Positions 1-31,720 of a DNA stretch of 31,720 nt are shown here, piece after piece. The position numbers were made by a program, and so were the translations under genes. The notes beneath the pieces are model-generated. The model searched no databases, was not told where the DNA came from, and saw only the letters and a program-made list of their open reading frames with translations. This stretch comes from a virus. Numbering within the stretch: the stretch's first letter is position 1; each line of letters begins with the position of its first letter. The DNA lies in the IMG/VR virus record IMGVR_UViG_3300034104_004629, positions 1 to 31,720 of that record. The stretch is one strand, 5' to 3'.

Positions 1-249
1 CATTACAGATGGTCTTGGTTTAATTTTATTAAGTATAGGGAATTTAGTATTAGATAAATCAATCTTAAACTTTTTAGGTGGATATAAAGATTGTTTTACT
101 TTAGTATCAGGTTGTTTAAGATATTTTTTTAAAGTCTCGAAATAAAATTCTTTAATAGGTTGTAATAATTCTTCAGGAACATAGAAATAGCTTTCCATTA
201 AAATTTTATTATATTTTTTATTAAGATTATAAAAATCTCTATCGAACAT
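1..249 (-). CDS. N-terminal part of a gene running off the left edge, unknown function
   Basis: The minus-strand frame is open from an ATG at 249 to the window edge, giving at least 83 residues with no stop. The protein starts MFDRDFYNLNKKYNKILMES and continues with a Lys/Pro-rich stretch. A late-promoter-like octamer lies 5 nt before the ATG, in the same arrangement as at many genes here, which supports this start. The first 20 residues resemble the N-termini at 494, 1750 (minus) and 1775: a short amphipathic helix ending in L/I-x-E, the cleavage signature of T4 prohead protease gp21. I do not recognise the remainder. It could be a virion or internal protein; that is inference from the N-terminus only. 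Confidence 0.6.
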   Translation of the reverse strand, partial: MFDRDFYNLNKKYNKILMESYFYVPEELLQPIKEFYFETLKKYLKQPDTKVKQSLYPPKKFKIDLSNTKFPILNKIKPRPSVM

Positions 250-254
250 GAGAT

Positions 255-262
255 TATTTATT
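255..262 (-). promoter_or_regulatory. late-promoter-like octamer AATAAATA
   Basis: AATAAATA on the minus strand, one mismatch from the T4 late box TATAAATA, 5 nt before the ATG at 249. It is the partner of the plus-strand box at 280, making a divergent promoter region. Confidence 0.5.
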
Positions 263-279
263 GTTTTTTTAGTGATTTA

Positions 280-287
280 AATAAATA
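280..287 (+). promoter_or_regulatory. late-promoter-like octamer AATAAATA
   Basis: One mismatch from TATAAATA, 6 nt before the ATG at 294. No Shine-Dalgarno lies between the box and the start. Confidence 0.5.
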
Positions 288-293
288 CATTAT

Positions 294-485
294 ATGAATA
301 ACATTAGCCGTAGTCAAGAAAAAATTCATTATAAAATGTGTAATAATCAATCTTGTTGCCCTATTCTTTCTGAGATTGAAGATAATAAATTTACTATTAC
401 TGATGATTATGAAGGTAAAGTTCTGTTAACTAGAGATGAACTTAAACTTCTTAAGACTTTTTTAAATGATAATCTAAAGGATTAA
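294..485 (+). CDS. small conserved-looking phage protein
   Basis: A 63-residue soluble protein. It has a Cys pair within NNQSCCPILSE (residues 18-28), then an acidic segment FTITDDYEGKV and a helix LTRDELKLLKTFL. This compact pattern (CCP, then F-x-I-x-DD, then LT-x-x-E/D-x-x-x-L) resembles small uncharacterised proteins common in large phages; I know no function. It is the first plus-strand gene after a divergent promoter pair and is followed 8 nt later by the gene at 494, so the two are probably co-transcribed. Confidence 0.75.
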   Translation: MNNISRSQEKIHYKMCNNQSCCPILSEIEDNKFTITDDYEGKVLLTRDELKLLKTFLNDNLKD

Positions 486-493
486 ATATTTGG

Positions 494-1111
494 ATGGATA
501 ATGATTCGTCTAATTTAGAAAATCTTTATAAGAAACAAATTCTTTCTGAGGTATATTATGATGGTCCTGAATTTAATAAGGATCCACATGAATATGGTTA
601 TCGTATAAAAGGTAGACATATAATGCCTAAACGTGAGATTCCTCAGCCAAGGAAAGATTATCCACATTCCAAAGAAGAATTTAAACCAGATTATACCAAA
701 GGTTCTGAATACGATATCTACGGTAAAGAAGACGATTCCCCCGAATACTTAGATCCCGATAGAACAAAAAAATTAGAGGATTTATCCAAGGAAAAAAGTT
801 CCAGCTATAAAGTGGTAATGAGTTATTTAAGATCACAAATAGATGAATTAAAAGATAAAAGTAAAAAATTAGAAGGATTAAGTTTGAATAGAGAATTAAT
901 GGATGATATAATAAACGATCTGGTATTAGGTTTATCTACACATCCGAATGTTCAATTAACTCATGTATCCACCAATGGTGATCCTATCTTTAGTTTTTTT
1001 GATAAAGAAAATAGATACGATAAAAGTGTACAAGTTGAAATACCTTTTGGTTTAAAATCTAATATTGATGATATAAAATATTTAAAAATCCATGTTAAAT
1101 TTGAACATTAA
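494..1111 (+). CDS. hypothetical protein with a tag-like N-terminus
   Basis: 205 residues, charged, no signal peptide and no membrane segment. The N-terminus (SNLENLYKKQILSEVYYDG) has the short helix plus L-S-E seen in several other proteins of this window. Residues 40-95 are rich in Pro, Tyr, Asp and Lys and probably disordered. Residues 98-145 look helical. The C-terminal part (VQLTHVSTNGDPIFSFFD, then VQVEIPFGLKS) looks like beta strands. I recognise no family. The gene follows the 63-residue protein by 8 nt and overlaps the next gene by 20 nt, so it belongs to one transcript. A virion or internal protein is possible because of the L-S-E tag; this is inference. Confidence 0.7.
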   Translation: MDNDSSNLENLYKKQILSEVYYDGPEFNKDPHEYGYRIKGRHIMPKREIPQPRKDYPHSKEEFKPDYTKGSEYDIYGKEDDSPEYLDPDRTKKLEDLSKEKSSSYKVVMSYLRSQIDELKDKSKKLEGLSLNRELMDDIINDLVLGLSTHPNVQLTHVSTNGDPIFSFFDKENRYDKSVQVEIPFGLKSNIDDIKYLKIHVKFEH

Positions 1112-1436
1112 TATAATCTTTTATTATTGGTTGGCAGCTATAGGTATGTGTTTCATCATGAAACACGGTAGCATATTAGAATCTTTTAGACAAAAAACTT
1201 CAAGTATATTTCCTTGTTTAAGTAAATTATATAAATGTTGTTTATGTATGGGATTTTGGGCTGGAGTAATAATTTCTGTAATATTAAAACAATATCATTT
1301 ATGGAGTTTACCACAAATAATATTGTTTCCTTTTACATGTTCATGTATCTGTTGGTATGCAGATAGCATATTAAGTTTGATACATGTAATAACAAATTAT
1401 TATTCTTCTTCAGATAATTCTAAACCTATCAAATAA
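1092..1436 (+). CDS. small inner-membrane protein with a CxxCxGFWxG motif (DUF1360-like)
   Basis: 114 residues with hydrophobic segments at about 7-22, 55-66 and 74-97. A Cys-x-x-Cys followed by Met-Gly-Phe-Trp-Ala-Gly (residues 49-58) is the recognisable mark. C-x-x-C-x-G-F-W is typical of the DUF1360 membrane proteins found in phages and bacteria, whose function is unknown. The start overlaps the preceding gene by 20 nt; a later ATG would cut into the first membrane segment, so the first ATG is preferred. The 3' end overlaps the convergent gene ending at 1400 by 37 bases. A role in the host envelope is likely from the hydrophobicity alone. Confidence 0.65.
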   Translation: MLNLNINIIFYYWLAAIGMCFIMKHGSILESFRQKTSSIFPCLSKLYKCCLCMGFWAGVIISVILKQYHLWSLPQIILFPFTCSCICWYADSILSLIHVITNYYSSSDNSKPIK

Positions 1437-1750
1437 TTTAACATATCTTTAAATTTTTGAGTGGTTTTTTCGTCCCATATATCGTTGTCGATTTCCATTT
1501 TAAAAAATTTAACCAATAAAAATACTTTTTGGAATTTACTTAAATCTCGTGAATCGGGAAACATTACGTTTTCCCCTCCTTGAGCTATACCACCATTTGT
1601 ACCTTGTACAGGACCGTTGTTTGGTCCCATCATTGAAGCTGTGGTTTGATAACTATTTTTCGTATCGTTTACTCCACGATATGAGCCAGATTCTTCACTT
1701 ATAATTTTTTTAAGATATAAATCTGTTATTTTATAATAATTATGATCCAT
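1400..1750 (-). CDS. hypothetical small protein with a tag-like N-terminus
   Basis: 116 residues. The N-terminus (YKITDLYLKKIISEESGSY) forms a short amphipathic helix ending I-S-E. The middle (about 38-62) is a Gly/Asn/Gln-rich low-complexity stretch. The C-terminal half (residues 68-116) is a likely helical domain ending in acidic residues (LELSEEE). There is no signal or membrane segment. It starts 4 nt from a perfect 16-bp palindrome shared with the divergent gene at 1775. I do not recognise it. The gene is monocistronic on its strand and converges on the membrane-protein gene ending at 1436. Confidence 0.65.
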   Translation of the reverse strand: MDHNYYKITDLYLKKIISEESGSYRGVNDTKNSYQTTASMMGPNNGPVQGTNGGIAQGGENVMFPDSRDLSKFQKVFLLVKFFKMEIDNDIWDEKTTQKFKDMLNYLIGLELSEEE

Positions 1751-1754
1751 GAGA

Positions 1755-1770
1755 TTATTTAGCTAAATAA
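1755..1770. promoter_or_regulatory. palindromic bidirectional late-promoter-like element
   Basis: TTATTTAGCTAAATAA is a perfect 16-bp palindrome. Each half gives the box CTAAATAA, the form also found before 24575 and, in minus orientation, before 28918 and 24499. The two divergent ATGs (1750 minus and 1775 plus) each lie exactly 4 nt from the palindrome. This looks like two overlapping promoters sharing one site. Confidence 0.55.
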
Positions 1771-1774
1771 CCTT

Positions 1775-2023
1775 ATGAAGTTTGATGAACAAGTTGAATC
1801 TATCTTAAGTGAATTGCGTGCACAAACTGTGCATGTTAATGCTGGACCAACTATAGATGGAATTCAACCTGATGGTGGTAATGAATTTTATGGTAACATA
1901 AATAAAATGGGACCAAATAAATCTTTAGGAAAAATTGCCAGTGGAATGTTTTATCAGAAAAAACCAAAAACATCTAAGAAAAAAAGAACTAAAAATGTTA
2001 TCTTTAGTATACCATTAAATTAA
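1775..2023 (+). CDS. hypothetical small basic-tailed protein
   Basis: 82 residues. The N-terminus (MKFDEQVESILSELR) has the helix plus L-S-E signature shared with several genes here. The middle is Gly/Asn/Pro-rich (PTIDGIQPDGGNEFYGN). The C-terminal third is basic (YQKKPKTSKKKRTKN). A possible gp21 site followed by a basic tail is reminiscent of T4 internal proteins, but the protein is short and matches no family I recognise. It is followed 8 nt later by the DUF1501 gene, so the two are probably co-transcribed from the promoter at 1755. Confidence 0.65.
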   Translation: MKFDEQVESILSELRAQTVHVNAGPTIDGIQPDGGNEFYGNINKMGPNKSLGKIASGMFYQKKPKTSKKKRTKNVIFSIPLN

Positions 2024-2031
2024 ATATCCAT

Positions 2032-3390
2032 ATGAAAGACTGCGGTAATCATCCCACTTATAATTCCAGAAGAGAATTCCTTACACAATTTGGTTGGGGT
2101 ACAGCAGGGCTTTCATTGTATTCATTGTTGGGATTAAATCCAAACACATTAGAAGCATCAATTCTTGATCCTAAGAAACCACATTTCCCTGTTAAAGCTA
2201 AATCAGTTATTCAGTTGTTTGCTGGTGGAGCACCTTCACACGTTGATACTTTCGATTATAAACCAGAATTACAAAAACGTAATGGAGAAAAATTTGGAAG
2301 AGACGAACTTTTAGCATCACCTTTTGAATTTAAACGATCAGGTAAATCGGGAATACATATATCCGAAGTATGGAGTAGATTAGCTAATCATGCAGATGAT
2401 ATGGCTATTATTAATTCTATGTTTACGGAAATACCAGATCATGGTATTGCTGCAAAAATAATGAATACGGGAAGTGCACAATTACCTAGACCTAGTTTGG
2501 GTAGTTGGTTGGTGTATGGATTGGGAAGTTTAAACCAAAATATGCCAGCATTTATTAGTTTAAATGGTGGTGCGGAATGGCGACAATCGGCTTTTCTCCC
2601 TGGGATGTACCAAGGGTGTAATGTACAATATAAATCCACAATGCTTCCACGTGATGTAATGGCTAACATTAGAAGTGAATTTTCTTCTATGGATCGTCAA
2701 CGCAGACAAATCGATCTTGCTAGAGGATTAAATAATATACATGCAGAAGCTTTACAAAAAGATGCACAATTAGAAGCACGTATCGAAGCATTTGAGACAG
2801 CATATAAAATGCAAATGGAAGCTACTGATGCTTTTGATATTTCTAAAGAACCAGAAAAAATTAAAGATTTATACGGAACCACAGAAGAAGGTTCTAAAAT
2901 GATTGTTGCTCGTCGTCTTGTAGAACGAGGTGTAAGATTTGTACAAGTTAACGTAGGTGGATGGGATCATCACGAAAACATTAAAACTACATTAGCTAAT
3001 ACTGCTAACAGATACGATCAAGCGTTTTCTGGGTTATTAACCGATTTAAAACAAAAAGGTTTATTAGATTCTACTTTGGTTATCTGGGGTGGTGAATTTG
3101 GTAGAACAGTTACTGCTGGAGGTTCCGCTGGTGCTCCAGGTCGAGACCATAACGGAAAAGCTTTTTCTGTTTGGATGGCAGGTGCAAACGTCAAAGGTGG
3201 ACAACGCTACGGTGAAACCGATGAACTAGGTGGTTCAGCAGAAAAAGACAAGGTTCATGTACACGATTTACATGCCACAATTCTACGTTTAATGGGTTTT
3301 GATCATACCAAATTAACTTATAATTATAATGGTAGAGAATTTAGATTGACAGACAACTTTGGTAATATAATTAAAGAAATCATTGCATAA
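2032..3390 (+). CDS. DUF1501 family protein with twin-arginine (Tat) signal
   Basis: 452 residues, essentially full length for DUF1501, a family related to the alkaline phosphatase/sulfatase fold. Residues 12-18 (NSRREFL) are a Tat motif followed by a mildly hydrophobic stretch (TAGLSLYSLLGL), so export of the folded protein is predicted. Family hallmarks run in order: IQLFAGGAPSHVDTFDYKP near residue 65, PRPSLGSWLVYGLG near 155, GGWDHH near 310, WGGEFGRT near 352, GRDHN near 370, and HVHDLHATILRLMGFDH near 412. The His/Asp/Glu-rich motifs look intact, so it is probably active, but the family's substrates are poorly known. DUF1501 is abundant in Planctomycetes and Verrucomicrobia and unexpected among phage genes. 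The AT-rich composition matches its neighbours, so the gene does not look freshly acquired. It could modify the host surface or periplasm; that is inference. Confidence 0.88.
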   Translation: MKDCGNHPTYNSRREFLTQFGWGTAGLSLYSLLGLNPNTLEASILDPKKPHFPVKAKSVIQLFAGGAPSHVDTFDYKPELQKRNGEKFGRDELLASPFEFKRSGKSGIHISEVWSRLANHADDMAIINSMFTEIPDHGIAAKIMNTGSAQLPRPSLGSWLVYGLGSLNQNMPAFISLNGGAEWRQSAFLPGMYQGCNVQYKSTMLPRDVMANIRSEFSSMDRQRRQIDLARGLNNIHAEALQKDAQLEARIEAFETAYKMQMEATDAFDISKEPEKIKDLYGTTEEGSKMIVARRLVERGVRFVQVNVGGWDHHENIKTTLANTANRYDQAFSGLLTDLKQKGLLDSTLVIWGGEFGRTVTAGGSAGAPGRDHNGKAFSVWMAGANVKGGQRYGETDELGGSAEKDKVHVHDLHATILRLMGFDHTKLTYNYNGREFRLTDNFGNIIKEIIA

Positions 3391-3417
3391 ACCATATTTT
3401 GTGGTACTATAGAACTT

Positions 3418-3744
3418 ATGTCTCATAGAATCACTTGTGTAGTTACTGGTAAAACTGTAACCGTAAGCAATGAATATTACGATAAAAAAGTTACAGAATA
3501 CGGATCAGAAAATAATTTCAATTCCTTATATACATCACGACAAGCAAAAAATTTACTTAAACGTGGATATAAAGTAAAAGAAATACGTGATTTGTTAAAA
3601 GTTACTGAAGATGTACCAGAAATTTCAGATAAACTAGTAAAACAAATTCTTTCTATAAAAGACGAAGAATCAAACACTTACGAAAATACTAGTATTAAAA
3701 AATCTGATCCCGATGTAGTAGAGTATATTTCCGCTTTACGCTAG
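3418..3744 (+). CDS. conserved-looking hypothetical protein
   Basis: 108 residues, soluble and basic. The N-terminal part ITCVVTGKTVTVSNEYYDKK is followed by YGSENNFNSLY and a helix QAKNLLKRGYKVKEIRDLL, then an acidic, poorly ordered C-terminus. The order V-T-G-K, S-x-E-Y-Y, L-L-K-R-G-Y-x-V-x-E-I-R is one I associate with small uncharacterised proteins of marine T4-like phages; function unknown. It lies 27 nt after the DUF1501 gene and about 70 nt before nrdB. Confidence 0.7.
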   Translation: MSHRITCVVTGKTVTVSNEYYDKKVTEYGSENNFNSLYTSRQAKNLLKRGYKVKEIRDLLKVTEDVPEISDKLVKQILSIKDEESNTYENTSIKKSDPDVVEYISALR

Positions 3745-3813
3745 TATTTATCTCGACAAACCATTTTAGACATGGTACATTTTGTGTTTATAAAACGTGT
3801 AAATATATAAGCT

Positions 3814-4785
3814 ATGATATTTGATGAACAGATTTCTCGCAAGCCAAACCTCTATCCTTGGACAGAAAAATTTATCGAGGCTATGCATAATGGTTTTTGG
3901 ACGGACAAATTATTTAATTTCCAATCAGATATTCATGATTTTAAGGTGAATTTAACTGAAAAAGAAAAAGAAATAATTATTAGAACTTTATCAGCCATAG
4001 GTCAGATTGAGATAGCTGTAAAGACATTTTGGGCTAAATTAGGAGAGAATTTACCACATCCTAGTCTTTCTGATCTAGGATATGTTATGGCTAACGTAGA
4101 AGTTATTCATAATAATGCATATGAGCGTTTAATTTCTGTATTAGGATTGGAAAATGTATTCGAAGAGAACCTTAAATTAGGTTGGATCGAAGGAAGAGTT
4201 AAGTATCTTCGTAAATATACACATCGCTTTTACAAAGATAGTAAGAAACAATATTTGTATGCATTAATTCTTTTTACTTTGTTTGTAGAGAATGTATCTC
4301 TTTTTAGCCAATTTTATATCATTAATTGGTTTGCAAGATATAAGAATGTATTGAAAGATACTGATCAACAGGTTCGTTACACTCGTAATGAAGAAAACAT
4401 ACATGCATTAGTAGGTATTAAGATCGTTAATACTATTCGTGAAGAGTATCCAGAATTATTTGACGAAGAACTTACGGATAAAATTACAAAAGAAGCAAAA
4501 GAAGCATTCGAATCTGAATCAGAAATTATTGATTGGATGGTTAATGGTATTCAAGAGGAAGGATTGAATGCCGTTGTTTTGAAAGAATTTATTAAAAATC
4601 GTATTAATAATTCTTTAGAACAAATAGGTTTTGCTAAAGTTTTTAATGTAGATAAAGATTTATTAGCCACAACCATGTGGTTTGAAGAAGAGTTAATTGG
4701 AAATAACATGACAGATTTTTTCCACTCCAGACCTGTAGAGTATGCTAAAAATAATCATTCTTTTAGCGAAGATGATTTATTTTAA
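3814..4785 (+). CDS. nrdB: class I ribonucleotide reductase small subunit
   Basis: 323 residues, a little shorter than E. coli NrdB (376). NrdB holds the dimetal centre and tyrosyl radical that start ribonucleotide reduction in NrdA. Metal-ligand motifs are visible: E96-V-I-H99, E159 in the helix FVENVSLFSQFY, and E194-N-I-H197. Tyr103 sits four residues after H99, like radical Tyr122 of E. coli. The first ligand, Asp84 in E. coli, is not obvious; E66 in QIEIAVKTFW is the likely substitute. The C-terminal end SFSEDDLF is the usual acidic/hydrophobic tail that docks on NrdA. The gene precedes nrdA by 37 nt, the reverse of the E. coli order. It would supply deoxynucleotides for phage replication. 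Confidence 0.95.
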   Translation: MIFDEQISRKPNLYPWTEKFIEAMHNGFWTDKLFNFQSDIHDFKVNLTEKEKEIIIRTLSAIGQIEIAVKTFWAKLGENLPHPSLSDLGYVMANVEVIHNNAYERLISVLGLENVFEENLKLGWIEGRVKYLRKYTHRFYKDSKKQYLYALILFTLFVENVSLFSQFYIINWFARYKNVLKDTDQQVRYTRNEENIHALVGIKIVNTIREEYPELFDEELTDKITKEAKEAFESESEIIDWMVNGIQEEGLNAVVLKEFIKNRINNSLEQIGFAKVFNVDKDLLATTMWFEEELIGNNMTDFFHSRPVEYAKNNHSFSEDDLF

Positions 4786-4822
4786 GGTTTGATTATACAA
4801 ATAATTTTATTACATATTAATT

Positions 4823-7606
4823 ATGAAAAACGAGAATAGTGGTATCTATTGGTTGAATAAAGATTCAAGAACCTTCTTGGAAAGAGGGTATTTATTAAAA
4901 GATGAAACACCAGAAGAAAGAATAGATCAAATTGCTAAAAAGGCTAGTGAATATTTTTCTAATTCAGAAGAGTTTTATAATAAGTTTACCAATTATATAC
5001 ATAAAGGTTATTATTCTTTAAGCACTCCAATATGGAGTAATTTTGCTAGAGACCGTGGATTGCCTATATCATGTTTTGGAAGCTATATTCCAGATACTAT
5101 GGAAGGGATTCTGGAAAAGATATCAGAAGTAGGTATGATGACTAAGGGTGGTGGTGGTACATCTGGTTATTTTGGTGATATACGTCCTAGAGGATCTGTT
5201 ATTAATTCTGGAGGAGTTAGCACAGGTTCAGTTCATTTCATGGAAATATATGATACTTTGATGCATGTTGTATCACAAGGTAATGTTAGAAGAGGTTCTT
5301 TTGCAGCATACTTACCAATAGATCATCAAGATATTGAGGAATTTTTAAAGATTAAATCCGAAGGAAATGCAATTCAAGATTTGTCTATTGGTGTTTGTGT
5401 ATCAGATGAATGGATGAGTTCCATGAAAGATGGTGATAAAGACAAACGTAAAATTTGGGCTGAAGTTATTAAGAAACGATTTGAAAGTGGTTATCCATAT
5501 ATTTTATATACAGATAATGCAAATAAAAATGCCCCACAAGTATATAAAGATAAAGGAATGAAGATTTTACATTCAAATTTGTGTGTTACTGGTGATCAAC
5601 GAGTGGTAAGTTCCTTGGGACTTTTAACTGCAAAAGAATTGTTTGAAATTGGTTCAGAAATCGAATTATTCGATAATACTAAAATAGTTAAATCTTCACC
5701 AATGAAATTAATAGAAAAAGATGCTGATGTATATAAAATTACATTAGAAAATGGTATGTCTCACACTGTTACGTCATATCATAAAATAGCAGTTAAAGAT
5801 AAAATTTCTCAAAAAAATGAATCCTTTGGAGAAGTCTTAATTAAGAATGTCGAATGTAAAGATCTTAAAATCGGTGATTCTGTAGCAATACAAACACAAA
5901 AAGGATTATTCGGAAAAACTAACAAACCAAAAGAAGCATTTCTTCTGGGGTTATATCAAGCAGATGGAACGCAACATAAAGATTATATAATGATTGATTT
6001 ATGGAAAAATGATTTTGATCTTGTAGAAGAAGTTCAAAATTATCATGATTACATTTGTGATACTTACAATACTCAATTATCAAACAATAATAGAAAATAT
6101 TTAAATCCTAAATTTGTTGATTGTATTGTTCAAGAAGGTTCTGATGCAAAAAAAAGATTAACTTCTAAAGCTCTTAAAAAAGCATTAAATTTTGAAAAGG
6201 GATATGTTCCTGATTGGATTTGGGAATCTAATGAAGAAACTCAATGGCAATATATTAGAGGATTATATTATGCAGATGGTACAGTATTTAAATCAAGTTC
6301 TCATGGAGAACCAATTCAAATATCATTATCATCAATAAACAAAGATTTTTTATCTGAGGTACAATTAATTTTAGCAAATTTAGGAATGCAATCTTCTATT
6401 AGAATTCTTAGAAATGCTGGAGAAAATTTTTTACCTGATGGTAAAGGTGGAAGTAAATATTACGAAACAAAAACTTGTTATAGACTTATTATTGGTAATA
6501 AAAATGATGCGTTAGTCTTTAATAAAAAGACTTATTTTTTGGATAGAAAAAACATTTGTCTAGAAGATAGAGAATATCGTGATAATACTAAAAAATTCTA
6601 TAAAATTCAGTCTATTGAATATGTTGGGAAAGAAGATGTATATTGTGTAACAGTTGATTCGGAAGAACATCATTGGATTTGTAATGGATTTATTACACAC
6701 AATTGTTCTGAAATCATGCTTCCAAATAAAAAAGATGAATCATTTGTTTGTAATTTGGCTAGTATGAATCTAGAAAAATATGATGAATGGAAAGATACAG
6801 ATGCGGTATTCACCATGATATGCTTCTTAGATGCGGTAATGGAAGAATTTATTGTTAAAACTGAAAACGATAAATACATGACAGCACCAAGAAATTTTGC
6901 TGTTAATCATAGAGCATTAGGATTAGGTGGATTAGGATGGCATTCTTTACTTCAAAAGAAAAATATTGCTTTCGAAAGTATGGAAGCAAAGTATTTAAAT
7001 GTTGAAGTATGGAAACATATACGTGAACAAGCAGATTTAGCTACTAAACATTTAGCAGAACTATTTGGAGAACCACCAGTTCTTAAAGGTTATGGACGTA
7101 GAAACACCACTACTTTAGCTATTGCCCCTACAACTAGTAGCTCATTTATATTAGGACAAGTTTCACCTAGCATAGAACCTCTTAATAGTAATTATTTTGT
7201 TAAAGGATTGGCTAAAGGTAAATTCACTTATAAAAATCCTTATTTAAAAGAATTACTAGCTTCTAAAGGAAAAGATACTGATGAAGTATGGAAAGATATT
7301 CTAACTCATGGTGGTAGTGTATTTCATCTAGATTTCTTATCAGAAGAAGAAAAAAATGTATTTAAAACTTTTGGTGAAATGAGTCAAAAAGAAATTATTA
7401 TTCAAGCTGCAAATCGCCAAAAATATATTGACCAAGGACAAAGTTTAAACCTTATGATTCCTTCAAATGCCAAACCAAAAGAAGTAAATGAATTAATGTG
7501 TTTTGCATGGGAAATGGGTATCAAGTCATTATACTATCAGCGTTCTTCTAATCCTGCACAAGAATTAGCTAGAAGTATTATGAGTTGTAAATCTTGTGAA
7601 GCATAA
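4823..7606 (+). CDS. nrdA: class I ribonucleotide reductase large subunit, with intein
   Basis: The 927-residue precursor contains a 374-residue intein (residues 254-627); the spliced enzyme would be 553 residues. It reduces ribonucleoside diphosphates together with NrdB. By comparison with E. coli, Cys84 (PISC) and Cys643 (VCNLASMNL) match the redox pair C225/C462. Cys628, the first residue after the intein, matches radical Cys439, with E630 as E441. Tyr904-Tyr905 (SLYYQ) match Y730/Y731, and Cys922/Cys925 are the C-terminal shuttle pair. The N-terminus lacks the roughly 100-residue ATP-cone, so overall dATP inhibition is probably absent. No Shine-Dalgarno precedes the ATG. All catalytic residues are present, so activity should depend only on splicing. 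Confidence 0.95.
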   Translation: MKNENSGIYWLNKDSRTFLERGYLLKDETPEERIDQIAKKASEYFSNSEEFYNKFTNYIHKGYYSLSTPIWSNFARDRGLPISCFGSYIPDTMEGILEKISEVGMMTKGGGGTSGYFGDIRPRGSVINSGGVSTGSVHFMEIYDTLMHVVSQGNVRRGSFAAYLPIDHQDIEEFLKIKSEGNAIQDLSIGVCVSDEWMSSMKDGDKDKRKIWAEVIKKRFESGYPYILYTDNANKNAPQVYKDKGMKILHSNLCVTGDQRVVSSLGLLTAKELFEIGSEIELFDNTKIVKSSPMKLIEKDADVYKITLENGMSHTVTSYHKIAVKDKISQKNESFGEVLIKNVECKDLKIGDSVAIQTQKGLFGKTNKPKEAFLLGLYQADGTQHKDYIMIDLWKNDFDLVEEVQNYHDYICDTYNTQLSNNNRKYLNPKFVDCIVQEGSDAKKRLTSKALKKALNFEKGYVPDWIWESNEETQWQYIRGLYYADGTVFKSSSHGEPIQISLSSINKDFLSEVQLILANLGMQSSIRILRNAGENFLPDGKGGSKYYETKTCYRLIIGNKNDALVFNKKTYFLDRKNICLEDREYRDNTKKFYKIQSIEYVGKEDVYCVTVDSEEHHWICNGFITHNCSEIMLPNKKDESFVCNLASMNLEKYDEWKDTDAVFTMICFLDAVMEEFIVKTENDKYMTAPRNFAVNHRALGLGGLGWHSLLQKKNIAFESMEAKYLNVEVWKHIREQADLATKHLAELFGEPPVLKGYGRRNTTTLAIAPTTSSSFILGQVSPSIEPLNSNYFVKGLAKGKFTYKNPYLKELLASKGKDTDEVWKDILTHGGSVFHLDFLSEEEKNVFKTFGEMSQKEIIIQAANRQKYIDQGQSLNLMIPSNAKPKEVNELMCFAWEMGIKSLYYQRSSNPAQELARSIMSCKSCEA
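5582..6703 (+). mobile_element. in-frame intein with LAGLIDADG homing endonuclease
   Basis: Starts with Cys (CVTGDQRVVSS, block A). Block B follows as GMSHTVTSYHKIAV with the T-x-x-H pattern. It ends with block F (VYCVTVDSEEHHW) and block G (NGFITHN), immediately before Cys+1 of the host protein. Two dodecapeptide motifs, LLGLYQADG (precursor residues 374-382) and IRGLYYADG (478-486), mark a LAGLIDADG endonuclease; both acidic residues (D381, D485) are present, so homing activity is plausible. All splicing residues (Cys1, block B His, HN, Cys+1) are intact. The insertion lies between NL and the catalytic cysteine of NrdA, so unspliced protein must be inactive. It has no stop or frameshift and looks functional. 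Confidence 0.95.
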
Positions 7607-7609
7607 TTT

Positions 7610-7831
7610 ATGATTTATAAACATAAATTAGATCGTCTTAGTCCTGATGAAATGGTGGTTTTATTATACTGTGTAAACGACGGTAATATAGAAAATCCAC
7701 TTTTCGATAAAGATACAATAACAAGTATTAAGTTAGAATATGCTGTTAATATGTTGAATGAATATTCGAATAAAGTTGAAGGTAAGAAACGTGAACAAGT
7801 AAAAGCTATAGCAGAAAAAATTTCAAAATAA
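7610..7831 (+). CDS. small hypothetical protein after nrdA
   Basis: 73 residues, soluble and mostly helical, starting 3 nt after the nrdA stop. It contains LSPDEMVVLLYCVNDG near residues 10-25 and a charged C-terminal helix (KVEGKKREQVKAIAEKISK). I know no family or function. Its stop codon shares bases with the start of the next gene (TAATG), implying translational coupling in an nrdB-nrdA-orf-orf operon. Confidence 0.7.
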   Translation: MIYKHKLDRLSPDEMVVLLYCVNDGNIENPLFDKDTITSIKLEYAVNMLNEYSNKVEGKKREQVKAIAEKISK

Positions 7832-7989
7832 TGAAAAAACTTTGGAGAATTTGGTGTAAAACCATGGGAAATAAAATATCAGATGATAGTAATGAATCTG
7901 ATATTGCAGCTATTATTAGAACATTTTGGTGGTTAATGCATATTATAACTTGCTTTTTTATTATAGCAGGTGTTATCAGACATTGGTAA
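7831..7989 (+). CDS. 52-residue membrane protein of the nrd operon
   Basis: Starts with the ATG that overlaps the previous stop (TAATG) and reads MKKLWRIWCKTMGNKISDD, then an acidic stretch, then one membrane helix of about 20 residues (FWWLMHIITCFFIIAGVI), ending RHW. The pattern W-R-I-W-x-K, acid-rich linker, I-R-T-x-W-W, I-I-T-C-F-F-I-I-A resembles tiny membrane proteins I recall near ribonucleotide reductase genes in marine T4-like cyanophages. The function is unknown. It ends exactly where the convergent gene at 7990 ends. Confidence 0.75.
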   Translation: MKKLWRIWCKTMGNKISDDSNESDIAAIIRTFWWLMHIITCFFIIAGVIRHW

Positions 7990-8295
7990 CTATATACCAA
8001 CAGCTAGTGAATAACATCTATAATATTTTGATCTACAAATTATAGTGGTATTAGCACCTTTTGCTGATAGTTGATTGGCATTAGTTATACCAGTCATAGT
8101 ATACCATGCACCATAACTACCACCATTTGGTATAGGAAATCCTACAGAAGTATTACCATTATCATATACATGAATTAATGGTACAGTTGTATAAATCTCA
8201 ACTTCAGTACATTCAATTGAAGGTAATTGAGTTAATTCGGAAGACAATATAGAAACTTGAAATGTCGAGCATACATTTATATTAGTGAATGGCAT
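7990..8295 (-). CDS. hypothetical small beta-rich protein, possibly structural
   Basis: 101 residues on the strand opposite to its neighbours. The composition (many Thr, Asn, Gly, Ile, Val; few charges) suggests a beta sandwich. Segments such as VEIYTTVPLIHVYDNGN, GFPIPNGGSYGAWY and NANQLSAKGANTTIICR resemble small phage structural proteins. Coding is supported by a late-promoter-like box 5 nt before its ATG, paired with a plus-strand box before 8354. I cannot assign a function; a decoration or tail-tip accessory protein is possible. It is an isolated minus-strand gene in a plus-strand region. Confidence 0.6.
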   Translation of the reverse strand: MPFTNINVCSTFQVSILSSELTQLPSIECTEVEIYTTVPLIHVYDNGNTSVGFPIPNGGSYGAWYTMTGITNANQLSAKGANTTIICRSKYYRCYSLAVGI

Positions 8296-8300
8296 ACTTT

Positions 8301-8308
8301 TATTTATT
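8301..8308 (-). promoter_or_regulatory. late-promoter-like octamer AATAAATA
   Basis: Minus-strand AATAAATA, 5 nt before the ATG at 8295. It is divergent from the matching box at 8341. Confidence 0.5.
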
Positions 8309-8340
8309 TTATATTAAACTTATTTTATATTAATTTTATG

Positions 8341-8348
8341 AATAAATA
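8341..8348 (+). promoter_or_regulatory. late-promoter-like octamer AATAAATA
   Basis: 5 nt before the ATG at 8354; there is no Shine-Dalgarno. It opens the fibre locus. Confidence 0.5.
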
Positions 8349-8353
8349 ATTAT

Positions 8354-8770
8354 ATGTCGATTTTACTTCCTGTTTTATCTTCTTCTCCACCATATGGTGA
8401 CATTGGTTATCATTATTCATGGGTTGGTATAGAAAATGATCAAAATAGACCAATGTATGCACAAGCAAGTTATAATATTAATAATGGAAACAATTATTTA
8501 AATATAAGTAATAGTACTATAGGAACCTCTAATGGTACGGTTTTATTAAAGAATTTAGTCAGAAAAGCTTTATATATAAGAAACATGAGCACCGAAATAT
8601 TATATATTAAATACGGAGAAGGTGCTAGTGATACTTCCTTTAATGTGACATTAAGAGGAGATCCGAATGAAGAAGGATTGGGTGATGTAATGTTTGATGA
8701 TCAAGTATATCAAGGAATTGTATCAGTTTATAGTACAGATCCTAAATATATGATATGGGAAGGCTGGTAA
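8354..8770 (+). CDS. probable small virion protein at the start of the fibre locus
   Basis: 138 residues, beta-rich, no signal or membrane segment. The N-terminal part (GDIGYHYSWVGIENDQNRP, QASYNINNGNNYLN) precedes a core that reads as beta strands: KALYIRNMSTEILYIKYGEGAS, FNVTLRG, QGIVSVYST, and the C-terminal KYMIWEGW. The order A-L-Y-I-R-N, L-Y-I-K-Y-G, F-N-V-x-L, G-I-V-S-V-Y and a terminal W-E is one I associate with small structural proteins near tail or head-fibre genes. The next gene starts 4 nt after the stop, so the two are co-translated. An attachment or decoration protein is likely but unproven. Confidence 0.65.
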   Translation: MSILLPVLSSSPPYGDIGYHYSWVGIENDQNRPMYAQASYNINNGNNYLNISNSTIGTSNGTVLLKNLVRKALYIRNMSTEILYIKYGEGASDTSFNVTLRGDPNEEGLGDVMFDDQVYQGIVSVYSTDPKYMIWEGW

Positions 8771-8774
8771 TAGT

Positions 8775-9008
8775 ATGAAAATACAAGTACAAAGAAGAAT
8801 AACTAGACCAGAAATAGAGAGTATTGTACAAACTTTAGTCTCGGAAAGATTAGCACCATATGCATCTATATTGGACGGTGTAAGTTTACAAGAATTAACA
8901 AATTACACTATAGCACCATCAGCATTAAGTGCGGGTGAATCGTTAATATTAGCATTAGATAATTCTAATATTGTAGCAGAAAAAGGATTGAATGGAGGAA
9001 ATTTTTAA
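8775..9008 (+). CDS. short fibre-locus protein (xRR start, GGNF end)
   Basis: 77 residues. It starts MKIQVQRRITRPEIESIVQ, echoing the F-Q-I-K-R-R start of the fibre proteins at 11200 and 11552, and ends LNGGNF, like LDGGDF at 11529. The middle is a helix (IESIVQTLVSERLAPYASILDG) followed by likely strands. It lacks the PASLxNGELAYNE segment. It may be an adaptor or shortened relative of the neighbouring fibres. The gene lies 4 nt after the previous stop. Confidence 0.65.
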   Translation: MKIQVQRRITRPEIESIVQTLVSERLAPYASILDGVSLQELTNYTIAPSALSAGESLILALDNSNIVAEKGLNGGNF

Positions 9009-9046
9009 TTTTTTTTAAAGAACCTTAAAAAATACATACGTATTTG

Positions 9047-9054
9047 GATAAATA
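9047..9054 (+). promoter_or_regulatory. late-promoter-like octamer GATAAATA
   Basis: One mismatch from TATAAATA. It lies 3 nt before an ATG (9058) that opens an 11-codon mini-ORF and 43 nt before the ATG of the fibre gene at 9098. Confidence 0.45.
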
Positions 9055-9057
9055 ATT

Positions 9058-9093
9058 ATGGTTGTTTTATTTATAACACCAACAACCACATAA
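9058..9093 (+). other. possible 11-codon leader ORF with a hairpin
   Basis: ATG at the usual distance from the promoter box opens MVVLFITPTTT and stops 4 nt before the fibre start at 9098. An 8-bp stem (9059-9066 with 9081-9088, 14-nt loop) spans it. It may be a translated leader or chance. Confidence 0.25.
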
Positions 9094-9097
9094 AAAT

Positions 9098-11077
9098 ATG
9101 CCAAATACAATCAGAATTAAACGTCGTTTAGATGAACCTGGTGCCCTTTCTGGAGCACCTGCATCTCTTTTAAATGCAGAATTAGCCTTCAACGAAGTAG
9201 GAGATACACTCTATTATGGTAAAGGTGACAATGGATCAGGTGTAGCTACAGAAATTATACCAATTGGTGGTGATGGATACATCGCATCAGTTGTAGATGC
9301 AGCTTCACAAAGCCTTCAACAAGATTTAACCAATGCTATTGATGGGGTTAATAACAATCTGAGTCAACTTAGTGCAGCGATTGACACTTTCGAGTCAGAG
9401 GTTATCAGCAAGATAGATTCAGATATTGCTTCTCTCTCAGCAACTGTTGATTCAGAACTTGATACTTTATCACAATCTGTTGATTCTAGATTTGCCTCTC
9501 TATCAACATCAAGTGATTCAGGTATCGCATCACTCGAAACTTTATTAAGTAATGTTTCTGCTGATTTAGATAGCCAAATTACTGCTGCTCAAAATGCCGC
9601 AGAAGCTTATACAGACAGTAGAATCACCAGTCTTATCAATGGTGCTCCCGAAGCTCTTGATACTCTTAAAGAGATTTCTGATCAATTAGCTAATGACCAG
9701 AGTGCTGTTGCTGCTTTAATTAATACAGTAACTTCTGTTAGTGGCAATCTTAGTGATGCTATTGCACAAGAAGTTTCAGATCGTCAAGCTGCCATTAGTT
9801 CTCTTTCTGGGAGCGTTGATGCACAAGTTTCAGACATTAATGACGCTATTGCACAAGAAGTTTCCGACAGACAAGCTGCTGTAAGCTCCCTTTCTGGTGC
9901 AGTTGATGCTCAAGTTTCTGATATCAATGACGCTATTGCTCAAGAAGTTTCTGATCGTCAAGCTGCTGTCAGTTCACTCTCTGGAGCTGTTGATGCTCAA
10001 GTTACAACCATCAATAATGCAATTTCTCAAGAAGTATCCGACAGACAAGCTGCTGTCAGTTCACTCTCTGGAGCTGTTGATGCTCAAGTCTCTGACATCA
10101 ATGATGCAATTTCTCAAGAAGTTTCTGATAGACAAGCTGCTATCAGCTCACTTTCTGGGAGTGTTGATGCTCAAGTTTCGGACATTAATGATGCGATAGC
10201 ACAAGAAGTTTCTGATCGTCAAGCTGCTGTAAGTTCTCTTTCTGGTAGTGTTGATGCTCAAATGGCTTCAATGCATTCCGAAATGGTTAGTGTTTCTGGT
10301 GCATTACAAACAGAAATTGATGATTTAAATACTAGTCTTGTATCAGTTAGCTCAACACTTCAAAGCGAAATTGATGCATTAGCTTCTTCACAATCTGGTG
10401 CATTAGCTAATACAATCAACAGCCTTTCTTCAACTGTTGATTCTGCTTTACAAGCCGTAAATGCTGATCTTAGTTCACTTTCTGCTGATATTGACCAAGA
10501 AGTAAGTGATCGTGGCACTGCTATTGATTCTCTCAGTTCAGACATGGTATCTCGCGATGCCGCTGCTCTTGCTGAAGCAAAAGCTTATACAGACACTGCA
10601 ATTACCAATCTTGTCAATGGTGCTCCCGCACTCTTAGACACTTTAAGCGAATTGGCTTCTGCAATTGGTGATGACGAAAATTATTTCGTCCACATGGCAG
10701 CGAAAGTCACTGCACTTTCTGGTGCTATTGATACTGCAATTCTAGATTCTGCTAATGCTGTATCTGCTGAAGCCACTGCTCGTGAAAATGCTATCAGTTC
10801 TCTTTCTGGGAGCGTTGATGCACATGTTTCAACACTTAACTCTGCTATAACTGCTGAAGTTGCTGCTCGTGAGAGTGCAGATTCTGCTTTAGATATTCGT
10901 GTTACCACTCTTGAAACTGGTTTTGATACCTTAACTGGTGCTTCTGGTGTTACTGTTCTCGGAACAATCGCCAGTCAAAACTATGATGCAGTAAGCATCA
11001 CTGGTGGTACTGTAACCTCTATAACATTATCTGCTGCTACATTAGTAGACTGCACAATGGATGCTGGTACTTTCTAA
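9098..11077 (+). CDS. tail fibre with shared N-terminal module and 29-residue repeats
   Basis: 659 residues. Residues 1-50 carry the fibre N-terminal module (NTIRIKRR, GAPASLLNAELAFNEV, TLYYGKG), also found at 11200, 11552 and 14494, probably for attachment to the tail. A long Ser/Ala/Asp-rich helical shaft follows. Two copies of a familiar fibre motif appear: AYTDSRITSLINGAPEALDTL (around residue 170) and AYTDTAITNLVNGAPALLDTL (around 497). Between them lie six tandem 29-residue repeats (QEVSDRQAAVSSLSGAVDAQV). The C-terminus has beta-like repeats ending MDAGTF. The length and Ser/Ala heptad-like pattern suggest a trimeric coiled-coil shaft. The receptor-binding tip, if any, is small, so another protein may cap it. 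Confidence 0.85.
   Translation: MPNTIRIKRRLDEPGALSGAPASLLNAELAFNEVGDTLYYGKGDNGSGVATEIIPIGGDGYIASVVDAASQSLQQDLTNAIDGVNNNLSQLSAAIDTFESEVISKIDSDIASLSATVDSELDTLSQSVDSRFASLSTSSDSGIASLETLLSNVSADLDSQITAAQNAAEAYTDSRITSLINGAPEALDTLKEISDQLANDQSAVAALINTVTSVSGNLSDAIAQEVSDRQAAISSLSGSVDAQVSDINDAIAQEVSDRQAAVSSLSGAVDAQVSDINDAIAQEVSDRQAAVSSLSGAVDAQVTTINNAISQEVSDRQAAVSSLSGAVDAQVSDINDAISQEVSDRQAAISSLSGSVDAQVSDINDAIAQEVSDRQAAVSSLSGSVDAQMASMHSEMVSVSGALQTEIDDLNTSLVSVSSTLQSEIDALASSQSGALANTINSLSSTVDSALQAVNADLSSLSADIDQEVSDRGTAIDSLSSDMVSRDAAALAEAKAYTDTAITNLVNGAPALLDTLSELASAIGDDENYFVHMAAKVTALSGAIDTAILDSANAVSAEATARENAISSLSGSVDAHVSTLNSAITAEVAARESADSALDIRVTTLETGFDTLTGASGVTVLGTIASQNYDAVSITGGTVTSITLSAATLVDCTMDAGTF
9758..10279 (+). 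repeat. six tandem 87-bp repeats in the fibre shaft
   Basis: Unit starts at 9758, 9845, 9932, 10019, 10106 and 10193, each exactly 87 bp (29 codons, A-I-A-Q-E-V-S-D-R-Q-A-A...). The copies differ mostly at silent or conservative positions. The multiple of three keeps the frame, so copy number can change shaft length. Confidence 0.9.
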
Positions 11078-11085
11078 TTAAAAAA

Positions 11086-11105
11086 TACAGTATAAATATA
11101 CTGTA
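11086..11105 (+). promoter_or_regulatory. hairpin containing an exact TATAAATA box
   Basis: 9-bp inverted repeat (11086-11094 and 11097-11105) around AA, with an exact TATAAATA at 11091-11098. A start here would give a leader of about 95 nt before the ATG at 11200. It could also act as a weak 3' hairpin for the preceding gene. Confidence 0.4.
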
Positions 11106-11126
11106 TAATTAGAAATATAAATTATG

Positions 11127-11161
11127 GTAGAGGAGTGGTTAGGGTTCATCCACTCCTCTAC
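11127..11161 (+). terminator. strong 12-bp hairpin without a clear U-tract
   Basis: GTAGAGGAGTGG (11127-11138) pairs perfectly with CCACTCCTCTAC (11150-11161) across an 11-nt loop. It is followed by TTAAAAATAAAA rather than a T-run. It may mark the 3' end of the fibre gene or be a leader hairpin of the gene at 11200. Confidence 0.45.
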
Positions 11162-11199
11162 TTAAAAATAAAAACCCACCTTTCTAAAAAAATTTATAT

Positions 11200-11529
11200 A
11201 TGGCAAACGTATTTCAAATCAAACGCAGAATAACAGATGCAGGAGCACCCGCATCTTTAGCAAATGGTGAATTAGCATATAATGAAGTTACTGATAAACT
11301 TTATTATGGTGCTGCTGATGGAACAGTTAAAGAGATTGGTGGACAAGGTACACTTGTTACTCTTTCCACTGCACAAACTGTTACAGAAGATAAAACCTTC
11401 ACTGGAGCAGTAGATCTCGGATCTGCCGCAGTAACTGTAACTCAACCCAGAACCGAAAATAGCACCAAAGTAGCCAATGCCGCTTTCGTGCAAGATGTTG
11501 CTTCATTACTTGATGGTGGAGACTTTTAA
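11200..11529 (+). CDS. short fibre or adhesin protein with the shared N-terminal module
   Basis: 109 residues. Residues 1-48 are the module (NVFQIKRR, GAPASLANGELAYNEV, KLYYGAADG), very close to that at 11552. A conserved middle follows (LVTLSTAQTVTEDKTFTGAVDLG, then KVANAAFVQDVA), ending LLDGGDF. The pattern of TLxTAQTxTxDKTFxxxV, ATTxFVQ and DGGDF is shared with residues 1-110 of the protein at 11552. This is therefore a minimal version of the module without a C-terminal receptor domain. It probably sits at the tail-fibre attachment point. Confidence 0.8.
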   Translation: MANVFQIKRRITDAGAPASLANGELAYNEVTDKLYYGAADGTVKEIGGQGTLVTLSTAQTVTEDKTFTGAVDLGSAAVTVTQPRTENSTKVANAAFVQDVASLLDGGDF

Positions 11530-11551
11530 TTTTTAATATATTTAAAATCTT

Positions 11552-12208
11552 ATGGCAAATATATTTCAAATTAAACGTAGAACATCAGGTAGTGCTGATG
11601 CACCTGCTTCATTAGCCAATGGAGAATTGGCATATAATGAAGTAGATGATAGTTTTTATTACGGTAAAGCAGATTCTGCTGTTAATCCAATTGGTGGCGT
11701 AGGTAAATATGCTACCTTGGAAACTGCTCAATCTATTACTGGAGATAAAACTTTCAGTGCTTCTGTTGTGTTATCATCCGCAGTTGCAAGTACTTTAATG
11801 AGTACAGCAACTGGAGTTGAAGTAGCAACTACCGAATTCGTACAATCTGTCTTTGCTGTTATCGATGGTGGAGATTTCGAGGGTAACGGTTATGTTCCTC
11901 CCACTCCATCTGGTACTGGTGTATATTTCTATAGCACCAGCAGCACAGATTGGTTTAGTACCAGCAATTGGTATACTAATTCTAGTCATACTCTACCAGC
12001 AGCAAATCTACCCGATGCAACAATTGATGTGGTTATCTTAGGATCAACTGCACCTATTGTGGATCTAGATTCACCTTCATGGGTACAACCTAATTCAATT
12101 GATTCTGGTACTGCTGGAATCGTATTCACTTCACAAAACAATGGTAATGTAAGTATTAACATAACTGGTAATGCAACATTCCAAGGAAATGCAACATTTA
12201 GCAATTAA
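11552..12208 (+). CDS. fibre or adhesin protein with shared module and beta C-terminus
   Basis: 218 residues. Residues 1-110 match the gene at 11200 (NIFQIKRR, APASLANGELAYNEV, TGDKTF, TTEFVQSV, DGGDF). A Gly/Pro hinge (GNGYVPPTPSGTG) leads to a beta-rich C-terminus (FYSTSSTDWFSTSNWYTN, VVILGSTAPIVDLDS) that ends in short beta-helix-like turns (NGNVSINITGNATFQGNAT). The last turns resemble the first part of the next protein, which starts 5 nt after the stop in another frame. It may be a complete short fibre or the front part of a formerly larger fibre gene. Confidence 0.8.
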   Translation: MANIFQIKRRTSGSADAPASLANGELAYNEVDDSFYYGKADSAVNPIGGVGKYATLETAQSITGDKTFSASVVLSSAVASTLMSTATGVEVATTEFVQSVFAVIDGGDFEGNGYVPPTPSGTGVYFYSTSSTDWFSTSNWYTNSSHTLPAANLPDATIDVVILGSTAPIVDLDSPSWVQPNSIDSGTAGIVFTSQNNGNVSINITGNATFQGNATFSN

Positions 12209-12213
12209 TAATT

Positions 12214-14349
12214 ATGAGCAATTATACAATAACAGGAATTGGCTATTTTCAAGATAGTTCAATAAACTATGGAACATTAAATTACGCAGAATTCACAGAT
12301 TCTGCTATAAATATGGGTACAATACTTATGTCTGCATATTTTGCAGATACATCAACAAACAGTGGAGTTATTAGCGGAGATTCTTTCTTTGCTAATAGTG
12401 CTGTTAATGATGCTACTGGAGTTGTTGCGGGTAATGCAATTTTTGCTGATACCACAACAAATAACGGAACAGTCAACGGTGATGCAGCAATTGCTGCAAC
12501 TGCTGATAATACCAACGGAACAGTAATTGGTAATGTATCTATATATAACCCAAATTCAAACAACGGACCTTATAGTGATGCATATTATGTAGATGGTGTA
12601 ATATCTCCAAGTCCAGTAGCTACTCCACAAGAAGCATTAGATAATGCAGGTGTGTGGTATGTTTATGATGGAAGTGGATATGCTTCATTTGCTGACACTG
12701 CTGGTGTACCCGTAGATGAAAGTGGTACTTGGTACGTCTATAGTGCTGGATCTAAGACCGCTTATGACACTGCTGGTGTACCAGTAGATGAAAGTGGTAC
12801 TTGGTATGTCTACAGTGGTGGATCTAAGACAGCTTATGACACTGCTGGAGTACCAGTAGATGAAAGTGGTACTTGGTATGTCTACAGTGGTGGATCTAAG
12901 ACAGCTTATGACACTGCTGGAGTACCAGTAGATGAAAGTGGTACTTGGTATGTCTACAGTGGTGGATCTAAGACAGCTTATGACACTGCTGGAGTACCAG
13001 TAGATGAAAGTGGTACTTGGTATGTCTACAGTGGTGGATCTAAGACAGCTTATGACACTGCTGGAGTACCAGTATATGAAAGTGATACTTGGTACGTCTA
13101 TAATGGTGGATCTAAAACTAATGTAAACGGACAAGTAGTGTTTGATGGCACCACTAACTGGTATCGTTACAACTCTGGTAATGGAACAGCAGAAGACTTA
13201 ACAGGACAAATCATATTTGATGGCACCACTAACTGGTATCGTTACAACTCTGGTAATGGAACAGCAGAAGATGTAACAGGTCAAGCATTAATGGATTACC
13301 ATGGAATATGGTATCGTTACAATTCAGGTAATGGAACACCAGAAGGTGTAACAGATCAAATATCATATGATGGTATTTCTTCCAATTGGTATCGTTACAA
13401 CTCTGGTAATGAAACACCAGAGAACTTAACAGGTCAAATAGTGTTTGATAGTACTTCTTCGAATTGGTATCGTTACAACTCTGGTAATGGAACACCAGAG
13501 AACTTAACAGGACAAGAATTACTCGATGGTAGCGGCAATTGGTATCGTTACAATTCAGGTGTTGGAATACCAGAAGACTTAACAGGAACAGTCTACTACG
13601 ATAATAACAATATGAATTGGTATCGTTATCTCTATGGTGATCCAACAATACAAGTTATAACAGGACTAATCTTGTATGATGAAATTTCTAGCTGGTATCG
13701 TTACAATTCAGGTGTTTCTTCACGAGAAGATGTAACAGGTCAAGTAGTGTTTGATGGCACCAATTGGACTCGTTATAACTCAGGTAATCCTGTGGCAGAA
13801 AGTCTAACAAATACAATTTACTACGATAGTTCTTCTATGAAATGGTATCGTTACAACTCAGGTGATGGAACACCAGAAGATGTAACAGGACAAATATTGT
13901 GGGTGGGCACCAACTGGTATCGTTACAACTCAGGTAATTCTGCGGCAGAAAATGTAGACGGACAAATCATATTTGATGGCACCACTAACTGGTACAGTTA
14001 TCCCTTTGTTACTGGTATAGCAGAAGATGCAAATGGTAGCGTTTTCTATGAAAATGGTGCTTGGTATCAACGTCAACAAGGAAATGGAACCCCTGTAAAT
14101 GTAACTTATGCAATAGTGCATGATGGAACTAACTGGGTTATTCTTAATTCAGATGGTACTACTACAGTAGTTTATCCAGCGTTTGATACATATTATTCAA
14201 CCGATCAAACATTAACAAGTGGTTCTTCTGTAATATTAGATCCAAGTAATAATAGTGCTCCTGCTCCTAATATGAGTGGTACCGCAACAATTAATGGAAC
14301 ATCTGATACATCATATACTACAGATGATTATGGTGTAATTACATTCTAA
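12214..14349 (+). CDS. large repeat-rich adhesin or fibre protein
   Basis: 711 residues, no signal or membrane segment. Three repeat zones are visible. Residues 1-120 have turns of about 20 residues (FTDSAINMGTI, FADTSTNSGVISG, FADTTTNNGTVNG), probably a beta-helix. Residues 161-304 are six 24-residue units with TWYVYSGGSKTAYD. Residues 306 to about 655 are about 14 diverged units of 23-26 residues built around NWYRYNSG. A short beta C-terminus follows (TYYSTDQTLTSGSSV). The aromatic W-Y-x-Y repeats could bind sugars, which is inference. It lacks the KRR module, so it probably attaches to another fibre, perhaps the product of 11552. A strong terminator follows at 14395. Confidence 0.8.
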   Translation: MSNYTITGIGYFQDSSINYGTLNYAEFTDSAINMGTILMSAYFADTSTNSGVISGDSFFANSAVNDATGVVAGNAIFADTTTNNGTVNGDAAIAATADNTNGTVIGNVSIYNPNSNNGPYSDAYYVDGVISPSPVATPQEALDNAGVWYVYDGSGYASFADTAGVPVDESGTWYVYSAGSKTAYDTAGVPVDESGTWYVYSGGSKTAYDTAGVPVDESGTWYVYSGGSKTAYDTAGVPVDESGTWYVYSGGSKTAYDTAGVPVDESGTWYVYSGGSKTAYDTAGVPVYESDTWYVYNGGSKTNVNGQVVFDGTTNWYRYNSGNGTAEDLTGQIIFDGTTNWYRYNSGNGTAEDVTGQALMDYHGIWYRYNSGNGTPEGVTDQISYDGISSNWYRYNSGNETPENLTGQIVFDSTSSNWYRYNSGNGTPENLTGQELLDGSGNWYRYNSGVGIPEDLTGTVYYDNNNMNWYRYLYGDPTIQVITGLILYDEISSWYRYNSGVSSREDVTGQVVFDGTNWTRYNSGNPVAESLTNTIYYDSSSMKWYRYNSGDGTPEDVTGQILWVGTNWYRYNSGNSAAENVDGQIIFDGTTNWYSYPFVTGIAEDANGSVFYENGAWYQRQQGNGTPVNVTYAIVHDGTNWVILNSDGTTTVVYPAFDTYYSTDQTLTSGSSVILDPSNNSAPAPNMSGTATINGTSDTSYTTDDYGVITF
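12694..13125 (+). repeat. six tandem 72-bp repeats
   Basis: Units start at 12694, 12766, 12838, 12910, 12982 and 13054 (24 codons each). The units at 12838, 12910 and 12982 read as identical DNA, so the array expanded recently. The flanking units have diverged. Confidence 0.92.
13129..14177 (+). repeat. about 14 diverged NWYRYNSG repeats
   Basis: Units of 23-26 codons, each with a G-Q-I-x-F-D-G start, W-Y-R-Y-N-S-G core and a T-P/A-E-D/N-L/V-T end. Length and sequence vary, so this array is older than the 72-bp array next to it. The last two or three units are degenerate. Confidence 0.85.
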
Positions 14350-14362
14350 GATAATTAATATA

Positions 14363-14430
14363 ATTCTAACGTCCAATCCGTAGAATAACAAATTTGGGTA
14401 GACTCAGAAATGGGTCTACCCATTTTTTTT
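14363..14430 (+). terminator. tandem hairpins with a rho-independent terminator
   Basis: The second hairpin pairs TGGGTAGAC (14395-14403) with GTCTACCCA (14414-14422), followed by eight T residues. This is a textbook terminator for the fibre transcript. A weaker hairpin (ATTCTA with TAGAAT, 14363-14386) precedes it. Confidence 0.9.
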
Positions 14431-14474
14431 GATATTTTGAAGGTATAAAAACCTTGTAAATATGTGTATAAGAC

Positions 14475-14482
14475 AATAAATA
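14475..14482 (+). promoter_or_regulatory. late-promoter-like octamer AATAAATA
   Basis: 11 nt before the ATG at 14494 and just after the terminator. It supports that ATG as the true start rather than the in-frame ATG at 14464, which lies upstream of the box. Confidence 0.45.
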
Positions 14483-14493
14483 TAACCAAAACC

Positions 14494-14790
14494 ATGATTC
14501 CGTCTAGAACTATTTTATTAAAAAGAAGAAAAAGTGGAAATTCTGGTCCACCATCTACATTGAAAAATGGTGAATTAGCATTTAACGAAGTAGATAAAAC
14601 TTTGTATTACGGTTCTGGCTCAGATGAAAATGATAATGCTGTGGAGATAATTACCATAGCAGGTAATCATACTAACATTTTAAAGGATGCTTCTATTGTA
14701 ACGCCAAACCATAACCCACATCCTACTAATCAATATTTGGTAATAAATATTAACGGAACACAAAAAGCCATAAGATTATACGATCTTTAA
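14494..14790 (+). CDS. short protein with the fibre N-terminal module
   Basis: 98 residues from the chosen ATG; an in-frame ATG at 14464 would add ten residues. The start at 14494 gives MIPSRTILLKRR, aligning with MANVFQIKRR of the other fibres, and lies downstream of a promoter-like box. The module continues GPPSTLKNGELAFNEV and TLYYGSGSD. The remainder (NILKDASIVTPNHNPHPTN, then a likely beta strand pair YLVININGTQKAIRLYDL) is a small cap of unknown role. It is the fourth copy of the module in this locus, set apart by the terminator at 14395, so it is transcribed separately. Confidence 0.78.
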   Translation: MIPSRTILLKRRKSGNSGPPSTLKNGELAFNEVDKTLYYGSGSDENDNAVEIITIAGNHTNILKDASIVTPNHNPHPTNQYLVININGTQKAIRLYDL

Positions 14791-14819
14791 TTAATTTATA
14801 TTATTTGCTATCTTTAAAA

Positions 14820-14827
14820 GATAAATA
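14820..14827 (+). promoter_or_regulatory. late-promoter-like octamer GATAAATA
   Basis: 5 nt before the ATG at 14833. It overlaps the right arm of a 7-bp inverted repeat (14809-14815 with 14817-14823). Confidence 0.5.
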
Positions 14828-14832
14828 ATAAT

Positions 14833-15078
14833 ATGACAGAAGTTAGTCCGTATAAAGTATATACAAAAATGTTGATATATGCATTTATTACAATGTTAAT
14901 ATCATTTTTATCATTAATAGATAACATAAATGATGTTAGTACAGTGACTGGCTTTGAATGGATTAAAATGGTAGCTAAATCTATTATAGCAGCTTTAATA
15001 TCAGTTAAAGCTTATCTAGATAATTCTGGTAATTCTGATGAAATAAAAACAGAAGAAGGAGAAACAGATGCAAAATAG
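14833..15078 (+). CDS. small two-helix membrane protein, holin-like
   Basis: 81 residues. Two membrane helices are predicted at about 13-30 (LIYAFITMLISFLSL) and 44-60 (IKMVAKSIIAALISV), followed by KAYLDNSGNSDE and a charged acidic tail. Size, two helices and a charged C-terminus fit class II holins, and similar short proteins with the KAYLDNS end are common in phages. No lysozyme gene lies nearby, so the call rests on topology. The 3' end overlaps the PAS-protein gene by 11 nt, coupling their translation. Confidence 0.6.
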   Translation: MTEVSPYKVYTKMLIYAFITMLISFLSLIDNINDVSTVTGFEWIKMVAKSIIAALISVKAYLDNSGNSDEIKTEEGETDAK

Positions 15079-15628
15079 TATTGATTTCATCCAAGATAAT
15101 ATTCAAGTAGTATATTATGTTACAACTATTTTAGGTGTAATATATGGGTTCTATAAATATATGAAAAAAAATGTAGTTAAATCTGATGTATTTAATTTAT
15201 TTAAATTGATTACAGAAGTACCTTTAACTATTGTAGAGATAAAAGAAGGACAAAAAGAAATATTTCAAGAAATAAGATTGCAAAATAAATTCATAAATGC
15301 AATACTAGAAAATTTAGAATTAGCACAATTTCTTTGTGATGATGAAGGTAAATGTATAAAAGTTAATAGTAAATGGATATCTATTACAGGATTATCTGAA
15401 TCTGAAGCATTAGGTCATAACTGGTTATTATCTGTACATTACGAAGATCGTGAAAGAATTCAAACCAAATGGCATCATATGATACACGAAAATACACCAT
15501 TCGAAGAAGTATTTCGTTATCAACATCGTGTAACAAATGTAATAACTAAAGTTAAATGCACTGCTACAGATGTATTAGACGAGCACGGTAAACGAATTTT
15601 TATTATTGGTCTTTCTAGTGTGATATAA
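15068..15628 (+). CDS. membrane-anchored PAS-domain protein
   Basis: 186 residues. One membrane helix (about 14-31, VVYYVTTILGVIYGFYKY) is followed by KKNVVK, so the C-terminal part should be cytoplasmic. A helix (about 40-82) leads to a PAS domain (85-186): FLCDDEGKCIKVNSKWISITGLSESEALGHNWL is the usual N..W..I/T-G-L-S..E-A-L-G pattern, and the end (DVLDEHGKRIFIIGLSSV) looks like a PAC segment. No kinase, GGDEF or DNA-binding domain follows, so it ends as a bare sensor. PAS domains bind small ligands or sense redox, oxygen or light. Overlap with the holin-like gene suggests a joint role, perhaps timing of lysis or membrane-state sensing; this is inference. Confidence 0.8.
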   Translation: MQNSIDFIQDNIQVVYYVTTILGVIYGFYKYMKKNVVKSDVFNLFKLITEVPLTIVEIKEGQKEIFQEIRLQNKFINAILENLELAQFLCDDEGKCIKVNSKWISITGLSESEALGHNWLLSVHYEDRERIQTKWHHMIHENTPFEEVFRYQHRVTNVITKVKCTATDVLDEHGKRIFIIGLSSVI

Positions 15629-15658
15629 TTTTATAGATTGGATTTTTCTTATATTGTT

Positions 15659-15666
15659 TATAAATA
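15659..15666 (+). promoter_or_regulatory. exact late-promoter box TATAAATA
   Basis: Identical to the T4 late consensus, 6 nt before the ATG at 15673. Confidence 0.6.
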
Positions 15667-15672
15667 AATGAT

Positions 15673-16302
15673 ATGAGAAAATATTGGGGAATGGCTGATG
15701 AAGAAGAAAACATTCGCGAAGTTCAACCACAATCGCCTACTTCGGATATATTACTTCCCCAAGGATCGATTAAAGAATTAGATAATAGTATACATTTTTA
15801 TGCTGAAATTTCTGGTACTACTTGTTCAGAATTAAATAGACTTTTACGAATTTTAGATGTTCGTATGCAACATGCTAAAATTACAATGAATGATCCAGAA
15901 TTTGATCCTGTTATACATCTAAGAATTAATTCTTATGGAGGAGATATATTTGCTGGATTAGCAACAGTAGACACTATTAGAAGTTTGCGTACTAAAGTAT
16001 ATACATACATAGAAGGCGCAGCAGCTAGTGCTGCTACATTGATTAGTATAGCAGGAAAAAAGAGATTTATAGGAAAGAATGGATTCATGTTAATTCATCA
16101 ATTAAGTTCTGTTTGTGCTGGTACTTTTGAACGATTAGAAGACGAACAAGAAAATAATCGTAGAATTATGAATTCTATAAAATCTTTATATAAAGAATAT
16201 ACTAAGATTCCTATGAAAGAATTAGATAATATTTTAAAACACGATCTTTGGTTTGATGCACAAACTTGTTTAAAATATGGTTTGGTGGATCAAGTGATTT
16301 AA
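15673..16302 (+). CDS. ClpP-like serine protease
   Basis: 209 residues, the usual ClpP size. An N-terminal acidic extension (residues 7-30) precedes the crotonase-like ClpP fold. Catalytic residues are visible: Ser119 in EGAAASAATLI, His142 in MLIHQLSS, and Asp191 in KHDLWFDAQTCLKYGLVDQ. INSYGGD (86-91) is the family's oxyanion-strand motif (INSPGG in bacteria). ClpP-like proteases occur in T4-like phages and may act as a capsid-associated or host-targeting protease. The T4-type prohead protease gp21 is encoded separately here, so this protein is not obviously the maturation protease. No Clp ATPase is visible in the window, so it would work alone or with the host's. Confidence 0.9.
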   Translation: MRKYWGMADEEENIREVQPQSPTSDILLPQGSIKELDNSIHFYAEISGTTCSELNRLLRILDVRMQHAKITMNDPEFDPVIHLRINSYGGDIFAGLATVDTIRSLRTKVYTYIEGAAASAATLISIAGKKRFIGKNGFMLIHQLSSVCAGTFERLEDEQENNRRIMNSIKSLYKEYTKIPMKELDNILKHDLWFDAQTCLKYGLVDQVI

Positions 16303-16337
16303 CTTTACAACGGGAATAGTTATGTTATCATCATCGT

Positions 16338-17132
16338 ATGATTACTGCTAAAATTATTGCTGATAGCGTTAATAAACCATCTAATTCCAAGAGGATTACA
16401 TCTTTCGTTTTAACTTATCCTCGATTTATTCATGCTGAATTGTTGACGCATAGAATGTTTTCTAGGAATGCGGCTAGTTCTAGAGCAATTCCAATTTCAA
16501 AATTTATTGAAGATGTTTTGACCGATCCTGCTTTACCTGTTCATTGGGGTAAAACTCAAAAAGGTATGCAAGCTGATAATGAAGTAGATGGAGAAACTAA
16601 AACCAAAGCAATGATTCTTTGGAACGAAGCCCGAGATTCTGCTGTTGAATATGCCAAGAAACTACAAGAATTAGGTTTACATAAACAAGTTGTAAATCGA
16701 ATTTTAGAACCTTACTTTCATATTACCACATTATTAACTGCTACAGAATTTGATAATTTCTTTAAGTTAAGAGCACATAAAGATGCTCAACCAGAAATTC
16801 GCGAACTAGCATATAAAATGTTAGAATGTTATAAAAATAATGTACCAGAAGAAAAAGATTTAGATGAATGGCATATTCCTTTTGGTGACAAATATACATC
16901 TGGTTTATCTTTGGAACAAAAGTTAAAAATTGCTACAGCTAGAGCTGCAAGAGTTTCTTATAAAACTTTTGAAGGAGAAATTGATTATGATAAAGATTAT
17001 TCTTTACATGATAATCTTTTAGCTGATGGACATTATAGTCCTTTTGAACATTGCGCTCAAGCTCAATTTGGAGTTTTCGACAACTTCAGTCAATGGAAAT
17101 CTTATAGATATGATTTAAAACAACCTAAATGA
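16338..17132 (+). CDS. thyX: flavin-dependent thymidylate synthase
   Basis: 264 residues. ThyX makes dTMP from dUMP with FAD and methylenetetrahydrofolate. The signature R-H-R-x(7)-S is seen as THRMFSRNAASSRAIP (residues 37-52), a variant in which the first Arg is Thr and the usual NE is NA. FKLRAHKDAQPEIRELA (about 142-158) and GHYSPFEHCAQAQ (about 235-247) are further family segments. Together with nrdAB it completes a dNTP supply pathway. It follows the ClpP-like gene by 35 nt. Its 3' end overlaps the convergent gene at 17125 by 8 bases with no terminator visible between them. Confidence 0.93.
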   Translation: MITAKIIADSVNKPSNSKRITSFVLTYPRFIHAELLTHRMFSRNAASSRAIPISKFIEDVLTDPALPVHWGKTQKGMQADNEVDGETKTKAMILWNEARDSAVEYAKKLQELGLHKQVVNRILEPYFHITTLLTATEFDNFFKLRAHKDAQPEIRELAYKMLECYKNNVPEEKDLDEWHIPFGDKYTSGLSLEQKLKIATARAARVSYKTFEGEIDYDKDYSLHDNLLADGHYSPFEHCAQAQFGVFDNFSQWKSYRYDLKQPK

Positions 17133-18255
17133 TAGGTTGCTTATATCCGTGTACAATTTTGCCCGCATTAACCACATTGCCAGAATTCATAGCAATATTT
17201 GCTTTATTCCTCACACCAGCATGTCCTGTGGTGAATGTACAAGGAATGTTATTGAATGGATGTTCATGCGGATACACGAATACTGAATATTCTGGATTTG
17301 ATTTAATACCACCATTACCAGCAACAGATGCAACATTTGTTGGTGCACTAAAAACTAATACAGGTACTTTGTCAGGTAAAGCCCAAGGTGATTTAGAAAT
17401 ACTTGTTAAGAAATTTCCAGGTAAAATACTTTCATACAATTTTTTAACATAACTCATATCAGCCCATCCTATGACAGTACCACCCGTCGCACCTTTTAAT
17501 TTACCATCTAAACCAGCATTAACCATTAACTGACCGAAACTTCCCATACCACCACCAGTATACTGAACTTCTGCTGGACATGTGACATGACTTAAATACA
17601 CTTCACCATCCACAAAAGCACATCCATTAATAACTGCATTTTTAGCTACACCTAAATTACCATCAATCATTACTTGACTGGTTGCATCTCTTGTTTTTAA
17701 ACTTAACGAGTTTGATTCTATAGTTACACCACGTTCTGCTCTGATATTTAAATTACCAGATCCTGATGATAAATTAAGTTCATGTTTAGCACTTATATTA
17801 TATCTACCACCACAACCCATATGCATGTTACCACCAGTAGAAATGCCTATACCTCCATTACCTACACTTAAATCATATCGGTTTGATACTTGAACTGAAT
17901 ATGTGCCACAAGGCCACCTAGTATTTTCTACAGTCTCTGTATATGGAACTGGTTCATTTTTAACATAAGAACCAAATGGATCTATACTTACTTTGGATGG
18001 AGTAAATTTAGCATTATCTAAAATACGAATAGCAGGTGTAGTATTTACTATGGTTCCAATATGTAAATAATGATCTTTTTCATAGTATGTATGAACTGAT
18101 CCACCTTTAGGTATTTGTTGTTCAATTTCTAATGCTTTCTCTGCTGTATCTTGTAATACTGCATCACTCATCCCAGGTACTTTACCAGTCGAAATAACTG
18201 GAATTTTCAGTCCTGTTCTAGGATCTACATATGTAGGTATTGATACAATTGCCAT
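17125..18255 (-). CDS. beta-helical baseplate spike-associated protein
   Basis: 376 residues. The N-terminal 100 residues look globular (GLKIPVISTGKVPGMSD, HYLHIGTIVNTTPAIRILDNAKF). Residues 120-220 form a repetitive beta stretch (YSVQVSNRYDLSV, MHMGCGGRYNISAKHELNL, GNLNIRAERGVTIESNSLSL), typical of gp5/VgrG-type beta-helical spikes. The C-terminal part has an H-E-H-P segment (FVYPHEHPFNN) that could bind metal, and ends with KIVHGYKQPII. It starts 2 nt after the stop of the gp5-like gene, so it is probably part of, or attached to, the central spike. There is no PAAR or lysozyme domain I can see. Confidence 0.7.
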   Translation of the reverse strand: MAIVSIPTYVDPRTGLKIPVISTGKVPGMSDAVLQDTAEKALEIEQQIPKGGSVHTYYEKDHYLHIGTIVNTTPAIRILDNAKFTPSKVSIDPFGSYVKNEPVPYTETVENTRWPCGTYSVQVSNRYDLSVGNGGIGISTGGNMHMGCGGRYNISAKHELNLSSGSGNLNIRAERGVTIESNSLSLKTRDATSQVMIDGNLGVAKNAVINGCAFVDGEVYLSHVTCPAEVQYTGGGMGSFGQLMVNAGLDGKLKGATGGTVIGWADMSYVKKLYESILPGNFLTSISKSPWALPDKVPVLVFSAPTNVASVAGNGGIKSNPEYSVFVYPHEHPFNNIPCTFTTGHAGVRNKANIAMNSGNVVNAGKIVHGYKQPII

Positions 18256-18257
18256 AA

Positions 18258-19517
18258 TTAAAACAATTTAACTCCCAAAAAATCATGAGGTACTATTTTC
18301 ATTAATTTATTAGGTATAACCATTAATTTGCTACCTAACGCTTTAATGTTATTAGTTAACCTATTAGGTGGAAATTTAAAGTTTTGATTTACATTTTTTT
18401 TAATTATTCCTGTTAATGTTGGATCTGGAACTGGAACAATTGGTGTAGCAAATTGTGCTGAATGCCCAAATGCAGGTTCAGTAACTTTACGCCATTCTTC
18501 ATATAAAGTTTTATTTTCTAAATCACCATAAATTATATGAACATCACCTCTATATGTTATATAAGTGTCACCTTTAATTACTTCAGCATGATCACCATTA
18601 ACTGTGGTGAATTTATCTCCTTGAATTATTGAGGTTTTATTCCCTGTAGAAGCTTCAGCAATATGTTTATTATTCATTTCATAAAATGAACCACTGAAAT
18701 GAGACATTTTAATTTTTTCGAAACCATCAGTTTCAGTGAATTGTAGACTTCCAGATTTATTATTAAGTACTGTTTGACCTGTAAGATAATATGGTTCTGA
18801 ATCTTGAACATTTTCTGCTCCAGCTGGATAATGTAAATTAGGATTACTTCCTTGTGGATTCATCACACTATTCCAATCAGATTTATCATAAACATATGCC
18901 ATATATACAGGATGTTCAGGACTACCTTGATCAAAAAATACCCATACTTGTGCTCCAACTCTAGGAACTGAGAACATTCCTTTACTAGCATTATTAATTG
19001 CATCTGGTGAATACATTTGATTATAAGGATCACACAAACCAGTTTTACTACCAACACCATGACCACCTTCAATTCCATGTTGTGATATTGCAGCTTTTGG
19101 TGCAATAGATTCTCCACTAGGTGTTATACCGTCATCACCTAAAGGTTCTCTAAAACCATTTCCTTTATAACCTTCACCAACAGTAGCAATTTTATTTTTA
19201 GCATCAAAAACCCCAGCTGTTCCACCACCAATAAGTGGTGAAGCTTGTTCTGCCCATTTAAGATTTTTATTAAGTTCTTCTAATGTTTTAGCATCAAATA
19301 TAGTATTAATATTTTCACCACCAACAAATCGCGCAGCATATATGTCAGGATCTAAATCAGAAGATCTTAAATGATGTATAATAAATTCTGGTATAGCAAT
19401 CTTAACTCTACCACGCATTTCTGGATCATTGTTTTGTGTAACGATACCTTTAAGAAATCCATAATATTTTTTATGGTAAGGATTTTCATATGATTCTCCT
19501 ACATTATGTTCTAACAT
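18258..19517 (-). CDS. 5: gp5-like baseplate hub/spike protein without lysozyme domain
   Basis: 419 residues. An OB-fold-type domain is recognisable: YYGFLKGIVTQNNDPEMRGRVKIAIPEF (residues 18-45) and VPRVGAQVWVFFDQGSPEHPVY (184-205) are close to T4 gp5 and VgrG proteins. Residues 285-332 carry short strand repeats (IIQGDKFTTVNGDHAEVIKGD, YRGDVHIIYGD), the start of the trimeric beta-helix. T4 gp5 has a lysozyme domain of about 170 residues between these parts. Here a linker of only about 70 residues separates them, with no lysozyme signature. The C-terminal 75 residues are basic and unlike gp5. Expected to form the membrane-piercing spike. Confidence 0.83.
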   Translation of the reverse strand: MLEHNVGESYENPYHKKYYGFLKGIVTQNNDPEMRGRVKIAIPEFIIHHLRSSDLDPDIYAARFVGGENINTIFDAKTLEELNKNLKWAEQASPLIGGGTAGVFDAKNKIATVGEGYKGNGFREPLGDDGITPSGESIAPKAAISQHGIEGGHGVGSKTGLCDPYNQMYSPDAINNASKGMFSVPRVGAQVWVFFDQGSPEHPVYMAYVYDKSDWNSVMNPQGSNPNLHYPAGAENVQDSEPYYLTGQTVLNNKSGSLQFTETDGFEKIKMSHFSGSFYEMNNKHIAEASTGNKTSIIQGDKFTTVNGDHAEVIKGDTYITYRGDVHIIYGDLENKTLYEEWRKVTEPAFGHSAQFATPIVPVPDPTLTGIIKKNVNQNFKFPPNRLTNNIKALGSKLMVIPNKLMKIVPHDFLGVKLF

Positions 19518-19520
19518 ATA

Positions 19521-20099
19521 TTATAATAATTTATTTTGTAAACTGTACTTATTCAAGAACGATGCTTGTCTATCTACAAATTTTGTGATACTACCATTAA
19601 CTTTCATAGCTTCTGAAGATATTTGGTTTGCTATTTTAGCTACTTCTTTATCAACTTTCATAGCTACTTTAGCTGTTACCTTTTCTGTTACTGCTTGAGC
19701 TAAACAATTCAATAAATGTGCTCCCATATTTGCACATTGTTGTTTATCTTGAAAATAATTATCCATATTCGTCGCTCGTTCTATTAGGTCTTGAATTGAT
19801 AATAAAGTTTTGATTATATCAATCAATATAGTTTCAATTTGACGTAAAGGTGCTAAAACTGCTCCAATTATTTGTCTTGCTCGATTTATTATAATTTTCG
19901 TAACAGCTGAAGTAATTGAAGCAATCATACCAGCAGCAACACCAGCTAAACCTTGCATTAACATAGATGGATTTAATGGTAGATTTAATAATGCATTTTT
20001 AATGCACATTAAACCATTACTTGCTGCCATTATTTTGTCAACACTATTATTAATAGGAACTAGAAACCCTGTTTGTGCAGTATTGTATAAAACTCCCAT
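19521..20099 (-). CDS. virion-type protein upstream of the spike genes, unknown function
   Basis: 192 residues. It starts MGVLYNTAQTGFLVPINN. A hydrophobic Ala/Gly/Ile region (about 48-70, LMQGLAGVAAGMIASITSAV) and long helices (75-180) follow; no Cys-type signal. The central hydrophobic segment could be a membrane-interacting or packing helix. It belongs to the same minus-strand operon as the spike genes (4-nt gap) and follows a terminator at 20125. Candidates include a baseplate hub or tail-tube component, but I recognise no family. Confidence 0.65.
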   Translation of the reverse strand: MGVLYNTAQTGFLVPINNSVDKIMAASNGLMCIKNALLNLPLNPSMLMQGLAGVAAGMIASITSAVTKIIINRARQIIGAVLAPLRQIETILIDIIKTLLSIQDLIERATNMDNYFQDKQQCANMGAHLLNCLAQAVTEKVTAKVAMKVDKEVAKIANQISSEAMKVNGSITKFVDRQASFLNKYSLQNKLL

Positions 20100-20105
20100 A
20101 TAAAA

Positions 20106-20113
20106 TTATTTAA
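20106..20113 (-). promoter_or_regulatory. late-promoter-like octamer TTAAATAA
   Basis: 6 nt before the ATG at 20099 on the minus strand, just after the terminator at 20125. It would drive the spike operon. Confidence 0.4.
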
Positions 20114-20124
20114 TAGTATAAAAC

Positions 20125-20153
20125 AAAAAACCCAGCATATAGCTGGGTTTTTT
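20125..20153 (-). terminator. bidirectional terminator
   Basis: CCCAGC / GCTGGG stem (20131-20136 with 20142-20147, loop ATATA) flanked by A6 and T6, so it works on either strand. It ends the minus-strand transcript of the gene at 20173. Confidence 0.9.
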
Positions 20154-20172
20154 GAAAATATTAATTTAATTA

Positions 20173-20556
20173 TTAAAACTCCACAGCAAATCTACGTCTT
20201 TGTCTTGGTCCTCTATTATCAAAAGTAATAGTACCTCCACTTATTGCAGAATAAAAACTAACACCAGCAGTACTATTAACAGTGAACAATGTGGTAGAAT
20301 TGTCACTATAATATAGTGCCATTTGTGATCCATGATATGCGGAATTAACACCAATAATTAAACCGTAAGAAGAAAGTGTTATGTTAGCTGAAGATGCTCC
20401 TATTGAATTATAAAGAACACCAACTACAGTTTTTCCACTAACAGATACTCCAGTAGTATATAACACTACTTCATTATTAGTTCCAGATAAACTATCAATT
20501 AAAGAGGGTGGGGTTTGTGATGTAACGTCAAATACTTGATGTGTAAAAGTTGCCAT
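20173..20556 (-). CDS. small beta-rich protein, possible head decoration protein
   Basis: 127 residues, rich in Ser, Thr, Val and Gly, with alternating hydrophobic residues (NEVVLYTTGVSVSGKTVVGV, ANITLSSYGLIIGV, GGTITFDNRGPRQRRRF). There is no signal or membrane segment. The basic C-terminus (RGPRQRRRFAVEF) is notable. It lies directly after the major capsid gene, between two terminators, with its own exact TATAAATA promoter. Monocistronic, strongly bounded expression and position suggest an abundant head or decoration protein, but no family is recognised. Confidence 0.7.
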   Translation of the reverse strand: MATFTHQVFDVTSQTPPSLIDSLSGTNNEVVLYTTGVSVSGKTVVGVLYNSIGASSANITLSSYGLIIGVNSAYHGSQMALYYSDNSTTLFTVNSTAGVSFYSAISGGTITFDNRGPRQRRRFAVEF

Positions 20557-20561
20557 ATTAT

Positions 20562-20569
20562 TATTTATA
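20562..20569 (-). promoter_or_regulatory. exact late-promoter box TATAAATA
   Basis: Minus-strand exact match, 5 nt before the ATG at 20556. Confidence 0.6.
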
Positions 20570-20603
20570 TTAAATCGATAAAAAATCTTTAAACTTTATA
20601 ATA

Positions 20604-20634
20604 AAAAAACCCGCAGATTTCTCTGCGGGTTTTT
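20604..20634 (-). terminator. terminator after the major capsid gene
   Basis: CCCGCAG / CTGCGGG stem (20610-20616 with 20623-20629), 6-nt loop, flanked by A and T runs. On the minus strand it ends in a T-run 25 nt after the capsid stop. It is symmetrical, so it can also stop plus-strand transcription. Confidence 0.9.
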
Positions 20635-20659
20635 AAATAACTTTTCAGTTAGAAGTACT

Positions 20660-22237
20660 TTAGAAGTACACTGCTTGATTTCCAGGAGTAAATGCCTGAC
20701 CAAGATTCTTGAGAATGATTGTGTGATAATATAGTGCAGCTCCGAAAATATTATCCACCACGCCATATCTTGTCAAGAGACCTACGCGAGGAGCGAAGTC
20801 ATTTGGACCGATTGTACGTTGAATCATCACAGGAATGTATGGGCAATAAATGATACCAGAGTCATAGAACTCAGTACCTTTATATCCCAACAAGGCATAC
20901 TCAACACCAGCAGTTTGACCTGAGTAACCTAAGTCACCATAAACATTGCTGTTTTGTACTTCAGTGCGGGTATCACGATAAACTTGGAATCTACCACCAA
21001 GAGAACCAACTTTAGCTACGCCAGTTTGCTGGGTAGTTACGTTACCTTGAACGGTAACCCATTGGAATTCAGGAAGCATTTCGAAGATAGCGCAAACGCG
21101 AGGGGTTGCAACGATGAAGTTTGCAGGTCCACGACGGTTACGAATTGCTATACGGTTTGCTTCGATAATTACTCTCTGGTAGAAGTCACGATTACGTTCA
21201 ACCAACCAACGACCATCAGCAGATTGAGGAGACCAGATAGAATATCCTTTTCCAAAACCACCATTTAAGGAAGTTTGGATCATGCGGATAATCATTTCAC
21301 GGTCGATTTCAGCTTGGATCTCATATGCCATAGCATTTGTGATCTCAGCATCGATATCGATACCGTTCATATTCTTTAAGTCTTGCTCAAGCTCGACGGA
21401 CCATTTTGCACCTAATCTACGTGTACCAGCTTCAACAGCAGTTTTCTCGAAGGAGACTTCAACTGTTGGGATGTTTGCGTTGATTTCGAAATTCTTAAGA
21501 ATTTCGGCAACACCACGATCTTGGTTAGCAAATGCCCAATCAGAATTACCTGAGAGTGCATTGTTTTGAACACCAGTATAACGAGTGTCAAGATGTTGCC
21601 ATCCGAGTTCGTTATCACCTTGTGGTGTTTGTTGACCAGTGTAACTTACAGCTGTTTGTGTATGTGTACCAGGTGCAGCAACGAATTGACCACCTTTAAT
21701 GAATCCTTGAACTGGACCTTGTCCAACTCCATTCACATAAGCACTGAAAACAGGTGTTAAAGTGCTTGATGATGTGGATGCATCTTGATAATCACCACCA
21801 AGTGATTGATTGCTATACTTATATCGAAGTGCAAACGCAAGTCCTACAGGACCACTCATGGGTTGAACTCCAACGATTTCGTTAGTGATCAACTCAGGGA
21901 AGGTACGACGGATCATGGGAATCAAGATCTTAGGAAGACGAGCATCACCTTGTGCATAGAAGTCGTTATTAGCGGGGAATCTACCACCATTATCACCGTT
22001 GGTAGTTAATGGATTCGAACCATATCCGAATACGCCAGCTCCACCAGCTACATTAGCTTCACGCAAGCAATATGCTTCTTGGTTTTCCAAAAGCATTGCT
22101 GTGTTTAAACGAGTGTGTTCATCTTCAATTGCAGCTACGTTCTTGCTGGTATAATCGAGCACGGGTGCCCATTTTTCCAAAAGAACTCTAGCTCTATCTT
22201 GATCGATATACGATTGTGCGGGTTTGATTTGTTTCAT
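20660..22237 (-). CDS. 23: major capsid protein (T4 gp23-like)
   Basis: 525 residues, close to T4 gp23 (521). Recognisable parts include the N-terminal LLEKWAPVLDYTSKNVAAIED and the RLNTAMLLENQE stretch, then a long HK97-fold body with LFDSG/EYALLGYKGTEFYDSG-like segments and the C-terminal run of capsid strands. L58-R-E60 followed by Ala matches the L/I-x-E cleavage pattern of gp21, near the T4 cleavage after residue 65, so a propeptide of about 60 residues is predicted. Codon use looks more GC-rich and selected than its neighbours, as expected for the most abundant protein. It lies after gp22 and is closed by a strong terminator. Its leader of about 100 nt has two hairpins. Confidence 0.97.
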   Translation of the reverse strand: MKQIKPAQSYIDQDRARVLLEKWAPVLDYTSKNVAAIEDEHTRLNTAMLLENQEAYCLREANVAGGAGVFGYGSNPLTTNGDNGGRFPANNDFYAQGDARLPKILIPMIRRTFPELITNEIVGVQPMSGPVGLAFALRYKYSNQSLGGDYQDASTSSSTLTPVFSAYVNGVGQGPVQGFIKGGQFVAAPGTHTQTAVSYTGQQTPQGDNELGWQHLDTRYTGVQNNALSGNSDWAFANQDRGVAEILKNFEINANIPTVEVSFEKTAVEAGTRRLGAKWSVELEQDLKNMNGIDIDAEITNAMAYEIQAEIDREMIIRMIQTSLNGGFGKGYSIWSPQSADGRWLVERNRDFYQRVIIEANRIAIRNRRGPANFIVATPRVCAIFEMLPEFQWVTVQGNVTTQQTGVAKVGSLGGRFQVYRDTRTEVQNSNVYGDLGYSGQTAGVEYALLGYKGTEFYDSGIIYCPYIPVMIQRTIGPNDFAPRVGLLTRYGVVDNIFGAALYYHTIILKNLGQAFTPGNQAVYF

Positions 22238-22277
22238 ATGTGTTTTTTGTTTCTTTCTATTTTTTGTTCGACCTCAA

Positions 22278-22316
22278 GCATGTTAAACATGCAGGAACTC
22301 AAGTATGTTTATACTT
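22278..22316 (-). promoter_or_regulatory. two consecutive hairpins in the capsid-gene leader
   Basis: In the 102-nt gap between gp22 and gp23 lie GCATGT/ACATGC (22278-22292) and AAGTAT/ATACTT (22301-22316). No T-run follows, so they are not terminators; mRNA stability or processing elements are possible. Confidence 0.4.
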
Positions 22317-22339
22317 CTACCAAATTTGAGATAAACATA

Positions 22340-23227
22340 TTAATATTTACTCATTTCGTTCAAATAATTTGAAATGTGTGAGTAATTATTTTCTGTTTGG
22401 GGTAAATTTTGTTGTGTTTCTTCTTCTAATACAACACGATCTGCTTTAACGCTACGTGTTTCGAAGGCTTCTTTTTTCAAAGAAGAAATACGTTCTTCTT
22501 CTTTTTTATCAAAAAGTGAAAGTGTGTAGTCAAGATTCTCGACAATAAATTTAGGTGTTTTACCTTCAAATACACGAAGAGCATATTCTCTTTTCTTAGG
22601 TGGTAAATTTGCTGTCTTTTGTTCGAGAACTAATTCTGCTTTTGCTTTAGCAAGTGATTCACGAAGTTGTGAAACTTCTTTATTTAATTTTTCAGCAGAT
22701 TTACGAGATTCATCAATTTGTTTTTTACCATCAACAACAGCATCTTTAAGTGATTCACTCATTAATGCAGAATCAATAGCTAAATTTTCTCTCAAATTAT
22801 TTAATATAATTCTAGCTTTGTGATTTTTCACAGCTTCATTAATAGCTTTTTGAGGAATTTTTTGTTCGATGAAAATTGAAATGTAATCAGAAATCTTATC
22901 AATTAAATCTGTTTTAAATTGTGTTGCTTGTTCTTTTATAACACTTCTATAACGGTTTACTACCATTTGAAGTTTGTTAGCATTATTAGCATCTAATGCT
23001 TCAACAACATGTTGTAATTTTTTGCAATGGTCAGCATCAATTGCTTCGAGTAATTTTTCTGCTTTTGATGTATACTCAGCATCTTGTTCGATTAATGCTT
23101 TCTCTACGTGAATTTTAACTCTTTCGCTAACTGCTCCATCAAAGGCTTCTTGGATTTGTGCCAAAGTTTCATCAGTTAATATTCCTTGTGTTGCTTCTTT
23201 TAAGAGTTTGGAAATTTCTTGTGCCAT
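22340..23227 (-). CDS. 22: prohead core scaffolding protein (gp22-like)
   Basis: 295 residues, charged and almost entirely helical (AQEISKLLKEATQGIL, RVKIHVEKALIEQDAEY, KQIDESRKSAEKLNKEVSQL), with long coiled-coil potential in 165-215. Its position between gp21 and gp23, size and composition match T4 gp22 (269 residues), the main scaffold removed by gp21 during maturation. ILNNLRENLAIDSALMSESLK and LPPKKREYALRVFEGKTP are stretches typical of gp22-type proteins. Several L/I-x-E tripeptides could be cleavage sites. No late-promoter box lies at its start, so it is probably transcribed from the core gene upstream. Confidence 0.92.
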   Translation of the reverse strand: MAQEISKLLKEATQGILTDETLAQIQEAFDGAVSERVKIHVEKALIEQDAEYTSKAEKLLEAIDADHCKKLQHVVEALDANNANKLQMVVNRYRSVIKEQATQFKTDLIDKISDYISIFIEQKIPQKAINEAVKNHKARIILNNLRENLAIDSALMSESLKDAVVDGKKQIDESRKSAEKLNKEVSQLRESLAKAKAELVLEQKTANLPPKKREYALRVFEGKTPKFIVENLDYTLSLFDKKEEERISSLKKEAFETRSVKADRVVLEEETQQNLPQTENNYSHISNYLNEMSKY

Positions 23228-23279
23228 AATATTAGTTATTCTTTTTTATATTTTTTTCTTTAGTTTATATGAAGAAATT

Positions 23280-23816
23280 TTACATAGGTTCGATATATTC
23301 TGAATCATCAACAAAAGATTCACCACTTCCCATTACATTCTCAAATCTCTTTTCTAATTTTGTTAATTCTTTATATAAAGCTTTAAAATTTTCTTGATGT
23401 TCAATTTCATCCGATTGACTTGCTATTTTAGTAGCTTTCAAAACTTCTGATTTTAAAGCTGGAATATCATTGACATCAATTTTCCCACTAGAGCGAACTC
23501 CATACATATGAGAATTTTGTCCACCATGATAATGTTCAAAATCGAATAAAGCAGCTAATGCTGAACTTCCATCTGGAAGTAATTCAGTTAGATCTATAAT
23601 TCTAGAACCGTCTAAATCTTCTTTAACTACTTTTTTTTTGTCCTTGGATTTTTTGCTTTTAGCTTTTTTGAAAGGATGAACTTCATCAATACCTTTTTTA
23701 ATTTTTTGTTTTACTTTTTCTTGTACTATAACTTCCAAGAATTTATGTGCTTGTTTATAGTTATCTACTAACAACGCATCAATAAATTTGACTGTATTTT
23801 CTTTAATAAGATCCAT
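23280..23816 (-). CDS. probable prohead core protein
   Basis: 178 residues. The N-terminal helix (TVKFIDALLVDNYKQAHKFLEVIVQEKVKQKI) resembles the start of T4-type core proteins. A Lys-rich segment (KKAKSKKSKDKKK) and a likely mixed region (GSRIIDLTELLPDGSSALAALFDF, HYHGGQNSHMYG) come next, then acidic helices. It lies between gp21 and gp22, the site of gp67/gp68-type core genes in T4 relatives. The GGQNSHMYGVRSSG part is not typical of gp67/gp68, so identity is uncertain. A late-promoter-like box lies 4 nt before the ATG. Confidence 0.6.
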   Translation of the reverse strand: MDLIKENTVKFIDALLVDNYKQAHKFLEVIVQEKVKQKIKKGIDEVHPFKKAKSKKSKDKKKVVKEDLDGSRIIDLTELLPDGSSALAALFDFEHYHGGQNSHMYGVRSSGKIDVNDIPALKSEVLKATKIASQSDEIEHQENFKALYKELTKLEKRFENVMGSGESFVDDSEYIEPM

Positions 23817-23820
23817 AATT

Positions 23821-23828
23821 CTATTTAG
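23821..23828 (-). promoter_or_regulatory. late-promoter-like octamer CTAAATAG
   Basis: Minus-strand CTAAATAG, itself palindromic, 4 nt before the ATG at 23816. Confidence 0.4.
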
Positions 23829-23833
23829 TTAAA

Positions 23834-24499
23834 TTATTTTATTTTGCTTAAGAACGCTAAAATCTGTTCCTTTAGATATTGTTCTACTTGTGTTTTAGGT
23901 AGCTTAGATATACCTTTCTCAAGCTTATCGTATATCTCTTCATAATGTCCTGATTCACTAAGAACCCATTGTTTAGATTCTAAGATTCCGTTTACAAATG
24001 CTTTTGGAAAAGATGGATCAGCAACACAATCAACCGAAATTAAACGAAAGTTTTTAACCACACTTTTACCACCAACACCTTCCTCTAATTGACCTAATGC
24101 ACGAGAACTCATACCAACTTTAACACCATCATTAATTAATGCTCGTACAATGTGTCCGTTTGGTGTGGTTAACACTTTACTTTTTCCATGAAAAATATTT
24201 CCATCTTGATATAAGTCTGTAACCATGTGGCAAGCTTCTTTTAATGAAACTTCAGCACTACTTTCATGATTAAGAGTTCCCATAGCACGACCAGTTTTAA
24301 TCATTTCTTGTTTATATCTATCAACCTCTTTAACCATTTCATCTAATTTATATAATCTATTATTACGATTATAATTTTCAGCCATCATATATGGTCCTTT
24401 GATGTAAAGTGTTGATGGACTATTACGATCCTTTTCTTCCACAATATATTCAAATTGTTCTTCTGAAGCAGGTTTTTCGACAATTAATCTTAATGACAT
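23834..24499 (-). CDS. 21: prohead core protease (gp21-like)
   Basis: 221 residues, similar to T4 gp21 (212). This serine protease cleaves the scaffold and capsid propeptides at L/I-x-E. Family marks are LYIKGPYMMAENYNRNNRLY (31-50), His78 in GTLNHES, the Ser at 131-132 in VGMSSRALGQL, and Asp157 in SVDCVADPSFP. The order Y-I-x-G-x-x-M-x-A, N-R-N-x-R-x-Y, L-N-H, S-S-R-x-L-G is that of T4-type maturation proteases. It is transcribed from a late-promoter box 4 nt before its ATG and precedes the core and scaffold genes. It is the protease expected to trim the tagged proteins listed elsewhere. Confidence 0.94.
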   Translation of the reverse strand: MSLRLIVEKPASEEQFEYIVEEKDRNSPSTLYIKGPYMMAENYNRNNRLYKLDEMVKEVDRYKQEMIKTGRAMGTLNHESSAEVSLKEACHMVTDLYQDGNIFHGKSKVLTTPNGHIVRALINDGVKVGMSSRALGQLEEGVGGKSVVKNFRLISVDCVADPSFPKAFVNGILESKQWVLSESGHYEEIYDKLEKGISKLPKTQVEQYLKEQILAFLSKIK

Positions 24500-24503
24500 A
24501 AAA

Positions 24504-24511
24504 TTATTTAG
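24504..24511 (-). promoter_or_regulatory. late-promoter-like octamer CTAAATAA
   Basis: 4 nt before the ATG at 24499 on the minus strand. It is divergent from the identical box at 24561. Confidence 0.45.
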
Positions 24512-24560
24512 ATTACTATCTGTAATTTTTTAGATTATTTATTATAAAATCTAAAAAAAA

Positions 24561-24568
24561 CTAAATAA
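24561..24568 (+). promoter_or_regulatory. late-promoter-like octamer CTAAATAA
   Basis: 6 nt before the ATG at 24575. Between this box and 24504 lies an AT-only 11-bp inverted repeat (24526-24536 with 24548-24558). Confidence 0.45.
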
Positions 24569-24574
24569 ACTTAT

Positions 24575-25624
24575 ATGATTAATGACCAAAATTTGATATT
24601 CGAACAATACATAAAATCAATTGCATGTATTTCAGAGGCAAAATACCATGCAGGTCTTCATGGTTTAAAACAACTTGCAGGTGCACACAAAAGAGGTTAT
24701 ATTATGGGGCATCCAGAAGAATTAATGGGTAGACAAGGTAAGTTTGAAGATAGGTTACAAAAAAGTATTGATAATAATGAAATTGTTGATTTAATAGAAT
24801 TATTAACTCAAGAATACACTAACGACGAAGGAAAGACATTTCCCCCATTTTACGAAGATCCTGACGATGCAAAATATGCTATATTAACACTTACAGGAGC
24901 AAACTTTAGACAAAGAACAAACTTCAACCCCTTTCCAGATGTAGAAGAAATTGGAGCATTTAGAATACCTTATTTTAGAATTCCAGATTTAATATTAAAT
25001 GTAGAATCTAGATTAAAAGATGCCACAGAAGGTGATCAAGAAATATTAAATGCTTTAGATAAAGTTCTTAAAAAAACTTATAAAGAATATCAAATCAGTA
25101 AAGGACAAACTCCAGAAGATGTCACAGAATTAAGTACAGTACGTTCGTTTAGACCTCTAGAAATCGAAAGAACCGATAAATTTGGAAATAAATATAAAAC
25201 AATAACCACATCAAAGTATGGTGGTAAGGAGCGTGGGGGGCAAGCAGAAAGATTTATTAGAGCTACAACCAAAGATGAATATGAAAGATTAAAACATCTA
25301 GAAGATCAAGGATTCACTGTTGTGTTTGATCCATCACAAGATCCAGAAACACTTGGACAAAAAACACCTCATATGAATCCATCTAGAGAATTACCACCAT
25401 CTATAGATTTTAGAAAACATAGAACAGAAGAACCAGAAAAGAAAAAAGAAACTAAACCAAAATCTAAACCTAAAGCAACATCTAAACCCAAACCAAAAAA
25501 ACCCAAACCAAAAAAACCTGAAACTAAATCTAAATCAAAAAAAGAAACAAAACCTGAACCTAAATCTAAAGCTAAAAAACAAAGAGTAGAAGAATCTTAT
25601 TTTTTTAAAATTATTCCGTTTTAA
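24575..25624 (+). CDS. candidate packaged internal protein with histone-like tail
   Basis: 349 residues, the only plus-strand gene within the head block. The N-terminus (NLIFEQYIKSIACISEAK) is a short helix ending I-S-E before Ala, matching the L/I-x-E pattern cut by gp21 and recalling T4 internal-protein tags. Then come LHGLKQLAGAHKRGYIMGHPEELMG and a mostly helical domain (to about 270). The last 70 residues are a Lys/Pro/Ser/Thr tail (KPKPKKPKPKK-like), as in histone H1-type DNA-binding tails. No enzyme motif is recognised. An internal protein that binds packaged DNA is a reasonable hypothesis but unproven; a basic virion protein is the alternative. The 3' end overlaps gp4 by 14 bases. Confidence 0.65.
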   Translation: MINDQNLIFEQYIKSIACISEAKYHAGLHGLKQLAGAHKRGYIMGHPEELMGRQGKFEDRLQKSIDNNEIVDLIELLTQEYTNDEGKTFPPFYEDPDDAKYAILTLTGANFRQRTNFNPFPDVEEIGAFRIPYFRIPDLILNVESRLKDATEGDQEILNALDKVLKKTYKEYQISKGQTPEDVTELSTVRSFRPLEIERTDKFGNKYKTITTSKYGGKERGGQAERFIRATTKDEYERLKHLEDQGFTVVFDPSQDPETLGQKTPHMNPSRELPPSIDFRKHRTEEPEKKKETKPKSKPKATSKPKPKKPKPKKPETKSKSKKETKPEPKSKAKKQRVEESYFFKIIPF

Positions 25625-26072
25625 ATAAATTTTTTTCTGTTAATAATAAAAATTCAGCATTACGGGAAGCGGCAAATTTTTTTGCAGCTTCCCATTTTGC
25701 TTTATTAACAGCCCATTGAGTAACTTCATATTGAATAGTAGCTTTCTTTTTTCTCTTGGAAATTTTTGGTGGTTGTGTTTGTGAAAACGGTTTTATCTCT
25801 ATAAGATATTTTTTAATCTGTTCACCTTCTTTAATTACAACATAGTTATCAACATAATATCTATGCATCCTTTCATCTATAGGACTTTTATATGGTATAA
25901 CAATATTTTCACTACCCCATTCTAATACATTAGGATTTTGATCAGCCCAAAGAAAAAACTTTCTTTCATATGAAGAACGAAAAATTGCAACTTTACCTAT
26001 AAATTTTTGTGGATTTTTAGGTCTAAATATACCTTGTATAAATCTTGGATCTTTTTTGAAAAGAGGTGGCAT
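25611..26072 (-). CDS. 4: head completion nuclease-like protein (T4 gp4-like)
   Basis: 153 residues, the size of T4 gp4 (150). A conserved pattern starts FIQGIFRPKNPQKFIGK and continues FRSSYERKFFLWADQNPNVLEW, IPYKSPIDERMHRYYVDNYV and YLIEIKPFSQTQPP. Glu36 (SSYERKF), Asp75 (YYVDNY) and Glu92-x-Lys94 (IEIKP) form a TnsA-like PD-(D/E)xK arrangement. In T4, gp4 acts at head completion after DNA packaging. The gene is the last of a minus-strand operon carrying internal-protein-type genes, and lies 8 nt after the ART-like gene. It is one of the clearest T4-type head genes here. Confidence 0.9.
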   Translation of the reverse strand: MPPLFKKDPRFIQGIFRPKNPQKFIGKVAIFRSSYERKFFLWADQNPNVLEWGSENIVIPYKSPIDERMHRYYVDNYVVIKEGEQIKKYLIEIKPFSQTQPPKISKRKKKATIQYEVTQWAVNKAKWEAAKKFAASRNAEFLLLTEKNLFKTE

Positions 26073-26080
26073 TAAAATAT

Positions 26081-26671
26081 TTAACTTGGATCATATCCCC
26101 ATTCAAATATCGAATTACCGTCTGTATATAAATGTTTGACTAAAACTGTTTTTGTTAAAATCTTCCCCTTTCCACCTAAAGCAGAATTTTTATGTTCTAT
26201 AGCATAATTACGATCTATAGTAACCCAATCATTTGGATTGATAGTTATTTTTGTTTCTGGTTTATCTAAATCTGGAGATCTCTGTAAAGATTCTATTTTA
26301 TCAACTAAATCACTAAAATATGTTTTTTTATCATATCCATATGGAACTCTACCTCTTCTTAAAAACTTAGATTTTTTTTGGTTCAATTCATTTATCTGAT
26401 CTCTAATACTAAGTATCTTTGGTACTGCTCTATATATTTTTATTTTTGCATTAGGTTTATTATAAAAATTTCGTATAATATTTACAGCAGTTTTATCACG
26501 ATAGTCTGCATAATGAGCATAATATCTGGCAACAGTTTCTGACGGTAAAGAATAAAAATCTTCTCCATATACATCTACCACATTCCATAATGGAGTATCA
26601 TTTTTATTTGGTGCTGTATGAGATCCTCTATAATCTTCAGACTCTAAAAAATATTGTTTAAAAGTTTTCAT
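26081..26671 (-). CDS. capsid-tagged ADP-ribosyltransferase-like protein
   Basis: 196 residues. Residues 1-11 (MKTFKQYFLES) resemble the capsid-targeting tag of T4 internal proteins (MKTYQEFIAE) and are almost identical in DNA to the start of the next gene upstream. After a low-complexity linker, the body shows an ADP-ribosyltransferase-type arrangement: KIYRAVP (78-84, possible NAD-binding Arg81), INPNDWVTIDRNYAIEH (144-160) and NSIFEWGYDPS (186-196, possible catalytic Glu190). This order is seen in phage MuF-associated and similar toxin-like ARTs. Its ATG overlaps the TGA of the GNAT gene (ATGA), so the two are translationally coupled. A protein injected with DNA to modify host targets is the leading idea, by analogy with T4 Alt. 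Confidence 0.72.
   Translation of the reverse strand: MKTFKQYFLESEDYRGSHTAPNKNDTPLWNVVDVYGEDFYSLPSETVARYYAHYADYRDKTAVNIIRNFYNKPNAKIKIYRAVPKILSIRDQINELNQKKSKFLRRGRVPYGYDKKTYFSDLVDKIESLQRSPDLDKPETKITINPNDWVTIDRNYAIEHKNSALGGKGKILTKTVLVKHLYTDGNSIFEWGYDPS
26639..26671 (-). repeat. 33-bp tag-coding repeat, copy 1
   Basis: The 11 codons of MKTFKQYFLES. It matches 27139-27171 at 32 of 33 positions (C versus T in codon 11), and similarity stops right after the tag. Confidence 0.9.
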
Positions 26672-27171
26672 AATTTATTTGGAAGTCTATACATAGTATC
26701 ACTTATAGAAAAATCTTTATATCTTCCTTTATTTTCAACAAATCCAAATTTTTTATAAAATTTTTTCAATCTAGAAACTGAAGTAGCACCTAGTTTTATA
26801 TCTGGTGTTAAAACTATTTTTCTATTTTGTTTATCAGCTAAATCTATAATATCTTTCATTAATTTAGAACCTATACCATGTCCTCTCATATTTTTTGGTA
26901 TATATATTCTATTAGGTTTAACTTCTCCATTAATAGAATGTATAGTAGGATCAATAGTTATACCATCATTAGCATATTTTAATGAAAGATTATTCCATTC
27001 GATTTGATCAGATATTTCTTTCTTTTTATTTTCATGAGTTTGTGTTTTTAATTCTTTATTTAATTCTAAATTTCTATTTGGGATATATTCAATAGTTTTA
27101 TGTGTATCTTGTCTATTTTCTACATCCCAATTTATTTTAGATTCTAAAAAATATTGTTTAAAAGTTTTCAT
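26668..27171 (-). CDS. capsid-tagged GNAT acetyltransferase
   Basis: 167 residues. Residues 1-11 are the capsid-targeting-like tag MKTFKQYFLES. Residues 85-160 carry the GNAT core: strand RIYIPKN, acetyl-CoA pyrophosphate loop R96-G97-H98-G99-I100-G101, helix SKLMKDIIDLADKQ, then strand KIVLTPD and the motif-B-like KFYKKFGFVEN (137-147). The N-terminal part (residues 12-75) is hydrophilic and charged and may help packaging. GNAT enzymes move an acetyl group to proteins, small molecules or antibiotics; the target here is unknown. With the coupled ART-like gene it forms a two-gene unit of predicted injected modifying enzymes. It lies 4 nt after the u-spanin-like gene. Confidence 0.78.
   Translation of the reverse strand: MKTFKQYFLESKINWDVENRQDTHKTIEYIPNRNLELNKELKTQTHENKKKEISDQIEWNNLSLKYANDGITIDPTIHSINGEVKPNRIYIPKNMRGHGIGSKLMKDIIDLADKQNRKIVLTPDIKLGATSVSRLKKFYKKFGFVENKGRYKDFSISDTMYRLPNKL
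27139..27171 (-). repeat. 33-bp tag-coding repeat, copy 2
   Basis: Second copy of the MKTFKQYFLES codons (see 26639-26671). The boundary of DNA identity coincides with the end of the tag. Confidence 0.9.
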
Positions 27172-27175
27172 ATTA

Positions 27176-27712
27176 TTATTTTTTAGGAATAACTTTTGTT
27201 AAATTACTAAAAATTCCAGAAGGTACAAAATAAAATATTAAAGTTATTATTCCTAATATAATTACACATATTAAATAAAATTTTTTATCACGTTTACTCT
27301 GATCTTTTTCTAAAGCTTCTAATTTAATATTAGAGGCTACTAATTCTGCTACAATATTATCATCTTTTTGTTTTAATTCATTTATATCTTCTTTACGTTT
27401 ATCATCTTCTTTTAATATATCATCAACAAAATCATCTAACTCTTTTCCATCTAAATTTTTTATATCTTTACCATCATTATCATTTGTATCTAATAAATCT
27501 TTTATAGCTTCTAATAAAGTTCCAATTTGTTTAGTATTAGTAGATCCAGATGAAATTATATGAGAAGTTTTAACTACTAACAATTTAACATCTTTAATAG
27601 TTTCATTTTGTTTTTTTCTGATTTCACGTTGATATGTTGTATGTGTTTCTATTGGTGTACGACAACTTATTATTGAAATAAAAATTAAAAAATATATAAA
27701 GTATTTTTTCAT
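27176..27712 (-). CDS. u-spanin-like lipoprotein with C-terminal membrane helix
   Basis: 178 residues. The N-terminus (MKKYFIYFLIFISIISC) is a lipoprotein signal with lipobox I-I-S-Cys17. The middle (25-140) is charged and helical (IRKKQNETIKDVKLL, IVAELVASNIKLEALEKDQ) with coiled-coil potential. A membrane helix lies at about 146-163 (YLICVIILGIITLIFYF) with a basic C-terminal tail. An outer-membrane lipid anchor plus inner-membrane helix is the topology of unimolecular spanins, which fuse the two membranes at the end of lysis. T1 gp11, the classic u-spanin, is shorter. Alternatives are an envelope-exclusion lipoprotein. It has its own exact late box and opens the minus-strand operon with the tagged enzymes and gp4. 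Confidence 0.68.
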   Translation of the reverse strand: MKKYFIYFLIFISIISCRTPIETHTTYQREIRKKQNETIKDVKLLVVKTSHIISSGSTNTKQIGTLLEAIKDLLDTNDNDGKDIKNLDGKELDDFVDDILKEDDKRKEDINELKQKDDNIVAELVASNIKLEALEKDQSKRDKKFYLICVIILGIITLIFYFVPSGIFSNLTKVIPKK

Positions 27713-27715
27713 AAT

Positions 27716-27723
27716 TATTTATA
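27716..27723 (-). promoter_or_regulatory. exact late-promoter box TATAAATA
   Basis: Minus strand, 3 nt before the ATG at 27712. Confidence 0.6.
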
Positions 27724-27742
27724 AGTTTTTTATTATAATACA

Positions 27743-28918
27743 TTAACCTATCAAAAATATAGATGGGTCTGAGTCTCCAAATCCAGCAGCATTAGTAAAC
27801 AATTGTGTTTCTAATTTTTCTTTTTCAACTTTACCATCTTCTTTAATATCAGAAACCCAAGCTTGACCACCGAAAATATTTACACCTGAAAATTTACCTC
27901 TAACATAACCAACACCAATTTTAGTTAATGCCAATGCATATTGATATACCCAAATTTCTTTTATTAAATCACGTATTGGTTTTTCTATATAACAGTCTAA
28001 TACACCATAAAATCTAACTGAATTTGTTGGTTCTGGATAAATTCTGAGGTATTGAGTTCTATCATTAAATTCAAAACTACGTCTTGTAGCTAAGACTTTT
28101 TCTCTAGTTTCCAGCCAATTCTTAACTGTATACCAACTAATTAAATCAAATCCATAATTTCCCATTGCATAACTAAAATAAGTTTGTTGTGCTAATGTTT
28201 GTTCTATAGTAAATAAAGTGTTCACTCCAGTAGTAGAACCTTCTTCAAAATTAACTACTGCCATAACCTTTCTATATTCCATAACATCATAATCAAACAT
28301 GTTATTATACATTTTTGTTTCTTGAGAATTATCAACTACTCCATTCATACTAATTTGTTCACTATAAGAGGGAACAAAAAATGTTGATACTGGTATTACA
28401 TTTAATGAAGGATTATTAGCAAACGAAGTTACTATATGAGTATATGTCGTATAATCAAATATCATGTTTCTTTCCATTCCATTTGGAAATGCAGCAGATA
28501 ATTCATTACTTAAAGTGAAAAATATTTTATCCAAACTATTTTTAGTAATATAATATACATTTGGATTTAATAAATAAGGTGCTGTATCAGGAGAATTCGT
28601 TTTATGATTTACTTTATCACTTAAAGTAAAATTATTATTTGCTACTGTGTATAAATGATCTAATCTAATACCTCTACCTTTTTCATATAAAGATGAATCT
28701 AAAATCAAATATTCTCTAGTATAACCAGCATATTTTGAAAACATTTCACATGCTATAGAAATATTTTCAAATATTTGATCTTGGTGTGTTTCTACAGATA
28801 CTAATGGAGCACCAATAGCACGAACAATTCTATCAGCTAATCTACCAAAAGAATCGATTTTACTATTTAAATTTGTACTTTGGAAAGCAGTAATTGGCGT
28901 AATTACACATGTAGACAT
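27743..28918 (-). CDS. virion structural protein, probable neck/connector
   Basis: 391 residues, no signal or membrane segment. The N-terminal part (DRIVRAIGAPLVSVETHQDQI) is helical. The C-terminal half has conserved-looking stretches: WYTVKNWLETREKVLATRR, FNDRTQYLRIYPEP, CYIEKPIRDLIKEIWVYQYA, LTKIGVGYVRGKFSGVN, and the end FGDSDPSIFLIG. I associate this arrangement with a conserved virion protein of marine T4-like phages encoded near the portal. Position suggests a neck protein such as gp13, but T4 gp13 is shorter (309) and I cannot show homology. A late-promoter-like box lies 4 nt before the ATG, and the gene lies 18 nt after gp20. Confidence 0.7.
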   Translation of the reverse strand: MSTCVITPITAFQSTNLNSKIDSFGRLADRIVRAIGAPLVSVETHQDQIFENISIACEMFSKYAGYTREYLILDSSLYEKGRGIRLDHLYTVANNNFTLSDKVNHKTNSPDTAPYLLNPNVYYITKNSLDKIFFTLSNELSAAFPNGMERNMIFDYTTYTHIVTSFANNPSLNVIPVSTFFVPSYSEQISMNGVVDNSQETKMYNNMFDYDVMEYRKVMAVVNFEEGSTTGVNTLFTIEQTLAQQTYFSYAMGNYGFDLISWYTVKNWLETREKVLATRRSFEFNDRTQYLRIYPEPTNSVRFYGVLDCYIEKPIRDLIKEIWVYQYALALTKIGVGYVRGKFSGVNIFGGQAWVSDIKEDGKVEKEKLETQLFTNAAGFGDSDPSIFLIG

Positions 28919-28922
28919 GTAA

Positions 28923-28930
28923 TTATTTAG
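28923..28930 (-). promoter_or_regulatory. late-promoter-like octamer CTAAATAA
   Basis: Minus strand, 4 nt before the ATG at 28918. Confidence 0.45.
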
Positions 28931-28936
28931 TCTTTA

Positions 28937-30760
28937 TTATGTTGTAGATGATGTAGGTGTTTTAGGTGGTGGTGTAGTTCCCCCTGCTGGTGGTGGTGTT
29001 CCCCCACCTTCTGCTCCTGCTTCTTCTGGTGCAGCTTCTGGTGCTCCACCTTCTGGTACTGCTGGTCCACCTGTAAATGCTGGTGGTAATCCACCACCTC
29101 CACCTCCACCACCTCCTGCACCAACTTCTGGCGTTTCTCCACTAGCAGCTTGTGCAGCTACCATTTCTTTCCAATTAGGACCATTTGCTTCGATTTGAGC
29201 TAATTCCCAACGTAATTCTTTATCTTTACGTAGAAATTCGCGATTAGCTTTAATATCAATATCAGACCACCCAAGATATCTTTTCTGTGCAAATGTTGGT
29301 GATATAGATTCATTATTTGCTAAATTACTAAAATTATTAACTTTCAATTCTAATTTTTGACTTTCACGAAGTTCATAAAAGTTGGTTGGAACATTAAATT
29401 CTATTTGAATAGAATCTTCTTTCAATTCGAAATCTTTCCACAAACCTTTCATTTGTAGATGCGTAATAAAACCCGTCTTAATCCCAGAAGAAAACAACTG
29501 TTGTTGACGAATAATAAATCGTGCAAATTTCAATTCTTCACGCAACATATCTGCACCATCACGAAATGCGTCTTGGGGATCTAAACGTGTAGTTGGAACC
29601 TTTAATGACTGATAAAGCTTTTTAACAAAGTACATTAAATCTTCGAGTTCTCCTAAATTTCCTGCACCAGCTAATTGAGTTACACTAGTACCTTCAGAAC
29701 CAGCACGTTTAGCAAACCAGAAATTATCAAGAATACTTTGTGGATTAAACTTTTGTACTATTCCACCTTGATTTGGGTCATATGTTTTAGAACTCCAATA
29801 TTGTGTTACTAATTTACGTAAATATGCTTCAGCTTTAGGTGCTGGCATATTACCTACATCAACATTAAAAACTAGACGTTCAGGAGCACGGGCTAGACGA
29901 TATATAACAATACTATCTTCAATCATTGATAATTGACGATAAGCTCTTCTACAATTTTCTAAAAATGGAAGACGCATGGTTTTACTTTCATTCCATACAT
30001 CAGAGTTAATATAAGTAACTTGATTTTTATCCATTGGAATGAAATCCACACCAATTTGTTTTAATGGATTATTAGGATCAAATTTAGGTTTTCGATACAA
30101 ATAACCTTTAATTATAACATTTTGTACATTAGAAAATACTGGATCAATAAGTTCTGTAGGTACTTGCACAACACCAAGTATACCCTCTTCTGGATAATCT
30201 TTATGTATAATATGCTCCCAATAAATTTCACCCTCGACCATTAATTGTCTAAAATATCCCCATCCTTTATGTTCGAAATCAAAATGGCTTGTATATTTAG
30301 AAAATTCTTTTTGTAATGTTTCTGTTTGATAATTTGATAGTTGTATGTTTTTAAATTTCAATTCCATACAATTATTTGTACTGGAATTAATGTTAATAAC
30401 TTCATCACAAATTTCATCTAAAGCATTTGCAACTTCAGAAAATGCTGCCATCACTCTATAATCTCTTATTCTTGCTGCTTTATCCTTCTGGATATTAGCA
30501 TACATTATTTGACTATATTGTTTATCTGAGGTAATACTTCCTATCGAAGCATTATTATAGTCATAATTTTGTGATATAGAATGTCTAGATAAAACTTCAG
30601 CTCTCCTGATTCCTGTTTCTTCGAAATATTTGTATTTTGGATTTAATGTATCAGTTAATTTTGTTACATCAAATCCAGAATAAGGTAATTTTGATGATAT
30701 ATAACTCATCAATTCTCTACCAAATGTAGAAGATTTTCCATCATCGAAGTTAGAAGCCAT
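28937..30760 (-). CDS. 20: portal vertex protein (gp20-like)
   Basis: 607 residues, longer than T4 gp20 (524). Clear portal signatures are IEDSIVIYRLARAPERLVF (about 283-301), VDVGNMPAPKAEAYL and GTSVTQLAGAGNLGELEDLMYF (about 370-391), with KKLYQSLKVPTTRLDPQ and GADMLREELKFARFI. It forms the dodecameric ring through which DNA enters and leaves the head, and gp4 and neck proteins act there. The last 85 residues are a Gly/Pro/Ala/Thr-rich low-complexity tail (GGGGGGGGLPPAF, then PPPAGG and PPPKTPTSS), not found in T4 gp20. A promoter-like box lies 5 nt before the start, and the previous gene ends just before it. Confidence 0.95.
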   Translation of the reverse strand: MASNFDDGKSSTFGRELMSYISSKLPYSGFDVTKLTDTLNPKYKYFEETGIRRAEVLSRHSISQNYDYNNASIGSITSDKQYSQIMYANIQKDKAARIRDYRVMAAFSEVANALDEICDEVININSSTNNCMELKFKNIQLSNYQTETLQKEFSKYTSHFDFEHKGWGYFRQLMVEGEIYWEHIIHKDYPEEGILGVVQVPTELIDPVFSNVQNVIIKGYLYRKPKFDPNNPLKQIGVDFIPMDKNQVTYINSDVWNESKTMRLPFLENCRRAYRQLSMIEDSIVIYRLARAPERLVFNVDVGNMPAPKAEAYLRKLVTQYWSSKTYDPNQGGIVQKFNPQSILDNFWFAKRAGSEGTSVTQLAGAGNLGELEDLMYFVKKLYQSLKVPTTRLDPQDAFRDGADMLREELKFARFIIRQQQLFSSGIKTGFITHLQMKGLWKDFELKEDSIQIEFNVPTNFYELRESQKLELKVNNFSNLANNESISPTFAQKRYLGWSDIDIKANREFLRKDKELRWELAQIEANGPNWKEMVAAQAASGETPEVGAGGGGGGGGGLPPAFTGGPAVPEGGAPEAAPEEAGAEGGGTPPPAGGTTPPPKTPTSSTT

Positions 30761-30765
30761 ACTGG

Positions 30766-30773
30766 TATTTATT
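30766..30773 (-). promoter_or_regulatory. late-promoter-like octamer AATAAATA
   Basis: Minus strand, 5 nt before the ATG at 30760. Confidence 0.5.
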
Positions 30774-30775
30774 TA

Positions 30776-31720
30776 TTAAAGTCCAGAAATATATACTAAA
30801 TTAGTATTTATAGAATTTGTGTCAGACCAACCAATAAAATTGGTTACAACAAAATTCATATCAGCATTTTCAGTTAAATTGGGTAATGTAATATATATAC
30901 TATTTTTATTTAAAATCTTATAAAAAGTTTTAGGTAAAATAAATCCTCGTATTTCTGGATAATACTCATAATTAAACGTAGTTAAATTATTGTAGAATGT
31001 TGATGAATTACTACTTATTAATACATTTGTTGTATAATTGAAATTTTTACCCAAAATAAGGAATGAATTTTTATTTCCTATAATAACATTCGTATCTAAT
31101 AATAAATTTGGACCCGCTGATGTATTCATATATAGATTTGTTACATATGGAACACCAGATACGGATACCATTTCTGTTTCTTTACGGATATTAGTTAATG
31201 CATCATACTGTAATCCTTCAGCAGATAATGCATTTATTTGATCATAACTTAAATCTAATTTACTAGTAGTTCTAAAATTAGATTTAACGAAATATATATT
31301 TTTAATTAAATTATCAGGTTCTTGAGGAAAGAGCCAACCCTTTATAGTAAAATTTGTATTAGCAACAAACCTAGGTTTACCTGTAGATTCAATATCTATG
31401 GGATATTCTAAATTTATAGTTCCATCCCAAATAACTGTAGATCTTATTTCTTCTACATATTCAATGCCAAATTCTTTTGGTATTTTCCAACATATAACTA
31501 TATATGGATTTGAATACGGAACAAAATTAGAAATAATTTGATCCATATCACTTTGATAATTTGTTATAATACTCATTGCAATAGATAAATCTACTGGAAT
31601 GGGCATACCTATCACAGTACTATCAAATCTATTTTTATTTATTGGTGCATACAAACCATCAATTTTATTAAAAACCCTATTAACATCACGTTGAATTGAT
31701 GTAATTGAGATTGATATTAC
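30776..31720 (-). CDS. gp15-like tail completion/sheath stabiliser, 5' end outside the window
   Basis: The frame is open to the right edge (over 310 residues). A TTG at 31654 could serve as a start, but coding-like sequence (SIQRDVNRVFNKIDGLYAP) continues upstream, so the true start is probably outside. The middle shows the pattern IPVDLSIAMSIITNYQSDMDQIISNFVPYSNPY followed by WDGTINLEYPIDIE and NTNFTIKGWLFPQEPD. This resembles T4 gp15 (LSIFTRYEDDMFQIVEQILPYFQP and FEVNGWMYPP). gp15 caps the tail and links sheath to neck. The C-terminal 140 residues are Asn/Thr/Ser-rich and unlike gp15, so homology is partial. It is directly upstream of gp20, consistent with a tail/neck gene. Confidence 0.6.
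   Translation of the reverse strand, partial: VISISITSIQRDVNRVFNKIDGLYAPINKNRFDSTVIGMPIPVDLSIAMSIITNYQSDMDQIISNFVPYSNPYIVICWKIPKEFGIEYVEEIRSTVIWDGTINLEYPIDIESTGKPRFVANTNFTIKGWLFPQEPDNLIKNIYFVKSNFRTTSKLDLSYDQINALSAEGLQYDALTNIRKETEMVSVSGVPYVTNLYMNTSAGPNLLLDTNVIIGNKNSFLILGKNFNYTTNVLISSNSSTFYNNLTTFNYEYYPEIRGFILPKTFYKILNKNSIYITLPNLTENADMNFVVTNFIGWSDTNSINTNLVYISGL

Follow-up and report, generated by a model that had tools for sequence, protein, structure and literature searches.

A DUF1501 gene with a Tat-type signal and Chthoniobacterales ancestry recurs in uncultivated phages

Introduction

Why does a T4-like phage carry a gene for a DUF1501 protein, where did this gene come from, and what might its product do during infection? 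The gene lies in an IMG/VR virus record, a linear contig of 31,720 bases that was analysed over its whole length and is referred to here as the window. To our knowledge, very few isolated phages infect Verrucomicrobia or Planctomycetes. In PVC bacteria, DUF1501/PSCyt modules count among the gene sets with the highest degree of amplification, yet they are uncharacterised. The DUF1501 module is preferentially found in compartmentalised PVC bacteria, and in 2015 DUF1501 was described as lacking any characterisation (PMC4452313, PMC4960237). Our literature search identified no biochemical characterisation of any DUF1501 protein, and the activity discussed below is therefore deduced from the fold.

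Results

The DUF1501 gene and its phage context

A contig with both the gp23 capsid and the gp20 portal genes was regarded as T4-like. The window carries the two genes, encoding the major capsid protein gp23 (20,660–22,237, minus strand; PF07068, E = 2.2e-89) and the portal protein gp20 (28,937–30,760, minus strand; PF07230, E = 5.7e-101), along with genes for the prohead protease, head closure and the head-tail adaptor, and is a fragment of a T4-like phage. The DUF1501 gene (2,032–3,390, plus strand, ATG start) encodes a type I protein of 452 residues. A small ORF ends 8 bases upstream of it, and a 108-residue ORF separates it from nrdB-nrdA.

The original prediction of a full-length DUF1501 protein was confirmed. 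A Pfam search with E values up to 0.001 returned a single family, DUF1501 (PF07394, E = 4.8e-133, 444.5 bits against a cut-off of 27), over profile positions 1–390 of 390, and did not return PhoA (PF00245). A search of NCBIfam gave nothing beyond a weak LtaS-type match (E = 0.18). All motifs that had been named are present: SRREFL (residues 12–17), GGWDHH (309–314), GGEFGRT (353–359), GRDHN (370–374) and HVHDLHATIL (409–418). Type I phage genes are under strong purifying selection, with dN/dS values of 0.019–0.088 for pairs with dS < 1.3, and internal stops were absent from the type I copies in the viral contigs examined.

Predicted fold and putative active site

An AlphaFold2 model of the protein was obtained with a pLDDT of 83.7 and a pTM of 0.83. 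Foldseek searches with this model gave sulfatases and LtaS as top matches and also matched alkaline phosphatases. In the VIA structure search, the best match (Z = 20.3, 250 residues, rmsd 3.3) was to NPP-type phosphodiesterases, and Z was at least 8 for 490 of the 1,000 chains aligned. The model and the fold searches thus support the alkaline phosphatase-like fold that had been foreseen for this protein. Among the structural matches, a single phage protein bears the name DUF1501: A0A6J5M742 from an uncultured Caudovirales phage, which is also the only one so annotated in BFVD. It has the same fold, but is known by annotation only and shares 15% identity in the structural alignment.

Residue conservation was then examined in an alignment of 262 DUF1501 sequences, 150 of them from phages. 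His137, Asp312, His314, Asp329, Glu355, Phe356, Arg358 and Arg371 are invariant in all 262, while Asp372 is kept in 257 and His373 in 261. Every one of the 150 phage copies, and the window protein as well, retains His137, Asp312, His314, Asp329, Glu355, Arg358, Arg371 and His373; Asp75 is lost in one phage sub-group. In the model, His137 (codon 2,440–2,442, plus strand) begins a helix (residues 137–146) that follows a strand (124–131), and would thus occupy the helix N-cap where the nucleophile of the superfamily normally sits. The putative metal ligands Asp312 and His314 (codons of Asp312-His-His314, 2,965–2,973, plus strand) follow the strand 303–307, and a further putative ligand, His373, lies in Arg371-Asp372-His373 (3,142–3,150, plus strand), as judged from column conservation in the 262 sequences. 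Glu355-Phe356-Gly357-Arg358 (3,094–3,105, plus strand) stands in place of the sulfatase SSDNG motif in a weak alignment with arylsulfatase A (E = 0.8). This conserved set of Asp, His and Glu residues is compatible with the two-metal site of the alkaline phosphatase superfamily.

The predicted overall fold is common to DUF1501, type I sulfatases, LtaS and NPP phosphodiesterases. In contrast to these enzymes, DUF1501 has neither a formylglycine motif nor a conserved Ser/Thr/Cys nucleophile, and Glu355-Phe356 is found where sulfatases have Asp-Asn. The motif C/S-x-P/A-x-R had no match in the window protein, whose sole cysteines are Cys4 and Cys196, and strict membership among the sulfatases was rejected on this basis. 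Across the 262 sequences there was no conserved Ser, Thr or Cys in the expected nucleophile region; Ser111, considered as a candidate, was dropped since position 111 is variable. The earlier suggestion that the protein acts on sulfated substrates was not borne out, given the missing motif and the missing nucleophile.

Origin from Chthoniobacterales

When 84,980 bacterial and archaeal species were scanned, the nearest relatives were found in Chthoniobacterales/Spartobacteria MAGs (60–64% identity, tblastn), followed by Opitutales (54–56%), Planctomycetes (46–48%) and then Acidobacteria and Bacteroidota. As the species scan depends on two short patterns, 213 Chthoniobacterales genomes were also searched directly. 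Copies at 63–67% were present in 11 of them, the best at 66–67% and none closer. These best bacterial relatives belong to freshwater Chthoniobacterales (Verrucomicrobiota); some of the MAGs are titled Akkermansia or Opitutus in NCBI, yet were found by the order-wide search. In a phylogenetic tree, 20 type I phage sequences formed one clade (100/100) that was sister to a Chthoniobacterales clade (100/100).

In the close bacterial relatives, DUF1501 is directly followed by a PSCyt1-DUF1549-DUF1553 gene. Four phage contigs (L011, L017, L018 and L022) retain this partner in the bacterial gene order, and the phage partner gene nests within Chthoniobacterales (SH-aLRT 95–96), from which we conclude that transfer proceeded from bacterium to phage. 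The presumed host origin of the gene from a PVC donor therefore holds. The bacterial and phage DUF1501 proteins, at 66–67% identity over their full length, also share the invariant residues and the RR motif. On the other hand, the phage copies form a clade of their own, lie among phage genes, carry a phage-type promoter element and are usually without the partner. Among 50 selected viral records, described below, DUF1553 was present in 8 and PSD1 was absent from 42, in contigs that are possibly incomplete; two of the 8 have a compact form of 587–605 residues.

As to the partner proteins themselves, those of L011 (11,358–14,339), L017 (11,361–14,330) and L022 (11,370–14,330) have 987–994 residues and a CxxCH haem motif, and are predicted to be c-type cytochromes encoded by phages. 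A compact DUF1549-DUF1553 gene without the cytochrome domain stands beside DUF1501 in L025 (7,012–8,769) and L159 (9,845–11,656).

In Verrucomicrobiota and Planctomycetota, type II DUF1501 occurs at about one copy per genome. In L267/L268, the type II gene heads an operon that also encodes a PPC-domain and a PSCyt protein. In a quick tree of type II, with forks left open, mainly freshwater phages formed one clade, and phages of the marine type formed another that joined Planctomycetes. The presence of two phage clades suggests several acquisitions.

A PVC host had also been proposed for the phage, and on the origin of the gene alone such a host is likely. A spacer or prophage link was not found: a spacer-type DNA search that compared 19.7 kb of the window with 210 Chthoniobacterales genomes gave only chance-level matches of 25–37 nt. 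The best of these, 37 nt long, lay outside any repeat array.

Distribution among viral contigs

Viral contigs were scanned with the window protein and then with the alignment, which yielded 24 loci. Type I relatives with 70–79% identity are held by 21 other IMG/VR contigs, the copy in L027 being cut by the contig end, while L023, L025 and L026 carry more distant relatives (41–42%). The contigs, up to 236 kb in length, are all metagenomic and possibly incomplete. Five of them (the window, L007, L008, L020 and L024) share the neighbourhood before nrdB-nrdA, and the type I gene also occurs in several other contexts. A second, divergent DUF1501 was found in 4 of 6 large phage contigs. One copy is visible in the window fragment; its relative L008 has a second DUF1501 elsewhere, and the window phage may therefore have one too. 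Type II genes turned up in 142 viral contigs or more, with identities of 62–74% for the freshwater type and 52–59% for the others.

Copy number was counted in 50 viral records chosen for this purpose, all of which contain DUF1501 by selection. Two or more copies were present in 35 records, three in 9 and four in 3, counts that are not independent because some records are near-duplicates. None of the 100 DUF1501 genes in these records has internal stops. Four genes lie in a row or close together in L132 (6,727–12,430), L148 (1,373–8,458) and L176 (3,643–9,061). A sulfotransferase-family gene (6,813–7,634 in L012) was noticed near tandem DUF1501 genes in the context C contigs.

The carriers are not confined to T4-like phages. 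A gp23 gene could be recognised in 10 of 44 records. Among those without gp23, L011 (190 kb) carries polynucleotide kinase, ligases, ribonucleotide reductase and tail proteins according to PHROGs, and L154 (163 kb) carries RIIA/RIIB, UvsX, DNA polymerase and virion proteins, identifying both as phages. The gene is therefore common to at least two to three groups of phages. An isolated acquisition was rejected in view of the 21 other contigs with type I and the at least 142 with type II. DUF1501 is not a rare single acquisition but a conserved, often multi-copy cargo, often in tandem, which numerous uncultivated phages of lakes and the sea carry.

We could not find a described phage isolate with this gene. 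Among 50,697 phage records, type I had no match and type II had one partial match, MT837425, which covers a quarter of the protein at 36% (E = 3e-4) and was discounted as too weak. No PHROGs family matched DUF1501. A literature search on phage DUF1501 returned nothing relevant, one phage paper having a weak match in a 61-residue protein. Taking into account this absence from PHROGs and from the phage records, together with the presence in at least 142 viral contigs, the family would serve as a metagenomic marker for phages of Verrucomicrobia and Planctomycetes.

Export signal and promoter-like element

The N-terminus of the window protein, MKDCGNHPTYNSRREFLTQFGWGTAGLSLYSLLGLNPNTLEAS (2,032–2,160, plus strand), reads as a twin-arginine (Tat-type) signal, with SRREFL followed by the hydrophobic stretch FGWGTAGLSLYSLLGL, as in Tat substrates. 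Counted by alignment column, the second Arg is present in all 150 phage copies, and the first position is Arg in 145 and Lys in 5. The Tat signal that had been noted in this protein is thus universal, as RR or KR, among the phage copies, which are predicted to be exported by this route.

The late promoter of T4 is TATAAATA. A similar TAAATA element (2,021–2,026, plus strand) lies 11 nt before the DUF1501 start codon. TAAATA occurs within positions −30 to −1 of 20 of the 38 window genes, mostly starting at −11, compared with 3.7% of random intervals. The arrangement TAAATA-N5-ATG, exactly 11 nt before the start, is seen at about 15 window genes including DUF1501 (for example 2,021–2,026, 1,764–1,769 and 483–488). 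Several DUF1501 genes of gp23-bearing contigs have the element at equal spacing, and there was little of it in L009–L011. The resemblance to the T4 late promoter and the −11 position make a late and nearly leaderless DUF1501 mRNA likely.

Possible roles of phage DUF1501

We favour an exported envelope hydrolase because of the predicted fold, the conserved putative site, the export signal, the gene arrays and the late-type promoter element; the missing canonical nucleophile and sulfatase motif and the loss of Asp75 in one sub-group weaken this account. A freshwater Chthoniobacterales DUF1501 gene, probably within a DUF1501-PSCyt operon, would have been acquired by phages infecting such bacteria and would then have spread among T4-like and other large phages. 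The cytochrome partner would since have disappeared from most carriers, as far as the possibly incomplete contigs show. The stripped-down phage versions suggest that DUF1501 is the part that matters by itself, and as small natural proteins they are suited to activity tests. Made from the late-type phage promoter and exported folded via the host Tat system, the protein may be a metal-dependent hydrolase, a member of the alkaline phosphatase superfamily that works in the periplasm or at the cell surface. Late in infection it would most likely modify the host envelope or capsule glycans, possibly for virion release or for the exclusion of competing phages. As a whole, this chain from a Chthoniobacterales donor to an altered envelope is a tentative account with a little less than an even chance of being right. 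A broader proposal can be entertained, though we would sooner doubt it than assert it: that DUF1501 is an exported system characteristic of Verrucomicrobia and Planctomycetes phages, whether it occurs singly, in arrays of two to four or together with a cytochrome-type partner, and that, taken several times from PVC hosts, it remodels the unusual PVC envelope during infection with the invariant His137 replacing the nucleophile.

Some cyanophages carry an exported alkaline phosphatase, a host-derived auxiliary metabolic gene product of the same superfamily, and the literature considers genes for exported phosphatases among the auxiliary genes of phages. By analogy, phage DUF1501 might free phosphate, sulfate or sugars from organic esters for phage synthesis. 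The alkaline phosphatase-like fold, the export signal and the occurrence in lake and marine phages agree with such scavenging. Against it, the promoter element suggests late-type rather than nutrient-regulated expression, pho-type neighbours were not seen in gene context A, and the active site is unlike that of PhoA. The window DUF1501 also differs from the cyanophage enzymes in its family, in having no phosphatase Pfam match, in its active-site residues and in its hosts. In freshwater Verrucomicrobia, PSCyt genes have been tentatively linked to saccharide use (PMC5615132), a further point in favour of scavenging, which we nevertheless consider unlikely, if deserving of serious weight.

The protein might instead join or displace the host DUF1501 in the PSCyt/DUF1553 module, shifting a redox function in the periplasm or a function of the envelope without acting as a hydrolase in its own right. 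Bacterial DUF1501 does belong to a PSCyt operon, host genomes hold dozens of copies, and the 42 records without PSD1 may rely on that of the host. Yet several phages bring their own partner gene, and up to four divergent copies per phage exceed what a single decoy would need, so that this role seems rather improbable to us. The stripped-down phage versions suggest that DUF1501 is the part that matters by itself, and as small natural proteins they are suited to activity tests.

Tandem diversified copies recall receptor or depolymerase repertoires, and a depolymerase-like enzyme on the virion was therefore considered; we give this little credence, as the universal RR/KR implies export, which a protein built into virions in the cytoplasm would not need, and the gene lies outside the structural block. 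That the gene is misassigned bacterial DNA or a neutral captured passenger can scarcely be believed: IMG/VR contigs are metagenomic and incomplete and bacterial source genes are very numerous, but gp23, portal and protease genes on the same contig, the same location ahead of nrdB-nrdA in five contigs, the phage-only clade, purifying selection and two further carriers that are phage genomes by PHROGs all oppose it, and contamination was rejected on the phage context and the phage-only clade.

Other features of the window

Three further genes of the window drew our attention. The large chain of ribonucleotide reductase (nrdA, 4,823–7,606) is split by an intein bearing a LAGLIDADG domain; its homologues in L007, L008 and L020 have 547–559 residues and are apparently intein-free. 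An ORF of 711 residues (12,214–14,349), in which the unit DTAGVPVDESGTWYVYSGGSKTAY is repeated, probably encodes a fibre-type protein. Finally, a PAS-domain protein with a hydrophobic N-terminus is encoded at 15,068–15,628.
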